NCBI RefSeq assembly: GCF_019670105.1 | Contig: NZ_AP023032.1 | Location: 3,342,972-3,406,971, forward strand | Origin: Agarivorans albus | GTDB lineage: Bacteria; Pseudomonadota; Gammaproteobacteria; Enterobacterales; Celerinatantimonadaceae | DNA length: 64,000 nt | Direction: 5' to 3' | Part shown: positions 1-64,000 of the stretch, piece after piece | Layout: the number at the start of each line of letters is the position of its first letter | How positions within the stretch are numbered: the stretch's first letter is position 1 | Position numbers and translations under genes: made by a program | Notes under the pieces: model-generated | The model's database searches: none | The model's input: the letters and a program-made list of their open reading frames with translations, nothing else | What the model was told of the DNA's origin: nothing

Positions 1-116
1 ATGAACGCCCCACTTAATGCAGCAACCCAACTAGTTGATGTGTCATTGAAGTGAATTCCAATAACAATGGGGGCACAAAGGGTAAAAAACACGCCAAGCC
101 AAAATAATATTTTCAA
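1..116 (-). CDS. Integron cassette 2: N-terminus of a small membrane protein (partial)
   Basis: Reading leftwards from a TTG codon at 116-114 the frame stays open for 38 codons to the window edge. A good Shine-Dalgarno (GAGGTGG) lies about 6 bases upstream. The peptide starts MKILFWLGVFFTLCAPIVIG, a hydrophobic stretch typical of a signal anchor or first membrane segment, followed by a polar stretch. The start lies about 24 bases beyond the attC core at 147-140, the usual place for a cassette gene. Function is unknown. The 3' part is outside the window. Confidence 0.55.
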   Translation of the reverse strand, partial: MKILFWLGVFFTLCAPIVIGIHFNDTSTSWVAALSGAF

Positions 117-139
117 CTGTACCCACCTCTATAAATTTA

Positions 140-270
140 GCCCTAACGCCGTTATAACCGGCCGCAGCTGTGTTGATTGTTTTGTGGTAGCGTAGCGTAA
201 AGCCGCAAAACAGGCGACGCAGCGGAGGTCCAGCCAGCTTGCTGGCGGTGGTTAATAACCTTGTTATGTG
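140..270 (-). repeat. attC recombination site of integron cassette 1
   Basis: Read on the minus strand the element starts with CATAACAAGG and ends with GGCGTTAGGGC. The two ends form an imperfect inverted repeat: CATAAC pairs with GTTAGG, and GGTTATTAACC pairs with GGTTATAACC with one extra T, the kind of unpaired base IntI uses to recognise the folded bottom strand. The roughly 130-bp length and a variable middle with its own GCCAGC/GCTGGC hairpin fit the family. The crossover point would be G147/T146. It closes cassette 1 and opens cassette 2. The call rests on the inverted repeat and core site; I could not run a covariance search. Confidence 0.85.
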
Positions 271-276
271 TTTTTG

Positions 277-696
277 TTAGTGTTTGTAATTTACCCACGA
301 AACTGTTGCCTCACGCACTAACCTGCAAGTAGAAATAGCTACCTTAGTAAACTCCAATTCCGTATTTAACCCACCATGACTACTAAGTGATACCAGCACG
401 GCGCCCTGTGACCACAGAACGCCTTGGTTAGTTAGAGCGTACGATTTTCCGTCTTTAGCGAACATTCTTGCTTCAATACAACCTTCTTGATACTTCGACT
501 CCACATCTTTACGAGATTCAAGTAGATCATCTGTTTTTACGTTTTTACTAATATCTATTAGTAGATGTGCGCCAGTGGTAACTACGTCAAGAAGTTCTGG
601 CGCTTCGATAACAAAAGGGGTTTCATCGATTTCTAAGGGACTATTTGTCAGCTGAATCGAGGTGCCAAATAATATGATTTTGATGAACGTTAAAAT
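277..696 (-). CDS. Integron cassette 1: hypothetical protein with a probable ATT start
   Basis: The minus-strand frame is open from a TAA at 708-706 to the stop at 277. No ATG occurs in its first two thirds. The only clear ribosome binding site, AAGGTGAG at 708-701, sits 4-5 bases before an ATT codon (696-694), giving about 139 residues starting with I/M-LTFIKIILFGT. A shorter version starting at GTG 504 would be 75 residues but has no obvious ribosome site. The C-terminal half is a mix of beta-strand-like segments (GKSYALTNQGVLW, GAVLVSLSSHGG). It lies between attI and the attC, transcribed away from intI as cassette genes are. I do not recognise the fold. Confidence 0.6.
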   Translation of the reverse strand: MLTFIKIILFGTSIQLTNSPLEIDETPFVIEAPELLDVVTTGAHLLIDISKNVKTDDLLESRKDVESKYQEGCIEARMFAKDGKSYALTNQGVLWSQGAVLVSLSSHGGLNTELEFTKVAISTCRLVREATVSWVNYKH

Positions 697-711
697 AGTC
701 TCACCTTATAC

Positions 712-718
712 ACATAAC
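712..718 (-). other. attI core / cassette 1 insertion point
   Basis: GTTATGT on the minus strand resembles the integron core GTTRRRY and marks the junction between the integrase leader and cassette 1. The cassette would begin with TTATGTG, parallel to TTAGGGC at the start of cassette 2. The position is inferred from the cassette layout, the attC end sequence and the start of the cassette ORF. Confidence 0.55.
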
Positions 719-730
719 AGTTTATTAATA

Positions 731-764
731 GGAAAATTTCCTTGTTTAAACACGGAATTTTTCC
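731..764. repeat. 34-bp near-perfect palindrome in the attI / intI leader
   Basis: Two GGAAAWTTTCC-type palindromes (731-741 and 754-764) flank a central GTTTAAAC (744-751). Taken as one unit, 30 of 34 positions match the reverse complement. It sits 13 bases from the attI core and about 160 bases upstream of intI. It may be an accessory IntI-binding element or an operator; this is inference. Confidence 0.6.
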
Positions 765-896
765 TCTTATCATACATTTGATAAAAACAAGGTTATCACC
801 TTTCCTAAGCTACATCAGCCACCTAGCTCGAAAAATAACAAAAACATCAGCATGAAAGTATGCAATCACTTGTAGAAAGTAGGAATCGCACCAATA

Positions 897-912
897 CTGT
901 ATAAAAAAACAG
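897..912. promoter_or_regulatory. LexA (SOS) box upstream of intI
   Basis: The sequence CTGTATAAAAAAACAG fits the gammaproteobacterial LexA pattern CTGT-N8-ACAG exactly and ends 14 bases before the integrase ATG, where it would cover the promoter or early transcript. SOS control of integron integrases through such a box is established for class 1 and Vibrio integrons. That it works here is inferred from sequence and position. Confidence 0.8.
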
Positions 913-926
913 CGTTAGGGATTGTT

Positions 927-1889
927 ATGAGCTCGCCTTACCTCAGCTACATAGAAGAAAAAATGCGAACCAAACGTTTTAGGGAGTCCACTATTCGCAG
1001 CTACCGACAGTGGATAAAACGCTTTATTTTATTTAATCACAAAAAACACCCTAGCGACTTACACAATCATGAAGTTGAGCAATTCCTCAGCCATTTAGCC
1101 AATCAACGAAACTTGGCTCCGCAAAGCCAAGCAGTGGCACTAAACGCTTTAGTTTTTCTTTATAAAGAGGTTGTTAAGAAACCTTTATCACTACAGTTAG
1201 ACTTTCGCCATAGCAAGCGCCAAGCCAAACTACCTGTTGTACTTACTCGTCACGAGGTTACCGCATTAATAGATGCGCTCTCCCCACCACATGTATTAAT
1301 GGCACAGCTAATGTACGGCAGCGGCCTGCGAAAAACCGAAATGTTACGTTTACGCATTAAAGATATTGATTTTGACTATTTCGGTATTGAAGTATGGGAC
1401 GCCAAAGGTGGTAAGCATAGGCGTGTGACACTGGCAAAGTCACTGGTTACGGCAATACAAAAGCAAATTACTGTTGCTTATCAATACTATCAGAGTGACA
1501 AGCTAAAAAATGAATATGCCGGCGTATATTTACCTTATGCTCTTGCTAAGAAGTACCCAGCTGCCCCACACGACTTTGCTTGGCATTATTTGTTTCCTTC
1601 GCACTCGTTAAGTAAAGATCCCAACGATGGCTGCATTCGCCGCCATCATCTAGATCCAAGCGGTATTCAAAAAGCCCTTAAGGCTGCCAGAACAAAAACG
1701 CATATTGGTAAACCTATCACTTGCCATACCTTGCGCCACTCTTTTGCTACGCATTTATTGCAACGAGGTACAGATATTCGCACCATTCAAGCCCAGTTAG
1801 GTCACAGTGATATTAGAACCACTCAGATTTATACCCATGTACTTAATATGGGTGCCGATGGCGTGGCTAGCCCACTAGACACGGTTTAA
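927..1889 (+). CDS. intI: Integron integrase (IntI-type tyrosine recombinase)
   Basis: A 320-residue tyrosine recombinase, the usual IntI length. An N-terminal SAM-like DNA-binding domain covers about residues 5-85, followed by the catalytic domain. The catalytic residues are visible: R135 (GSGLR), H267 and R270 (CHTLRH), H293 (LGHSD) and Y302 (IYTHV). Between them lies the extra segment that separates integron integrases from XerC/D (around residues 195-232, with YALAKKYPAAP...WHYLFPS). The protein would bind attI and single-stranded attC to insert or excise cassettes. Cassettes lie upstream in the opposite orientation, as in the standard integron plan. The AGGG at 917-920 can act as ribosome site. 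A LexA box lies directly upstream. The stop overlaps the end of the convergent downstream gene by four bases, so the integrase abuts stable chromosome. Confidence 0.93.
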   Translation: MSSPYLSYIEEKMRTKRFRESTIRSYRQWIKRFILFNHKKHPSDLHNHEVEQFLSHLANQRNLAPQSQAVALNALVFLYKEVVKKPLSLQLDFRHSKRQAKLPVVLTRHEVTALIDALSPPHVLMAQLMYGSGLRKTEMLRLRIKDIDFDYFGIEVWDAKGGKHRRVTLAKSLVTAIQKQITVAYQYYQSDKLKNEYAGVYLPYALAKKYPAAPHDFAWHYLFPSHSLSKDPNDGCIRRHHLDPSGIQKALKAARTKTHIGKPITCHTLRHSFATHLLQRGTDIRTIQAQLGHSDIRTTQIYTHVLNMGADGVASPLDTV

Positions 1890-2839
1890 GACAAATTTTG
1901 CAAAGCTGGCGATAACTCTACATCTGAATTTTGTACTAAGGTAGGCGTGGTTAAACTTAAACATTGCTCGATGCTGACTTGTACAAAACGTTGTGCGCCC
2001 GGATAAGGTTTTACCTGCGACACATCCCAAATGATTGATGCCTTGCCTTTAATCCAAAAACTATAGCCGGTTTCAAAGTCTGGTATGTACAAACCCACTC
2101 TTGGGTCGGCCACTATATTGCCAAGGGTATTGAATAAATTGTTGCCAGAAAAATCGGGGAACACCAAGCTTGGCATTTTACTGGTTTTGCCCTTAAGCAC
2201 ATGGATAAAGCCTGGCTTACCGCCGCGGTGAGAGATATCGACTCCATCGCTGTCTTCACTATTTAGCGCGGCAGCTCTAGAGGCAATAAAAAAGGTGTCG
2301 CAATGCCTTAATACCTGCTCAAGCACTACATCATTTGCTGCCAGCTCGCGAAAGTCTTCAGCTTTGGGCACAAAAGCATGGTTAAACACACTTGGTTTCA
2401 ACTCGCGCTTTTGAATGTACTTAGGACAATTGCCAAAGCTTTGCTGTACCTCAAAACGCAGCGCTTGCTCTCTTGAGTACGCAACCAAACCATTCACACG
2501 ATTACGCCTACGAGTAGTAAACTCCAAGCCCAACAAGCCTATGCTGTCACCCACCGACAACCGAGCAACTTGCGCGTATTCGATTAGCGCCCTAGCCTCG
2601 ATAGACAAGGTGGTAGCATTGGGCGAGCTAACAAAACCCTGCTCGCCCAAAATAGGAGTAGCCCAGGGGTGCCCTTGATTGTCTAGCACGCCGGCATACA
2701 ACAAAGCTTGTTGGCTAAAAAACTCACGATGCTGCTCGGGCATATAGTTTCGAATGGCTTTATCACCAATGGTTCTTGCGATATCAGCCACGCCAACTCG
2801 TTGCTGTACGCTTAGCTCACCTTTGTGAAAAACAGCCAT
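1886..2839 (-). CDS. Pyridoxamine 5'-phosphate oxidase-like FMN-binding protein
   Basis: 317 residues with the split-barrel FMN-binding fold of the pyridoxamine-phosphate oxidase superfamily. Strong features are EFFSQQALLYAGVLDNQG near residue 40, the paired barrel half containing KTSKMPSLVFPDFSGNN and NTLGNIVADPRVGLYIPDF (residues ~220-255), and a W-rich C-terminal sheet (SFWIKGKASIIWD). The family of this size holds flavin reductase-like or general stress proteins rather than true PdxH, so the substrate is unknown. The start has a clear AAGGTGAG ribosome site. It is the last of three minus-strand genes with an NTF2-like protein and a glutathione S-transferase, probably a detoxification group controlled by the nearby TetR protein. 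Confidence 0.8.
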   Translation of the reverse strand: MAVFHKGELSVQQRVGVADIARTIGDKAIRNYMPEQHREFFSQQALLYAGVLDNQGHPWATPILGEQGFVSSPNATTLSIEARALIEYAQVARLSVGDSIGLLGLEFTTRRRNRVNGLVAYSREQALRFEVQQSFGNCPKYIQKRELKPSVFNHAFVPKAEDFRELAANDVVLEQVLRHCDTFFIASRAAALNSEDSDGVDISHRGGKPGFIHVLKGKTSKMPSLVFPDFSGNNLFNTLGNIVADPRVGLYIPDFETGYSFWIKGKASIIWDVSQVKPYPGAQRFVQVSIEQCLSLTTPTLVQNSDVELSPALQNLS

Positions 2840-2960
2840 AAACTCACCTTCTCATGCTTTGGACTTTAGCTACCACTGCCAAAGCCCCCTTTGCAACACC
2901 ACCAACTCACCCAATAACCAACATCATTAAACCGGAGCAATACACTTCGCCCCTGCTTTG

Positions 2961-3434
2961 TTATAAACCCAAGTCACTCAAGCTTGGGTGATCATCTGGC
3001 CTGCGCCCTTGCGGCCAATGAAACAGCCGTTCTTCTTCACTTATTGCTAAGTCATTAATGCTGGCATGACGGCTTTGCATTAAGCCATTTTCATCAAACT
3101 CCCAGTTTTCGTTGCCGTAAGCGCGATACCATTGGCCAGCTTTGTCTTGCCACTCGTATGCAAATCGCACCGCAATACGGTTACCGCTATAGGCCCATAA
3201 TTCTTTAATCAAACGGTAAGCTTGTTCTTTTTCCCACTTTTCGCTTAAAAACTGCTGAATTTGCTCGCGGCCCTTAATAAAGCTATCGCGGTTTCTCCAC
3301 TGGCTATCTTTGGTATAGGCTAAAGCCACTTTTTCTGGGTTGCGTGAATTCCAACCATCTTCAGCCATGCGCACTTTTAGTGCAGCCGTGTCGGCATTAA
3401 ACGGCGGTAGTGGAAGGCGTTGCTCTATGGTCAT
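2961..3434 (-). CDS. NTF2-like (DUF1348 / SnoaL-type) protein
   Basis: 157 residues of the nuclear-transport-factor-2-like alpha+beta barrel, matching the DUF1348 pattern: [21 protein letters not shown] at residues ~20-40, a [17 protein letters not shown] helix, aromatic strands IAVRFAYEW and [11 protein letters not shown], and the C-terminal [18 protein letters not shown] typical of this family. Such proteins bind small hydrophobic ligands or act as isomerases; the true reaction is not known. It sits between the FMN protein and the glutathione S-transferase with gaps of about 110-120 bases, on the same strand. Confidence 0.85.
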
Positions 3435-3541
3435 GCTGTTTTCCTATGTTTGAGTCGTAATTCATTGAATGCGTTCTGTTTAAGCAATTTTTAGGCTAGC
3501 TCGGCGTTTACATCGCTAAACACCGAGCTATTTGCACTAAC

Positions 3542-4153
3542 TTAAACGGCTTCTTTTAAGGGAGTTTTTTGCATTGCAACAAATCCATCAAGCGCTTCTA
3601 CATTCGCTAACCAGCGCAAAATATTTGGGTATGCATCTAGCTCAACCTTGCCTTCTGGTGCATGAGCGATGTAGGAGTAACATGCTACGTCGGCAATACT
3701 GGCTCGCTCTCCAACCATCCACGCTTTACCTTCAAGCAAACCATCAATAATCGACAACATTTGATGGCTGGCTTCGATTACTGCCTCTTGATCAAACTTG
3801 GCGCCAAATACCGTAATTAAACGAGCGCGAGCTGGCCCTTCTGCGAGGTTGCGTGCAGCTAGCGCCAACCATTGTTGAATTTGCGCTTGTTGTTCGCTGT
3901 TTTTCGGGTTCCAGCTCGGCGCATAGGTGTTGGCAAGGTGAATGATAATGGCGATGGAATCTCGAATCACCAGATCATCGTCGTCAAGTACTGGTACTTG
4001 AGTAAAAGGGTTAATCGAGCGGAAAGCGTCTTGTTTGTGCTCTCCTTGCGCTAAGTTAACTGGAATTTTTTGATACTGCAGTTTTAGCAAAGCCAGCATC
4101 AATCTCACTCGATGGGCGTGACCAGACAACTCGAAATCGTAAAGCTTTAACAT
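3542..4153 (-). CDS. Glutathione S-transferase family protein
   Basis: 203 residues, the usual GST length. The N-terminal thioredoxin-like domain (1-80) begins MLKLYDFELSGHAHRVRLML, so the catalytic-site residue is likely Ser10 in SGHAHRV. The cis-proline motif is VPVLDDDDLVIRDS, whose last DS contacts the gamma-glutamyl group. The C-terminal all-helical domain carries the N-capping motif ASIADVACYSYIAHAPEG. It probably conjugates glutathione to electrophiles. Ribosome site AAGGATAAGG precedes the ATG. It is divergent from a TetR regulator across a region with two dyad repeats, suggesting direct repression. Confidence 0.9.
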   Translation of the reverse strand: MLKLYDFELSGHAHRVRLMLALLKLQYQKIPVNLAQGEHKQDAFRSINPFTQVPVLDDDDLVIRDSIAIIIHLANTYAPSWNPKNSEQQAQIQQWLALAARNLAEGPARARLITVFGAKFDQEAVIEASHQMLSIIDGLLEGKAWMVGERASIADVACYSYIAHAPEGKVELDAYPNILRWLANVEALDGFVAMQKTPLKEAV

Positions 4154-4214
4154 AACCTTATCCTTAGTTGATTAAACATTCTTGGCTGACAAGCCTGATG
4201 ACTCTGCCTTAGCA

Positions 4215-4236
4215 AAGTAAACAAGTCTGTCTACTT
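4215..4236. promoter_or_regulatory. Imperfect dyad, candidate TetR operator 1 (gst/tetR)
   Basis: AAGTAAACAAG followed directly by TCTGTCTACTT, with 8 of 11 arm positions complementary. It shares the half-motif GTCTGTCTA with the second dyad at 4252-4265. The position in the gst/tetR divergent region makes it a candidate binding site for the adjacent regulator. Confidence 0.45.
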
Positions 4237-4251
4237 GCCATTTAAATTAGG

Positions 4252-4265
4252 AGACAGGTCTGTCT
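4252..4265. promoter_or_regulatory. Dyad AGACAG-GT-CTGTCT, candidate TetR operator 2
   Basis: A perfect 6-bp inverted repeat with a 2-base spacer, a size typical of TetR-family operators, 87 bases upstream of the gst ATG and repeating the GTCTGTCTA motif of operator 1. Function is inferred. Confidence 0.5.
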
Positions 4266-4428
4266 ATGTCAATAAAAATATCACCCAAAGGGCTGAGACA
4301 AATTTAAATAGCCAGCTAACAAAGTGTTTTAAAAAGAGAATTTTAAATTTGAAAAATTTGTGAACCAGAGAGTTTGCCGAATCAGGAGACAGAGCGGTAT
4401 ACTTAACACGAAGCAATCAGGAAACATT

Positions 4429-5013
4429 ATGGCCAGTACTAAACGCGATTTACTTATCGACACCGCCCAAGGGCTGTTTTACCAACACGGTTTTAGAGCT
4501 ACGGGTATTGATACCATTTTGGCCGAATCTGGCGTGGCCAAAAAAACCTTGTATAACCATTTTAAATCGAAAGAAGATCTTATCGTTGCTTGCTTGTATC
4601 GGCGTGATCAGCAGCTATTGGAGCTATTAGAAAACAGCATTGAACAGCTTGCTCCCCAGCAAAAGTGCCAGCCACAGCTTGCCCGCATCATGGCCTTTTT
4701 TGATGCTCTTGATAGTTGGATTAACTCAGATAACTTTTTTGGCTGCATGTTTATTAATGCCTCTGCCGAATACCATCAAGCGGATAATCCGGTACATATT
4801 GCCTGCACCGAACATAAAAATTTGGTGATAAAACTTATCGAACAACAGTTAAGTGAGTTAGCACTCACCCAACCTTTAGAGACGGCCAAACAGCTAGCTA
4901 TTTTAGCCGATGGCGCGATAGTAGGCGCTCACACCACTAACGATTCGGCATCAGCAAAACACGCGAAAGCAGTGGCTGAAGTACTGTTAAACAGCTATGC
5001 CGAAGCGGCATAG
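4429..5013 (+). CDS. TetR/AcrR family transcriptional regulator
   Basis: 194 residues from the ATG at 4429, chosen because it has a good ribosome site (AGGAAAC) and starts MASTKRDLLIDTAQGLFYQ, the normal beginning of the family; an upstream GTG at 4360 in frame lacks one. The helix-turn-helix covers residues ~10-55 (GFRATGIDTILAESGVAKKTLYNHFKSKEDLI). The remaining helices form the ligand/dimer domain, with a FFGCMFINASAEY segment typical of the YxaF/QacR-like C-terminal family. It is divergent from gst, and most likely represses gst and the two genes behind it in response to an electrophile or drug. Confidence 0.9.
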   Translation: MASTKRDLLIDTAQGLFYQHGFRATGIDTILAESGVAKKTLYNHFKSKEDLIVACLYRRDQQLLELLENSIEQLAPQQKCQPQLARIMAFFDALDSWINSDNFFGCMFINASAEYHQADNPVHIACTEHKNLVIKLIEQQLSELALTQPLETAKQLAILADGAIVGAHTTNDSASAKHAKAVAEVLLNSYAEAA

Positions 5014-6174
5014 TTATAGCGCTGGGCTAAGCTTGTAGATATTGCCGCTATCACCACTAAAATAGATGTTTCCTTGGCTATCGCTAAGTAGCGCGCGCAC
5101 CCGTTCGTTCAAGTCTTCAAGTAAACGTTCTTCGCCAACTGGCATGCCGTTTTCATCCATAATGATGCGGTTAATATGCTGTAATTTTAACGCTCCGCTT
5201 AGTAAGTCACCTTGCCAAGCCGGAAAAGCAGCACCGGTGTAAAGCATTAATGAACCAGGCGCAATCGAAGGAACATACACTTTTAAGGGTGAGTTTATGC
5301 CTTCTTTAATTTCTGCTTCGCCTACCTTTAACGGCCCCCAATACTCTTTGCCATGAGAGGTAATCGGCCAACCATAGTTAGCGCCTGCTTCAATTAGATT
5401 AAGCTCATCACCACCACGCGGGCCGTGCTCTATAGCCCATAGGCGCTGGTGCTTTGTATCATAAGCGAGACCTTGAGGATTGCGGTGACCGTAACTATAA
5501 ATGGCATTATCTACCTGTTTATCTTTCACAAACGGATTGTCGCTAGGCAAGCTGCCATCTAGGTTAAGGCGCACAATAGTAGCGGCATGGTTAGCGGTAT
5601 TCTGGCCGTTATCACGCTCACCTCTATCTCCTATCGAAAAATACAGATAAGTGTCATGGAACGCAATTCGACTGCCGTAATGACGATTAGTAGAACCCGC
5701 AGAGTCGGTAACGAGTACATCTTGCCAGTTACTCATCATCACTTGGCCAAATTCATTTTGCTTTATTTGCGCTTTGGCTAGGGTTGTTACGCCGCTGCCA
5801 TTGAGTGGCTTACTGTAGGTAAAATAGAAGCTTCCATCGGGTCCACGTACAACATCTAATAATCCACCTTGACCCTGCGCCCAAATTGCCGGTAAGCCTG
5901 CAATACTTTTCCAAGCTTTCTTCCCTTGTTTAGCTTGAGTAAGGTTAACACTTACTAACTCACCATGGCGCAAAGTAACAATCAATGTATCGGTATTAAG
6001 CCAAGCCATGCCCCAAGGCACTCCTGGCAGTTGAGTGAGGGCCTCTACTTGTAAGTTGTAATCTTGGCTTGGATGCAGAGTAGGCTTGCTGTAAGCAAAT
6101 GAAGAAATGGTAAGACCGAACATTAAACAAGCTAAGCCAATTGAACGATAAACAACAGTAACTAATTTACACAT
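5014..6174 (-). CDS. PQQ-dependent sugar dehydrogenase (YliI-like), exported
   Basis: 386 residues with an N-terminal signal peptide (hydrophobic core ~10-26, cleavage near FAYSKP). The rest is a six-bladed beta-propeller of the glucose/sorbosone dehydrogenase family: GVPWGMAWL, GQGGLLDVV with YFTYS, a SRIAF...YFSIGDRG blade, YSYGHRNPQGLAYD, and the calcium/PQQ segment IEHGPRGGDELNLIEAGANYGWP. The conserved catalytic His of the family fits the RHYGSRIAF position. It should oxidise an aldose in the periplasm with PQQ as cofactor; the sugar is unknown. The stop codon abuts that of the convergent TetR gene, with no terminator between. Confidence 0.9.
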   Translation of the reverse strand: MCKLVTVVYRSIGLACLMFGLTISSFAYSKPTLHPSQDYNLQVEALTQLPGVPWGMAWLNTDTLIVTLRHGELVSVNLTQAKQGKKAWKSIAGLPAIWAQGQGGLLDVVRGPDGSFYFTYSKPLNGSGVTTLAKAQIKQNEFGQVMMSNWQDVLVTDSAGSTNRHYGSRIAFHDTYLYFSIGDRGERDNGQNTANHAATIVRLNLDGSLPSDNPFVKDKQVDNAIYSYGHRNPQGLAYDTKHQRLWAIEHGPRGGDELNLIEAGANYGWPITSHGKEYWGPLKVGEAEIKEGINSPLKVYVPSIAPGSLMLYTGAAFPAWQGDLLSGALKLQHINRIIMDENGMPVGEERLLEDLNERVRALLSDSQGNIYFSGDSGNIYKLSPAL

Positions 6175-6282
6175 TTACTTCCCCTTTCCACTTTAGCAAT
6201 TCTCGCAGAGTAACTTGACTATAAGTAAGTTTGAAGAGATAAGGTAGTTAAGTTATTAATAGGTTTAATTTTAATACCAAGG

Positions 6283-6678
6283 ATGACAATGCTTAACCCC
6301 ATTTGGCTCAAACAAATATTCGCGACATTAGAAAGCGAACACCCTCAGCAGTTTTTTGAACATGTGAGTGATTCAGTCATCTGGGAAGTAACCGGCTCCC
6401 ATCCACTTGCTGGCATCTATCATTCGAAACAGGCGTTTATTAACGGGACAATCGCTAAGTTAAATGAGGTACTTAATGCTCCTTTAAAACTTAATTACTT
6501 ATCGAGTATTTGTGGTGAAAATAGCGCGGCGGTGGAACTAATTGCTAATTCAACCACCAAGGCAGGCAAGCCGTTTAACAACCGCTATTGCTGGGTATGT
6601 GAGTTTGAAGATAAGCAAATCGTTAAAGTTAGAGCCTATCTAGATTCTGCATTAGTAGCTAATACCATCAAGCAATAA
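6283..6678 (+). CDS. SnoaL-like / ketosteroid-isomerase-type NTF2-fold protein
   Basis: 131 residues of the NTF2-like fold. Features are a WLKQIFATLESEHPQQFFEHVSD helix, the strand VIWEVTGSHPLAGIYHSKQAF in which the SHPLAG-Y-SK motif is common in SnoaL-like proteins, and the C-terminal strand pair RYCWVCEFEDKQIVKVRAYLDSALV. The ligand or reaction cannot be told. It is monocistronic, starts at an ATG after AAGGATGACA, and ends inside a strong terminator. Confidence 0.8.
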   Translation: MTMLNPIWLKQIFATLESEHPQQFFEHVSDSVIWEVTGSHPLAGIYHSKQAFINGTIAKLNEVLNAPLKLNYLSSICGENSAAVELIANSTTKAGKPFNNRYCWVCEFEDKQIVKVRAYLDSALVANTIKQ

Positions 6679-6705
6679 AAAACCGACTAAGGTCGGTTTT
6701 TTATT
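6676..6705. terminator. Bidirectional rho-independent terminator
   Basis: A-run, ACCGAC, short loop, GTCGGT and T-run. It serves the NTF2-like gene on the + strand and, on the other strand, the convergent fucose-isomerase-like gene. Confidence 0.9.
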
Positions 6706-6730
6706 GCTACATTATTCGCGCATCATGCGT

Positions 6731-8218
6731 TTACAAAAACACACTTGGGATTTCGTTTGGATAGCGCTCTTGAGCTGGCTGGTTGTAATCGATGTCAGAC
6801 ACGCCCAATAAGTTAAGCACTTGGTACAGCGTTTTAGCTACATGACCAAAAGCAATACCAGCGTGGTGCGGATAGCGTTTCTCAACCAATACATGGCGAT
6901 AAAAACGCTGCATTTCAGGAATGCCAAAGGCGGCAATTGCACCAAACGATTGCGGGTCGATATCTAAAATATCACCCTGTGCAACATAGGCTCGCAACTT
7001 AGTATCGGCGGTGGATTGCAAACGAAATAGGGTTACTTCACCCGGTTTAATTTGTCCTTCCAAGGTGCCACGAGTAATATCAGGTTCTTTGCCCGGCTCC
7101 ATTAAGCTATGCATAATTTTTTGAAAGCGTAGCTGTGAGTTTTTCATGCAGCTTGGCGCGGTGTTACCACAGTGGAAGCCCATGAATAAATCTTTCGCCG
7201 TATAGTTACCCATTACCGCTGCGTTAGCCTCAACCATGTCTTGTGGCACAGTGTTGTTAATGTCTAACAAAGTGGCTGGGTGGTTAGTGGCACAGGTGAT
7301 CATGTACTCAGACAAGGCACCATAAATATCCACTTCACAAGCAACCGGAATACCGCGCTGTGCTAAACGTGCATTTACGTAACATGGCACAAAACCAAAG
7401 AACTTCTCAAACGACGGCCAGCACTTATTGGCAAACACCCCAAAAGTAGACGCGCCCATATTAGCCGCATGAAAATCTAGCAAGGCAGCTTCATACTGAG
7501 CAAGCTTTGGTAACAAATCTGGGTATGGGTTGTTATCACCAAGTTCTGCTTCCATTTCGGCAACAATTTTAGGAATGTCGGCATGGCCTTCGGCAGCTTG
7601 ATAGATATCCAGTAAATCAAGCTCACTGTTTTCCATGATCTCTACGCCAAGATCAAACAAGGCTTTAATAGGCGCATTACAAGCCACAAAATCTTGTGGA
7701 CGCGGGCCAAACGAGAAAATCTTTAGCCCTTGCAAACCCAAAATTGTGCGAGAAACCGGTACAAAATCGCCAATCATTTTGGCTACTTCACATGGCGTGC
7801 CAACTGGGTATTCTGGAATATGCACAGCCAAGTTACGCAAACCTGCACTGTAAGAAGCATTTAATACGCCGCAGTATGCATCGCCGCGCGCATCTTTAAG
7901 CCCCGCAGTGGCTTCTTCGGCGGCAGCTACAAACATAGTTGGGCCAGCGAATCGCTGCGCCATTATGCTTAGTGGTCCTTCTGGGCCAAAGTTGCCTAAG
8001 TAAATAACCAGTGAATTAATGCCTGCTTGCTCGGCTTCAGCTAAGGCTTTCACTACGTCGTTTTCATTTTCGATAATGGTTTGTAGCTCAACCACTTGAA
8101 TGTCTTTTTCAGTACACGCTGCAGCCACTGCTTTGCGCCGCTGTTCAGACAATGAAAGTGGGAAACAATCGCGGCTAACCGCAACAATACCTAATTTTAC
8201 TTGTGGGATATTTATCAT
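6731..8218 (-). CDS. L-fucose/L-arabinose isomerase family protein
   Basis: 495 residues from the ATG at 8218, which has a GGAG ribosome site about 8 bases away; an in-frame GTG at 8230 is less likely. Overall pattern follows the FucI/AraA fold: an N-terminal Rossmann-like domain (IVAVSRDCFPLS, VIYLGNFGPEGP), then an active-site domain with candidate metal ligands E295 (CEVDIYG) and D319 (LLDINN) and a His in YPHHAGIAFGH near the C-terminus. These match the Glu/Asp/His set of sugar isomerases, so it is probably catalytic. No kinase, aldolase or transporter lies nearby, so the substrate is open. It appears monocistronic with a perfect FNR-type site about 95 bases upstream of the start. Confidence 0.8.
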   Translation of the reverse strand: MINIPQVKLGIVAVSRDCFPLSLSEQRRKAVAAACTEKDIQVVELQTIIENENDVVKALAEAEQAGINSLVIYLGNFGPEGPLSIMAQRFAGPTMFVAAAEEATAGLKDARGDAYCGVLNASYSAGLRNLAVHIPEYPVGTPCEVAKMIGDFVPVSRTILGLQGLKIFSFGPRPQDFVACNAPIKALFDLGVEIMENSELDLLDIYQAAEGHADIPKIVAEMEAELGDNNPYPDLLPKLAQYEAALLDFHAANMGASTFGVFANKCWPSFEKFFGFVPCYVNARLAQRGIPVACEVDIYGALSEYMITCATNHPATLLDINNTVPQDMVEANAAVMGNYTAKDLFMGFHCGNTAPSCMKNSQLRFQKIMHSLMEPGKEPDITRGTLEGQIKPGEVTLFRLQSTADTKLRAYVAQGDILDIDPQSFGAIAAFGIPEMQRFYRHVLVEKRYPHHAGIAFGHVAKTLYQVLNLLGVSDIDYNQPAQERYPNEIPSVFL

Positions 8219-8230
8219 CACTCGCTCCAC

Positions 8231-8564
8231 GGGTGTTTGGTCTTTGACCTTGGTTTTAGCTTTTGTTTTATAGTTGCCCTAGTGTGAATGAGAGCGGTGC
8301 AGTAGATGAATTGATACGGATCAACAAAGGTTTCGCTTGCGAAATAACGAAATACTCATATTAAAAAGCGTTAGCAAGGAAAGTGGTTTACGACATACCA
8401 GCAACAAATTTGTTAAGGCCAATTACGACGCCTAGCCACCTAAAAAATAAGCCTAGCCCAAAGACGATACTTATCTCTAAATGCTGTTTATTTGCTAATA
8501 TTGGCGGGCAAAAAGTACGGTTATTTTAGCCGTTCAAATTGATTCAAGTACTCTGAGAAAAATA
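8231..8564. other. Intergenic region between the isomerase-like gene and the GNAT gene
   Basis: A 334-base divergent promoter region. It holds the FNR-type palindrome at 8311-8324 and AT-rich sequence. I see no RNA gene or small ORF with a convincing ribosome site. Confidence 0.5.
8311..8324. promoter_or_regulatory. FNR/EtrA-type binding site
   Basis: TTGATACGGATCAA matches the FNR consensus TTGAT-N4-ATCAA at every fixed position. Its centre is about 100 bases before the isomerase-like ATG, and 240 bases before the GNAT gene, so control of the former is more likely. Inferred from sequence only. Confidence 0.65.
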
Positions 8565-8996
8565 ATGATTGTAGAAAATGTGCGTGCTGAAGATTACCCA
8601 GAAATGCTTAGTCTTTGGGAAGACTCGGTGAGAGTAACTCACGACTTTATTACAGAAGATGATATTGAGTTCTTTAAACCTATCATCCTTGAGCAGGCTT
8701 TTCCTGCTGTAACCCTGCGCTGCGTTAAAGATGCCAACGGTGCTATTATTGGTTTTATTGGCGCTAACGATGAAAAAATTGAAATGCTGTTTATTGCCAA
8801 CTCTGCACGTGAGCAAGGCATTGGTAAGCTGTTGCTGCAATATGCTATCGACACCTTAAACTGCACTAAAGTAGATGTGAATGAACAAAATCCAGCTGCG
8901 GTAGGTTTCTATCAACACATGGGATTTAAGCTTGTATCCCGCTCTCCGCTTGATGACATGGGAAAGCCTTTCCCCATTTTGCACTTAAGCCTTTAA
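8565..8996 (+). CDS. GNAT family N-acetyltransferase
   Basis: 143 residues. GNAT motifs are clear: the acetyl-CoA pyrophosphate loop is in MLFIANSAREQGIGKLLLQYAI (Q/R-x-x-G-I-G-K, residues ~73-94), and the C-terminal NEQNPAAVGFYQHMGFK strand-helix is diagnostic. It resembles YjaB-like small acetyltransferases; the acceptor is unknown. ATG preceded by an A-rich GAGAAAAATA leader. A terminator follows directly. Confidence 0.9.
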   Translation: MIVENVRAEDYPEMLSLWEDSVRVTHDFITEDDIEFFKPIILEQAFPAVTLRCVKDANGAIIGFIGANDEKIEMLFIANSAREQGIGKLLLQYAIDTLNCTKVDVNEQNPAAVGFYQHMGFKLVSRSPLDDMGKPFPILHLSL

Positions 8997-9033
8997 CTCA
9001 TTAACTCAGAAGCTAGTAACGCTCTGCAGATCC

Positions 9034-9070
9034 GAAAAGCCCCGAAGCAACTTTCCTTCAGGGCTTTTTA
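9034..9070 (+). terminator. Rho-independent terminator after the GNAT gene
   Basis: AAAAGCCC and GGGCTTTTT arms with an inner GAAG/CTTC pair around a short loop, followed by an A/T-rich tail. Confidence 0.8.
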
Positions 9071-9119
9071 ATTAAGCGCTTTGTTTAATAGAAAAACAAG
9101 ATGTGTAGCGCGTAGCTAG

Positions 9120-10163
9120 CTACATTGTTAGCACAATTTTACCTAAGAATTTTTTCTCTAAGAAGGTGGTTTGCGCAGCCACTATCTCTTTTAATGGATA
9201 GGTATGCGCAACTAGCGGCGCGATATCTTCCCGCTCGATGTGAGCAATTAAATTACCAAAAACCTCCGGCTCTATCACCGTACAACCAAAGAAACTTAAG
9301 TCTTTTAAGTACAAGGTGCGAACGTCTAATTCCACTATGGCTCCGCCTATCGCGCCCGATACCGCGTAACGGCCTTTTGGCCTTAGTACCTCTAGCAACT
9401 GAGGGAATAAACTACCCGCAACTAGGTCAATGACTACGTCGACACTGTTCGCGGACATCACATCGCTAAGCTTGTCACTACGCAGTACCACTTCATCAAC
9501 GCCAAGATCTTCAATCATTTGCTGCTTGCTTGGGCTAGTGAGCGCAAGCACATACGCGCCACGTGCTTTAGCCAATTGAATGGCCGCCGAACCAACACCA
9601 CCGGAAGCACCAGTAATTAGTACCTTGTCACCCTGTTTAACCTTAGCGCGGGTCAGTAAGTTTTCTGCAGTAGAATAAGAGCAAGGAAAAGACGCGAGCT
9701 CTGCATCGCTATATTTACTGGTTATTTTGTAGGCATGGCTAGCCGCCACTTTGGTGTATTCGGCAAAGCCGCCATCACACTCCGAGCCAAAGTACCAAGC
9801 TTGCTCTAGCGCTTTGCCATTCACCTCAGTTAAACAAGGCTCAATAAGTACTCGCTCTCCTACTCTACTCGCATCAACCTGCTCACCTACCGCCACAATG
9901 TAGCCACAAACATCGGCTCCCTGAATACGCGGAAACTGCAAAGCCTCACTCGACCAAGAGGCGTCATCGGCCTTGTCACTTTTCGAATACCAACCAATGC
10001 GGGTATTAATATCGGTATTGTTTACCCCGGCGGCCGCGACTTTAATTAATACATCACGCGCGCCAATAATCGGCATTGCTACATCACTGCGATAGCTCAG
10101 TTTATCGGTATCTCCGTGACCGGTCATATGCACGGCACACATTACATTTGGAAGAGTTGTCAT
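9120..10163 (-). CDS. Zinc-type alcohol dehydrogenase / quinone oxidoreductase (MDR family)
   Basis: 347 residues of the medium-chain dehydrogenase family. The GroES-like catalytic domain is at 1-150 (VLIKVAAAGVNNTDINTRIGWY, FPRIQGADVCGYIVAVGEQV) and the NAD(P)-binding Rossmann domain follows with GASGGVGSAAIQLAKARGA at ~183-201. Replacement of the usual zinc Cys by Asn (GVNNTDINTR) places it with quinone oxidoreductase-like enzymes that do not need catalytic zinc, so reduction of an enone or quinone is more likely than alcohol oxidation. The start overlaps the stop of the upstream TetR gene by one base, so both form one autoregulated unit. Confidence 0.85.
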   Translation of the reverse strand: MTTLPNVMCAVHMTGHGDTDKLSYRSDVAMPIIGARDVLIKVAAAGVNNTDINTRIGWYSKSDKADDASWSSEALQFPRIQGADVCGYIVAVGEQVDASRVGERVLIEPCLTEVNGKALEQAWYFGSECDGGFAEYTKVAASHAYKITSKYSDAELASFPCSYSTAENLLTRAKVKQGDKVLITGASGGVGSAAIQLAKARGAYVLALTSPSKQQMIEDLGVDEVVLRSDKLSDVMSANSVDVVIDLVAGSLFPQLLEVLRPKGRYAVSGAIGGAIVELDVRTLYLKDLSFFGCTVIEPEVFGNLIAHIEREDIAPLVAHTYPLKEIVAAQTTFLEKKFLGKIVLTM

Positions 10164-10678
10164 TACGAATTACCTATAAGTTGTTCTAAAGTGAGTTGAG
10201 CAGCTTCAAAGCTAGGAGCACCAATTACCGGCCAAGCAGCGCTTACGCCCTCGTGCAGCAAAAAGATCTGCATGGCTAGCGCTTTATCGCCACAGCGCGT
10301 TTCAAACAGGGCTAACAAATCTTGCTTATGTTGCTTTACTGCATCGCTAATTAAAGAGTTATCGGGATACGCTGCCAAAGCACTCATCGACATGCACCCA
10401 CTGGGTGCTTGAGTTTGCATCCACTGTTCTAGTTGCCTAAATATTGCCAACAGATTGTCTTTTCGCGAGTTTGTTTGCTCAGCTGAAAGCTTCTCAATAT
10501 AACGAGCATGTCTATGCTGCAAAGCGCCAATTACCATCGATTCTTTAGAAGGGTAATAACGGTATAAGGTTCGCAAGCTTACCCCAGAGGCTTTTTGCAA
10601 CTTAGCCACACTAGGCTCGGTAAACCCATAGTCACTAAATGCCCGCTCAAGTTGTTCGGCAATTTGTTGTTCAAGCAT
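10163..10678 (-). CDS. TetR/AcrR family regulator of the adjacent dehydrogenase
   Basis: 171 residues from ATG 10678; an upstream in-frame TTG (10690) directly abuts the operator and is less likely. The helix-turn-helix is YGFTEPSVAKLQKASGVSLRTLYRYYPSKESMV (~15-48). The C-terminal domain contains PSGCMSMSALAAYPD as in small TetR repressors. The gene is co-transcribed with the dehydrogenase and its own promoter region carries a perfect palindrome, the expected arrangement of an autorepressor that controls one enzyme. Confidence 0.9.
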   Translation of the reverse strand: MLEQQIAEQLERAFSDYGFTEPSVAKLQKASGVSLRTLYRYYPSKESMVIGALQHRHARYIEKLSAEQTNSRKDNLLAIFRQLEQWMQTQAPSGCMSMSALAAYPDNSLISDAVKQHKQDLLALFETRCGDKALAMQIFLLHEGVSAAWPVIGAPSFEAAQLTLEQLIGNS

Positions 10679-10690
10679 TGACGTTCTCAA

Positions 10691-10734
10691 GTAGAGTGTT
10701 TATTCTACCCGCAATGGTAGAATAAACACTCTAC
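10691..10734. promoter_or_regulatory. Perfect 19-bp inverted repeat, TetR operator
   Basis: GTAGAGTGTTTATTCTACC and its exact reverse complement are separated by 6 bases. Each arm is itself a partial dyad (GTAGA...TCTAC, 12 of 18 positions), so two repressor dimers could bind side by side. It starts 13 bases upstream of the regulator ATG. Because the stem is perfect it could also form an RNA hairpin. Confidence 0.75.
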
Positions 10735-10940
10735 CTAGGTCAACTGGTCGTTCGCAAAGCAATGGCAAAAGAGCAATTAAAACGTAATGTTCTCAGCTCT
10801 AAGCATTAAAAAAATCACATAAAAACAAGCAATTGAGAAGAAACACGGAAGTGAAGTAAAGCACTGAAAGAGCTTAAAAAACGAGCTGCGGTTTAGGGTT
10901 TGATCTTAAGAAGGTAAATGCTGGTTAAGTAGAAAATATA

Positions 10941-10967
10941 AGCCACAGTGCTAGTTACGCTGTGGCT
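10941..10967 (-). terminator. Terminator-like hairpin after the DUF3297 gene
   Basis: AGCCACAG and CTGTGGCT flank an 11-base loop, followed on the minus strand by TATATTTTCT, 15 bases past the stop codon. Confidence 0.65.
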
Positions 10968-10982
10968 TGAGGCAAAAAAGGC

Positions 10983-11231
10983 CTATTTATAAAACGCTTC
11001 CACTTCGCCTTTAAGTTTAATGAGCATTGGCTGGCCAAAACGGTCTTTAGCTTTAGGTGAAGGGATTTTTACCCAACCTTCGCTAATACAGTATTCTTCA
11101 ACGTCGGTGCGCTCTTTGCCATTAAGTTTAATGCCAATGTCGTGCTCAAAACACTCTGCAACATGGAAAGGGCTGCGAGGGTTGCCTGCAAGATGATCTG
11201 GCAAAGCAGGTTTAGCGTTATTTTCGCTCAT
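10983..11231 (-). CDS. DUF3297 family small protein
   Basis: 82 residues matching the DUF3297 pattern: a Pro-rich N-terminus (KPALPDHLAGNPRSPFHVAECFEHDIGIKLNGKER) and a C-terminal GWVKIPSPKAKDRFGQPMLIKLKGEVEAFY. Soluble, no cysteine motif, function unknown. Monocistronic, ending in a hairpin. Confidence 0.85.
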   Translation of the reverse strand: MSENNAKPALPDHLAGNPRSPFHVAECFEHDIGIKLNGKERTDVEEYCISEGWVKIPSPKAKDRFGQPMLIKLKGEVEAFYK

Positions 11232-11328
11232 GTTAACTACCTGAAATACGTAAAAAGTGCGTCATTGTAGACAATGCCAGCGCTAGACTCAATAAATGGA
11301 AACATCACGCTAAGCTCTCTTGCCAGTG

Positions 11329-11499
11329 CTAGCTACCAGACTCTGACGCTAAGGAAGCTGAGTTACTAGAAGGCTTTTTAGCAGCAAAAAAATCGCAGGC
11401 TTGACGATCAGCCATGGTTGGCTGTTCCCATGCTCCGCAAAGATCTTTTTGGTTTTCACGTGTTCGGGTAAATTGCCTGCATTGTCCGCACTTGTTCAT
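11329..11499 (-). CDS. Small cysteine-containing protein (56 aa)
   Basis: Starts ATG 11499 with AAGGA 7-8 bases upstream and runs 56 codons to a TAG. The N-terminus is MNKCGQCRQF, with further Cys at 21 and 35: a C-x2-C...C...C pattern that could bind zinc or an Fe-S cluster. The Ser-rich tail is probably disordered. It is too short for usual ORF cut-offs. It stands alone between the DUF3297 gene and a membrane protein gene. I do not know its function. Confidence 0.6.
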   Translation of the reverse strand: MNKCGQCRQFTRTRENQKDLCGAWEQPTMADRQACDFFAAKKPSSNSASLASESGS

Positions 11500-11579
11500 A
11501 CTCTATTCCTTGAGGTTAAAACACCCCAAGAGGCTAAGTAATAAAGCGCTATAAGCTTTTGATATGAGTCAACATATTC

Positions 11580-11894
11580 TTATTCAAGTAAAAGTGATTT
11601 AAGCGCCTTGCGAATAAGTGTGTCGGTTATTTCGCTGCTTACTACACGTGCAGCTAACAAACCCAGTACACCAGCTAAGGCTAAGATCCAAATGGTTAAA
11701 CCAAAGAGTAAATAGCTGCCACCAAGCAATAGCAACAATAAACCTAAACGCACTAAATGAGTAATCAGCGGAAATACTGGTAAAGGACTGGAAGCATTAA
11801 TCTGCTCACAAGCCTGCTCTAACAAGTCAAACTGCTTATCTCTTTCTAGATGAGCAATTTCTTCGAAATAATCTATGTAAGGTTTAACGTCCAT
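11580..11894 (-). CDS. Small membrane protein, unknown function
   Basis: 104 residues: a charged N-terminal helix (DVKPYIDYFEEIAHLERDKQFDLLEQACEQ at ~1-32), then two membrane segments (~45-65 and 67-85, LVRLGLLLLLLGGSYLLFG and IWILALAGVLGLLAARVV), and a short amphipathic tail. No recognised domain. Monocistronic; downstream of the chemoreceptor operon with a gap of about 230 bases. Confidence 0.65.
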   Translation of the reverse strand: MDVKPYIDYFEEIAHLERDKQFDLLEQACEQINASSPLPVFPLITHLVRLGLLLLLLGGSYLLFGLTIWILALAGVLGLLAARVVSSEITDTLIRKALKSLLLE

Positions 11895-12091
11895 GTTTAC
11901 TCTAGCGATAGGGGTATTGAACCCATTTTACAATAAACTACGCGCTTAATCGTTGCCTACGATTTGTGTTTAATAAAAAAGGGAATAATGAACAAATCAT
12001 CGAGCTGAAAAGCACTGTTGATGCTTGCACTAGAGTAAATTGTTTTACCAGCCTGTTGGTATCCAATCGCAGCCCCAACTAAGGTAAACAA

Positions 12092-12112
12092 GGCAAAGGA
12101 CTAAGCTTTGCC
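12092..12112 (-). terminator. Possible terminator after the chemoreceptor gene
   Basis: GGCAAAG/CTTTGCC hairpin with a 7-base loop, 14 bases beyond the stop, followed by TTGTTT on the minus strand. The T-run is weak. Confidence 0.45.
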
Positions 12113-12125
12113 CCCTGCCATAAAA

Positions 12126-13625
12126 TCACTTCTGAGTTTGATACAAGGCGACTCGCTGCTCCAGCGAAAGCATGGTATTAGCGACTTTCTCAGCGGTGTC
12201 GGCAAGCAACTGGCTTTGCTCAATTAACACGGTATTTTTATCTCTTATCTCATTAATACTTTGTTCTATCTGGTTACAAGCATCGGTTTGTTCGGTGGTG
12301 CTATTAGCTATTTGGGTATTCACATCGCGCATATCACTTACGCTCTGATTAATCTGAGAAAGAGTACTACCACCAGACTCAATTTTGGCTTTAGATTCAT
12401 CGGAATACACCAACCCTTTTTGCATTGAATCCACCACTTGCGAAGCGTTGGTTTGCAAGGTATCGATGATTTGATTAACCTCTCCAGTCGATTGCTGGGT
12501 TCTGGCTGCCAATGCCCGCACTTCATCAGCTACTACCGCAAAACCGCGCCCTAACTCGCCTGCACGGGCGGCTTCAATGGCTGCATTTAAGGCCAGCAAA
12601 TTAGTTTGTTCCGATATCGCTTTAATCACTTCGATAACAGCATTAATTCCCTGAACATTTTCGTTAAGTTGGCTGGTATAAACTTCCGAATCGCTAAGCA
12701 AGCTATTTAGTGTTTGCGTAGCAGCTACCGATTCGTCTACATCTTTTGAACCAGACTGAATTTGCGTCTCTACAGATTCCGCCGCATTTGCCGCATTGCT
12801 GGCATTGTCAGACACGTTACGCGCCGAATGAGATAACTGCACAGAGGCGCTAGCGACAGAATCACTTTGCTGCATTTGCTGCATAACAATTTCTTTGGTT
12901 TCGCTACTTTGCTGGTTTAGCCCACTCACTAAATCATTTATATCCACAATAGATTGTTTTAAGTCGCTAAACAGCTCATTGAATTCGGTTATTAAAGTAT
13001 TAAAGGCAATCACCGTGGGGTGCTCAGTATTGCTGGTAATAGTGGCAGTAAGGTCTTTATTTTCGGCCAACTTATCGACGGCCAAAATAACAGAATTCGA
13101 CACCTTCGCATCCTTAGCCATGTTGATTGCGTAAAAAATCAGTACCCCGCTTTCTACCACCACAAAAGCTGCGTGCACAAAAGCCGTTCCCCAGGAGCAA
13201 CCGGTGCTATACAAAATCACTGGTATACCGCCCAAGCTCGCATCATTTAACTGCAAAGCAGTAAACGCCAAGTGATGTACTGCAATTAAGCCCGCTGCAG
13301 CCACCACCGGTAACCAATCTTTGTAGATCAATACAAACGCCAAGGCGGCAAATATATGAAAATGCATTTCTAATCGGCCCAGTTGGGCCTGAATCATTAC
13401 CATGGAGTACACCATCAGCAACATGGCATTTATGCAAGAAGACAAGCGAGTTCCGCGCATATACGTGTAGTTAAGCAAGGCAACAATAGAGATGAGCACC
13501 GACATGGTTAGCGCAAAAGAATGGCTTGCGTAACCAATAGGTACCAGCAGCCCTACTACCGGTAAATGAGCCAACAGAATATACAGCACCTGCTTGTCGG
13601 CTAGCTGTGCGGAGTTAGAAATCAT
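12126..13625 (-). CDS. Methyl-accepting chemotaxis protein with a histidine-rich multi-pass membrane domain
   Basis: 499 residues. The N-terminal ~170 residues form about six hydrophobic segments with almost no periplasmic loop, so there is no classical extracytoplasmic ligand domain. Histidines lie in or at the ends of these segments: H20, H35, H88 and H90 (EMHFH), H117-H118 (AVHHLA), H151. A HAMP-like linker (~170-225) leads into the signalling coiled coil, with the highly conserved hairpin tip [19 protein letters not shown]...[13 protein letters not shown] at ~349-383. The start codon overlaps the stop of the upstream Sco-like gene by 4 bases (ATGA), indicating translational coupling. It should steer flagellar taxis; the membrane His set suggests bound metal or haem. 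That is inference. Confidence 0.88.
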
Positions 13626-14206
13626 AATAAATCACCTTGTTGCAATAACTTAAAATCGGTAACTACCTGGCTAATATCAAGGTTTTGCTGGGTATACACC
13701 AAGCTCACTTCACCTAGAGGATTAAGCAGGTACAAGTATGCTGAATGGTCAACTACTTGCTGGTCGAAACTGGTTGAGACGTAACCTGGAAAGCGTTGTG
13801 AGACCTCGATAGATTGCTGAAAATCAGCAACCTGACGAAACTCCACCTTGTTTAACATCGCAGAGCTAAAGGTCTGGTGAGGGGCAGACATCACCAAATC
13901 AATATACAAAAACTGGGCGGCCTGTAATGCCGCTTCATCGGCTAAGGCTGCTAGATTGAGTAACTGGCGAGGGCAAGCTTGGCTACACCCCTGGAAGCCC
14001 AAAAACAAATAGGTATATTTGCCTTGGTAATCATTCAGCTCACCCTGCTGATTTAGCAAAATATTGTAAGCCTGAGCTTGGCTAAGTTGCCCATAAAAAT
14101 CGCCAGTTTGGGAAACTGGTTTTACAAATGGCAACGCAAAAGCAAACATAGCTGGGCAAACAAACAGCAAAAGTGCCCTAAATTTAACGAGATACTTGTT
14201 CATCAT
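13622..14206 (-). CDS. SCO1/SenC-like thioredoxin-fold protein
   Basis: 194 residues with an N-terminal signal peptide or anchor (hydrophobic 10-26). The core follows the Sco family: [21 protein letters not shown] carries the C-x3-C-P motif (C74, C78) and [15 protein letters not shown] carries the conserved His154. These three residues bind copper in Sco proteins, or do thiol chemistry. Sco genes usually sit beside cytochrome oxidase genes; here the partner is a chemoreceptor and no oxidase gene lies nearby. The first two codons are both ATG, so the start may be 14206 or 14203. Confidence 0.85.
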
Positions 14207-14322
14207 TTCAGCTTAGTTGCAGCCAAGCTAGTGACCCAGTTATCAGTAAACTAGTTTTTGAACTGTCTCTCATTTTTTAGCGAGGCAATAGCCATGCGAA
14301 TAAAGACCATAGAGAAAAGAAA

Positions 14323-14345
14323 AAGCGAATGCCCAGCACTCGCTT
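14323..14345 (-). terminator. Terminator after the NAD(P)-binding protein gene
   Basis: AAGCGA and TCGCTT arms with an inner TGC/GCA pair, followed on the minus strand by TTTCTTTTCTC. Confidence 0.75.
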
Positions 14346-14368
14346 GTTAATGGAGACGTTGATTTAAA

Positions 14369-15190
14369 CTATCGCTGCCAAGCACCTGCTGCATGAGCTT
14401 CTGCTGCATAACTAGAAAATGATTTAGGTTTGCGCCCCAAAGCTTGCTCTACCCCCTTGCATAAATGGCTATTTCGACCATCCATTACCGACCCGAATAA
14501 CTCCTTCATTAGCCATAGCATGTCCGCTGGCATGCCTTGGTTTTTTAGCGCTTCAACAAACTGGCTTACACTAATATCGATAAACTCAATGGGCTTATTT
14601 TGTGCTTGAGCAACTTGCGCTACGCAGTCGCGTAAGGTTAATAACTCGGGGCCCGTTACTTCAAACAAAGTATTTGCTAAAGCAGGTTTAGTTAAACAAG
14701 CTACTGCCACCTCGGCAATGTCGTCTACATCGACAAAAGGTTCGAGCACGTCTGCGGCGGGTAAAGCAACTTGCCCAGCTAAAACAGACTCTATTAGAAA
14801 GCCCTCGCTAAAGTTTTGCGAAAACCAACTGGCTCGCACTACATTCCACTTCAAACCGCTATTAATGAGTTGCTGCTCTGCCTGCTCGGCGCCTTGTTCA
14901 CCTCTGCCCGATAACAACACTAGGTGTTTTATGCCGGCTTTTTTAGCCTGTACGATAAACTCCGCAATGTGTTGTTTGGCGGCGGGAACCGCCAAATCGG
15001 GTTGGTAAGTTACGTAAGCAGACTCACACCCCTGCATTGCCTCTAGCCAAGTCTCTGGTTTGAGCCAATCAAAAGCTGGAGAGCTTGAGCGGGAAACACC
15101 GCGAGTACTTATACCTTTAGCTTGCAGTAGTGATTCTACGCGACGTCCGGTTTTACCTTTAGCGCCAATAATTAAGGTGGTTGCTGTCAT
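14369..15190 (-). CDS. NmrA-like NAD(P)-binding (SDR-type) protein
   Basis: 273 residues of the atypical short-chain dehydrogenase (NmrA/azoreductase-like) family. The nucleotide-binding loop is at the N-terminus (TLIIGAKGKTGRRVESLL, G-x2-G-x2-G). KHLVLLSGRGEQGAEQAEQ and LKWNVVRASWFSQNFSEG are the central strands. The lack of a YxxxK pair suggests a sensor or a NAD(P)H-dependent reductase of unknown substrate. It is divergent from an AraC regulator that probably controls it. Confidence 0.85.
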   Translation of the reverse strand: MTATTLIIGAKGKTGRRVESLLQAKGISTRGVSRSSSPAFDWLKPETWLEAMQGCESAYVTYQPDLAVPAAKQHIAEFIVQAKKAGIKHLVLLSGRGEQGAEQAEQQLINSGLKWNVVRASWFSQNFSEGFLIESVLAGQVALPAADVLEPFVDVDDIAEVAVACLTKPALANTLFEVTGPELLTLRDCVAQVAQAQNKPIEFIDISVSQFVEALKNQGMPADMLWLMKELFGSVMDGRNSHLCKGVEQALGRKPKSFSSYAAEAHAAGAWQR

Positions 15191-15324
15191 CTTGTGCTCC
15201 TAAATATCTGTTTAAGATCTAGTGTGTTAATCACCTATTTAGTATTTGATAAAGCAACTGGATGTTTAATGCCCTTAAAGCTACAATTTTTAACTATTCG
15301 TCCAAATTAACGAGATTAAGGGCT

Positions 15325-16269
15325 ATGTCCATCAATCCGGTATTTTTTCCTACTGCTAACGACCCTTTGGGAGAAACGCTGCATCAACTGCGGGTAGATG
15401 GCGGTTTATATTGTCGCTCGGTGTTGCGCGGGGACTGGTCTATTTCTATGCCTCTTTTACCAGGCAAGCTGATGTTTCACATAGTGACTAAAGGCCAGTG
15501 CTGGTTGTGTATAGCCAATCAATCTCCGCAACAACTAAAACAAGGCAGCTTGGTATTAATTCCGCACACACTTGGTCATACCTTAACGAGTAATCCTCAA
15601 TTAAGCCCCACACCACTGTTTGAGTCTGGGGTAAAACGCCTAAGTGAGAGATACGAAACCTTAGAGATTAACCAAAGCGGCGAGTTAACAGAGGTAACCT
15701 GTGGCGTGCTTGGCTTCGACCAGCTGGCGGCGCAACAACTCATTCAACAATTGCCGCCAGTATTAAGCCTGCACCAAAGTGAGTTAGAACACCCGCAATG
15801 GCTTACCAGTACCCTTGACCTTATTACCGCTGAAGCGCAGCTACTTAAACCTGGCGGGGAAACCATCATTACCCACTTGGCCGATATTCTGGTGATACAG
15901 CTCATTCGCCATTGGCTTGAACAAGCGCCACAAGCCAGTGAAGGTTGGTTGGGAGCATTACGCGATAAACAAATAGGCATCGCCTTACGGGCGATTCACC
16001 ACCAGCCAGAAAAAAGCTGGACAGTGGCAAGCCTAGCCCAAGAGTGTGGTATGTCGCGCTCAGGGTTTTCTGCCCGGTTTAGCCAACTTATTGGCAACAG
16101 CGTTAAAAACTACCTCACTCAATGGCGAATGAACCTCGCTCATCAGCGCTTACAGCAACAGCATGTTCCTTTAATTGAACTGGCCGAAGAGCTAGGCTAT
16201 AACTCTGAAGCGGCATTTTCTCGGGCGTTTAAGCGTGTTATTGGTGTCTCTCCCGGTAAAGTGCTTTAA
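15325..16269 (+). CDS. AraC family transcriptional regulator with a cupin sensor domain
   Basis: 314 residues from ATG 15325, preferred to the in-frame ATG 15262 because AAGG sits at normal distance and the sequence from MSINPVFF resembles the family start. The N-terminal cupin domain (AraC_binding_2/cupin_6-like, ~10-180) includes GLYCRSVLRGDWSISMPLLPGKLMFHIV. The C-terminal AraC DNA-binding domain (~215-310) has SLAQECGMSRSGFSARFSQL and the signature LAEELGYNSEAAFSRAFKRVIGVSPG. It lies divergent from the NmrA-like gene, which is its likely target. Confidence 0.88.
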   Translation: MSINPVFFPTANDPLGETLHQLRVDGGLYCRSVLRGDWSISMPLLPGKLMFHIVTKGQCWLCIANQSPQQLKQGSLVLIPHTLGHTLTSNPQLSPTPLFESGVKRLSERYETLEINQSGELTEVTCGVLGFDQLAAQQLIQQLPPVLSLHQSELEHPQWLTSTLDLITAEAQLLKPGGETIITHLADILVIQLIRHWLEQAPQASEGWLGALRDKQIGIALRAIHHQPEKSWTVASLAQECGMSRSGFSARFSQLIGNSVKNYLTQWRMNLAHQRLQQQHVPLIELAEELGYNSEAAFSRAFKRVIGVSPGKVL

Positions 16270-16392
16270 CTAAGTAAGGGTTTGTTGACTCTAGTATTAC
16301 GTCACACTATCGCCAGAGATTAGGCAGGTTTACACATCTTTACACTGCAGCTGTTAGTTTAAAAAAAGGAATTTTTAAGGTACACGTCAGTG

Positions 16393-17634
16393 ATGATAAA
16401 ACAGTTTACGACTCAACTTGGTTTGGTACTTTTACTCAGTGCTTGTGGTGGCGGTGGTGAAACAAGCTCAAGTGAAGATAATACAAAAGTTGCCCCTCCT
16501 ATCACCGAGCCAGAATCGGCGCTAAACTTACCCGAAGCGCATTTTAATTACGCCAATATTGCCCTACCCACTCACTACACTGAAAACAACTTTCCGGCGC
16601 AATCTCAGTTTCAACATGCCGCCATCGAGTTTGACAATACACCAGTAGACAACCCCGTTACCGATGCTGGCGCCACCTTAGGCCGAGTACTGTTCTACGA
16701 TAAAAAGCTAAGTGCCAACGGCACCACTGCCTGCGCATCTTGTCACTTAGCGGAACATGGCTTCTCAGACCCGCGAGTGCAAAGCATTGGTTTTGATGGC
16801 GAACTAACCCGCCGTCATTCAATGAGTATTGTTAACGCGCGTTTTTACTTTAGTGGCACGTTCTTTTGGGACGAGCGAGCAGCAACTTTAGAAGAACAAG
16901 TGCTTATGCCATTTCAAGATCCGATAGAAATGGGGCTGATCCTCGCAGAACTAGAAGAAATAGTCTCCAACCAAACTTACTACCCTGCACTGTTTAACGA
17001 TGCCTTTGGTGATGAGAGCATTTCCAGTGACCGCATTGCTAAAGCCTTAGCCCAATTTGTAAGAAGTATGGTAAGTACTACTGCCAAATACGATGTAGCC
17101 AGAAGTGAGGTGCTATCACCACGTGTTGATTTCCCAGGTTTTAGCGCCCAAGAAAACCTGGGTAAAGATCTCTTCTTGTTACCAAGAGAAAATGAAAATG
17201 GCGATAGTGCCAATTGCGCGGGTTGCCATGTTAGCGAAGCATTTGTAGGCCCAATACCCAATGGCCCAGTACTTAGAACTACCGCCACGGTAAATGGACT
17301 AGATGCGATATCCTCCGATGATTTAGGTATTGCAGAAACAACCGACAATAGCAACGACAGCGGAAAATTTAAAGCGCCTTCACTGCGAAACATCGCTATT
17401 CGTCCGCCCTATATGCACGACGGCCGTTTTGCCAACTTAGAGCAAGTGATAGATCATTACAGCAACGGTATTCAACTACACCCAAACCTAAGAGCACCAC
17501 TGTTAGACTCAAATGGCCAAGCCTTCCAATTCAACTTTAATGAAGAGGAGAAGCAAGCTCTCATCGCCTTCTTAAACACCCTTACCGACCATGAGATGTT
17601 GGCCGATGAAAAATACAGTGACCCTTTTAATTAG
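16393..17634 (+). CDS. Di-haem cytochrome c peroxidase / MauG-family lipoprotein
   Basis: 413 residues from ATG 16393 (a GTG just before it is less likely). A lipoprotein signal ends in LLSAC, with Cys at residue ~18, so the protein is membrane-anchored on the periplasmic side. Two c-type haem motifs are present: CASCH (ACASCHLAEHGFSDPR, ~residue 115) and CAGCH (NCAGCHVSEAF, ~278). The C-terminal RPPYMHDGRFANLEQVIDHY is typical of bacterial cytochrome c peroxidases and MauG-like enzymes, with the Met or His distal ligand region. It probably reduces H2O2 or oxidises a protein or small molecule. No cytochrome maturation genes lie nearby. Confidence 0.9.
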   Translation: MIKQFTTQLGLVLLLSACGGGGETSSSEDNTKVAPPITEPESALNLPEAHFNYANIALPTHYTENNFPAQSQFQHAAIEFDNTPVDNPVTDAGATLGRVLFYDKKLSANGTTACASCHLAEHGFSDPRVQSIGFDGELTRRHSMSIVNARFYFSGTFFWDERAATLEEQVLMPFQDPIEMGLILAELEEIVSNQTYYPALFNDAFGDESISSDRIAKALAQFVRSMVSTTAKYDVARSEVLSPRVDFPGFSAQENLGKDLFLLPRENENGDSANCAGCHVSEAFVGPIPNGPVLRTTATVNGLDAISSDDLGIAETTDNSNDSGKFKAPSLRNIAIRPPYMHDGRFANLEQVIDHYSNGIQLHPNLRAPLLDSNGQAFQFNFNEEEKQALIAFLNTLTDHEMLADEKYSDPFN

Positions 17635-17784
17635 GCACTAAATGTTTACATGGTGCGCATTGTAGATATAAGCATTCTGGTATTCACAACATCACTCACT
17701 GCTATATACTGCGCGCCCTTATTGATTGACAACTGCCTTGGTAAAACCACTTATAATATCAATGCAACTAATGGAGATTTACCT

Positions 17785-18342
17785 TTGAAAAGATTCATTT
17801 CAGCTATCGCGCTTAGCGCCCTAATTTCTGCTCCTGCCTTTGCCGAATCCCCCGTAATGTTCTCAACTATTAACGGCTACAACGCGCCTGATTCAGATGC
17901 TGTTGGCGGCGTACGTTTATCAGTACTTCATGGTCAAGTAGACGAAGTAAGAGGTGTAGACTTCTCGGTATTAGGTATGTCTGAAACCAAGCGCACCACT
18001 GGTATTAACTTTGGGCTATTTTTTGGTGGCGCTAAAGTAACCGAAGAAATGAAAGGAGCATCTTTAGGTTTATTTAACTGGAATACCGGCTCAACTACCG
18101 GTGTTAACTTGGCAGCAGTAAACATTACTAACGATGTAAACGGCCTAAACTGGAGTGCGGTAAACGTATCTGAAGGGTACACCAAAGCAGACTTAGGCTT
18201 GGCCAGCATTTCAGAAAAGTCTAACTTCCAGTTAGGTGTATTTAACATGACCAAAGAAATCGACGGCGTTCAAATTGGCTTAATCAACTGTGCCGACAAT
18301 GGCTTCTTTAAGTGCTTCCCAATCTTGAATTTTGCTAAATAA
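17785..18342 (+). CDS. VV20781-like secreted repeat protein
   Basis: 185 residues from a TTG at 17785, preferred because GGAG lies 8 bases upstream and a clean signal peptide follows (KRFISAIALSALISAPAFAE). The mature part consists of short repeats of the type GxxxGLFN / GVNLAAVN / GLNWSAVN, similar to the LA_2272 surface-repeat family, and ends INCADNGFFKCFPILNFAK with two cysteines that could pair. Outer-membrane or surface location is likely; function is unknown. The alternative start at 17650 would add a region without a signal peptide. A terminator follows. Confidence 0.8.
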   Translation: MKRFISAIALSALISAPAFAESPVMFSTINGYNAPDSDAVGGVRLSVLHGQVDEVRGVDFSVLGMSETKRTTGINFGLFFGGAKVTEEMKGASLGLFNWNTGSTTGVNLAAVNITNDVNGLNWSAVNVSEGYTKADLGLASISEKSNFQLGVFNMTKEIDGVQIGLINCADNGFFKCFPILNFAK

Positions 18343-18376
18343 ACTCTGCAAAGCTTAATAGCCAAGGTTAATCCTA

Positions 18377-18403
18377 GGCCAGCCTATTTGCTGGCCTTTT
18401 TAT
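18377..18403 (+). terminator. Rho-independent terminator
   Basis: GGCCAGC and GCTGGCC arms around a 6-base loop, then TTTTTATTT, 35 bases past the repeat-protein stop. Confidence 0.9.
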
Positions 18404-18544
18404 TTCCGTGAATCTCACATCACAGAATCCAATAATATTCTGTATTACTTGTATTTCAATCAGTAACATACACGCTTGTGTAAACTAAAAAATAAACCCC
18501 ACTTGCCTAAGCACTAAGCGCCTTAGGCTCGGATAACGGCCAGC

Positions 18545-19093
18545 ATGTACTTACACTTAGGGATTAAGAAACGAAACGCCAAACGGATTGGCTACAGCCG
18601 AGATTACTGTAATTACTGTGAGAAACCTGTAATTGCCGAGCTGTGGCGTTATCGCGCTTGGCTAGGTTTGTTTTGGATCCCGATTTTACCGTTAAACAAA
18701 AGGCAGCATTGGCTTTGTAGCGAATGTAATAATCAAACCGATAGCCGCTACACCAATGGTTTAGTCTCAAAAGTGGTGATTTTGTTATTTTCGCTGATCG
18801 TAACCGGCTTACTATTTGACCCAGAAGCACCGCAATACAGTGACTATATTTGGTGGCTGCGTGGCTTAAGCTTTGCCATCAACATCTTATGCTTTGTTTG
18901 GTTGCTTAAACACAAAAAGCGCCCTAGCCACAAACAACGTCGAGCCAAGCTAGAACCATTAAAGGCTGCCCATTGCCACTTTTGCCAAGGCCCTTTGTAC
19001 ATTGGTTTAGAAACCCGCTGTGATGCCTGCCAACTAAAGGTTTACAAAACCGTTAAAGGCGCAACAAAGTTAAGTACCAAGCGCCCTTATTAA
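18545..19093 (+). CDS. Membrane protein with zinc-ribbon motifs at both ends
   Basis: 182 residues. The N-terminal ribbon has CNYCEKP (~21-24) paired with LCSECNN (~58-61) around an aromatic segment WRYRAWLGLFWIPILPL. Two membrane helices follow (~77-93 and 104-122). The C-terminal cytosolic part has HCHFCQGP (~142) and TRCDACQ (~157), again a C-x2-C pair. All four CxxC pairs point to zinc binding on one face of the membrane. Function is unknown. It is monocistronic, about 170 bases before an ABC exporter gene. Confidence 0.75.
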   Translation: MYLHLGIKKRNAKRIGYSRDYCNYCEKPVIAELWRYRAWLGLFWIPILPLNKRQHWLCSECNNQTDSRYTNGLVSKVVILLFSLIVTGLLFDPEAPQYSDYIWWLRGLSFAINILCFVWLLKHKKRPSHKQRRAKLEPLKAAHCHFCQGPLYIGLETRCDACQLKVYKTVKGATKLSTKRPY

Positions 19094-19267
19094 ACCTGCT
19101 TAACAACACTTACAAAGTGACAATTGCTACACACTTCAAAGACTAAGCTTTGCTATTCTAAGCACTTGAAGTCATCGTTATATGAGCAGCACTATCAAGC
19201 TTATATTCGGCTTAATCATGCAGTACATAATAGTTAGCGAAACGTTGGCTACAACCAAGGCTCAGCA

Positions 19268-21085
19268 ATGCAAATGCAAACGCAAACAAACAACCATGCG
19301 CACAACGCCAACCCAAACTCTGCGCAGCCAGAGAAAAAAGCTAAAAACCTGCGCATATTGTTTGAGTTAACTGCTTTTATTCGCCCCTATAAAGTGAAAG
19401 TAGCAGCGGCATTGCTAGCACTAATTTTTACTGCGTCACTCACCCTCTCGGTGGGCTACGGGGTGCGCATTTTAATTGATGAAGGTTTCGCTCAGCAGTC
19501 GCAACAAGAGCTGGGTAATGCCATTCAATTTATACTTATGGTCACCCTGCTCATTTCTATTGGCACCTTTTTTCGTTTTTACTTAGTGTCTTCGGTGGGA
19601 GAGCGAGTAAGCGCCGACATAAGGCTAGCAGTGTTTAACCACGTAATTACCTTGCACCCAAGCTACTTTGAAACCAACGGCAGCGGCGACATTATGTCGC
19701 GCATCACTACCGACACCACCTTATTGCAAAGCATTATTGGCTCGTCATTTTCTATGGCTATGCGCAGTGCCTTAATGTGTGTGGGCGCAATAATCATGCT
19801 GTTTGCCACCAATATAAAGCTCACCCTTATTGTATTAGCCTCGGTGCCCTTTATCTTGGTTCCTATCCTGATTTACGGCCGACGTGTTAGAGCCCTCTCA
19901 CGCCAAAGCCAAGACTCAATGGCCGATGTAGGCAGCTACGCAGGCGAAGCCATTGAGCAAATAAAAACGGTACAGAGTTACAGTAACGAAGCCCAAGAAA
20001 GTGCACTGTTTTCAAAAGAAGTAGAAAAGGCCTTTGAAGTAGGCAGACAGCGAGTTAAACAACGTGCCATCTTAATCTCCGGCGTCATCGTGATTGTATT
20101 TAGTGCCATTGCCGGCATGTTGTGGGTAGGCGGAAGCGATGTAATCAACGGCGTGATGTCGGCCGGAGATTTAGCCGCCTTTGTGTTTTATGCCATTATG
20201 GTTGCGTCTTCCTTAGCGACCATTTCAGAAGTATTAGGCGAATTACAACGCGCTGCGGGTGCTACCGAACGCTTGATTGAAATTCTACAAGTAAAAAGCC
20301 ACATTACCGCACCTAGTCAAGACCTTGCCTCAGCTAACGGGTTAAGCGCCGAAGTGGCCTTTAAAAATGTCACTTTCCACTACCCTTCTAAACCCGATAT
20401 TGCAGCAACAGAGCAACTCACATTAAAAGCAGATAAAGGCAAAGTGCTAGCACTTGTTGGGCCATCGGGCGCTGGTAAAACCACCCTGTTCGAACTACTG
20501 CAACGCTTTTACGACCCGCAAATAGGCGAGGTAAGTTTAGGCGGCGTAAACATTCGCCAACTAGAACCAGCATCGCTGCGCCAACACATGGCCTTAGTGC
20601 CACAACACCCAGCCCTGTTTAGCAGCGACGTATTCCACAACATTCGTTATGGCAATCCCGATGCCAGCGACGAACAAGTAATAGAAGCAGCCAAAAAAGC
20701 CCACGCCCATGAGTTTATTAGCCAATTACCACAGGGCTATAACAGCTTTTTAGGCGAGAGAGGCGTGCGATTATCTGGCGGCCAACGCCAGCGCATTGCT
20801 ATCGCTAGAGCCATATTAAAGAACCCAAGTATATTGTTACTGGACGAAGCCACCAGTGCCCTAGACAGCGAAAGTGAACACCACGTTCAGCAAGCCCTGC
20901 AAGAGTTAATGAATAACAGAACCACCTTAATTATTGCTCACCGCCTCTCAACCATTCAGCACGCCGACAAAATCGCAGTAATGGACCAAGGCCGCTTAAT
21001 TGATGTTGGGGATCACCAATCTCTGCTGCAAAGCTGCCCGCTATATCAACGCTTAGTAGAGTTGCAGTTTAAGCACAATTCTTAG
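19268..21085 (+). CDS. ABC-type exporter, fused membrane and ATPase domains (MsbA/ABCB-like)
   Basis: 605 residues. The six-helix transmembrane domain covers about 30-325 and the nucleotide-binding domain 355-600. Walker A is VGPSGAGKTTL, the signature is [16 protein letters not shown], Walker B is ILLLDEATSALD, the switch His is in IIAHRLST, and the A-loop aromatic is in FHYPSKPD. It matches the type IV exporter half-transporter that works as a homodimer exporting lipids, peptides or drugs. No partner gene lies next to it. The first ATG (19268) gives a polar N-terminal extension; later starts (M3) are possible. It converges on the D-lactate dehydrogenase gene. Confidence 0.9.
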   Translation: MQMQTQTNNHAHNANPNSAQPEKKAKNLRILFELTAFIRPYKVKVAAALLALIFTASLTLSVGYGVRILIDEGFAQQSQQELGNAIQFILMVTLLISIGTFFRFYLVSSVGERVSADIRLAVFNHVITLHPSYFETNGSGDIMSRITTDTTLLQSIIGSSFSMAMRSALMCVGAIIMLFATNIKLTLIVLASVPFILVPILIYGRRVRALSRQSQDSMADVGSYAGEAIEQIKTVQSYSNEAQESALFSKEVEKAFEVGRQRVKQRAILISGVIVIVFSAIAGMLWVGGSDVINGVMSAGDLAAFVFYAIMVASSLATISEVLGELQRAAGATERLIEILQVKSHITAPSQDLASANGLSAEVAFKNVTFHYPSKPDIAATEQLTLKADKGKVLALVGPSGAGKTTLFELLQRFYDPQIGEVSLGGVNIRQLEPASLRQHMALVPQHPALFSSDVFHNIRYGNPDASDEQVIEAAKKAHAHEFISQLPQGYNSFLGERGVRLSGGQRQRIAIARAILKNPSILLLDEATSALDSESEHHVQQALQELMNNRTTLIIAHRLSTIQHADKIAVMDQGRLIDVGDHQSLLQSCPLYQRLVELQFKHNS

Positions 21086-21112
21086 TCTTTTAAGACATAG
21101 CCCCAAAGAGTT

Positions 21113-23941
21113 TCACAAACTCACTTCATCTACCAAGTACAATATCGATTGATACACCACACCGCTGTGTTGTGATAAGCCTATTTCGCAGGTTCGGCTA
21201 TTGCTGTAGCCACGGGTGCAGCCTTCTGGTACTTGTGCTTTTAGTGGGGCTAGCGCGGCTTGGTTTAACTCGGGAGTAGTAAAGCCTTTGTCGCCTGCCC
21301 AGCCGCAGCAATAGATATGCTCAGGCAATATCGCTTGCTTAGCACAGCGCTTGGCAATACTTAACAAGGGGTCGTGCATGTCCATTCGCCGCGAACTACA
21401 AGTTAGGTGCAGCATCACGGGTTCATCAAGTTGGGCAATCTCTAACTTGTCTAGCGCGTGCTGGTGAATAAAACCGATGGGTTCGTGGATATCCAGGTCA
21501 CGCTCAAACTGTTCTTTACTGCGTTTAGCACAAGGGCTGGTGTCCATAAGCACTGGCCAACGGCCATGTTCACTTAACTGCCATATTGCGTCTTCTAATT
21601 GCTGTGATTTACTGCTAGCAAGATCAAACATACCTTTGCTGTGATAAGGCATCCCACAACATAGCTCGTCACCATTACCGGGAATAAGCACTTCGTAGCC
21701 AGCTTTTTCTAGCACACTGCAAGTCACTTCCAGTAAGGGGCGTGGGTCGATAGCATCGGCGGGCGGTGCCATAGTGCGCGAGGCACAAGACGGAATATAC
21801 ACCACCTTTTGTTTATGAAAGCGTGCTTGAGGTGGTTGATACTTGGCCCGACGCGGAAAACTAGGGTTCCAAGTAGGCACCTTACCCGCCGATACCTTAG
21901 TAATGCCTTTGCTAATGGCACCTAGGGCTTTGTCGCCCAGTATTTTATGGCCAAGCTCTGCGGTACCTAAACCTAAACGTGTCATTGTAGCTACGCTAGA
22001 AAAATGCTCCGCTGTCCAGCGAGCGATATTTTGATGTTTGGCATAGTGTTTTTCGCGCAGTTTACGCACTAAATCGCCGGTGTTAATGCCAACAGGACAA
22101 CGGTCGGCACACAAGCCTACTGCAGCACAGGTATCAACGCCTTGGTACTTAAAGTCTTTTTCTAGCTCGGCCAAGCGCAGAGGTTTGTCGCCAGTTCGGC
22201 GTAATTCACTTAACTCTCGGTACAGAACGATACGTTGCCGCGGGCTCAAGCTTAAGCTGCCCGAGGGACAAACCGGTTCACAAAAACCGCATTCAATACA
22301 TTTATCCACTAAGTCATCGGCGGCTGGCATCGGTTTTAAGTTTGCTAAGTGGGCTTGGCTGTCATCATTAAGAATAACGCCGGGATTAAGCAAACCTTGT
22401 GGGTCAAACAATTGCTTAATTTGTTGCATAAGTGCAATGCCTTCGGCGCCCCACTCTAGCTCAACAAAGGGTGCCATGTTGCGGCCAGTGCCATGCTCAG
22501 CTTTAAGGGAACCTTGATATTTAACCGCCACCAGCTGGCTCACTTCATCCATAAAACGGCCATAACGTGCCACTTCATCCGGGTCTTCGAAGCCTTGGGT
22601 GAATACAAAATGCAGGTTACCAGCTAGCGCGTGGCCAAAAATAATCGCTTCGTGATAACCATGTTTGGTGAACAATGCTTGCAGCTCGTTCACGCCATTG
22701 GCTAGGCGCTCTACTGGAAAAGCCACATCTTCGATAATTACCGTTGTGCCGGTTTCTCGCACTGCGCCCACAGCAGGAAACATGCCTTTGCGAATGGCCC
22801 ACAAGGCAGCCGTTTCAGACGATTTAGTGGTAAACGCAACCTCACCGACGCGGGGGAAATTACGCAAACTGTCCATCACTTGCTGACACAATTGGCTTAA
22901 TTCATCGGCTTGGCTACCACGCGTTTCCACTAGTAAAGCGCAGGCTTGATTATCTAGGTCGGCGATAAACTTGGGCATACCCGCTTGGTTAGCCACTGAT
23001 GCTAGCGCGCGGCCATCCATTAACTCCACTGCCGCAACCGCTTGCTTGGCTAATACTTCTACCGCTTTACAGGCCACATCACTATTTTCGAACACCAACA
23101 ACGTTGAGGCTTTATGTGGATGCTCCACTACTGTGTTGTAGGTAAGCTCGGCGATAAAGGCCAAGGTACCCTCTGAGCCAATCATCAAGTGCTGCAAAAT
23201 ATCGAAGGGGTCGGTAAAGTCCACCAGCGCGTTTAAGCTATAACCCGTGGTGTTTTTTAGTCGATATTTATGGCGGATTTTGTCGGCTAAAGCGGTATTT
23301 TGTTGGGTGGTTTGAGCCAACTCGCTCAGCTGTTCTAACAAGCTAGCATGGCTTTGCTTAAAGGCCGCTACACTTTGTGGGTCACCGGTATTAAGCACCG
23401 TTCCGTCGGTAAGTACCAAGGTAATTGATGCCATAGTGTGATAAGAGTTTTGAGCGGTGCCGCAACACATGCCCGAGGCATTATTGGCCGCAATACCTCC
23501 AATTTTACAGGCATTAATCGAAGCCGGATCAGGGCCAATTTTTCGCTGAAAAGGCGCTAAATAACGGTTGGCGTCGGCGCCTATCACCCCTGGCTGTAGG
23601 CTAATTTTGTTGCCGTTATCTAATATTTGGTGAGAGCGCCAATCATCACTAAGCAAAATAAGCACTGAATCACTGATCGCTTGCCCCGACAAACTGGTAC
23701 CTGCAGCACGAAAAGTATAAGGCAGCTGCAAATTAGCACAGCTGGCCATTACTAGTTGCAGTTGCTCTAAAGTGTTAACTTTAACCACCAGCTGCGGAAT
23801 TAGGCGATAAAAACTAGCGTCGGTTCCATAAGCTAAAGTTTGCGCTTCACTGGTCATTAGCTGCTCGGGAGCAAGTGTAAGTGACAAGTGCTCAAACAAT
23901 TGTTGGTAAGGTCCGTCTAACTCGTTATGTGTTTGAGGCAT
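21113..23941 (-). CDS. FAD- and Fe-S-containing D-lactate dehydrogenase (Dld-II type)
   Basis: 942 residues, long like the Dld-II/glycolate-oxidase-type fusions. The FAD-binding_4 domain (~35-250) contains RAAGTSLSGQAISDSVLI and IGGIAANNASGM; the FAD-linked oxidase C-domain (~260-520) contains HALAGNLHFVF and EHGTGRNMAPFV. A ferredoxin-like part carries CIECGFCEPVCPSG and CAAVGLCADRCPVG for two [4Fe-4S] clusters, followed by CCG-type segments (LCCGMPYHSKG, YCCGWAGDKGF). It oxidises D-lactate at the membrane and passes electrons to quinones. It lies last in the lut operon, 54 bases after lutC. Confidence 0.9.
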   Translation of the reverse strand: MPQTHNELDGPYQQLFEHLSLTLAPEQLMTSEAQTLAYGTDASFYRLIPQLVVKVNTLEQLQLVMASCANLQLPYTFRAAGTSLSGQAISDSVLILLSDDWRSHQILDNGNKISLQPGVIGADANRYLAPFQRKIGPDPASINACKIGGIAANNASGMCCGTAQNSYHTMASITLVLTDGTVLNTGDPQSVAAFKQSHASLLEQLSELAQTTQQNTALADKIRHKYRLKNTTGYSLNALVDFTDPFDILQHLMIGSEGTLAFIAELTYNTVVEHPHKASTLLVFENSDVACKAVEVLAKQAVAAVELMDGRALASVANQAGMPKFIADLDNQACALLVETRGSQADELSQLCQQVMDSLRNFPRVGEVAFTTKSSETAALWAIRKGMFPAVGAVRETGTTVIIEDVAFPVERLANGVNELQALFTKHGYHEAIIFGHALAGNLHFVFTQGFEDPDEVARYGRFMDEVSQLVAVKYQGSLKAEHGTGRNMAPFVELEWGAEGIALMQQIKQLFDPQGLLNPGVILNDDSQAHLANLKPMPAADDLVDKCIECGFCEPVCPSGSLSLSPRQRIVLYRELSELRRTGDKPLRLAELEKDFKYQGVDTCAAVGLCADRCPVGINTGDLVRKLREKHYAKHQNIARWTAEHFSSVATMTRLGLGTAELGHKILGDKALGAISKGITKVSAGKVPTWNPSFPRRAKYQPPQARFHKQKVVYIPSCASRTMAPPADAIDPRPLLEVTCSVLEKAGYEVLIPGNGDELCCGMPYHSKGMFDLASSKSQQLEDAIWQLSEHGRWPVLMDTSPCAKRSKEQFERDLDIHEPIGFIHQHALDKLEIAQLDEPVMLHLTCSSRRMDMHDPLLSIAKRCAKQAILPEHIYCCGWAGDKGFTTPELNQAALAPLKAQVPEGCTRGYSNSRTCEIGLSQHSGVVYQSILYLVDEVSL

Positions 23942-23995
23942 ATTTTTGGCTGCTCCACTGCTTCTGCTTGGTGTTAAAAATTGGTTTAATCTCGG

Positions 23996-24661
23996 CTACT
24001 CGCCGTTTATCACAATCACAATTAGCTGGCTGGGGCCGTGTGCACCATAAGCTAAGGTTTGCTGAATATCGGCGGTTTTAGACGGTCCCGATATCAGCAC
24101 TACATTAGTTGGCAATCCTTTATGCCAATGTTGCTCGCTGATTAATTGGCTAAAATTATCGACAATTTGGCTGGCTTTAATCACGGCCACATGACACGGC
24201 GCAATCAACGATAAACTGCGGGGCTCATCGGCACTAGGTTTAAGCACTAAAGTGCCGGTATCGGCAATACCGGCTGCACAGCCAGTAAAAGTGACATCGG
24301 TACTATCAAACAAGGCAGTTTTGAGCTGTTCAAAAGGCTGCAAAAAGTGGTTTAGTTGTAAGTGTTCGGCAAGCGCTAAACTAAAAGCTTTACTCCATTC
24401 GCCGCCTTTCCCACATAGCGCAGTTTGCCATTGGTGCTGTTGCTGTAACTCCAGCAAACAAGCCGATAATTGCTTGGAATTTTCTAGAATAATTACATCA
24501 GCATGGGCGGCCATTAAGCTTTGTTCAAAACGGGCTAAAGCCTGCTCTGGTGAAGAGGCCTGCCAGGCATTAGCACTGGTTTGGTTTGTCGGTGCTATGG
24601 CCGAAACAGCAGCCAAGCGCTGCATAATGTTTTGCTTGGCATTTGAGTTACTCACCGCCAT
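23996..24661 (-). CDS. lutC: L-lactate utilisation protein C (LUD domain)
   Basis: 221 residues of the LUD family. Motifs are FTGCAAGIADTGTLVLKPSADEPRSLSLIAPCHVAVIKASQIV and LISGPSKTADIQQTLAYGAHGPSQLIVIVI, the standard C-terminal half. It is a subunit of the LutABC (LldEFG) complex that oxidises L-lactate to pyruvate. The start ATG overlaps the lutB stop (TAATG), giving translational coupling. Confidence 0.93.
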   Translation of the reverse strand: MAVSNSNAKQNIMQRLAAVSAIAPTNQTSANAWQASSPEQALARFEQSLMAAHADVIILENSKQLSACLLELQQQHQWQTALCGKGGEWSKAFSLALAEHLQLNHFLQPFEQLKTALFDSTDVTFTGCAAGIADTGTLVLKPSADEPRSLSLIAPCHVAVIKASQIVDNFSQLISEQHWHKGLPTNVVLISGPSKTADIQQTLAYGAHGPSQLIVIVINGE

Positions 24662-26124
24662 TAGCGTGCTCCTCCAGTTGCTGAACGAGTTACCGACTTG
24701 CTAGCGCGGCGCTTCATAGTTTGGTGAAAGGTTTGGCTGGCTAACTCAGGTTTATTACGACAACGCGTCCACTCTCCCATTGGCATAGGCAAATATTTGG
24801 CAAGCTTTACACCAACAGCCATAGCCCAATTGTAGATACTAGGATGAGTACTCAACCAAGCCCACATCCGCCACGCAGTGTGCTCTGCCCAACTAGCGGC
24901 GCTCGCTTGCCCTTTCAAACTTGGAGTCTGCTCGGCAGCGGGCAGCTTTGCATCATGGCGCAAGCGCTGCAACAAACTAGGAATGGGGATCTTAACCGGA
25001 CACACTTCTTCACAGGCACCACACAAGCTTGAGGCGGTTACCAGATCACTGGTTTGCGCTAAACCCTGTAAATGGGGCGAAATTATTTTCCCAATAGGGC
25101 CTGGGTAAGTGGTGCCGTAGGCATGGCCACCAACACGGGTATAAACTGGGCAATGGTTCATACAGGCACCACAGCGAATACACTGCAGGGTTTTACGCAA
25201 GACTTCGTCGGCATAGGCTTGTGAGCGACCATTATCGAGCAATACCAAATGCACTTCGTTTGGCCCGTCTCGCTCTGGCGCACGTCGTGGACCAGAGATC
25301 ATATTGAAGTAAGTGGTAATATGCTGGCCAGTCGCCGAGCGAGTTAAAATGCTAAATAGTGGTGGCACATCACTTAAAAACTCCACCACCTTCTCAATAC
25401 CAGTAACCGCAATATGCACTGGTGGTACGGTAGTGGTCATGCGGCCATTACCTTCATTTTCAACCAAACATAAGGTGCCCGTTTCAGCCACCGCAAAGTT
25501 CACCCCAGATATGCCCACCTCTGCTTGCTTAAACTTGGTGCGCAAAGCTTCGCGGCCGGTTTGGATTAACTTGTCTACTGATAAGGTGTAATCAAAGTCT
25601 TTAATATGTTGCTGAAATAAATCGGCTACTTGCTGCTTATTTTTGTGAATGGCCGGCATGATAATGTGAGAGGGCGTTTCTTTGGCCAGCTGCACAATGT
25701 ACTCACCCATATCGCTCTCTACACATTCAATGCCTAGGCCTTCTAGATGTTGGTTAAGCTCGATCTCCTCTGTCACCATGGATTTGCCTTTAACGACCTT
25801 AGTAGCGCCTTGGCTTTGAATTAACTCGGCAATTAACTGTTGAGCTTGCTTGGCATCTTCGGCCCAATGCACTTGTATGCCATTGGCTTGGCAGTTTTCC
25901 TCTAACTGCTCTAGTAGCTGCGGTAACTTGCTTAAACAGCGCTGGCGAATGTTCTCGGCGTGTTCACGCAATTGTGCGAGCTCTTGCGGATCGCTAAACG
26001 CGTCTTTGCGCTTTTGTTGCAAATAATCCATGGCGCCGCGAAAGTTGCTGCGTAAGGTTTGATTGGCTAAGGCATCGCTAGCTTGTTGTTTAAACTGGCT
26101 CGCTTGGTAATGCAGTACACTCAT
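24661..26124 (-). CDS. lutB: L-lactate utilisation iron-sulfur protein B
   Basis: 487 residues. An N-terminal LUD domain (~70-300) contains VVKGKSMVTEEIELN and GVNFAVAETGTLCLVENEGNGRM; the ferredoxin-like region has CIRCGACMNHCPVYTRVGGHAYG and CGACEEVCPVKIPI, for two [4Fe-4S] clusters. This is the electron-transfer subunit of LutABC. Start overlaps the lutA stop (ATGA). Confidence 0.94.
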   Translation of the reverse strand: MSVLHYQASQFKQQASDALANQTLRSNFRGAMDYLQQKRKDAFSDPQELAQLREHAENIRQRCLSKLPQLLEQLEENCQANGIQVHWAEDAKQAQQLIAELIQSQGATKVVKGKSMVTEEIELNQHLEGLGIECVESDMGEYIVQLAKETPSHIIMPAIHKNKQQVADLFQQHIKDFDYTLSVDKLIQTGREALRTKFKQAEVGISGVNFAVAETGTLCLVENEGNGRMTTTVPPVHIAVTGIEKVVEFLSDVPPLFSILTRSATGQHITTYFNMISGPRRAPERDGPNEVHLVLLDNGRSQAYADEVLRKTLQCIRCGACMNHCPVYTRVGGHAYGTTYPGPIGKIISPHLQGLAQTSDLVTASSLCGACEEVCPVKIPIPSLLQRLRHDAKLPAAEQTPSLKGQASAASWAEHTAWRMWAWLSTHPSIYNWAMAVGVKLAKYLPMPMGEWTRCRNKPELASQTFHQTMKRRASKSVTRSATGGAR

Positions 26125-26903
26125 GCTTTAGCTTCCTTGGTACGTTGCCATAAAAAGCTCGCGAGGTGCTGGCCGTTAAAGCGACTGGCTTCTCCTCGAT
26201 AGGCCAAATGTCCATTAATGTTAGCTAAGCAGCCCCAATCGGCACTCACTAAATAACTGGCACCAGAGCCTTGCAAATGCCTGGCTTTGTCTTCCACCAT
26301 CGCTTGGCTTATCTCACTATGGCGCAGTGAGAAACTGCCGCCAAAACCACAACATTCGCTTTCGTACTCGGCTTTTTTAAGTTCTACTTTATCTAACTGA
26401 GATAGCAAAGCTTGCGAGCTGGCATGGATTCCCAACTCTCTTCGCCCGCTGCAGGAGGTGTGTAACACAACCGAGGTTAAGGGCCCTTGGTCGTGTAATT
26501 TTGCCCGGCAAATATGGGCTAAAAATTCGCTAAACTCAAAAACTCGTTCAGCAAATGCTTCCGCTTGGTCGGCGTAAATATCATCATTAGCAAATAAGTG
26601 GGGATAGTGCTTAAACATCATTCCGGCACAAGAACCCGACATCACGACTATTGGATAATCTTCCGGAAATAGCCCCATTTGGCTTAAGGCAACGGTTTTT
26701 GCTTGTTCTTGGTAGCCAGAGGTATAGGCAGGTTGGCCACAGCAGCTTTGTTTTTCTACCCAAATAACCTCTACCCCTTCTCGTTCAATTAGTTCTATGG
26801 CGGCAAGGCCACCTTCGGGATCGAGCAGGTCTAGCAAACAAGTTGCGTAGAAATACACCTTACTGGGTTTGCTGGGGTATATCCTTAATCCCGTTTGACT
26901 CAT
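26121..26903 (-). CDS. lutA: L-lactate utilisation protein A (CCG-domain)
   Basis: 260 residues with two cysteine-rich CCG domains: KSSCCGQPAYTSGYQEQAK-like segment (~residues 52-70) and YESECCGFGGSFSLRHSEIS (~195). It starts with YPSKPSKVYFYATCLLDLL as in LldE/LutA. First gene of the operon lutA-lutB-lutC-dld, starting at ATG 26903 after AAGGGA. It lies divergent from a LysR regulator rather than the GntR-type LldR common in this pathway. Confidence 0.93.
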   Translation of the reverse strand: MSQTGLRIYPSKPSKVYFYATCLLDLLDPEGGLAAIELIEREGVEVIWVEKQSCCGQPAYTSGYQEQAKTVALSQMGLFPEDYPIVVMSGSCAGMMFKHYPHLFANDDIYADQAEAFAERVFEFSEFLAHICRAKLHDQGPLTSVVLHTSCSGRRELGIHASSQALLSQLDKVELKKAEYESECCGFGGSFSLRHSEISQAMVEDKARHLQGSGASYLVSADWGCLANINGHLAYRGEASRFNGQHLASFLWQRTKEAKA

Positions 26904-27122
26904 CCCTTTCCCTTACTAATAAACAACAAGCTATAAAACAAGGTTTAGCATTTCAGCTTTGATTTTAGTTAATCCTGCTCCAGCGGAAATCAGACCTTAG
27001 TGCAAGTAAACCGTGAAGTAATAAGCAAGCCTTAGCTAAAACCACACTTTTAATTAACATTTACTTTACACCTTGGTGATTTATCCATATATAGAAACAA
27101 AGAAATTAATTATTTCCAAAAT

Positions 27123-28025
27123 ATGCCAAATGTAGATGATTTGATTTTATTTGCCGACGTGGTTGAACAAGGCTCGTTCTCTCGGGTCGCAGAACAGCGC
27201 GAGTTAACTAATTCGGTAGTGAGCAAGCGCGTGGCTCGTTTAGAGCAGCAACTGGCGGTACAACTGCTCTATCGCACTACCCGAAAACTTACACTCACTG
27301 AGGCTGGCCAAGCACTATATAGCCAAGCCAAACACATTGCGCTTAGTGCACAAGAAGCCTTTGCCGAAGTAGGCGAATATGGCGAAAGCCTAAGCGGCAA
27401 GATCCGCATTAGTGTGCCAACTATCTCTGGGGAACTGCTACTTGCCGAAGCCTTAGCAGCATTTAGCGAACAACACCCAGAAATTAGCATTGAGATGTCG
27501 ATGGATAATCGCTTTGTAGACTTGCTAGAAGATGGATTTGATTTGGTGATTCGCACCGGTAGCTTGCCTGACTCATCGTTAATTGCCAGGCATATTATCG
27601 ACTCGCATTGGGTGGTGGTAGCCAGCCCAGCTTACTTAAAAAAGCATGGCACTCCCAAAGCCCCAGATGAGCTTAAACAACATCGCTGCCTAAGTTATAG
27701 CTATCAGGAAGGTGGCGCGGAAGACTGGTTATTTAAAGTGAAAGAGACCACTCAAGCCATTCGCATTAACAGTGGCTTTAGCACCAACAACGCACGAGCA
27801 TTACGCAAAACCGCGTTAGCTGGGCATGGTTTAATTTATGTGCCACGCTGTTTGGTGTACCAAGATTTAGCCAAACAAGACTTACACGAAGTACTAACAG
27901 GGCAAGCCGCAAAGGTGTTAGGCATTTACGCCATGTATCCTTTTACCCGCCAGCAACCTAAAAAAATCAAATTGCTGATTGAACATATTCGGCAGCACTA
28001 CCTAGCCATTTCGGAGTATTTTTAA
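27123..28025 (+). CDS. LysR family transcriptional regulator
   Basis: 300 residues. The winged helix-turn-helix is at 1-60 (LILFADVVEQGSFSRVAEQRELTNSVVSKRVARLEQQL) and the LysR substrate-binding domain covers 88-295 (GKIRISVPTISGE, FDLVIRTGSLPDSSLIAR). It belongs to the DsdC/AaeR-like group. The divergent position relative to lutA, with about 220 bases between, suggests control of lactate oxidation, with lactate or a related hydroxy acid as effector; this is inferred. Confidence 0.92.
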   Translation: MPNVDDLILFADVVEQGSFSRVAEQRELTNSVVSKRVARLEQQLAVQLLYRTTRKLTLTEAGQALYSQAKHIALSAQEAFAEVGEYGESLSGKIRISVPTISGELLLAEALAAFSEQHPEISIEMSMDNRFVDLLEDGFDLVIRTGSLPDSSLIARHIIDSHWVVVASPAYLKKHGTPKAPDELKQHRCLSYSYQEGGAEDWLFKVKETTQAIRINSGFSTNNARALRKTALAGHGLIYVPRCLVYQDLAKQDLHEVLTGQAAKVLGIYAMYPFTRQQPKKIKLLIEHIRQHYLAISEYF

Positions 28026-28113
28026 GCTCTCAACACAAAATGACTAAATTATGAGCAGCGTTACTAAAATGCCCTCTATACTTTGCTTAAGCCAATAAAA
28101 CGCTTGAGTAATA

Positions 28114-28806
28114 ATGCCAACTCGATTGTTAATACTAAGCTTTTTGTTCACGCCTTTTTTCATTAATGCAGCGGCATTGATGAAAGTAGCCGTGCTCGAC
28201 TACGACCTAGACTCCGGCGAAGATGAGCCAGGTTTAGATTATTTAGTAGAAGCCGCCGCGCAAATAGATATTGAGCTGGAACTTATCCCGCTGCCGGAAG
28301 CGCGCGCCCACCGCTTAGTGCAAAATGGTGAGTTAGACGGCGAGGCTTTCCCCTACGAAATTCCTACTCGTGATTCCAGCCACATGATAAAAATAGATGT
28401 GCCCATCGAGAGCTCATCATTATGGATTTGGGTTCCACACGACCAAAACTGCGTGAATGACCCAAACCAGCTGAGTAACTTTAAGCCGGTAGGTTTAAAT
28501 GGAATACCCTACTTTGATATCTTTTATCAATTATCAGAAATGGGGTTTGAGAAAGTATCTACCCCGCACATAATGGTGGAAATGCTTCGCCGCGGCCGCG
28601 CAGATTACTTCCCAGCAACCAAACGCTCCATAGAGTTCTTACTTGATGAAACCGATCAGGCGCTAATTAAACCTTGCTTTAATGAACCCTTCATTACCAT
28701 AACCAGCTACTTTTACTTAAATGAAAAACATCACGCTATTGCCGAGTTGTTTCAACAAGAACTTGCCGAAGTAGTAAGCCTTCACCCTGACGATGACGAC
28801 GATTAA
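28114..28806 (+). CDS. Periplasmic solute-binding-like protein (family 3-like)
   Basis: 230 residues with a signal peptide (LLILSFLFTPFFINAAA). The fold is that of short family-3-type binding proteins: MKVAVLDYDLDSGEDEPGLDYLVEAAAQ, LIPLPEARAHRLVQNGELDGEAFPYE, VEMLRRGRADYFPATKRS. It has no transporter genes beside it, so it may be an orphan sensor-type receptor rather than part of an uptake system. It ends in an Asp-rich tail (HPDDDDD). The ligand is unknown. Confidence 0.75.
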   Translation: MPTRLLILSFLFTPFFINAAALMKVAVLDYDLDSGEDEPGLDYLVEAAAQIDIELELIPLPEARAHRLVQNGELDGEAFPYEIPTRDSSHMIKIDVPIESSSLWIWVPHDQNCVNDPNQLSNFKPVGLNGIPYFDIFYQLSEMGFEKVSTPHIMVEMLRRGRADYFPATKRSIEFLLDETDQALIKPCFNEPFITITSYFYLNEKHHAIAELFQQELAEVVSLHPDDDDD

Positions 28807-28931
28807 CCACTTAAGCTAAAGCGCTAATTCCTTTTAGAAAAACAAGTAAATACTGCTCAAGACTAGAGCCTAAGCAAAAGTACTGGTAGTGTTCGCTTAA
28901 GCAATCACTTAACCATGCAGGAGCTTAGGTT

Positions 28932-29744
28932 TTGAGCCGTTCTTCATTCCAACAGTTTCATTGGCAGTCTCAGCAGTTTGGCTGTGCCAGCAATGACATC
29001 GATAGATTCTATTCATTACTTCATGAACAAATGCAGCGCTTAGGCATGCAACAGCAAACACTTGGTAAAATTGAAAGCTACCCTGTTGATTTATATAGCC
29101 CTGCGGCGCCCAAGCAACATTTACCTAATATTCTTATTAGCGCGGGCTTTCATGGAGAAGAAGCAGCTGGACCATGGGGAATGCTAAAGTTTCTTAGCCA
29201 GCTTAACGATGATGTATTTCTATCTGTAAACCTAAGCCTATTGCCGCTAGTGAACCCTACTGGATTTAAAGCCGGACATCGCTTTAACCAATATGGTGAA
29301 AACCCCAATCGCGGTTTTGGAGTAGCCGATGGCACTGCGCTTGAAACCGAAGAAAGCTCTATAGAAGGCAAGTTACTTATTAAGCAGCAAGCGCTGCTAA
29401 AGGCACTAAGCAGTGACGGCATACTGACCTGCCACGAAGATGTATTGCAGCACCACTGCTATGTGTATTCTTTTGAGCCAGAGCAAGACGCAGGGCCTTT
29501 TAGCCTAGGTTTGCGAGATAGTTTGGCGCAGTACTTTAAGGTGGCTGAAGACAACAGCATTGACGGTTGCCCACTGGACAATGGTTTGATTCACAACCAT
29601 TACGACAGTTCCTTTGAATCTTGCTTAGTACGCATTGGCGCTAAACGCGGCGCGTGCAGCGAAACCCCTGCACTAGAAGATTTTGACCAGCGCATTAATG
29701 CTAACTGCGCTGTGATGCAACAATTTGTTAGTTCAAGCCAATAA
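28932..29744 (+). CDS. M14-type metallopeptidase / aspartoacylase-like protein
   Basis: 270 residues from TTG 28932, where an AGGAG site lies upstream; no in-frame ATG is better placed. The zinc motif is GFHGEEAAGPWGMLKFL, H-x2-E at ~75-78, with the third ligand probably the His in LTCHEDVLQH. The C-terminal ACSETPALEDF carries a candidate catalytic Glu. This pattern fits the MpaA/succinylglutamate desuccinylase branch of carboxypeptidases. Cytoplasmic (no signal peptide). Substrate could be a murein peptide or an acylated amino acid. Convergent with the next gene at 10 bases. Confidence 0.8.
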   Translation: MSRSSFQQFHWQSQQFGCASNDIDRFYSLLHEQMQRLGMQQQTLGKIESYPVDLYSPAAPKQHLPNILISAGFHGEEAAGPWGMLKFLSQLNDDVFLSVNLSLLPLVNPTGFKAGHRFNQYGENPNRGFGVADGTALETEESSIEGKLLIKQQALLKALSSDGILTCHEDVLQHHCYVYSFEPEQDAGPFSLGLRDSLAQYFKVAEDNSIDGCPLDNGLIHNHYDSSFESCLVRIGAKRGACSETPALEDFDQRINANCAVMQQFVSSSQ

Positions 29745-29754
29745 CTAAAAGCTT

Positions 29755-32463
29755 CTAACTAGCCTCTGCTGGGGGATTGTTTTGTAGCTCAAGCTGCATT
29801 TCAATTACCCCATCTTCCAATTCAAACTTCACTTTAAAACCAAGGTGTTTGGCTAAACCTGCCATGCCGCGGTTTTGGATCATGGTCATGCCACTTAATG
29901 TTTGGGTGCCCATTTGTTGATAGTAGCGAATCATCTTTTGCAGTAAGTGTTTACCTAAACCTTGGCCTTGCAAATCGCTTCTCACCACCATGGCGAACTC
30001 GGCATCTAAGTTGTCGGGATCGATGCTGGCGCGCACTACTCCTAGTATCATCCGGTCGTCTTCGGCTTGCTCATCCACCGCAATAAAGGCCATTTCTCGG
30101 GCGTAATCAATTTGAGTGAGCAAAGCCATTTCTTCATGGGTCATTTGCCCACGTGCGCCAAAGTAACGCTTGTAGCGATCTTCTTCGGTAAGTGATGAAT
30201 CGAAGGCTAAGTGGTTAGGCTCGTCTTCTGGCAAAATTGGGCGAAGCAATACCTTTGTGCCACTTTTTGTCTGGCAATACTCTTCCAGCTCTTTGGGATA
30301 AGGGCGAATAGCAAGACGCTGGCTTGAGCGCTGATCGGTTTTTTGCAAACGCATATTCACGTCAAGCAAGGTAATGTTATCGCCAGCAGCCAACACCGGA
30401 TTGAGATCTAAACGGGCAATCTCTGGGCAATCGATAATCAAGTTTGATAGCCGGGTTAGCATGGTACAGAGCGCCTGCATTTTCAATCCGTTAGGCAAGC
30501 GTCTGTCTCGTATTTTTTCAGCTTTAAGTGCCGAAATCACTAAATAACGCGCCAAACTCATATTAAGTGGCGGCAGGGCCACCGCTGCATCTTGGGTTTC
30601 GTCCCACTCAGAGCCGCCTTCGCCCAAGAAAATAGCAGGGCCAAATACTGGGTCATTAATTACTGCCACACGAAGCTCTTGTGCGCCAGCAGTTAAGGCC
30701 ATTCGTTGCAGAATCATGCCTTCCACCTTGGCTTGTGGGTAGGCTTGCTTGACCCTGTCGAGCATCGATTCTGCGGCTATTTCTAGCTCATGCTGGTTAT
30801 TAATATTTAGGCTCACCCCATGCACATCAGACTTGTGCAGTATATCGGGCGACTGAATTTTTAAGGCTACCGGGTAGCCAATGGTGTCGGCGCAACTAAT
30901 GGCTTCTTCAACATTGTGCACAAACCAAGTATCGATAGTTTGCAAGCCATAGGCATGCAACAAGGGCTTGGCATCATGAGTTTCCAGCACAAAAATATCT
31001 TTAGCAATCGCTTGCTGGAGCAACTGCTTAGCACCTTGATCAACTAAGGTTTTGTCGGTAGTGCTGGGGGTTTCTGACAACAATTTTTGATTGCGACGAA
31101 ACTCAACCATATGCATGAATGCTCCCACAGCCCCCTCGGGGGTGCGGTAAGTAGGAATGCCTGCTTTAGTGAAGGCCAACCGACCAGAATAGGCGGTTTC
31201 TTCGCCCATCCAGTTGGTAAGAATATTTAAACGGCGCGCCTTGCTGTCTTGCTTAATCACATTAATTAAGGCATCGGCGGTGGACTCTGCCCCCGCCAGC
31301 GCCGAAGGTGCGTGCATTAACAGCAATGCGTCTGCTTCGCCTGAGCTTGCAACGATGTCTAAGGCTTTGGCATAGCGACTTGGGTCGGCGTCGCCAACAA
31401 TATCTAAGGGGTTTTGCCCTGACCAAGCGCTGGGTAGCACCTCAGATAGCTTAGCCAAAGTATCCTCTGAGAACTCTGCCAGTTTCCCCCCGCGCTCCAT
31501 TAAAGCATCTACCGCCAGCACTGCTGGCCCGCCACCGTTACTCAAAATAGCTAAGCGCTCACCTTGCAAAGGGTTGGCGTAAGTCAGTGTTTCTACCGCA
31601 GCAAACAGCTCGTGTAGGTCTTTTACCCGTAACATACCAGCACGCTTAAACGCCGCGTCGTAAACCGCGTCGTTGCCCACTAGTCCGCCGGTATGCAGGG
31701 CTGCCGCTTGCGCGCCTAAGCGGCTGCGGCCGGACTTAATCACCAATATGGCTTTATTGCGTGAGGCTGCTCGAGCCGCCGACATAAAGCGCTGGGTATC
31801 CTTCACCGAGTCGATATACAGCATAATCACTTGGGTTTTGGCGTCTCTGGCTAAGAAGTCGAGCAGTTCGCCAAAGTCGATATCTAAGGCATCTCCTAAA
31901 GAGATAAAAGATGAGAAACCAATGCCCTTATTATTTGCCCAATCTAATACAGTGGTGCACACAGCTGCAGATTGCGACACAAAGGCTATCTTGCCTGACT
32001 GGCTATTGGCGTGAGCGAATGAGGCATTTAATCCAATATTAGGTAGCATTAAGCCCAAGCTGTTTGGCCCTAAAATACGCATGCCGTAACGCTGGCCAAA
32101 GGCCAGAACCTGTTCCGCAATGGTTTGCTCTTGGCCGTCTAATTTAATATCTAAACCGCCGGCTGTAATAATCGCGGCTTTACAGCCAAATTGGCCAAGC
32201 TTTTCCACAACCTCTGGCAAACGGCTGGCGTTTACACAAACAATGGCGAGGTCTGGGCGCTGAGGGAGCTTCTCGATACTGGGATAAGCCAGTACACCTA
32301 ACACCGCTTTATATTTAGGGCTCACCGGCATAACCGGACCATTAAAGCCGGCGCTCATTAGGTTTTTCATTACCACATTGCCAGGGCGTGAGGCACGATT
32401 AGATGCACCAATAACCGCGATAGACTTTGGCGAAAACAAATCATGCAGCTTGCGTTGACTCAT
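29755..32463 (-). CDS. Acyl-CoA synthetase (NDP-forming)-GNAT fusion, PatZ/Pka-like
   Basis: 902 residues, as in protein lysine acetyltransferase PatZ. In order: CoA-binding Rossmann domain (~5-135, PKSIAVIGASNRASRPGNVVM), succinyl-CoA ligase-like domain (~150-295, AFVSQSAAVCTTVLDW), ligase domain with GLVGNDAVYDAAFKRAGM, ATP-grasp domain (~495-710), and a C-terminal GNAT domain (~745-890, FAMVVRSDLQGQGLGKHLLQKMI). The acetyltransferase loop Q-G-Q-G-L-G-K is intact. It probably acetylates lysines of metabolic enzymes such as acetyl-CoA synthetase. Whether the NDP-ligase half is active cannot be told. Divergent from a CBS gene. Confidence 0.9.
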   Translation of the reverse strand: MSQRKLHDLFSPKSIAVIGASNRASRPGNVVMKNLMSAGFNGPVMPVSPKYKAVLGVLAYPSIEKLPQRPDLAIVCVNASRLPEVVEKLGQFGCKAAIITAGGLDIKLDGQEQTIAEQVLAFGQRYGMRILGPNSLGLMLPNIGLNASFAHANSQSGKIAFVSQSAAVCTTVLDWANNKGIGFSSFISLGDALDIDFGELLDFLARDAKTQVIMLYIDSVKDTQRFMSAARAASRNKAILVIKSGRSRLGAQAAALHTGGLVGNDAVYDAAFKRAGMLRVKDLHELFAAVETLTYANPLQGERLAILSNGGGPAVLAVDALMERGGKLAEFSEDTLAKLSEVLPSAWSGQNPLDIVGDADPSRYAKALDIVASSGEADALLLMHAPSALAGAESTADALINVIKQDSKARRLNILTNWMGEETAYSGRLAFTKAGIPTYRTPEGAVGAFMHMVEFRRNQKLLSETPSTTDKTLVDQGAKQLLQQAIAKDIFVLETHDAKPLLHAYGLQTIDTWFVHNVEEAISCADTIGYPVALKIQSPDILHKSDVHGVSLNINNQHELEIAAESMLDRVKQAYPQAKVEGMILQRMALTAGAQELRVAVINDPVFGPAIFLGEGGSEWDETQDAAVALPPLNMSLARYLVISALKAEKIRDRRLPNGLKMQALCTMLTRLSNLIIDCPEIARLDLNPVLAAGDNITLLDVNMRLQKTDQRSSQRLAIRPYPKELEEYCQTKSGTKVLLRPILPEDEPNHLAFDSSLTEEDRYKRYFGARGQMTHEEMALLTQIDYAREMAFIAVDEQAEDDRMILGVVRASIDPDNLDAEFAMVVRSDLQGQGLGKHLLQKMIRYYQQMGTQTLSGMTMIQNRGMAGLAKHLGFKVKFELEDGVIEMQLELQNNPPAEAS

Positions 32464-32786
32464 TAGCGGGATCTCTTTGGCTGAACTTAAGCAATTATGC
32501 TCAAGTGTAACGTGTATCGACTAAGACTAAAGTATTCATTGTTCACACAATTTACATCGCTAGACCAAGGTAGTAGTAACCGTGAGCTGAATAATAAGAG
32601 TGACTAGGAGCCAGATAATCTAATTACCCACAAAAAATACGACTATTGAGCAACATTACAACTACAATTAATTCAAAGTCACCCTGGTTTTTTTAAGTCG
32701 CACCAGTTTTTTATACAAACAACTGGACAAAAAGCATTTTTTTTATTCATATCTTAAAGAAACCCTGCAATTTTAAGGAAGAAAGC
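32464..32786. other. 323-base divergent promoter region
   Basis: No convincing ORF or RNA gene. It is AT-rich and contains a 6-bp dyad CCAGTT...AACTGG at 32703-32726 plus a poly-T tract (32739-32744 region) ahead of the CBS gene. Confidence 0.4.
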
Positions 32787-33191
32787 ATGCCGTTAACCTC
32801 TATTCGAGCAATTGACTACATGACCAAAAATCCGGTTACGGTTACCCCTTCAAACTCTCTATTTGAAGCCATTGATATCATGATTACCGCCAAGGTTTCT
32901 GGCGCGACCGTCATCAACGAGCGACGTGAAGTAGTTGGTGTTATTTCTGAAATTGACTGCTTACAGGCCATTTTAAAAGGCACTTATCATGGGGAGATTG
33001 GTGGTTCAGTCGCTGATTACATGAGTGAAGAAGTCGATATTATTGGTACCGACATGGATATTCTTGCTGTTGCAGAAAAATTGATTAAAGAAAAACGTCG
33101 TAGAATGCCAGTGGTGCAAAATGGCAAATTTATTGGTCAATACAGTATTCGAAGCATTCTTAATGCAGTGAAAGAATTCAATCTTAAATAA
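32787..33191 (+). CDS. Two-CBS-domain protein
   Basis: 134 residues made of two CBS domains (about 6-60 and 75-130). Each shows the typical pattern: MTKNPVTVTPSNSLFEAIDIMITAKVSGATVINERREVVGVIS, and VDIIGTDMDILAVAEKLIKEKRRRMPVVQNGKFIGQYSI. Such stand-alone proteins bind adenine nucleotides as energy sensors. Good ribosome site AAGGAAG. The divergent neighbour makes an acetyl-CoA/energy link possible, but no direct evidence is seen. Confidence 0.9.
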   Translation: MPLTSIRAIDYMTKNPVTVTPSNSLFEAIDIMITAKVSGATVINERREVVGVISEIDCLQAILKGTYHGEIGGSVADYMSEEVDIIGTDMDILAVAEKLIKEKRRRMPVVQNGKFIGQYSIRSILNAVKEFNLK

Positions 33192-33215
33192 CGAGTTCAC
33201 TGTGCTTTACCCACT

Positions 33216-33245
33216 AAAAAGGGCAGCTAAACTGCCCTTTTTTGC
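33216..33245. terminator. Bidirectional terminator after the CBS gene
   Basis: AAAAAGGGCAG, short loop, CTGCCCTTTTTT. It lies between the convergent CBS and ACT-protein genes. Confidence 0.9.
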
Positions 33246-33262
33246 TTTTGGTAACATACCGA

Positions 33263-33766
33263 TTAGTGAACTTGATTAACCACCATCTGAGATTGCAAAC
33301 CTTCTATCTCGGCAATAATTCCAGCAGTGTTCTCACTGTCTGGCACCATGAGATCAAGCTCGGCAGTAAACACACTGCCTCCTGCTTCAGGTACGCTCAT
33401 TCGATGGCATTCAAGCTTATTAACATTAACGCCATGCCCCACTAGCAAACGCGTAATATCGTTAATGAGGCCGGGGCGATCTTCTGCATCAATGACCAAG
33501 CTTAATGATTCACTTTGAGATAAGTGGGCCGGTTTGCAGCCGTTAATGCTTAGGTGTAAGTCATCTACCGCAAGCAAGGCTTGCTGCAAGGCCTGAGTAT
33601 TTTTTTGCGGAACCTGCACTTTGAAGATACAAGCCACTTGACCATCTAAATTGACAACCCGACTACTTAACCACTTTCCTTGATGAGAGTGGGTAATATC
33701 GGCCAAGCGATTTAGTGTACCAGGCTTATCTTCACCGGTGGCAGTAACTAAAAATAGATCGCTCAT
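33263..33766 (-). CDS. ACT-domain protein, GcvR-like
   Basis: 167 residues with two ACT domains (~4-75 and 87-165): LVTATGEDKPGTLNRLADITHSHQG and LVIDAEDRPGLINDITRLLVGHGVNVNKLEC. The layout and length match GcvR-type glycine cleavage regulators of gammaproteobacteria. It probably acts as a ligand-sensing partner of a transcription factor such as GcvA; the partner is not in this window. Only a GcvR-like call is justified because paralogues exist. Confidence 0.8.
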   Translation of the reverse strand: MSDLFLVTATGEDKPGTLNRLADITHSHQGKWLSSRVVNLDGQVACIFKVQVPQKNTQALQQALLAVDDLHLSINGCKPAHLSQSESLSLVIDAEDRPGLINDITRLLVGHGVNVNKLECHRMSVPEAGGSVFTAELDLMVPDSENTAGIIAEIEGLQSQMVVNQVH

Positions 33767-33930
33767 ACATCTACCCCTTTATGCTAAAACCTAGTTTAAG
33801 TTTATACCACCCAGCGGCAAAGGGTGTGACAAGACGCAGGATTTGAGCGGGTTAGCAGTAAAAGCTTGTAAAAATGCTAAGTGGGCAGAAAAATGCCTAT
33901 TTTTTAATGAGTTTGCTTGGAACATCCAAT

Positions 33931-33957
33931 AAAAAAGCCGACTTTCGTCGGCTCTAT
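33931..33957 (-). terminator. thiI terminator
   Basis: AGCCGAC/GTCGGCT hairpin with a 4-base loop and a T-run on the minus strand, eight bases beyond the thiI stop. Confidence 0.88.
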
Positions 33958-33964
33958 TTCATGC

Positions 33965-35428
33965 TTATTTGTTGCTATAAACACCGACATTTTTAAAACC
34001 AGCATCTTGCAAATACAAAGCTTGTAATTTGCTCATGACCCCACGGTCACAATACAGCATGTAATGCTTAGATTGGTCTAAATCGCCAAACTGAGTAGCT
34101 AACTTAAAGAATGGGATATGCTTAACTTCCACTTCTTCTAAACTAAAGGGCTGTTGCTCTTGTTCTTCTATGGAGCGAATATCTAAAACAACCGCTTCTT
34201 TATCTTGTGCTAGCTCTTCTTCGCTAAGCACTTCGGTCACTTGCTCGTCGGCTTCTTTGGTCACATCACGAATATCGGTAATGCGGCACTCTTCTACTAC
34301 CTTATCCAAAATCGCAAAATCGAAGTTTTCTTCTTCGGCCAGTAGCTTAGACTCAACCGCTTTTACCGTTGGCTTGTTAGAAATAACACCACAGTACTCT
34401 GGCATAGTTTCGGCAAAATCGTTGGTGCCAATATGCTTAGCCGTATCAATAATATCTTGTTTATCGGTGGCAATTAGCGGGCGAAGAATCAAGGTTTCTG
34501 ACACTCGGTCAATCATGCTTAAGTTAACCAAGGTTTGGCTAGATACTTGACCTACCGCTTCACCGGTTACCAATGCGGGAATATCTAAATGCTGAGCCAC
34601 CTTAGACGCTGCTCGCACCATCATACGTTTGAGTACTACGCCCATTTGGCCGTTGTCTACTTTTTCAAGTATCTCGTTCACCACTGGATCAAAATCCACC
34701 GCAACAAACTTAACCCGATGCGACGAACCAAAGCGCTTCCAGAGGTGGTGAGCAACCTGCTTAACGCCTAGCTCATGAGCGCGACCACCTAAATTAAAGA
34801 AACAGTAGTGTACTTTTGCGCCACGTTTGATGAGTTGATAACTCGACACGCCCGAGTCAAAACCGCCAGAAATAAGCGACAATACACTTTCTTGTGTTGC
34901 GATTGGGAAACCGCCTAAACCTGGGTGCTTCTCTTGCACCAAATACATCACGTCGTCGGCGATTTCGATTTTCACCGTTACGTCAGGATTTTTTAAACGC
35001 ACCCCATTGCTCTCACAATGTTGGTTTAAACCACCACCAACGTAACGCTCTACTTCAATAGATGAGAAATCGTGTTTGCCACTTCGCTTAACCCGTACAC
35101 AAAAGGTTTTGTCTTTTAAACGATCTTTCCAAGCGTCAAAAGTTAACTCATAAATATTGTGTAAATCGGTGTAGCTATGTTGTTTCACTTCCAAGAAGTG
35201 CACGATACCCGGCGTAGAAGAAAGCGCTTGAATCACCGCTTCGCGGTTATCTTCGCTGTCGTTACGCGAAGTAACAACCATGCGATCCCAATCTAAACGC
35301 ACTCGAATAGTTTCATCGATTGGACTAATTACATTGCGAATATTGCTTTGAAGAATTTTGCTGAAGCGCTTACGAACCGGCTTACTCTTCATGGCAATTT
35401 CTGGAAATAGTTTAACGATGAACTTCAT
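33965..35428 (-). CDS. thiI: tRNA 4-thiouridine synthase / thiamine sulfur transferase ThiI
   Basis: 487 residues, the long form. In order: a NFLD plus THUMP domain (~1-165), the PP-loop ATPase domain with [20 protein letters not shown] (~178-200), and a C-terminal rhodanese domain (~400-487) with the catalytic cysteine in [12 protein letters not shown] (residue ~457), which is present. The enzyme adenylates U8 of tRNA and transfers persulfide sulfur, and provides sulfur for the thiamine thiazole. Thiamine needs link it to dxs and thiL, both in this window. Terminator downstream. Confidence 0.96.
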
Positions 35429-35552
35429 AACTCAAGGGCCTTGATAAATTTGGGCGCGAATTATACCGCGAGTTAAGGCAGCGAGCCAATATTGTTTAGT
35501 TTAGCTCGCCTTGGTAGGAATTTGGGGGAAAGTATAAATTGAGAAAGTACAA

Positions 35553-35579
35553 AACTCGCTTAGCTCAGCTAAGCGAGTT
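35553..35579 (-). terminator. pomAB terminator
   Basis: AACTCGCTTAGCT and AGCTAAGCGAGTT form a long perfect stem, followed on the minus strand by TTTTGTACTTTCTC. It lies 8 bases past the pomB stop. Confidence 0.85.
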
Positions 35580-35586
35580 GGCTGGT

Positions 35587-36504
35587 TTACTCTTCTCCAG
35601 AAACGGCTATCTCACCAGATTGAGAGGCCTTACCTTGCATAATACCGATTTCTACGCGGCGGTTACGGCGGCGGTTCTCGATAGTATTATTTTTCATTAA
35701 GGGTTGAGTATCCGCTAATCCGCTCACGATTAAGCGCTCTTCGGCAAAGCCACGCACTTTAATGAGTTCATGGGCCACCGACACAGCACGCTGACTAGAT
35801 AAATCCCAGTTAGAGCGGTACAACTCTGACTCTGCTTGCTGATTATCGGTATGGCCAGACACGGTGACAATACCAGGAATGTCTTTAATCACCTCACCCA
35901 CACGGCGAATAACCGGGCGAAACTTAGGTTGTAAAAAGGCAGACCCTGAAGGGAAAGCGCCCTTCTCTCGCACGCGAATAATAATTTGCTGACCAAGCGA
36001 CTCCACCTCAATGGCGCCATCTTCAATTTGGTCTCGCAACTGCTGGGCGATTCGCTTGGCCGTTTCATTTTGTTGGGCTTGGGTTTCGGACTGGCTTTGT
36101 GAGGACTGAGCTTGAGTAGCTGAGGCTCGGCCACCCGTTTGCTGGCCAGCGGCTTTTTGCTGACCACCAGCATCAGCTTCTTCACCATCATGAAACTCAA
36201 GCTTGGCCTGAGTCATATCAATGGTTTGCTGCATGATGGTTTCGATAGGTGTTGGCTCAGGGCGGCCCGGCCTAAACTCTTGCGCAATTACCGAGGTTCC
36301 TTTTGGAATGTCTTTTACTTCCAGTAGATTTTGCACACCAAAAGCATACTTCATTGAACCGGCAATTTGCTTAAACTTTAGTACGTCCATTTCCGAGAAG
36401 GCCAACAGCAATACAAAGAAGCACATCAACAGAGACATGAGATCGGCGAAGGTGCCCATCCATGCGGGCAGTCCTTCGGGGGGGCACTTGCAAGGTTCTT
36501 CCAT
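35587..36504 (-). CDS. pomB: Sodium-type flagellar stator protein PomB
   Basis: 305 residues. A single membrane helix at ~18-40 (GTFADLMSLLMCFFVLLLAFSEMD) carries the conserved ion-carrying Asp in FADLMSLL. The N-terminus CKCPPEGLPAW and the plug region follow. The C-terminal OmpA domain (~180-290) contains ITVSGHTDNQQAESELYRSNWDLSSQRAVSVAHEL, the peptidoglycan-binding core. It forms the A5B2 stator with PomA and drives flagellar rotation. The gap to pomA is only 10 bases, so they are one operon. Confidence 0.95.
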   Translation of the reverse strand: MEEPCKCPPEGLPAWMGTFADLMSLLMCFFVLLLAFSEMDVLKFKQIAGSMKYAFGVQNLLEVKDIPKGTSVIAQEFRPGRPEPTPIETIMQQTIDMTQAKLEFHDGEEADAGGQQKAAGQQTGGRASATQAQSSQSQSETQAQQNETAKRIAQQLRDQIEDGAIEVESLGQQIIIRVREKGAFPSGSAFLQPKFRPVIRRVGEVIKDIPGIVTVSGHTDNQQAESELYRSNWDLSSQRAVSVAHELIKVRGFAEERLIVSGLADTQPLMKNNTIENRRRNRRVEIGIMQGKASQSGEIAVSGEE

Positions 36505-36514
36505 ACTGCGCTAC

Positions 36515-37279
36515 CTACTCGTCTGTTGTGCCTAGTGAGCGCTTGCCTTCTGGCAAGTAGTTTTTCAAAACACCCTCAATCACTCGCGGGTTCTGGCCAT
36601 CTTGAATACCCAGTACAGCATCCAAAATCAAACTACGGTTAAGCTTTTCTTCACCCGCACGCAATAGCAGTTTTTCGCTAATAGGAATGGCCACCATGTT
36701 GGCAAGAATGGCTCCATACAAAGTCGTTAACAAGGCTACCGCCATAGCAGGGCCAATGGATTTAGGGTCATCCATGTTAGATAACATGGCTACCAGGCCA
36801 ATCAGCGTACCAATCATTCCCATGGCTGGTGCTACATCACCTAAGGCTTTAAAAATACCGGCTCCAAATTCATGGCGCTCGGAGGTAAGCAAGATATCCT
36901 TTTCCATGGTGGCGCGCACGACGTCGGCATCATGGCCATCCACCAGCATATCGATCCCTTTTTGCATAAAGGGGTTGGTGATCTCGGCTTCTTCTAGCGC
37001 CAAAAAGCCGCCTTTACGGGCTGCGTCGGCCATTTCTACAGAGCGCTCGATAAGATCGTCGGGCTTGTCGGCTTTAAACATAAAAGCCTTAGCCGCAATT
37101 TTCACCGCTCCCAAAAACTGACCTAGGTTGTATTTCATCAATACAACAAACAAGGAGCCACAAAAAACAATTAGTACCGAGGGAATGTCGATAAAAATCT
37201 CAATTCCGCCACCCATCACCATCGCCATAACAACAAAGGCGAAGGCGCCGATAATCCCAATCAGCGTTGCTAAATCCAC
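36515..37279 (-). CDS. pomA: Sodium-type flagellar stator protein PomA
   Basis: 254 residues with four membrane helices: ~4-22 and 28-48, and the later pair around 150-170 and 178-200 (MGMIGTLIGLVAML, VALLTTLYGAILANMVAIP). The cytosolic loop between holds charged residues (SERHEFGAGIFKALGDVAPAMGM) that contact the rotor FliG. Sequence and length fit PomA (MotA family, sodium type), as expected for a marine swimmer. A sigma-28-like promoter lies about 130 bases upstream. Confidence 0.95.
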   Translation of the reverse strand: MDLATLIGIIGAFAFVVMAMVMGGGIEIFIDIPSVLIVFCGSLFVVLMKYNLGQFLGAVKIAAKAFMFKADKPDDLIERSVEMADAARKGGFLALEEAEITNPFMQKGIDMLVDGHDADVVRATMEKDILLTSERHEFGAGIFKALGDVAPAMGMIGTLIGLVAMLSNMDDPKSIGPAMAVALLTTLYGAILANMVAIPISEKLLLRAGEEKLNRSLILDAVLGIQDGQNPRVIEGVLKNYLPEGKRSLGTTDE

Positions 37280-37406
37280 TGCTTTTTCCTTTTAACCTGT
37301 AGCCTAGAGATTCTAATTAAACTAATACTAGTCTACTCGCAAAACAGAATCGAAGGTAATTTTGTGTTCTCATTTCAATATCTTGACCTACCAAGCTCTT
37401 CTATAT

Positions 37407-37432
37407 TTATCGGCCAATATTAAAATACTTGA
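37407..37432 (-). promoter_or_regulatory. Sigma-28 (FliA)-like promoter for pomAB
   Basis: On the minus strand a perfect -10 element GCCGATAA lies 10 bases after TCAAGTAT, a one-mismatch version of the TAAAG core of the -35 with spacing one base shorter than the usual 11. The position fits motor-gene control by the flagellar sigma factor. Inferred. Confidence 0.55.
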
Positions 37433-37502
37433 GTCGCAAGTTTGACCTACCCATACGGCTAAGGTAACTTTGCGCCAGAATACGCTTGATAGAGGCTCTA
37501 GC

Positions 37503-37748
37503 ATGGTTGCAAAAAAACCAGAAAAGATGAAGTTTGAAGAAACCTTAAATGAACTTGAAGACATTGTTCAACAGCTTGAACAAGGTGAGCTAAGCCTCGA
37601 AGATTCTCTTAAGCAATTTGAACGCGGCATCAGTTTAGCCAATGCTGGCCAAGCTAAGTTGCAGCAGGCTCAACAGCAAGTTGAGATACTTCGCCAAGGG
37701 CCAAATGGCGATTCACTAGAACCTTTAGTGCAGGAGCCTTCTGAGTGA
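37503..37748 (+). CDS. xseB: Exonuclease VII small subunit
   Basis: 81 residues from ATG 37503 (upstream in-frame starts lack support). Mostly helical: [55 protein letters not shown], the family signature. It partners XseA to degrade single-stranded DNA. Overlaps ispA by 4 bases (GTGA), so the three genes xseB-ispA-dxs are co-translated. Confidence 0.95.
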
Positions 37749-38632
37749 ATTCTAGTTTAGCTAGCACCATTGCTGACTACCAATCCCAAATAAACACCCA
37801 TTTAGACAGTGTTTTAGCCAATCAAGTTGTTAATGACCCAAAGCTACTGGCAGCCATGCGTCACGGCCTATTGCTAGGCGGTAAGCGAGTTCGCCCTCTG
37901 TTAGTTTATTTAGTTGGGCAATTAAACAATGCGCCCAAAGATATACTTAATGCTGCGGCAGCGGCTGTAGAGTGCATTCACGCCTATTCGCTAATTCATG
38001 ATGATTTACCAGCCATGGATGATGATGAACTGCGCCGTGGCCAGCCTACTTGCCATATTGCTTATGACGAAGCAACTGCCATTCTAGCGGGTGACGCCTT
38101 ACAAAGCCTCGCCTTTAGCTTAATTGCTGAAGCACCGGCCAGCGATGCCCAAAAAGTGGCAATGCTTAAAATATTAAGCCAAGCGGCTGGTTATAACGGT
38201 ATGTGCGGTGGTCAGGCATTAGATATTGCGGCAACCAACCAACAGGTTAGCCTAGAGCAGCTAGAAAGAGTGCACCAACACAAAACCGGTGCCATTATCA
38301 AAGCAGCGGTAATGTTAGGTGCAGTTTGTGGCAAGATTGAACAAGCAAATGAGCAGCAGGCTTTAGCTCGTTATGCAGATGCGTTAGGCTTAGCCTTTCA
38401 AGTTCGTGATGACATTTTAGATATAATTAGTGATACCGACACTTTAGGTAAACCACAGGGCTCAGATCAGGCCCTAAATAAGAGCACTTACCCAAGTTTA
38501 CTGGGCCTTGAAGGCGCCGTAGAAAAAGCTGAAAACCTAGGTAAAGAAGCGCTTCAAGCCTTAGAGAGTTTGCCTTACAATAGTGAGTTGCTAGCCTTAT
38601 TAGCTGATTATGTCGTACATCGAAACAACTAG
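37745..38632 (+). CDS. ispA: Farnesyl diphosphate synthase (geranyltranstransferase)
   Basis: 295 residues from a GTG that overlaps the xseB stop. The two Asp-rich motifs are visible: [14 protein letters not shown] (~83-97) and DDILDIISD (~222-230). [16 protein letters not shown] near 40 fits the substrate loop. It condenses DMAPP/IPP to FPP for ubiquinone and undecaprenyl phosphate. The size is normal for IspA. Confidence 0.96.
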
Positions 38633-38666
38633 TCGTCAACAATAAGAATAATGATAAGCATTTTAT

Positions 38667-40535
38667 ATGACACTGAATATTAAAGATTACCCTACACTTG
38701 CTCTGGCTGACTTGCCTCCGCAACTTCGCCAGCTTGAGCAACAGCAGCTACCTGAACTGTGTGATGAACTTCGCCAATACCTTCTTAACAGTGTCAGCCA
38801 ATCGAGTGGCCATTTAGCATCAGGTTTAGGTGCTGTTGAGCTAACGGTAGCCTTGCATTACGTGTATAACACCCCGTTCGATAAACTGGTTTGGGACGTA
38901 GGCCACCAAGCTTATCCGCACAAAATTTTAACTGGTCGCCGTGAAAAAATGTCGACCATTCGCCAATTTAAAGGCTTGCACCCTTTCCCATGGCGCGGCG
39001 AAAGTGAATACGATGTACTCAGCGTAGGCCATTCAAGCACTTCTATTGGTGCCGCCTTAGGTATGGCTATTGCGGCTGAAAAAGAACAGCAAGGCCGTAA
39101 AGTGGTTGCTGTAATTGGCGATGGCGCAATGACCGCAGGCATGGCTTTTGAAGCACTAAACCATGCTGGTGCTATTCATAACGACATGTTAGTGATTCTT
39201 AATGACAACGAGATGTCGATTTCTGAGAACGTTGGCGCACTGAATAATTCTTTAGCCAATATTCTTTCTGGCTCTTTGTACTCATCGCTACGTGAAGGCG
39301 GCAAAAAAGTACTAAGTGGCATGCCACCGATTAAAGAGCTCGCTCGCAGAGCGGAAGAACACCTTAAAGGCATGGTAGTGCCGGGTACTTTGTTTGAAGA
39401 ATTTGGTTTTAATTACATTGGTCCAATTGATGGCCATGATGTGAAAGGCTTGGTGCGCACCTTAAGCAATATGCGCGACTTAAAAGGCCCGCAAATTCTG
39501 CATGTAATGACCAAAAAAGGTAAAGGTTACCTACCCGCAGAGCAAGATCCGATTGGCTATCACGGGGTGCCTAAATTTGACCCTAGCCAAGACAACTTGC
39601 CTAAAAGCAAAGGCGCAGCCCCTACATTTTCTAAAGTTTTTGGTGACTGGTTATGCGACATGGCAGCCAAAGATAAAAAGCTGATGGGAATTACGCCCGC
39701 CATGCGCGAAGGCTCAGGCATGGTGCGTTTTTCTAAAGAGTTTCCAGAACAATACTTTGATGTGGCCATTGCCGAGCAGCATGCTGTAACCTTTGCTGCA
39801 GGCTTAGCAATTGCCGGTTACCAACCGGTTGTTGCGATTTACAGTACCTTTTTACAACGCGCCTATGATCAATTAATTCACGATGTAGCAATTCAAAATT
39901 TACCCGTTTTGTTTGCCATTGACCGTGCTGGCATTGTTGGAGCCGATGGCCCAACTCACCAAGGTGCTTTTGATTTAAGCTACCTACGCACCGTGCCTAA
40001 CTTAGTGATTATGGCACCAGCTAACGAAGACGAATGTAGGCAGATGCTCTACACCGGCCACTTGCACCAAGGCCCAGCAGCGGTGCGCTACCCGCGTGGT
40101 GGTGCCGATAATACACCGGTAAATAGCGAAATGACCGCTATGGAAATTGGTAAAGCTCGGGTCATTAGAGAAGGCAAGAAAATCGCCATTCTTAACTTTG
40201 GTAGTTTACTGTGCAAAGCCGCGCCAGTGGCGGAGCAACTAGATGCAACCTTGGTTGATATGCGCTTTGTTAAGCCCTTAGACGAAGCGTGCATTAAAGC
40301 CTTGGTTGCCGAGCATGATGTGCTAGTGACAGTGGAAGAAAATGCAATACAAGGCGGCGCAGGCTCTGCAGTAAACGAATTCTTATTTGCTCAGCAGCTT
40401 AACCAAGTAAAAGTACTAAACATTGGCTTACCCGATAATTTTGTTGAGCAAGGTAGCCAAGAACAAATTTATGACTTACTCGGTTTAGATAGCAAAGGCA
40501 TCCAACAAAAAATTGAACGTTTCTGCCAAGCTTAA
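38667..40535 (+). CDS. dxs: 1-deoxy-D-xylulose-5-phosphate synthase
   Basis: 622 residues, full length. The thiamine diphosphate motif is [18 protein letters not shown] (~151-168) with [12 protein letters not shown]; the catalytic Glu lies in [16 protein letters not shown] (~370), and [18 protein letters not shown] follows. First step of the MEP pathway and supplier of DXP for thiamine and pyridoxal. It follows ispA by 34 bases in one operon. It converges on the SapA-like gene with only four bases between. Confidence 0.97.
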
Positions 40536-40539
40536 GCGA

Positions 40540-42069
40540 CTAATCGAGCACCTGTAGCTGCTCGAACAATGGGAATGGACTAGCCCGATTCATATTCTTT
40601 ATATCAATCCGCTGGTTCAAGGCCCAAATTTTTCGCTGCCAGTATAAGGGAACAAATACTGCTTCCTGATAGATTTGCTGCTCTAAGTACTGAATAATTT
40701 TAGCGCGTTTCTCCTCATCTAACTCTTGCTCACCGGCCAGAATAAGTTGGCTAATTTTATCGTTTTGATAGGCTTTACAAGGTCCACCCTCATCGGTAAT
40801 CGGTTCTCCCTCACTGAGAAACATCGCCCGCGCAATCGACAACACATTGCCCGCATCTCCCTGCCTACGTGTTAACACTAAGTCACTTGAACAACTATCC
40901 ACAGCCAACTGGTAGTCTTGATCACTTAACCATTGGGGCTGCAAAGAAATATTCACCCGATCCAACATCGACACCAACTGTGAAACCACTTTAGATTGGT
41001 CACCAAATAATGACTCAGGTACAGCCATGGTTAGTTTAAAGCCTTTTTCGTAACCCGCTTGCTGTAACAATTGATGTGCCAATAACAAGTTATAACGCGG
41101 CAACAGCTCGGCATTGTAACCGGCTTGCCCTGGTATGCTTAGCTGAGTAGAAGCCAAAGCATAAGGCCCTAGCACCTCGGCTAAACGAATATTATCTATG
41201 GCTAAGTTTAGCGCTTGGCGGACTCTACGATTGTCTAAGGCTGGGTTACGCTGGTTTAATTCAATAGCTAACCACTTTAACCCTTCAGTTTGAATCACCG
41301 ACAATTGCTTATCTTTATTGAGCAACTCTACGTAGTTCTCTGGCACGTGATCTACGATATCAACATCGCGAGAAAACAAGCTAGCCATGCGCATTTCAGC
41401 TTGTTTAATCGGCACCACTTTAATCCGCTGTACATTGCTACGATTAGTACGCCAGTAGCTTGAATGAATTTCAAACTCAGTAACAATACCCGGTACATAA
41501 CGGCTTACTTTAAAAGGGCCAGTACCCGATACAGCAAAGGATGAGCTCGTGTTTTCTTCAGCGGTGTAAAACTGCTTATCTGCCGGAAAAATAAAACTCA
41601 AACGTTGAATCAACTCAGAAAAAGGCCGATAAGTACGAACTTCAAATTGCAGGGTATTAAGCGCCTTTAAGCTCTTAATAGGTGCAAACAAAGCATGTAA
41701 ATGAGCTTGCTGAGAAATTTGTTGGAAGGTCCACTCTACGTCTTCGGCCGTCAGTGGATTACCAGAGTGAAACACTACGCCACTGCGTAATTCAAACTGA
41801 ATCTGTGTGGGAGAAATAATTTTCCACTTGGTGATTAAACGTGGCGCAATACGCCCTTGTTGATCGAGCAAAAATAAGGGGTCGAACAACAAGTGATTAA
41901 TAAAGTTACTATTGGCATCCAGTTCATCAACAAGTTGCTGTGGCTCGGCGTGAAAAGCGGTTCCCCAAACCAGAGTATTGGCCTTAGCTTGTTGCCAAGC
42001 GCCAAGGCTTACAAGCAACAACAAAGTAATAGGCAGGGATTTGATTTTCAACTTTGCTAACAACGCCAA
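40540..42069 (-). CDS. SapA-like peptide/oligopeptide-binding periplasmic protein
   Basis: The open frame begins at GTG 42201, but the first part overlaps dppF and a strong terminator, so the likely start is TTG 42069 (AAGG 9 bases upstream), giving 509 residues with a signal peptide (LPITLLLLVSLGAWQQAKA). The family-5 solute-binding core (~25-480) has TAEDVEWTFQQISQQAH, GTGPFKVSRYVPG, RRVRQALNLAIDNIRLAEVLG and ARAMFLSEGEPITDEGG. It may supply peptides to the neighbouring Dpp permease, or act as SapA. The start choice is uncertain. Confidence 0.75.
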   Translation of the reverse strand: MALLAKLKIKSLPITLLLLVSLGAWQQAKANTLVWGTAFHAEPQQLVDELDANSNFINHLLFDPLFLLDQQGRIAPRLITKWKIISPTQIQFELRSGVVFHSGNPLTAEDVEWTFQQISQQAHLHALFAPIKSLKALNTLQFEVRTYRPFSELIQRLSFIFPADKQFYTAEENTSSSFAVSGTGPFKVSRYVPGIVTEFEIHSSYWRTNRSNVQRIKVVPIKQAEMRMASLFSRDVDIVDHVPENYVELLNKDKQLSVIQTEGLKWLAIELNQRNPALDNRRVRQALNLAIDNIRLAEVLGPYALASTQLSIPGQAGYNAELLPRYNLLLAHQLLQQAGYEKGFKLTMAVPESLFGDQSKVVSQLVSMLDRVNISLQPQWLSDQDYQLAVDSCSSDLVLTRRQGDAGNVLSIARAMFLSEGEPITDEGGPCKAYQNDKISQLILAGEQELDEEKRAKIIQYLEQQIYQEAVFVPLYWQRKIWALNQRIDIKNMNRASPFPLFEQLQVLD

Positions 42070-42122
42070 CGTCTTGAACCTTAAAACGATTAATGCTGCT
42101 AACTTACACGTGATGACGCAAT

Positions 42123-42149
42123 AAAAAAAGCGGGACAAGCCCGCTTTTT
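42123..42149 (-). terminator. dpp operon terminator
   Basis: AAAAGCGGG, loop, CCCGCTTTTT and T-run on the minus strand, 20-45 bases after the dppF stop. It separates the operon from the SapA-like gene. Confidence 0.9.
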
Positions 42150-42167
42150 GATTGGATAGCGTGCAAG

Positions 42168-43202
42168 TTAAGCGATTCGTCCTTCTTCTCGAGCAAAACA
42201 CGCAACTTGCGCATTAGCTTCGCTTACCAAACTTGGCTGTTCTTTATTGCATCGCTCATTGGCATAACGACAACGTGCGTGGAAAGCACAACCTTTAGGT
42301 GGGTTAAGTGGCGAAGGCAGTTCACCTTCTAACTTAATTTTCTCGCGGCGATGGCTAGGGTCTAAGCGCGGCGTACTTGATAACAGCGCTTGAGTATAAG
42401 GATGCTTAGGATTAGCAAACAGCTCCTCACAAGAAGCATATTCTACCGCCTTGCCTAAATACATCACCATCACTTCATCTGCAATGTGCTCTACAACCGA
42501 TAAATCATGCGAAATGAAGATATAACTTAAGCCCATCTCATCTTGCAGATCCATCATCAGGTTTAACACCTGCGCCTGCACAGATACGTCTAGCGCCGAT
42601 ACGGGCTCATCGGCTACCACAACCTTAGGGTCAAGCATTAAACCGCGTGCAATAGCGATACGTTGACGCTGACCACCAGAGAACATATGTGGGTAACGAT
42701 CGTAATGCTCAGGGCGCAAGCCCACTTTGGCTAACATAGCTAAGGCTTTTTGCTTTCGCTCGGCTTTGCTCATATCGCTGTTAATCACCAAAGGTTCTTC
42801 GAGAATGGTCCCTACTTTTTTACGCGGATTCAGCGAGCCATAGGGGTTTTGGAAGATGATTTGGATTTTCTGACGCAAGGCTTTGGCGGCATCTTTACCC
42901 AAGCTAAGAATATCTTTGCCATCAAAGCAAAGCTCACCAGCAGTGGGCGTTTCGATCATGGTTAGTACCCGAGCTAAGGTCGACTTACCGCAACCAGACT
43001 CACCAACCACTGCCAACGTTTTACCCTTCTCTAACTTAAAGCTCACACCATCTAAGGCTTTAACAGTGGCGTCTGGTTTAAACATTCCAGCTTTTACGTG
43101 GTAATGCTTCTTAACCCCGTTTACCTCCAATACCGATTCTTGGGTAGTTTCTTCTACTGGAGCAGCATCTAAAGCCGCTGCTTTCATAATGCTATCACTC
43201 AT
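42168..43202 (-). CDS. dppF: Peptide ABC transporter ATPase DppF
   Basis: 344 residues. Walker A is [11 protein letters not shown], the signature is [14 protein letters not shown], Walker [13 protein letters not shown], and the C-terminal oligopeptide/dipeptide domain ([20 protein letters not shown]) has the four cysteines that may hold an Fe-S cluster. It pairs with DppD, and its start overlaps the dppD stop by 4 bases. An N-terminal extension of about 25 residues ([10 protein letters not shown]) precedes the domain. Confidence 0.92.
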
Positions 43203-44179
43203 GCGCTTGGTCTCCCGCTTTCATCCAGTGGTGTAAAGCATCGCACTTGACGCATTCCTTCTCCCTGCATTGCAGGCTGTTCGTTTTGACAACGCTCGGT
43301 GGCATAAGGGCAACGCGGGTTTAACAAGCAACCAATTGGTCGGTCAAACGCACCAGGCACGACACCAGGTAGTGCGTCTAAACGCTCTTTACCTGCCGAT
43401 GATTCAGGCAGTGAACGGAGCAAGGCTTGGGTATAAGGATGTTTCGGCGTTGAGAAAATCTCTTCGGCTGGGCCGGTTTCCACCACTTGTCCAGCGTACA
43501 TCACAATCACTCGGTGAGCAGACTCAGCCACTAATGCTAAATCGTGAGTAATCAGCACCAAGCCCATGTTTTTCTGCTTTTGTAGATCCAACAACAAATC
43601 GACGATTTGCGCTTGAATGGTTACATCCAACGCGGTGGTTGGTTCATCGGCAATCAACAGTTTTGGATCGCAGGCTATCGCCATGGCGATCATCACCCGC
43701 TGACTCATACCGCCCGATAACTGATGCGGATAGGTTTTTAAGCGCGATTCGGGATCAGGAATACCCACTTGCTCAAGTAATTCGATTACCCGTTTACGAC
43801 GCCACTTTTTGTCACCGCTTTGATGAATTTTAAGGGCTTCACTAATTTGGTATTCAACGGTATAACACGGGTTTAAGCTTGACATTGGCTCTTGGAAAAT
43901 CATCGCGATTTCAGCACCGGTAATCGCGCGACGTTTATCCTCTGGCATGGCCAATAAGTCTTGCCCTTCAAAATTAAGGGTGTCGGCAGTCACTTTTCCC
44001 GGGTAGTCAATCAACCCCATAATGGACAAAGAACTGACACTTTTACCCGAGCCAGATTCGCCAACAATACCTACAATTTCACCCTTTTCTACGCTGTAAC
44101 CTACTTGGTCCACCGCACGAAATGGATTATCTCCATCACCAAACTCAACAGTAAGGTTATTCACTTCTAATAAAGACAC
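43199..44179 (-). CDS. dppD: Peptide ABC transporter ATPase DppD
   Basis: 326 residues, similar to E. coli DppD. Walker [13 protein letters not shown], signature [15 protein letters not shown], Walker [13 protein letters not shown], and the C-terminal Cys-rich [17 protein letters not shown] motif. The ATG comes 11 bases after dppC. Confidence 0.93.
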
Positions 44180-44189
44180 AAGGCTTCTC

Positions 44190-45092
44190 CTACTGCTTCA
44201 ACTTGGGATCAAGGGCATCACGTAAACCGTCGCCCATTAAGTTAAAGGCTAATACCGTTAACAGAATCACTAAGCCAGGGAAGGTAACTACCCACCAAGC
44301 ACGTTGCACAAACTGCAAGGCATCGGCCAACATGCTTCCCCACTCTGGCGTTGGCGGTTGAGCACCTAAACCTAGGAAGCCCAGTGCAGCCATATCCAAA
44401 ATAGCGTTAGAGAAGCCCAAGGTAGCCTGCACGATAAGTGGTGCAGTACAGTTAGGTAGAATTGTAATAAACATTAAACGCAGTGAGCCAGCACCGGCCA
44501 CCCGCGAAGAGATCACGTAATCTTTGTTTAACTCGGCGATGGTTGAGGCTCGAGTTAAACGCACATAGTGCGGCATAGATACAATGGCAATTGCCATAGC
44601 TGCGTTGAAAATACTTGGACCTAAGATAGCCACAATTGCAATTGCCAGTAGTAAGCTAGGCATGGCCAACATAATGTCTACCGCGCGCATGATGATGGTT
44701 TCAACATAGCCGCGGAAGAATCCAGCAATTAGCCCCAGAATAACGCCAATACCTAAGGACAGCGTTACCACTAAGCAACCAATAAACAATGATAGTTGCG
44801 CACCATGAATTAGACGCGACAAGATATCGCGACCAACATCGTCGGTTCCGAGGATATGAGCGGTGGTCCCCCCCTCTACCCAAAACGGTGGTAGCAGCAA
44901 GGCATCACGATATTGTTCAATGGGAGAGTGCGGCGCAATCACATTTGCCAGCAAAGCCACCACAATCATTGTTGCGATAAATACCAAGCCAATGACTGCT
45001 CCGGTATTTTGACTAAAGTAGCCCCAAAATTCTTGTAACGGCGTTTGTACTTGTGGTCCAGTGGTGGCTGGAGTCGTTGTTTGTTCAGACAT
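44190..45092 (-). CDS. dppC: Peptide ABC transporter permease DppC
   Basis: 300 residues. A first membrane helix at ~32-52 and four or five more in the BPD_transp_1 domain (~100-295). The EAA loop is in [35 protein letters not shown]. Periplasmic loop with [21 protein letters not shown] is the family signature. Forms the channel with DppB. Confidence 0.93.
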
Positions 45093-45105
45093 AATACACT
45101 CCTCC

Positions 45106-46116
45106 TTATTTGCCGTGACGGATCCGTGGGTTTACCACGCCGTAAAGAATATCGACAATCAAATTCACCACAATAATAATGGTAGCCACGATCAGAATGC
45201 CCCCTTGTACAACTGGGTAGTCGCGTCGGCCAATCGATTCAATCAACCATTTACCAATGCCTGGCCAAGCAAAAATTGTCTCGGTAAGAATCGCACCCGA
45301 TAACAAAATGCCCACCTGCAAACCAATTACTGTAATTACTGGAATAAGAGCGTTACGCAACGCGTGCACTACAATTACTCGCATTGGCGCCATGCCTTTT
45401 GAGCGAGCGGTACGAATGTAGTCTTCGCCTAATACTTCAAGCATTGATGAGCGGGTCATACGGGCGATTACTGCCATCGGAATAGTGCCCAATACGATAC
45501 TTGGCAAAACTAGGTGATGTAGTGCAGATAGAAATGCGCCGTCTTCGTCGGAGAGCAGCGTGTCAATCAACATAAAACCGGTGACCTCATCTATCCAGAA
45601 GGTCACATCGAGCCGCCCGGACACGGGGGTTATCCCCAAGTTCACCGAGAACACCAGCATTAACAGCAAGGCCCACCAGAATATGGGCATGGAATAGCCG
45701 GTGAGAGAAAAGGTCATGACCGAATGGTCAAATAAGGAACCCCGTTTCACAGCAGCAATAATCCCGCAGGGCAAGCCTACTAATATCGCAAAGATTGCTG
45801 CGCAGGTAGCCAACTCTACAGTGGCAGGAAACAAGGTCATAAATTCTTCGGTTACAGGCGTCTTGGTGATTAATGAACGTCCAAGATCGCCACTCGCAAT
45901 ATTCTTCACATAATCAAAGTATTGGACCAACAAGGGTTGGTCTAAGCCCAACTCGGCACGCAAGGCTGCGTGACGTTCAGGAGACACGCCCCTTTCACCT
46001 GCCATTACTTCTATTGGGTCGCCAGGAATCAAGCGAATCAAAGTAAAGGTTAAAAGAGTAATGCCGATGAAGGTGGGTATCACCAACATCAATTTTTTTA
46101 TAATAAACTGGAACAT
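45106..46116 (-). CDS. dppB: Peptide ABC transporter permease DppB
   Basis: 336 residues, the usual DppB length, six helices. N-terminal FIIKKLMLVIPTFIGITLLTF is the first helix; RLIPGDPIEVMAGERG follows; the EAA loop is in YIRTARSKGMAPMRVIVVHALRNALIPVITVIGLQVG. Fourteen bases precede dppC. Confidence 0.94.
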   Translation of the reverse strand: MFQFIIKKLMLVIPTFIGITLLTFTLIRLIPGDPIEVMAGERGVSPERHAALRAELGLDQPLLVQYFDYVKNIASGDLGRSLITKTPVTEEFMTLFPATVELATCAAIFAILVGLPCGIIAAVKRGSLFDHSVMTFSLTGYSMPIFWWALLLMLVFSVNLGITPVSGRLDVTFWIDEVTGFMLIDTLLSDEDGAFLSALHHLVLPSIVLGTIPMAVIARMTRSSMLEVLGEDYIRTARSKGMAPMRVIVVHALRNALIPVITVIGLQVGILLSGAILTETIFAWPGIGKWLIESIGRRDYPVVQGGILIVATIIIVVNLIVDILYGVVNPRIRHGK

Positions 46117-46144
46117 AACTACAGCTCTGTGTCTGAAGGAAGGA

Positions 46145-46166
46145 AAGGGGCTGTTGCCAGCCCCTT
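46145..46166 (-). other. Intercistronic hairpin between dppA and dppB
   Basis: AAGGGGCTG-TTGC-CAGCCCCTT, a perfect 9-bp stem without a following T-run. It lies just after dppA and probably stabilises dppA mRNA or causes partial termination, giving more binding protein than permease, as in related operons. Confidence 0.7.
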
Positions 46167-46174
46167 AAGTATAT

Positions 46175-47764
46175 TTATTTTAGCGACACGCCATAGAAGT
46201 GGTGACCACCTAATGGATCAATCTTAAAGCCTTGAACTTCTTTACGAACTGGCTTGTAAGCCACTGAGTGAGCAATTGTTACCCACGGAGCTTGTTCTTT
46301 AAAGATTAACTGTGCTTCTTCGTACAGTGGTGCACGTTCAGCTTGAACAGAAATCTGTTTAGCTTTAGTGATTACGTCGTTAAATGGCTTATGACACCAC
46401 ATAGCACGGTTACCACCACCAACAGCATCACAGCCTAGTAATACGCTTAGGAAGTTATCTGGGTCACCATTATCACCGGTCCAACCAAGTAACACGGTAT
46501 CGTGCTCACCTTGCTTAGAACGCTTAAGGTATTCACCCCATTCGTAGCTAACGATTTCAGCTTGTACGCCTACTTTTGCCCAGTCAGCTTGAATCACTTC
46601 CGCCATACGACGTGCGTTAGGGTTGTAAGGACGCTGTACTGGCATTGCCCAAATGTTAGTCTTAAGATCGGTCACACCCGCTTCGGCCAATAAAGCTTTT
46701 GCTTTAACCGGATCGTAAGGGTAATCAACGGTATCTTCGTTGTAAGACCACATTGTTGGTGGGATTGGGTTTTTAGCAATTTTACCGCTACCCTGGAATA
46801 CCGCATCAATAATCGCTTGCTTGTTAACCGCTAGGCTAAGAGCTTGGCGAACTTTAACGTTATCAAATGGTGGTTTTTGGGTATTAAATGCCAAGTAACC
46901 TACGTTTAAGCCTTCTTGGCTCATTAGGTTGATGTCAGCATCTTTTTGCATTTGCTCAACATCAGCCGGGTTTGGATAAGGCATTACGTGACACTCGCCA
47001 GCTTTAAGCTTGGCGTAACGTACTGATGCATCTGGTGTAATAGAGAATACCAAACGGTCAATCTTAGGCGCGCCTTGCCAGTAATCTGCATTACCTACGT
47101 AGCGAATAATTGAGTCTTTTTGGTATTGTACTTTTTGGAAAGGACCAGTACCCACAGGGTCTAAGTCTAGTTTCTCAGGTGTACCAGCAGCTAACATCGC
47201 ATCAGCTTGCTCAGCAGAGAAGATAGATGCAAAGTCCATCGCCATGTTTGCAATAAACGGAGCTTCAGGCTTGCTTAGTACAAACTTAACCGTGTAATCG
47301 TCAACTTTAACGATCTCTTTAACCAAGTCGTTCATACCCATACCGCTGTAGTACTCGTAAGAACCACCCGATACTTTATGGTAAGGATGCTCAGGGTCAT
47401 CTTGGCGTTCAAAGGTGAACACTACGTCGTCAGCATTAAATTCGCGAGAAGGTTTGAAACCTTTTTTCTGACTGTGAAATTTTACGCCTTTGCGTAAATG
47501 AAAGGTGTACTCTAGGCCATCTTCAGAAACATCCCAAGATTCTGCCAACCCTGGAACAACATTGGTTGTACCTACTTCAAATTCAACCAAACGGTTAAAG
47601 ATGGTCTTAGAAGACGCATCAAAAGTGGTTCCTGCTGTATATAAACTTGGGTTAAAACCTTCTGGACTGCCTTCTGAACAGAAGACAAATGTTTGCGCTT
47701 GAACGCCCACAGCTACCGCACTAGCTACAAGTGCAAGTGACAGCTTCGCCAATCCTTTCTTCAT
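46175..47764 (-). CDS. dppA: Dipeptide-binding periplasmic protein DppA
   Basis: 529 residues (E. coli about 535) with a signal peptide ending near GVQAQTF. SBP family 5 domain: VFCSEGSPEGFNPSLYTAGTTFDASSKTIFNRL, FTFERQDDPEHPYHKVSGG, PFDNVKVRQALSLAVNKQAIIDAVFQGSGKIAKNPIPPTMWSYN. Two Cys pairs may form disulfides. First gene of dppABCDF; preceded by a 390-base promoter region with a conserved-looking 10-bp inverted repeat. Confidence 0.94.
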   Translation of the reverse strand: MKKGLAKLSLALVASAVAVGVQAQTFVFCSEGSPEGFNPSLYTAGTTFDASSKTIFNRLVEFEVGTTNVVPGLAESWDVSEDGLEYTFHLRKGVKFHSQKKGFKPSREFNADDVVFTFERQDDPEHPYHKVSGGSYEYYSGMGMNDLVKEIVKVDDYTVKFVLSKPEAPFIANMAMDFASIFSAEQADAMLAAGTPEKLDLDPVGTGPFQKVQYQKDSIIRYVGNADYWQGAPKIDRLVFSITPDASVRYAKLKAGECHVMPYPNPADVEQMQKDADINLMSQEGLNVGYLAFNTQKPPFDNVKVRQALSLAVNKQAIIDAVFQGSGKIAKNPIPPTMWSYNEDTVDYPYDPVKAKALLAEAGVTDLKTNIWAMPVQRPYNPNARRMAEVIQADWAKVGVQAEIVSYEWGEYLKRSKQGEHDTVLLGWTGDNGDPDNFLSVLLGCDAVGGGNRAMWCHKPFNDVITKAKQISVQAERAPLYEEAQLIFKEQAPWVTIAHSVAYKPVRKEVQGFKIDPLGGHHFYGVSLK

Positions 47765-48154
47765 TATGATTCTCCGTGTGACATCTTGTCATGTATGCAA
47801 CCGTTATGGCTGCATTTCCGGTGTGTTTGCGAATAGACTAATAATTATTGTTCTTGATAAATCTAGACCCTGCACTAGCAAATGTCGCTATTCAAACAAC
47901 AATTGTGAACTGAGCAAGACTTAATCAAGCCTGATCCGCTTTTTGCCCGTAATAAATTAGTATTTTTATCTGCCACTGTAAATAGCATAAACAGGATTTT
48001 ATAATCCAAAAATCACAGAAGGCAGTGATAGTGATTAAGGATTCGATATAATGTCATATTTATGCAATAAAGAATAAGCTTATGCAAGGTTTGCATAAGC
48101 AGAATTAACTAAATTTAGGGGAGAACAAATTTGGCAAGCAGAGAGAATGCTCTG
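47765..48154. other. Promoter region of dppA and 3' flank of pgpA
   Basis: 390 bases without a gene. It holds TGACATC...GTCA dyad near 47781-47793, AT-rich sequence, and the 10-bp inverted repeat at 48078-48100, described separately. Confidence 0.4.
48078..48100 (-). repeat. Perfect inverted repeat GCTTATGCAA-GGT-TTGCATAAGC
   Basis: 10-bp arms with a 3-base spacer; a further TTATGCAA lies at about 48059-48066. On the minus strand the stem is followed by TTATTCTTTATT, so it could act as a weak AT-rich terminator of the pgpA operon, 55 bases past its stop, or as an operator for dppA. Confidence 0.5.
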
Positions 48155-48634
48155 TTAAGCGAGGACAAACAGCACAACTTGCAAAGAAATAGCAGCAAAC
48201 ACACCGGCTAATACGTCATCTATCATTATACCAAAGCCACCGTGCACTTTTTTGTCCAAAATTTTGATGGGCCAAGGCTTCAAAACATCAAAAAAGCGAA
48301 AAAGTATAAAGCCGAGTAGCACATTAAGGGGAGATAGCGGCACCATGAACATGGTAATCCAGTAGCCAACAAACTCATCCCACACAATCGCCCCATGATC
48401 ATGTACCCCCATCGCATCACTCGCTTTTTGACAACACCAAACACCAAAAACAAAGCTTACTAGTAGTACTGCCACGTAGGCCCAAACAGGTAATGGCGCT
48501 AGCAGTAAATACAAAGGAATGGCAGCTAAGGTACCAAAAGTACCCGGTGCTTTGGGGGCTAAGCCACTACCTAAACCAAGTGCGCATAAGTGTAGAGGGT
48601 TCCGTAAGCTTAATTTGGCTAAAGCTTTATCCAT
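48155..48634 (-). CDS. pgpA: Phosphatidylglycerophosphatase A
   Basis: 159 residues: LHLCALGLGSGLAPKAPGTFGTLAAIPLYLLLAP and DDVLAGVFAA, the PgpA fingerprint. Membrane segments at ~36-66, 86-108 and 140-158. Hydrolyses phosphatidylglycerophosphate. Last gene of the rib-nus-thi cluster, 24 bases after thiL. Confidence 0.94.
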   Translation of the reverse strand: MDKALAKLSLRNPLHLCALGLGSGLAPKAPGTFGTLAAIPLYLLLAPLPVWAYVAVLLVSFVFGVWCCQKASDAMGVHDHGAIVWDEFVGYWITMFMVPLSPLNVLLGFILFRFFDVLKPWPIKILDKKVHGGFGIMIDDVLAGVFAAISLQVVLFVLA

Positions 48635-48658
48635 TGCAGTTCTCGCTACTCGCTAGGA

Positions 48659-49636
48659 TTAGTTGAAGTGATCCCACCCAGTGGGTTCGATTTGATAAGG
48701 TTTATCTTGATATTTTAGCTTTATCTCGCCATGGCCAGGCGCTAACTGCCCGATACAAGTAAACTGTATTCCACTGAAAGATAAAGAAGTATCGACTGAG
48801 CCTTTATTAGATTCAGGCACAGTAAAGCATAGCTCGTAATCCTCGCCACCATTTAGTGCTAAGGCAATGCTTTGATCTACACCAACGGCTTCATTCATGG
48901 TCTCTGAAAGTGGCAGGCTGTCTAGGTTTAGTACCGCCGAGCAATGGCTTTTTCTGAGGATATGCTGTAAATCGTTGTATAGGCCATCTGAAATATCAAT
49001 GGTTGCAGAGGCTATATCACGCAAGCCATAGCCAGCAAGCACCCGAGGTTGCGGGTAATAGTGCTGTTTTAAGCTTAGCTCTAACTGTTGAGGGTTTAAG
49101 CTGATTTTGTCTTGAAGATGCGCTAGCGCAAGACCAGAGTCACCAATATTGCCAGTAACATATACCCAGTCACCAGGCTTGGCTCCGTCTCTGCGCAAGG
49201 CTTTTCCTTCAGGTACTACGCCGTGAACCGTCACGGTAATACTTAAGGGACCTTTAGTGGTGTCACCACCAATTAAGGCAACATTGAAGTATTCAGCTAA
49301 GTCATAAAAGCCTTTGCTGAACTGGGCTAACCACGCTTCGTCAATTTCCGGCAAGGTGATCGCTAAGGTCACCCAACGCGGCTCTGCCCCCATGGCTGCC
49401 ATGTCGCTTAAATTAACGGCAAGCGCTTTATGGCCAAGCGCGCGAGGTGGGATATCTGAGAAAAAATGTACGCCTTCTACCAAGGTGTCGGTAGAAATAG
49501 CAATTTGGTTATTCTCGGGAACAGTTACCAGCGCTGCATCATCACCTACACCCAGTAATACATCGGGGCGTGAAGCACTGCGCTGGAAGAACTTTTCGAT
49601 GATATCAAATTCACCCAAAGGAGGCTGAGAAGACAT
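48659..49636 (-). CDS. thiL: Thiamine-monophosphate kinase
   Basis: 325 residues; PurM-like kinase: GVGDDAALVTVPENNQIAISTDTLVEGVHFF, ALAVNLSDMAAMGAEPRWVTLAITLPE, ALIGGDTTKGPLSITVTVHG, ALNGGEDYELCFTVP. Phosphorylates thiamine monophosphate to the active cofactor. Overlaps the nusB region by spacing of only 4 bases. Confidence 0.96.
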   Translation of the reverse strand: MSSQPPLGEFDIIEKFFQRSASRPDVLLGVGDDAALVTVPENNQIAISTDTLVEGVHFFSDIPPRALGHKALAVNLSDMAAMGAEPRWVTLAITLPEIDEAWLAQFSKGFYDLAEYFNVALIGGDTTKGPLSITVTVHGVVPEGKALRRDGAKPGDWVYVTGNIGDSGLALAHLQDKISLNPQQLELSLKQHYYPQPRVLAGYGLRDIASATIDISDGLYNDLQHILRKSHCSAVLNLDSLPLSETMNEAVGVDQSIALALNGGEDYELCFTVPESNKGSVDTSLSFSGIQFTCIGQLAPGHGEIKLKYQDKPYQIEPTGWDHFN

Positions 49637-49640
49637 GCAA

Positions 49641-50057
49641 CTAAGACTTAAACTGCTGTAAACGTAGTACTTTATCTAGCACGCCATTAACAAACTTGTG
49701 GCTATCTTCAGCGGCAAATGACTTAGCTAATTCAATCGCTTCGTTAATTACAACTTTAGGTGGCACATCGCTCACCATTAATAGCTCGTAAACACCAATC
49801 AACAAAATTGCGTGTTCAACAATATCTAATTCTTCTAACTTACGAGAAAGCGAAGAGCTCATCGCTTCATCTAACTTTTCGCTGTTTGCTACTACGCCAG
49901 TCAGCAGAGTAGAAAAATAAGGAACATCGGCCTTACTCATGTCTTGTTCGGTTAGGAACTGATGTTCGATGTTAGCAACGCTGTCCTTGGTCACCTGCCA
50001 TTGATAAATTGCTTGAGTAGCAAATTGCCTAGCTTTACGACGTGCAGCTGGTTTCAC
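49641..50057 (-). CDS. nusB: Transcription antitermination factor NusB
   Basis: 138 residues with the NusB helical bundle: [76 protein letters not shown]. Binds boxA RNA with NusE in rRNA antitermination. Fifteen bases after ribH, in the classic ribH-nusB order. Confidence 0.97.
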
Positions 50058-50072
50058 AGAGAATTCCTCAAA

Positions 50073-50543
50073 TTAAACTTCTATCTGATCAACTAAGTTG
50101 ATCATTTCCAAAGCGCTTAGGGCAGCTTCGGTACCTTTATTACCCATTTTAGTGCCAGCGCGTTCAATCGCTTGCTCGATAGACTCAGTAGTAAGCACGC
50201 CAAAAGTTACTGGAATATCAAATTCCATCATAACTTGAGCTAAACCTTTGTGGCATTCGTTAGCCACTAATTCAAAGTGGTAAGTGCCACCACGAATTAC
50301 TGTACCTAAAGCAATAATAGCATCGTACTTTTTGCTTGCTGCAATGCGTTTAGCAGCCAGTGGGATCTCTACTGCGCCCGGTACACGAACAACTGTAATG
50401 TTGTCATCGCTAATACCACCTTGACGAGTTAGCGTATCCACAGCGCCAGATAACAAGCTCTCGTTAATAAAGCTGTTAAAACGAGCGATAACAATAGCCA
50501 CTTTAGCGTTTGGTGTAGCTAAATTTGCTTCAATTACTTTCAT
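50073..50543 (-). CDS. ribH: 6,7-dimethyl-8-ribityllumazine synthase
   Basis: 156 residues: [59 protein letters not shown] with the catalytic His in the GGTYHFE loop. Makes lumazine for RibE from the RibB and RibD/RibA products; forms an icosahedral shell in many bacteria. Confidence 0.97.
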
Positions 50544-50646
50544 ACTTAATTCTGCCTTTTCTTTGAGTCCATCAAAAAAATCGCGCTATTCTAGCACAAC
50601 TAATCTGCTAGGCCCTTAATAAAATAATTTCTCACTAAAACTCAGA

Positions 50647-51759
50647 TTATTCTTGGTCGATATACTCAACCACTTCCAAACCGAAGCCAGATAATGCGTG
50701 ATAACGCTTAGGTGAACTTAACAAGCGCATTTTACTTACACCCAAATCAGCTAAAATTTGCGAGCCCACTCCCACAGTACGTGAAGCACTGTGCGCTTGT
50801 TTCTGGGCTGGAGTCTCACCGCGATCTTGCAGAGCAAAGGCTTTAACTTGGTCAATCAAATTATCGGCCTTATCATCGGTACTAAGTAGCACCAGAACGC
50901 CATTTTCTTGAGCAATTTTTTCTAGCGCTTTATCCAGCGGCCAGCTCATCTTTCCAGCCCGGTCACTGCCTAATAAATCACTAAAAGTATTGTGTAAGTG
51001 CACACGTACCAGCGTGGCCTCATCTTCTTTTATCTCACCAGCTTGCATAACAAAGTGGACTTTTTCATCGATGGTATCGCGGTAGGTAATCAGCTTGAAA
51101 TCACCGTGGCGGCTAGGCATTTTACATTCTGCTACTCGCTCAATAGTGGTTTCGTTGTTATTACGGTATTCGATGAGATCGGCGATAGTGCCCATCTTTA
51201 ACCCATGTTCTTTACAGAACACCTCAAGATCAGGGCGACGCGCCATAGTGCCATCTTGATTAAGGATCTCAACAATCACAGCTGCAGGTTCTCGACCAGC
51301 TAACCTTGCCAAATCAGTTCCTGCTTCAGTATGTCCAGCGCGAGTAAGTACCCCACCTTCTTGCGCCATTAGCGGGAAGATATGGCCAGGCATAACAATG
51401 TCACTAGGCTTAGCATCACGGGCAACGGCTGCTTGCACAGTGCGTGAGCGATCTGCTGCAGAAATTCCGGTAGTCACGCCTTGCGATGCTTCAATAGATA
51501 CCGTGAAATTAGTAGCAAACTGCTCGGTATTAACATCTACCATCAGTGGCAACTTTAGTTGCTGACAGCGCTGTTTAGTCATGGGTAAACAAATCAATCC
51601 ACGCCCATAGGTAGCCATAAAGTTGATGGCCTCTGGTGTTACCATATCAGCTGCCATGATGAGATCGCCTTCATTCTCTCGATCTTCATCATCCATTAGC
51701 ACCACCATTTTTCCATGGCGTAAATCTTCAATAATTTCTTCGATACTGCTTAGTGACAT
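50647..51759 (-). CDS. ribB: 3,4-dihydroxy-2-butanone-4-phosphate synthase with degenerate GTP cyclohydrolase II domain (RibBX)
   Basis: 370 residues. The N-terminal RibB domain (1-205) is intact: [28 protein letters not shown], and [21 protein letters not shown]. The C-terminal half (205-370) aligns with GTP cyclohydrolase II in length but lacks the three zinc cysteines (the GECL...CDCG segment of RibA is replaced by [18 protein letters not shown]). So it is a RibBX fusion with an inactive second half, as known in Shewanella-like bacteria. A separate ribA must exist elsewhere. The two-residue acid pocket EDRENEG marks magnesium binding. Confidence 0.92.
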
Positions 51760-51823
51760 AGCAAAACCTTTCTTACCTTTGGGGATAGTATTTATTGTTA
51801 TTAGCGCATCTTGATTGGGCGAG

Positions 51824-52480
51824 CTATTTCATAAAGCCGTGCTGCGCCAAAAATGCAGTATTTATTTTTGAATCGTTAGTGTTCTCATCAGCATAGCCGA
51901 TTAAACGCTCCACATAGCGAGCGATAACATCAACTTCTAAGTTAATTTTTTGCCCAGGCGACCAAGCACCAATGGTTGTTTGCTCGGCGGTATGGGGAAT
52001 AATCGTTAAACGTAGCTGTTGCTGCTGTACTTCGTTCACCGTTAAGCTAATGCCATCTACGGTTACGGAGCCTTTATGGGCTATGTAACGCGCCAGATCA
52101 TTAGGAACCTTTAGCCAAATATTAATCGCACGTGCGCTGGGGCTAATGCTTACTACCTCTGCTAAGCCATCAACATGACCACTGACAATATGACCACCAA
52201 AGCGATTAGTCGCGAGCATGGCTTTTTCAAGGTTAACCTTGTCACCTTGTTTGCATTTAGCTAGTGAAGTTAAACTTAACGTTTCGGTAGATACATCGGC
52301 GCAAAAGTGCTCATTGCTGAAGTCGACCACGGTTAAACATATACCATTTACCGCGATGCTATCGCCAAGTCTTACATCCGACATATCTAAACCAGCACTG
52401 GCGATGTTTAATCGTACGTCACCACTGCGTTTTTCAATGCGAGAAATCTTGCCTAGGGCTTCAATTATTCCAGTAAACAT
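51824..52480 (-). CDS. ribE: Riboflavin synthase alpha chain
   Basis: 218 residues with the two lumazine-binding repeats: [17 protein letters not shown]...[12 protein letters not shown] (1-95), and [16 protein letters not shown]...[15 protein letters not shown] (~96-190). Dismutates lumazine into riboflavin. The start overlaps the ribD stop at the ATG base 52480. Confidence 0.96.
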
Positions 52481-53613
52481 TAATGTGTGCCCTGTGCTTG
52501 CGGGATCCAGATAGTTTTAATGTCGGGGCCAATTCGGCGAGTTTCAAGGCATTGCCAAGAATTTAACGCACTCATCGACTGATATCCCTCAAACCCCACT
52601 AAACTGTGAGCATCGGCTCCCATCAATAAACCGGCTTGGTAACAGATAAGCTGATCAACCAAGTTAGCTTGAATCAGGGCTGCAGCAAAATTAGCTCCTG
52701 CTTCAACCCAAATATCATTTACTTCTGCTTCAGCTAGCTCCTGCATTAATTGCGGCAAAAAATTTGGCGTGTCTTCAATCACCAGCTGTTTTGCGGCTGG
52801 CAGTTGCGTTTGTGATTGATGGCCGGCCAGCCAGAAAGACTCACTATTCTTAAAAATATTAAGGTCTTGAGCTGCTTCTGCTAAGCGTTGTTTACGGTCA
52901 ATAATCACCCGCAATGGCTGGCGCAGCAGTGTTTCATCAAGTTGCTCAGCAAGGCTACCGAGCTCATTAAATCTCACGTTTAAGCTGGCATTATCGCGAA
53001 TAACCGTAGTAGCGGTGGATAAAATAGCATGGCTAGCGGCCCGTTCTCGTTGCACGTCGCTGCGAGAATGAGCCGAGGTGATCCACTTGCTTTCGCCATT
53101 GGCTAAGGCTATTTTAGCATCGATAGAACCAGCAAGTTTCAAGCGAACAAAAGGACGTTTACGCTCAACGCGGCTCAAAAATCCGGGGTTAAGCGCACGC
53201 GCTGAATGCTCCATTAGACCGGTACGAACTTTAATGCCAGCCTCTTCAAGTCGCTTAATCCCGCGCCCAGCAACCTGTGGGTTAGGGTCAACCATGGCAA
53301 TCACTACTTCGGCCACTTGTTGTTCTACTAACATTGTGGCGCAAGCTGGCGTTCTACCTACATGGCTGCAGGGCTCAAGAGTGACATAACAGCTTGCCCC
53401 CTTTAGGCTAAAACCACGTTGCTTGGCATCCGCCGCGGCATTCACTTCGGCGTGCCCTTCACCGGCTTTACGGTGATAACCTTCACCAATAATCTGACCA
53501 TCTTTTACCAACACGCAGCCCACATTAGGATTGGGTGCCGTGGTATATTTTCCGCGCTTGGCAAGCGCAATGGCCTTTGCCATACACTGGCAATCTTGAA
53601 CGCTAAAACTCAC
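52480..53613 (-). CDS. ribD: Bifunctional diaminohydroxyphosphoribosylaminopyrimidine deaminase/reductase
   Basis: 377 residues. Deaminase domain (1-145): GHAEVNAAADA with the zinc His and Glu, YVTLEPCSHVGRTPACATML with the zinc Cys pair. Reductase domain (150-375): RPFVRLKLAGSIDAKIALANGESKWITS. Catalyses two successive riboflavin steps. Placed right after nrdR (start one base before its stop). Confidence 0.96.
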   Translation of the reverse strand: MSFSVQDCQCMAKAIALAKRGKYTTAPNPNVGCVLVKDGQIIGEGYHRKAGEGHAEVNAAADAKQRGFSLKGASCYVTLEPCSHVGRTPACATMLVEQQVAEVVIAMVDPNPQVAGRGIKRLEEAGIKVRTGLMEHSARALNPGFLSRVERKRPFVRLKLAGSIDAKIALANGESKWITSAHSRSDVQRERAASHAILSTATTVIRDNASLNVRFNELGSLAEQLDETLLRQPLRVIIDRKQRLAEAAQDLNIFKNSESFWLAGHQSQTQLPAAKQLVIEDTPNFLPQLMQELAEAEVNDIWVEAGANFAAALIQANLVDQLICYQAGLLMGADAHSLVGFEGYQSMSALNSWQCLETRRIGPDIKTIWIPQAQGTH

Positions 53614-54063
53614 TTACTTTTCCAACTTAGCAATTTCGTCACTAAATTCTTTGATATCTTCAAAAGAGTGATAAACCGAAGCAAAACGCACGTAGGCCAC
53701 TTTATCTAGGCCAATCAACTGTTCCATAACAATCTTGCCAATGAATTTTGTAGCAACTTCACGCTCGCCAGTCGCCCGCAGCTGCGACTTAATTTTGTTT
53801 ACCGCTTGCTCTACTTGGTCAACGCTTACTGGGCGTTTTTCCAACGCACGCATCATACCAGCACGCATTTTCTCTTCGTTAAAAGGCTCTCTAATGCCAT
53901 TGCCTTTAATCACTCGCGGCATTACCAACTCGGCCACTTCAAAAGAAGTGAAGCGCTCATGGCATTCTAAGCATTCACGACGCCTTCTTACTTGGTGGCC
54001 ATCGGCAACCAAACGCGAGTCAATAACCTTAGTTTCATGAGCAGAACAAAATGGACAATGCAT
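53614..54063 (-). CDS. nrdR: Ribonucleotide reductase regulator NrdR
   Basis: 149 residues. Zinc ribbon with MHCPFC and [14 protein letters not shown] (Cys pairs 3/6 and 31/34), then the ATP-cone domain (~49-139). Represses nrd genes by sensing dATP. First of the nrdR-rib-nus-thi-pgpA block. Confidence 0.97.
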
Positions 54064-54417
54064 GGGCGATCCCTTATTCGAGTATCCGGCAATTTTATCT
54101 GCTAAACCGTCAGAGGTACAGGTTAGCTAAAGCGTAACTATCGAAAATGCCCACAATTCCTTTATTTGGGTAAGGTCTTATCTAAAGAGAATGGTGCTAA
54201 CTTAGTAAAGGAAGAAAAAATGAGAATTAGCTCTCAGTTTAATCACTGAGCCAAATACTTACTGTTTAGCCCTTAGCTTGTTAAGAGTCTGATTAGATTA
54301 AAATTAAGCTTGTTATATAAGCAAATAGCGCTTGCGTAGTAACCAATTACTACCGCTTAGCTTACCGCTCAAGTTAGGCTGCACTAGAAATGTAAACAAC
54401 TTGTTAAGGAAAGCGTC
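54064..54417. other. 354-base divergent region (nrdR / DJ-1 gene)
   Basis: A divergent promoter region. A tiny 8-codon ORF (ATG 54221) with an AAGGAAG site looks like chance. No riboflavin riboswitch motif was seen here or upstream of ribB. Confidence 0.4.
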
Positions 54418-54978
54418 ATGGCGAAGATACTGATTATTGCAGGTGATTTTGTTGAAGATTATGAGTTAATGGTGCCATTTCAGGCACTGCAAATGGTAGG
54501 TCACGAAGTTATCGCAACTTGCCCAGAGAAATGCATTGGCGAACAAATTAAAACCGCCATCCATGACTTTGAAGGCGATCAAACCTATACCGAAAGACCG
54601 GGGCACAACTTCACTCTCAACGGCAATTTTGCTGACATCGATACCGAGGAGTTTGACGCGCTATTATTGCCCGGCGGACGGGCCCCGGAATACTTACGCT
54701 TAAATGCTAAGGTATTAGAAATAATTCAAGCCTTTGCCGCTAAACAACAGCCGATAGCGGCAATATGCCATGGCGCACAGCTATTAACAGCGGCAGGTAT
54801 TGCCTCTGGCAGACACATTTCTGCCTACCCAGCTTGTGCGCCTGAAGTGACAGCTGCTGGCGGCGACTATGCAGATATTGCCGTTGACCAAGCCCTTACC
54901 GATGGGAACTTGGTCACCGCACCAGCTTGGCCTGCTCACCCGCAATGGCTAGCGCAATTCAATAAGCTATTGGCTTAA
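54418..54978 (+). CDS. DJ-1/PfpI family protein
   Basis: 186 residues with the class I glutamine amidotransferase-like fold: [51 protein letters not shown], and the nucleophile elbow [12 protein letters not shown] containing the Cys (~116). It probably acts as a deglycase/chaperone-type or protease-like stress protein. ATG with AAGGAAAG ribosome site. Monocistronic or followed by the small RHH gene. Confidence 0.9.
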
Positions 54979-55052
54979 TACTAAATTGAAACGGCAAAAG
55001 TTGATTTTGTATACCATGATTAGACTTCGGTTTGATCATGGTGGGATTGCCA

Positions 55053-55385
55053 ATGTGTGAAATTTATTCTGGCGCCGAAGCGGAATTGTTTGAATTGAAG
55101 TCTCGGTCGGTGCGTTTAGATGGCGTAGTAACCAGTATTCGTTTGGAAGCAATATTTTGGCAGCTACTGGAGCAAATAGCCGATGAGGCTAACCTTAGTT
55201 TGGCGGGCTTTTTAACACAAATTTACCATGAGGTATTACAACGAGAAGAAAAGGTAGGTAATTTTACATCTTTACTTAGAGTGGCCTGTACTACTCACCT
55301 TAATCAAGGCAAGCGCTTAACACTCACTAATCCTTCGCTTAAACAAGCGGAATCAGGCAATTCCATTGCCAAGGGATATCTTTAA
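55053..55385 (+). CDS. Ribbon-helix-helix domain protein
   Basis: 110 residues from ATG 55053 (GGTGGGA 7 bases upstream; earlier in-frame starts lack this). The pattern SRSVRLDGVVTSIRLEAIFWQLLEQIADEANLSLAGFLTQIYHEVL fits the RHH_4 family (PF13467-type): a beta strand then two helices. The family is probably DNA-binding but is sometimes found alone; target unknown. It follows the DJ-1 gene by 74 bases on the same strand. Confidence 0.8.
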   Translation: MCEIYSGAEAELFELKSRSVRLDGVVTSIRLEAIFWQLLEQIADEANLSLAGFLTQIYHEVLQREEKVGNFTSLLRVACTTHLNQGKRLTLTNPSLKQAESGNSIAKGYL

Positions 55386-55395
55386 TCTGCAAACA

Positions 55396-55485
55396 TTAAG
55401 AAATGATGAACAACATAAAGCTGCCCCAAATTACAAACTGCATAATCATTAATCGTTTTGCACTAGCCACAGGATTCATGTCCAT
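55396..55485 (-). CDS. Candidate 29-residue single-pass membrane protein
   Basis: ATG 55485 to TAA 55396: MDMNPVASAKR, then a 17-residue hydrophobic helix (MQFVIWGSFMLFIIS region). A purine-rich AGAGAGA is 7 bases upstream. Lies beyond the glyA terminator in its own transcription window. It is too short for automated calling; support is only start, ribosome site and membrane-like composition. Confidence 0.4.
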   Translation of the reverse strand: MDMNPVASAKRLMIMQFVIWGSFMLFIIS

Positions 55486-55675
55486 GGTGATTCTCTCTCT
55501 TCTGCAATTACCCTTTAGCGCTGGTAATTTGACTTATCAATTAGGTCTTAAAAACTGAGCAATTTCAGTACCAACTGTCTAATTCTCAGGCTAAAACCCA
55601 GCCTATCCCTCCTTGGTTTGTGTTCCTATTCACATTTAGTCTTAATAATCCGTAGTTTTACTAACAAACAAATAC

Positions 55676-55706
55676 AAAAAAGGAGGCATAAAGCCTCCTT
55701 TCTTTT
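55676..55706 (-). terminator. glyA terminator
   Basis: AAAGGAGGC, loop, GCCTCCTTT with T-run on both strands. Confidence 0.9.
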
Positions 55707-55738
55707 ATCTCGTCAATCCCTGACGTTTACATGCTTAC

Positions 55739-56992
55739 TTAAGCGTAGACCGGGAAACGCTGGCAAAGTTCTAACACTTGGCCTTTAACGCGCTCAATTA
55801 CCGCTTCGTCTTGTAAATTATCTAATACATCACAAATCCAACCAGCTAACTCTTTAGAAGCAGCTACATCTAAGCCACGACGCGTAATTGCTGGAGTACC
55901 AATACGTAAACCACTGGTTACGAATGGAGAACGCGGATCGTTTGGAACCGAGTTTTTATTTACTGTGATGTTTGCACGGCCTAGTGCCGCGTCGGCATCT
56001 TTACCAGTAATGTCTTTGTCGATGAGATCAACCAAGAACAAGTGATTTTCTGTACCGTTAGACACAATCTTATAACCGCGCTCTTGCAGTACAGCAACCA
56101 TAGCTTTGGCATTATCTAATACGTTTTGTTGGTATTGCTTGAACTCTGGCTCCATCGCTTCTTTGAACGCTACCGCTTTTGCAGCAATAACATGCATCAA
56201 AGGACCGCCTTGACCACCTGGGAATACTGCAGAGTTAAGCTTCTTCTCTACTTCTTCGTTGGCACGTGCCAAAATCAAACCACCACGTGGGCCAGCTAGT
56301 GTTTTGTGAGTAGTAGTTGTTACTACATCTGCAACTGGCACTGGGTTTGGATACAAGCCAGCTGCCACTAAACCAGCAATGTGCGCCATATCTACGAACA
56401 GGTAAGCACCTACTTCGTCTGCGATATCGCGGAAACGCTGCCAATCAACCACACCTGAGTAGGCTGAGAAGCCAGCAATAATCATTTTAGGTTTGTGTTC
56501 TTTAGCTAAACGCTCAACTTCTGCATAGTCTAACTCGCCAGTTTCTGGGTTAATCCCGTACTGAACGGCGTTGTAGATTTTACCTGAGAAGCTTACGCTT
56601 GCACCGTGAGTTAAGTGACCACCATGAGCCAAACTCATGCCTAGTACTGTGTCACCTGCTTTAAGCAAAGCCATAAATACAGCTGAGTTAGCTTGTGAAC
56701 CAGCATGTGGTTGCACGTTTGCGTAGTCGGCACCAAATAGTTGCTTGGCGCGCTCAATGGCTAGCACTTCTGCTTTATCTACATACTCACAACCACCATA
56801 GTAACGCTTACCTGGATATCCTTCGGCGTACTTATTAGTAAGGTAAGAGCCTTGCGCTTCCATTACTCGTGGGCTGGCATAGTTCTCAGAAGCAATCAGC
56901 TCAATGTGCTCTTCTTGACGAACTTCTTCTTTAGTAATGGCTTGCCATAATTCGGCATCGTAATCGGCGATATTCATATCACGCTTTAACAT
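55739..56992 (-). CDS. glyA: Serine hydroxymethyltransferase
   Basis: 417 residues, starting [16 protein letters not shown] as in E. coli. PLP lysine in [19 protein letters not shown] (~229), with [18 protein letters not shown] and [18 protein letters not shown]. Interconverts serine and glycine and feeds one-carbon units. ATG preceded by GGAG. Separated from nrdR by the two + strand genes. Confidence 0.97.
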
Positions 56993-57257
56993 CAGTATCT
57001 CCTGACTCTTTTGTTACATGTTGGTGGGTGATTTTTCGAAGGCGCATTCTAACCTGAGTCCTTTTCAGATCACAGCAAAATTTTTTACCATTAACGCTAT
57101 TCAAATGAACAAATGTAACAATAAAACGCTAGCTGCCTTGGAAGCTGTAGTGTGCGTTTAGCCGATTAAATTTGCAATTTTCTCACTAGCTGCTTTGATC
57201 TTTATGAAATAAATTCACGTTAATTTAAGCATTACATCTCAGCCCAACAAAGGTTAA

Positions 57258-57276
57258 GATGATAATGATTATCATC
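57258..57276. promoter_or_regulatory. Fur box upstream of the ChaN-like gene
   Basis: GATGATAATGATTATCATC, a 19-bp palindrome with only its central base unpaired, close to the classical Fur consensus, 20 bases before the ATG where it would cover the promoter or early transcript. Predicts iron repression. Confidence 0.85.
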
Positions 57277-57295
57277 TACAATTAGAGTTTATATT

Positions 57296-58291
57296 ATGTC
57301 ACTTCGCCTCTCAGGCCTCATTTTGTCACTTTTCTTTCTATCGGCTTGCAGCGCTACTCCGCCTAAAGAGCAAGCAACGCCATCCGCAGATATTCAATTG
57401 CAGACTTACTATGACTACGCACTGTACAACCCAAACGACCAACAAATTGTTGAAAACACCCAATCACTTGCCAAGCAACTGGCTGATTCTCAGGTAATAC
57501 TGTTTGGCGAATACCACAGTCATCCCGCTATCCACTTAGCACAGCTGCGCTTATTGGAAGCCTTATATCAGCAACAAAACCAAATTAGTTTATCGATGGA
57601 GCAATTTAATCGCAGCCAACAAGCTTTATTAGATAGCTACCTAGCTAACGAAATAGGTGAAGAATGGCTTATCAAACAAACCAAAGCCTGGGATAACTAC
57701 CGATCTGATTACCGGCCGCTAGTTGAATTTGCCAAAGATAAACAACTTACGGTAGTAGCAGCCAATGCGCCTCGCGAGCATGTTCGCTGTATTGGTCAGC
57801 AAGGCTTAGGCTATTTAGAGGGCTTAGAAGAATCTGAACGCAGCAAACTTGCCCAAGACTTTACAACCAACGATCCGGCCTACCAACAGCGACTGTTTGG
57901 TAACGCTCACCATGGCGATAGCGAACAAAGCAAAAATCACTTTTTCGCCATGTTAGCTTGGGATGAGACAATGGCAGAATCTATTACTCTGCAACTGCAG
58001 TCTCAAACTACTCAACAGGTGATGCACACGGTGGGCAACTTTCATATTGAACAACGACAAGGCACCTACTCAAGAGTAGAACAACGTCTTGAAGGTAAAA
58101 AAGTTAGTTCTTTAGTGGCGATAAACCACAGTGAGTTTATTAAATTAAGCGAGCAACAAAAACAAGCATTAGGTGACTACTTAATTGTGGTAAAAAGCCT
58201 GCCGGTGCGTTATCAAAACAAAGCTAATCAGCAAGCAGAATTTAAGCATATTAAGAAACAATCTAGTAAGCAGTGTAAAAGCGCTAACTAA
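57296..58291 (+). CDS. ChaN-like haem-binding lipoprotein
   Basis: 331 residues. Lipoprotein signal LILSLFFLSAC with Cys at ~18. The haem-binding uptake domain (Cofac_haem_bdg) is seen in ILFGEYHSHPAIHLAQLRLLEALY, RPLVEFAKDKQLTVVAANAPREH, FFAMLAWDETMAESI and VGNFHIEQRQG. This family binds two stacked haems at the outer membrane. A Fur box at the promoter fits an iron-starvation role. No haem transporter genes lie next to it. Confidence 0.88.
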   Translation: MSLRLSGLILSLFFLSACSATPPKEQATPSADIQLQTYYDYALYNPNDQQIVENTQSLAKQLADSQVILFGEYHSHPAIHLAQLRLLEALYQQQNQISLSMEQFNRSQQALLDSYLANEIGEEWLIKQTKAWDNYRSDYRPLVEFAKDKQLTVVAANAPREHVRCIGQQGLGYLEGLEESERSKLAQDFTTNDPAYQQRLFGNAHHGDSEQSKNHFFAMLAWDETMAESITLQLQSQTTQQVMHTVGNFHIEQRQGTYSRVEQRLEGKKVSSLVAINHSEFIKLSEQQKQALGDYLIVVKSLPVRYQNKANQQAEFKHIKKQSSKQCKSAN

Positions 58292-58491
58292 CAATTAGCT
58301 AGCTGTTACTTAAAATGTCTCTAGGCGGCGACGCCCCTTGTTAAATAAATGTTAACAAATCAACTTAAATAACTGTATTCGCCTTATTTTTTTTTGGTTT
58401 TACTAACAAACGCTTGCAGCTTGCTCATATTGAGCCATAATCATACCAGCGGCTCACTCAATTGCAGTGAATAGCTTTGCTTAAACGAATC

Positions 58492-58511
58492 AACGATTGC
58501 TAACAATCGTT
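58492..58511. repeat. 8-bp inverted repeat in the lpp leader
   Basis: AACGATTG-CTAA-CAATCGTT, perfect, 29 bases before the lpp-like ATG. Could form a 5' mRNA hairpin stabilising this abundant transcript, or be an operator. Confidence 0.4.
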
Positions 58512-58539
58512 AGAATTGAATATAAAGGACGGACTTACC

Positions 58540-58806
58540 ATGAATAAGTTTTTAGTTGCAGGCGCTATTGCTTCTACCATTTTACTAGCGGGTTGTTCTT
58601 CAAACACTACCGCTTTAGAAAACAACGTACAATCTCTAAGCGACAAAGTTGATGCACTATCAAACGAAGTTGCAGCTCTTCGTGCAGAGCAAAGCTCTTT
58701 GAGTGGCGACATTAAGTCAGCTCAAATGAGTGCTGACCAAGCTAAAGCTGAAGCGATGCGCGCTAACGAACGTATCGACAACATCGCATCTTCTTACACT
58801 AAGTAA
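58540..58806 (+). CDS. lpp: Lpp-like outer-membrane lipoprotein
   Basis: 88 residues from ATG 58540 (AAGGA 9 bases upstream). Lipobox LLAGC, with Cys19. The rest is a continuous heptad coiled coil (ALENNVQSLSDKVDALSNEVAALRAEQSSL), ending in Lys (SSYTK), as in Braun's lipoprotein whose C-terminal Lys is cross-linked to peptidoglycan. Identity is likely but other coiled-coil lipoproteins look alike. A strong terminator follows. Confidence 0.85.
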   Translation: MNKFLVAGAIASTILLAGCSSNTTALENNVQSLSDKVDALSNEVAALRAEQSSLSGDIKSAQMSADQAKAEAMRANERIDNIASSYTK

Positions 58807-58821
58807 GTTTAAAGCGATGTG

Positions 58822-58854
58822 AAAAAAGGTGATGCTAAGCATCACCTTTTTTTT
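58822..58854. terminator. Bidirectional terminator between lpp and the L,D-transpeptidase gene
   Basis: AAAAAAGGTGATGC, 3-base loop, GCATCACCTTTTTTTT; overlaps the stop codon region of the convergent transpeptidase gene. Confidence 0.92.
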
Positions 58855-59764
58855 ATCCTTGTTTTTCACCTACCGACAAAGCAATGCCTTGCTGGTTTTT
58901 CAGCGCTTGATTCACCACCGACGAGTCAACTCCTGCTTGAGTAATAAACTTAATATCATCACGACTCAATTGTAAGGTAGTTGCTTGGGTCACTTCTTCT
59001 TCAGAGCGATTAAGCGGCTGGTGCACTTCTAATAAGTACTCGCCACTAGGTTCAAGCGAATGTTTAATCGATTGATTAATGATCCTCACTGGCGTTTTCA
59101 GATTAACCTGCGAAAACAGGTATTCGATATCGTCGGGAAACAAGCGTATACAACCAGAGCTAACACGCAAGCCAACACCAAACTCTTTGTTAGTGCCATG
59201 AATTAAATACTCACCATTACCATAAGCCAAACGCAGGGCGTATTCACCCAGTGGATTTTCTGGCCCCGCCTGTACAACCGGTGGCAAAATAATCCCCTTA
59301 GCTGCATATTCATTACGAATATTTTGAGTAGGTGTCCAAGTAGGTTGCTCTCGTTTTTGACTAATGTAAGTGCTCATCTCTGGCGTTTCGCGGCCAATTC
59401 GGCCAATGCCAATAGGTAACACATCTACTTCAGTGCTATTTGGTCGGAAGTAATACAAACGCAATTCCGCAAGATTTACCACCACCCCTTTACGCTCCAC
59501 ATCGGGTAGCAAAATTTGAGTGGGAATAAGAAGCTCTGTATCTTCCTCTGGTAAGAAAGGGTCAACCCCTTTGTTCGCCGCCATTACCGCTAAAAAACCT
59601 ACACCATAACGCTCGGCGATAAGCGCAATAGTTTCGCCTTTTTGCACTCTGTGCCATTGGTTTCCGCCCAGCAGGCGACTTCCATCTTCGGGTAAATCGT
59701 AAGTTAAGGCTGAAACTGAAAATGCCATACATAGGGCAACACAGGCCAATAAAATCTGTTTCAT
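58853..59764 (-). CDS. L,D-transpeptidase (ErfK/YbiS-type)
   Basis: 303 residues with a signal peptide (MKQILLACVALCMAFSVSA). LysM domain at ~38-82 (HRVQKGETIALIAERYGVGFLAVMAAN), YkuD domain ~95-230 with the catalytic motif HGTNKEFGVGLRVSSGCIRLFPDDIEYL, whose SSGC contains the active Cys and the upstream His is in YLIHGTN. The family cross-links lipoprotein or peptidoglycan stems. A convergent Lpp-like gene suggests it attaches Lpp. The C-terminal ~70 residues are an extension of unknown role. Confidence 0.93.
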   Translation of the reverse strand: MKQILLACVALCMAFSVSALTYDLPEDGSRLLGGNQWHRVQKGETIALIAERYGVGFLAVMAANKGVDPFLPEEDTELLIPTQILLPDVERKGVVVNLAELRLYYFRPNSTEVDVLPIGIGRIGRETPEMSTYISQKREQPTWTPTQNIRNEYAAKGIILPPVVQAGPENPLGEYALRLAYGNGEYLIHGTNKEFGVGLRVSSGCIRLFPDDIEYLFSQVNLKTPVRIINQSIKHSLEPSGEYLLEVHQPLNRSEEEVTQATTLQLSRDDIKFITQAGVDSSVVNQALKNQQGIALSVGEKQG

Positions 59765-60037
59765 TTAATCTGCAGTGTCAAATTGTGATGATTCCAACAT
59801 ACCACTATTACTTTAGAAATTCGACAAGCCCTGATGGCTATCTCTGTTAAAAACAAGCAGATAGTACCGCTTTATGCTGCTTCACTATGCAACATCAAAA
59901 AACCGCCGCATAAAGTGGCTTACAAAGCTAGCTTCCATCTACGAAGCCAGTATCATAGCGGAAGATAAAAGTAGCGAATTTGGGTGTATGCTTTAGCGAC
60001 ACAAAAATTCGAGTATAGACCCTTAAAGGAACGGCAA

Positions 60038-61702
60038 ATGGCCCAATTTATTTATACGATGAACCGCGTTGGTAAAATCGTTCCCCCTAAAAAACATATT
60101 CTTAAAAACATTTCTTTAAGCTTTTTCCCTGGCGCTAAAATTGGCGTACTCGGTTTAAACGGCTCAGGTAAATCTACCCTACTACGCATTATGGCGGGTA
60201 TTGATACCGATATTGAGGGTGAAGCACGTGCTAACCCAGGAACCAAAATTGGTTACCTTGCCCAAGAACCTCAAATGGACTTAGACAAAACGGTTCGCGA
60301 AGTGGTTGAAGAAGCAGTAGCTGTGGTAAAAAATGCCCAAACTCGCTTAGACCAAGTTTATGCCGAATACGCAGAACCCGATGCAGACTTTGACGCCTTA
60401 GCTAAAGAGCAAGGTGAATTAGAAGCGATTTTGGCTACTCATGATGCACATAGTTTAGAGAATCAACTAGAGCGTGCAGCCGATGCCTTACGCCTACCAG
60501 AGTGGGACCAAAAAATTGAGAAGCTTTCTGGGGGTGAACGTCGCCGCGTAGCACTGTGTCGCTTGTTGCTTGAAAAACCAGACATGCTGCTACTTGACGA
60601 ACCTACCAACCACTTAGATGCAGAATCTGTAGCTTGGTTAGAGCGCTTCTTACATGATTATGAAGGTACTGTTGTGGCGGTAACCCACGACCGTTACTTC
60701 CTTGATAACGTAGCGGGCTGGATTTTGGAACTAGACCGCGGTGAAGGTATTCCGTGGGAAGGTAACTACTCTTCTTGGCTTGAACAAAAAGAAGACCGCT
60801 TGAACCAAGAAGCCTCTCAAGAAAAAGCTCGAATGAAATCAATTCAGAAAGAGCTGGAGTGGGTTCGTTCAAATGCGAAAGGCCGTCAGAGTAAAAGTAA
60901 GTCTCGTATGGCTCGCTTTGAAGAACTTAATACTCAAAGTTTTCAAAGCCGAAATGAAACCAACGAGCTATTCATTCCAGCAGCGCAACGACTAGGTGAT
61001 AAGGTTATTGATGTTAACAACCTAAGCAAGGCTTATGATGGACGAGTGCTAATTAACGACCTGTCATTTAGTATTCCTAAGGGAGCGATTGTAGGTATTA
61101 TCGGTCCTAACGGGGCGGGTAAATCGACTCTATTTAAGATGATTACTGGTGCAGAAAAGGCAGACTCAGGTAGCGTAGAAGTTGGCGAAAGTGTTCAGAT
61201 AGCTAGCGTGGACCAGTTCCGTGATGCGATGGATGATAAAGCCACCGTATGGCAAGAAGTGTCTGGCGGTTCCGATATTCTAAAAATTGGTAATATCGAA
61301 GTACCAAGTCGCGCTTATGTTGGTCGATTCAACTTTAGAGGTGGTGACCAACAAAAACGCGTTGGGGAGCTATCGGGTGGTGAACGTGGCCGTTTGCATT
61401 TGGCTAAGTTACTTCAAACTGGTGGTAACGTACTGCTACTAGATGAACCAACCAACGACTTAGATGTTGAAACACTACGAGCGCTAGAAAATGCACTCTT
61501 GGAATTTGCTGGCTGTGCTATGGTTATCTCGCATGACCGTTGGTTCTTAGACCGTATCGCCACTCACATTCTAGATTACCGCGACGAAGGACAAGTTAAC
61601 TTCCACGCAGGCAACTTTACCGAGTACGAAGCTTGGTTAAAAGAAACCATTGGTGAAGAAGCCGCTCAGCCTCATCGCATAAAATACAAACGTATTGGCT
61701 AA
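60038..61702 (+). CDS. ettA: Energy-dependent translational throttle protein EttA
   Basis: 554 residues from ATG 60038, with AAGGAACGG ribosome site (an in-frame extension to 59984 is unlikely). Two ABC domains: Walker A GLNGSGKSTL and GPNGAGKSTL, signatures LSGGERRRVALCRLLL and LSGGERGRLHLAKLL, Walker B LLLDEPTNHLD and LLLDEPTNDLD; the linker between carries the arm/PtIM region. Length and motifs match EttA. Binds the ribosomal E site and gates entry into elongation by ATP/ADP ratio. Terminator follows. Confidence 0.95.
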   Translation: MAQFIYTMNRVGKIVPPKKHILKNISLSFFPGAKIGVLGLNGSGKSTLLRIMAGIDTDIEGEARANPGTKIGYLAQEPQMDLDKTVREVVEEAVAVVKNAQTRLDQVYAEYAEPDADFDALAKEQGELEAILATHDAHSLENQLERAADALRLPEWDQKIEKLSGGERRRVALCRLLLEKPDMLLLDEPTNHLDAESVAWLERFLHDYEGTVVAVTHDRYFLDNVAGWILELDRGEGIPWEGNYSSWLEQKEDRLNQEASQEKARMKSIQKELEWVRSNAKGRQSKSKSRMARFEELNTQSFQSRNETNELFIPAAQRLGDKVIDVNNLSKAYDGRVLINDLSFSIPKGAIVGIIGPNGAGKSTLFKMITGAEKADSGSVEVGESVQIASVDQFRDAMDDKATVWQEVSGGSDILKIGNIEVPSRAYVGRFNFRGGDQQKRVGELSGGERGRLHLAKLLQTGGNVLLLDEPTNDLDVETLRALENALLEFAGCAMVISHDRWFLDRIATHILDYRDEGQVNFHAGNFTEYEAWLKETIGEEAAQPHRIKYKRIG

Positions 61703-61713
61703 GTATGAGCGAC

Positions 61714-61743
61714 AAAAAAGGCCACTTACGTGGCCTTTTTTAT
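61714..61743. terminator. ettA terminator
   Basis: AAAAAAGGCCAC-TTAC-GTGGCCTTTTTT; also serves the TPR gene on the other strand. Confidence 0.92.
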
Positions 61744-61756
61744 TCCTCCAAGGAGC

Positions 61757-64000
61757 TTAGCCCAAGCTCTCCAGTAATGCTTTAGCGTCTTCATACTCAG
61801 AGAATTGCTGATCTAATTCCACAGCTGCTTCTGCTTCCGCTTTAGCCTCGGCCTTGCGCCCCAACTTACTAAGAGCAAATGCCAAGTGATAGCGAATTGC
61901 GGCATCTGATGCGTTCATTGTGTAGGCTTCACGTAAGTAAACTAAACCCTGGTCAACATTGCCACGCTGTACTTCAATCCATCCAATAGTGTCCAAAATA
62001 GCGGCGTTTTTAGCACCCTGCTCTACTACCTGTGCGACAGTTTGATAAGCTTTATCTAAGTCTTGGCCAGAGTAAATATTTGCTAAATTATTCAAAATAC
62101 CCGGATCTTGCTTTAATGCTGGCAAGGCGAGCAAGTCTTCATAGTGTTGTTGAGCTTTAACAAGCTGCTTATGGTGCAAATAGCTATCGGCCAAAATACG
62201 TTTATGCCAAGCCAACTCTGCAGCAGTAGTAACTAAACCTTCCATTTGTTGATGAAAAGCATCATCGGCAATGCCTTGTTTAGCCAGTTGATACAAACGC
62301 ACTACCGCCTCTCGATTAAACGCATTCAACTCTACAGCTTTACTGTAATTTTGCTGAGCTTGTTCCTTTTGGCTTTTGCGCATTTGAATATCGCCTTGCA
62401 AGAGAAACAACTGGCTACTTTCACCAAATTTGTTGGCTAAATCTGCCACCGTCTTTTCCGCAGCTTCCAAGTCATTTTGTTCCAGTTCTACTTTAGTTAA
62501 CAGGATCAAAGTTGACATATTTTCCGGTGCCAACTGGTGAGACTTTAATAGAGAGCTCTTAGCATTTGCTAACTGCTTGGCTTGGGCTTGCATTCTGGCT
62601 AAGCCTATTAACTTATTTGGCTGCTCTTTCCAAATACTGTCCAATAAACCTAAGGGGTAGTCTGCGTCTTCATATCGTTCTAATCGAATAAGAATTTCTG
62701 CATAAGCACTTAAGTAACGCTCATTCAAAATATACTCTCGATTTAGCTTCTCAACTTCGGCTAAGGCATTCGACCATTGTGCTGTTTGCATATACGTATC
62801 AAGTTTTAGCTCGCGTGCCTGGCGATTGTCTTGTTCGTATAGCAAAACTTTATCAAGCTGTTCAGTCGCTTCTAGATAGTTTTTTTGCTCAAGGTGAATG
62901 CGAGCAGCCAAAAGGTGACTTGGCGTGTGCTGTTTGTTTACGGCTAACAAGGTGTCTAAGATTTGTAGTGCTTCTTCAGTGCTGCCCTGCGCTCTCCAGA
63001 CCACTGCTTTGTTAAAGCTAGCACCTACATTATTTGGGTTGTTTGCTAACACTTCATCAAGATAACGCAGTGCCAATTCTGCTTGTTTTGTCTTAATGTA
63101 ATAAGCAGCAATTAAGTTTTGCGCATTGGCATTGTTTATGTTTCTGGCAATTAAACTCTCAATTACAGGGCTAGCTTGGTCAAACTTGTTCAGTTCTAAA
63201 GCTAATTCGCCTTTCAACTGTAACCACTTTATCGGCGCATTATCCTCGGTAAAAGGAAGCTCTTCCAACAGACTAAAGGCCCGCTCGGATTCACCACTTG
63301 CCCGAGCCAATTCAGCATCCAAAATCACCATGTAATTTGAGTCGCTATGGTAGGCTCTAATTTGCTCAAAAGCTTGTTGAGCCGCACGTAGCCTACCGGC
63401 ATCAATGTACAAATATACTAACTGAACCGACAAGCCTAAGTCGCGAATAATGTAATCGAAGTTATCTTGCAAAAGTAACTGCAGCTTGTAGGACTCGTTA
63501 TTACGAAGGTAAAGCTTAGACAGCATTCGGGTAGCCCCGAGATCACTGGGCTTTTGACGTAAGTACTGACTTAAGTACTGCTGGGCTTTTTCATCGTTTT
63601 CTAAAATAAATTCCGACGCGCCCTGAATAAATAGCAAAGTGTTTGCGTCTGTTAGCTCCTCAGTTTCTGCAGCAGAGACCTTTTGAGATAAATCTGCTAA
63701 GGCTCGCTCGGCCATTTCGGTATTGTCTTCACCGGCAAACAAAGTAGCGCCGATCAATATCGCTGTAGGATCATTGGGTGTTTGTTCTTGGATTATCTTT
63801 AAATAGCCTTTAGCTTGCTCAATCTGGTTAAGCTTAAGGTGAGTCATCACTAAGCTTCGCAAAATCTTTGGGTCTTGAGGATCAAGTCGATAAGCGGTTT
63901 GATAATGCTCCAAGGCAAGAGGTAAGTTGTTCTGACCCGCAGCTAAATCGCCTTTCAACAACCATGTTCTCTCATTATTTTTGGCTATTTGTAATGAACG
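61757..64000 (-). CDS. Large TPR-repeat protein (5' end outside window)
   Basis: At least 747 residues, the frame staying open through the right edge, so the N-terminus is outside the window. Tandem TPRs fill the sequence (ALEHYQTAYRLDPQDPKIL, NPNNVGASFNKAVVWRAQGSTEEAL, AIRYHLAFALSKLGRKAEA). The architecture resembles the PEP-CTERM/exopolysaccharide TPR protein PrsT, but the N-terminal part that would confirm this is missing. Probably a periplasmic or envelope scaffold. Confidence 0.75.
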   Translation of the reverse strand, partial: RSLQIAKNNERTWLLKGDLAAGQNNLPLALEHYQTAYRLDPQDPKILRSLVMTHLKLNQIEQAKGYLKIIQEQTPNDPTAILIGATLFAGEDNTEMAERALADLSQKVSAAETEELTDANTLLFIQGASEFILENDEKAQQYLSQYLRQKPSDLGATRMLSKLYLRNNESYKLQLLLQDNFDYIIRDLGLSVQLVYLYIDAGRLRAAQQAFEQIRAYHSDSNYMVILDAELARASGESERAFSLLEELPFTEDNAPIKWLQLKGELALELNKFDQASPVIESLIARNINNANAQNLIAAYYIKTKQAELALRYLDEVLANNPNNVGASFNKAVVWRAQGSTEEALQILDTLLAVNKQHTPSHLLAARIHLEQKNYLEATEQLDKVLLYEQDNRQARELKLDTYMQTAQWSNALAEVEKLNREYILNERYLSAYAEILIRLERYEDADYPLGLLDSIWKEQPNKLIGLARMQAQAKQLANAKSSLLKSHQLAPENMSTLILLTKVELEQNDLEAAEKTVADLANKFGESSQLFLLQGDIQMRKSQKEQAQQNYSKAVELNAFNREAVVRLYQLAKQGIADDAFHQQMEGLVTTAAELAWHKRILADSYLHHKQLVKAQQHYEDLLALPALKQDPGILNNLANIYSGQDLDKAYQTVAQVVEQGAKNAAILDTIGWIEVQRGNVDQGLVYLREAYTMNASDAAIRYHLAFALSKLGRKAEAKAEAEAAVELDQQFSEYEDAKALLESLG

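Follow-up and report, generated by a model that had tools for sequence, protein, structure and literature searches.

The Sco-type protein and the chemoreceptor that are encoded side by side in the window (the whole 64,000-nucleotide stretch of Agarivorans albus DNA analysed here) form one widely conserved unit. The present analysis also revealed that one receptor residue, Cys143, tracks the presence of the Sco; the first-pass annotation of this DNA had named His residues only. The explanation that we consider the best, with slightly less than even confidence, is a Sco-receptor unit in which a copper site around Cys143 would tune a His-based receptor.

The Sco and chemoreceptor genes

The Sco gene (13622..14206, minus strand) encodes a protein of 194 aa, and the receptor gene (12126..13625, minus strand), which encodes a methyl-accepting chemotaxis protein (MCP) of 499 aa, starts 4 bases inside it. 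The first-pass annotation had described this overlap, seven His in the sensor part of the receptor and a lack of oxidase genes nearby. The ORF coordinates confirm the overlap (13622-13625), the seven His were found again in residues 1-190 (positions 20, 35, 88, 90, 117, 118 and 151), and a Pfam scan of 16 of the 17 main ORFs located at about 5-24 kb of the window (all but the ORF 6283-6678) detected no haem-copper oxidase gene. The nearest redox protein found to the pair is a di-haem cytochrome c peroxidase or MauG-type protein (CCP_MauG, 173 bits), encoded about 2.2 kb away (16390-17634, plus strand); CCP_MauG is absent from the large neighbour clusters obtained in a census of the 5-kb neighbourhoods of 77 related loci. 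The best named match, Agarivorans sp. Toyoura001, shows 81% over the sensor, in a search from which the own record of the strain was possibly excluded.

The Sco matches the Pfam family SCO1-SenC (PF02630) with 32.4 bits, above the curated cut-off of 22.8. The closest solved chains are those of mitochondrial SCO1 (E 2.2e-5), and the protein can be aligned with human SCO1. The Cys of its CxxxC motif, C74-x3-C78 (13985-13987 and 13973-13975, minus strand), and its distal His, H154 (13745-13747, minus strand), align with the CxxxC and with the His of the VDHS of SCO1, which we take to be copper ligands. The protein carries the marks of the SCO1/SenC family (Pfam family, CxxxC and distal His) and is predicted to bind copper; its family and the hydrophobic stretch at its N-terminus suggest a periplasmic location. 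The partner Scos of related receptors keep the first Cys in 66 of 69 cases, the second in 67 and the His in 66, and only truncated or decayed copies deviate.

The receptor-linked Scos constitute a branch of their own, apart from the PCuAC-adjacent Sco of the same genome. A single change on the tree separates 64 of them from 17 other Scos; this tree comprises the linked Scos except five short or decayed ones and, from 12 checked genomes, the non-linked Scos that had a locus and were caught by the profile (L174 and L175, for example, are not among them). Each of these 12 genomes (12/12) carries at least one further Sco. The non-linked Sco of the window genome reaches 114 bits compared to 32.4 bits for the receptor-linked one, and its gene adjoins that of a PCuAC copper chaperone, the usual company of oxidase assembly. 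Because of this separate branch and of the location of the other Sco beside PCuAC, oxidase assembly is probably not the task of the receptor-linked Sco.

The receptor is identified as an MCP by its signalling domain (residues 281-461; 12243..12785, minus strand; MCPsignal, PF00015, 133 bits). No Pfam or NCBIfam model covers its N-terminal 190 residues or so, and no Pfam-described ligand-binding domain, which is usual but not obligatory in MCPs, was found in the receptor. A comparison of 77 sensor relatives with Pfam gave stray matches only (best E 0.0019, each in three members at most), and the PDB provided no clear fold match for the sensor. The AlphaFold2 prediction (77 sequences; mean pLDDT 90.3, pTM 0.85) gives residues 1-189 (13059..13625, minus strand) as a membrane sensor domain of six helices (2-27, 35-56, 60-80, 87-101, 104-126 and 145-189). 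The predicted outside loops 27-35 and 126-145 contain 0.01 K/R per sequence and the inside loops 56-60 and 101-104 contain 1.62 and 1.17, respectively; loop 80-87, which is outside by the predicted topology, is mixed (0.94 K/R and 1.03 D/E per sequence). According to this model, the outer half of the membrane would harbor H88 and H90 at the start of helix 4 (H88-F-H90, 13356..13364, the predicted outer end of this helix), H117-H118 in outer helix 5 (13272..13277), H151 in outer helix 6 (13173..13175) and H20 in outer helix 1 (13566..13568), together with Cys143 (13197..13199), which immediately precedes helix 6 in a predicted outside loop (all on the minus strand).

Conservation of the pairing

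The survey of genomes for neighboring Sco and MCP genes, which had been proposed with the caveat that the pairing might be unique to this strain, showed that it spans many genera. Pairing was defined as the presence of a Sco gene upstream of the sensor gene in the same orientation, at a distance of -150 to 600 bases. This Sco was detected (E 1e-10) in 9 of the 197 genomes of the order sample, in all nine with the receptor gene as the next one. In one of the nine, Neiella marina (L009 and L077), the receptor gene shows an in-frame stop and its upstream Sco is intact; the receptor copies of two related Neiella species are unbroken. A Sco gene directly precedes the sensor gene in 57 of 80 named relatives, the best of a total of 219, and is degraded in two of the 57 (L070 and L082); since the search started from Sco-paired sensors and the best 80 were kept, this proportion is biased to paired close relatives. 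Three loci being left out, the paired members of this set include 19 Marinobacter, others belonging to Saccharospirillum, Oceanospirillum, Marinobacterium, Neiella, Thiomicrospira, Thiomicrorhabdus, Methylophaga, Amphritea and Neptuniibacter, among other genera, plus one Sulfuricurvum.

Less biased pairing rates come from the class and phylum samples. In the class sample, 293 of 369 genomes carry some Sco and 24 carry the sensor, with a Sco just upstream at 8 of 26 sensor places (one of the eight being decayed). In the phylum sample, the sensor was detected in 61 of 398 genomes and a Sco was found beside it at 5 of the 30 places examined as loci, out of 64 listed. Since the sensor occurs in just 24 genomes of a class sample where Scos are present in 293, and yet the two adjoin at 8 of 26 places and in 57 of the 80 best relatives, their adjacency is more than chance would give. 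The 4-base overlap is more frequent than any other spacing (25 of 69 paired rows). Furthermore, in the neighbourhood census, the Sco is the widest-shared neighbour (51 of the 77 loci, 22 genus labels). The next cluster includes 28 loci (24 Marinobacter and four other labels), and the other large clusters are found in Marinobacter alone (three clusters of 25-26 loci) or under at most three labels.

The outputs of seven relatives were scanned. The Sco-paired ones include two MCPs with HAMP or PAS (L078 and L095), a plain MCP (L015), a hybrid histidine kinase (L036) and a PAS protein running into a HisKA domain at the locus end (L014), and the two unpaired ones are MCPs (L122 and L126). The hybrid kinase and the PAS protein reaching HisKA are two Sco-linked sensors of one genome (G413).

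Association of Cys143 with the Sco

Of the Sco-paired sensors, 66 of 69 have Cys143, compared to only 7 of 58 unpaired ones. These counts derive from a set of 129 rows, two gapped rows being dropped; 17 locus ids, corresponding to duplicated or nearly duplicated entries, fragments and broken genes, had been removed from it, whereas it retains near-identical Agarivorans rows, and the same species can figure twice via the two collections. A Pagel-type comparison of dependent and independent evolution, made on a quick tree with a midpoint root and a simple optimiser, indicates correlated evolution of Cys143 and the Sco (LR 44.3, p 5e-9), the same test giving p 0.013-0.073 for H90, H20, W145, Q81 and R84. 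The fitted rate of Cys143 loss is 0.045 with a Sco and 3.1 without. Strict independent pairs on the starred (well-supported) branches number eight, with 4.3 for and 0 against the association (p 0.0625-0.25, above 0.05).

The genus Marinobacter shows the same association at a finer scale. Of 124 genomes searched, 50 carry the sensor, and 50 of the 51 sensor places were used (L119 was left out). Cys143 is found in 26 of 26 paired sensors versus 1 of 24 unpaired ones. On the Marinobacter trees, the Sco changes 10-11 times and Cys143 changes 9-11 times. Strict pairs give 2.7 for and 0 against on starred branches (three pairs, p 0.25-0.5) and 4.9 for and 0 against on the careful tree (five pairs, p 0.0625-0.125), the outlier L247 being excluded from the careful-tree and position-141 analysis and from the ranking of columns. 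The residues that replace Cys143 vary (A, H, V, G, L, P and T), as expected of separate events. Among the 77 columns conserved in 25 or all of the 26 paired rows, the least kept in unpaired rows are 143 (at the top), 141, 126 and 147, each kept in one to four of 23 rows compared to 10 for the next column, and all four sit in or beside the predicted outer loop. The same neighbouring genes surround 18 of the 19 named Marinobacter loci that are paired and 10 of the 13 that are not; most of these loci therefore represent one genomic place with and without the Sco. Sco remnants of 38 and 27 residues were detected upstream of two unpaired receptors devoid of Cys143 (L075, which recurs as L215, and L230, respectively).

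The association has exceptions in both directions. Three Sco-paired sensors (L015, L017 and L025) have Thr or Val at position 143, showing that the Cys is not always needed. Seven unpaired sensors (L064, L068, L073, L086, L090, L113 and L114) retain Cys143; three of them (L064, L086 and L090) cluster with paired relatives, a pattern expected from a recent loss of the Sco. Two Chromatiaceae loci, L070 and L082, were counted as paired with a truncated or degraded Sco, the receptor of L082 having YY in place of HH. Together with L086 and L090, they could constitute a decay series, since the Sco neighbour of these four Chromatiaceae is truncated, degraded or absent. As unpaired receptors mostly have full-length frames, the Sco seems inessential to the receptor. 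In a distant group (L140-L144), a Cys lies at the other end of the loop (about 138-139) and no Sco was found upstream.

Proposed mechanism and alternatives

In the explanation that we tentatively prefer, both genes would make up a single sensing unit, whose receptor combines, judging from its sequence and the structure prediction, a sensor of six membrane helices with a signalling rod for chemotaxis. The repeated joint loss of Sco and Cys143 suggests that the Sco acts on a site comprising Cys143 at the outer face of this sensor. Contact between Sco and receptor would take place at the outer loop, with Cys143 as the acceptor ligand or thiol, and the Sco, through its kept Cys-Cys-His, may give copper to, or take copper from, Cys143 and nearby His. 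The occupancy or redox state of the site would then be passed via helix 6, which is predicted to continue into the cytoplasmic rod, and would shift the signal from the receptor to CheA.

The residues found in receptors without a Sco bear on the nature of the exchange. In Marinobacter, position 141 is a His in 20 of 23 unpaired rows and a Tyr in 26 of 26 paired ones; His141 is common to one large clade and changes seven times, and was therefore gained fewer times than the row count suggests. In the whole set, at least one His lies within loop 127-144 in 4 of 69 paired versus 34 of 60 unpaired sensors, and 32 of the 60 unpaired ones have neither C143 nor H141. Without a Sco, a Cys ligand requiring a chaperone might thus be exchanged for a chaperone-free His ligand, at position 141 or elsewhere in the loop. 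Because a His near position 143 replaces the Cys as a traded metal ligand would, we favor copper over a pure thiol relay.

Such a relay, in which the Sco would reduce Cys143 or form a mixed disulfide with it and the receptor would read the periplasmic redox state, copper being secondary, appears rather unlikely to us, and the same estimate includes a variant with an inter-subunit disulfide between the Cys143 of a receptor dimer. It would account for Cys143 being bound to the presence of the Sco and mostly gone without it, and a thiol-disulfide activity has been proposed for the Sco homologue PrrC (in a reference cited in the consulted part of PMC9147068). However, a pure thiol exchanger would not need the distal His that the partner Scos keep in 66 of 69 cases, and the His often present near position 143 when the Cys is missing forms a metal-ligand pattern. 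A second family of neighbours, DUF6436, provides arguments on both sides. It resembles thioredoxins (weak match, E 0.0018) and has a CxC and a C-terminal CxC that are invariant in seven aligned rows, which suits a thiol relay. Above the cut-off, it was detected in 12 of the 369 class-sample genomes, and 9 of the 12 genes lie beside distant sensors of the same family (L019, L021, L022, L027, L028, L032, L033, L034 and L035; L179-L187), six upstream, two downstream and one with an intervening gene; the other three (in G357, G360 and G468) are not beside a sensor, and the loci of 11 weaker matches, below the cut-off, contain none. Nevertheless, five of these DUF6436-neighboured sensors (L019, L021, L022, L027 and L032) have no Cys at position 143. 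Taking both families together, a Sco or DUF6436 neighbour is found at 17 of 26 sensor places of the class sample (one Sco being decayed), and DUF6436 may be a second partner of the sensor.

The proposal that the Sco loads copper, or aids the loading of haem, into a conserved His core that would itself be the sensor site was the main one put forward by the first-pass annotation, and we now consider it improbable. The His on which it relied are largely conserved, as it required: an alignment of 77 rows (the window and 76 of the 80 named loci, L082 with its YY being left out) shows no variation at H88, H90, H117, H118 and H151. This does not hold for H35, present in only 20 of 65 paired rows. In a broader set of 65 paired and 38 unpaired rows, H88 and H151 are each present in 103 of 103 sensors, H117-H118 in 64/65 paired and 38/38 unpaired ones and H90 in 64/65 and 23/38, respectively; H20 is found in 61 of 68 paired versus 22 of 59 unpaired rows. 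A core of H88, H117, H118 and H151, all but invariant and predicted to lie within the outer half of the membrane, could form a sensor site. However, these four His are kept in 24 of 24 Marinobacter receptors without an adjacent Sco (50 of 50 sensors of the genus, H90 occurring in 49) and in all 38 unpaired rows of the broader set, distant sensors included. The core is therefore independent of the adjacent Sco, although it could still be loaded by a Sco from another genomic location.

That the Sco is merely co-transcribed and serves another periplasmic cuproprotein or an oxidase, the receptor sensing something unrelated, is very improbable: Scos are best known for oxidase assembly and we only infer the contact between Sco and receptor, but the tree separates the linked Scos from the others, they accompany sensors with different outputs, and residues of the receptor itself change with the Sco.

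The pair could be one case of a general device, found in Pseudomonadota and beyond, with a six-helix His-rich membrane sensor, varied outputs (chemotaxis, PAS or histidine kinase), an interchangeable periplasmic thioredoxin-fold partner (Sco or DUF6436) that would supply the input, and an outer metal ligand alternating between Cys and His. We regard this generalization as possible but doubtful; if it is true, the outer ligand would need the Sco as a chaperone when it is a Cys but not when it is a His.

Comparison with known systems

No description of a Sco-chemoreceptor pair was found in the open PMC literature, considered mostly through titles and the starts of abstracts and without preprints. 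In the portions consulted, three papers (PMC11237659, PMC8218464 and PMC12394494) contain "SCO family protein" and "methyl-accepting chemotaxis" apart from each other and describe no pair, and PMC6548844, PMC12617631 and PMC11687729 did not lead to a paper on such a pair either.

Within the SCO1/SenC family, the window Sco shares the CxxxC and the His but is a weak member, on a separate branch tied to receptors. A periplasmic partner protein that feeds a chemoreceptor is known from Tar and maltose-binding protein. By comparison, the partner here is of the thioredoxin-fold metallochaperone type, and a membrane bundle takes the place of the periplasmic ligand-binding domain of Tar.

The nearest copper chemoreceptor found is McpR of Caulobacter, where a Cys and a His are also at stake: according to the available part of the report, Cys75 and His99 are important for the coordination of copper as well as for copper chemotaxis (PMC10579534). 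The same part describes McpR as cytoplasmic and names no Sco partner (PMC10579534), whereas the window sensor is predicted to be in the membrane and comes with a Sco gene. Its six predicted helices and membrane-like charge pattern set it apart from a cytoplasmic sensor of the McpR type.

The nearest system overall is RegB/RegA (PrrB/PrrA) with SenC (PrrC), which it resembles by the link between a Sco homologue and a redox regulator. RegB is a membrane kinase with a quinone-binding heptad; we did not notice such a heptad in the window sensor, which is an impression and not a sequence comparison. The outputs differ, RegB/RegA combining a histidine kinase and a transcription factor whereas the window receptor ends in MCPsignal, which places it outside the RegA type. 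As in RegB/SenC/RegA, the Sco gene is linked to the sensor gene in the 57 paired loci among the best 80 of 219 relatives. In the consulted part of PMC9147068, the genes of Sco proteins go together with those of the redox regulators RegB/RegA, and SenC is co-transcribed with the redox regulator, binds copper and resembles thiol-disulfide oxidoreductases; it also serves the cbb3 oxidase, and a transfer of copper from SenC to RegA is thought unlikely (PMC9147068). The window Sco lies away from oxidase genes in the scanned ORFs, is apart from the PCuAC-side Sco and has its presence tracked by one receptor residue. Overall, these features suggest a device, not studied so far, that would sense a metal or redox state, with copper, haem and redox as candidate inputs, and would assign a function to an unnamed membrane sensor present in 61 of 398 phylum-sample genomes and to DUF6436. 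To our knowledge, it is not settled whether the Sco associated with RegB/RegA is a signal carrier or an oxidase builder only; with the pair described here, the question whether a Sco carries a signal becomes directly testable in a swimming cell, with one point mutant and one deletion.
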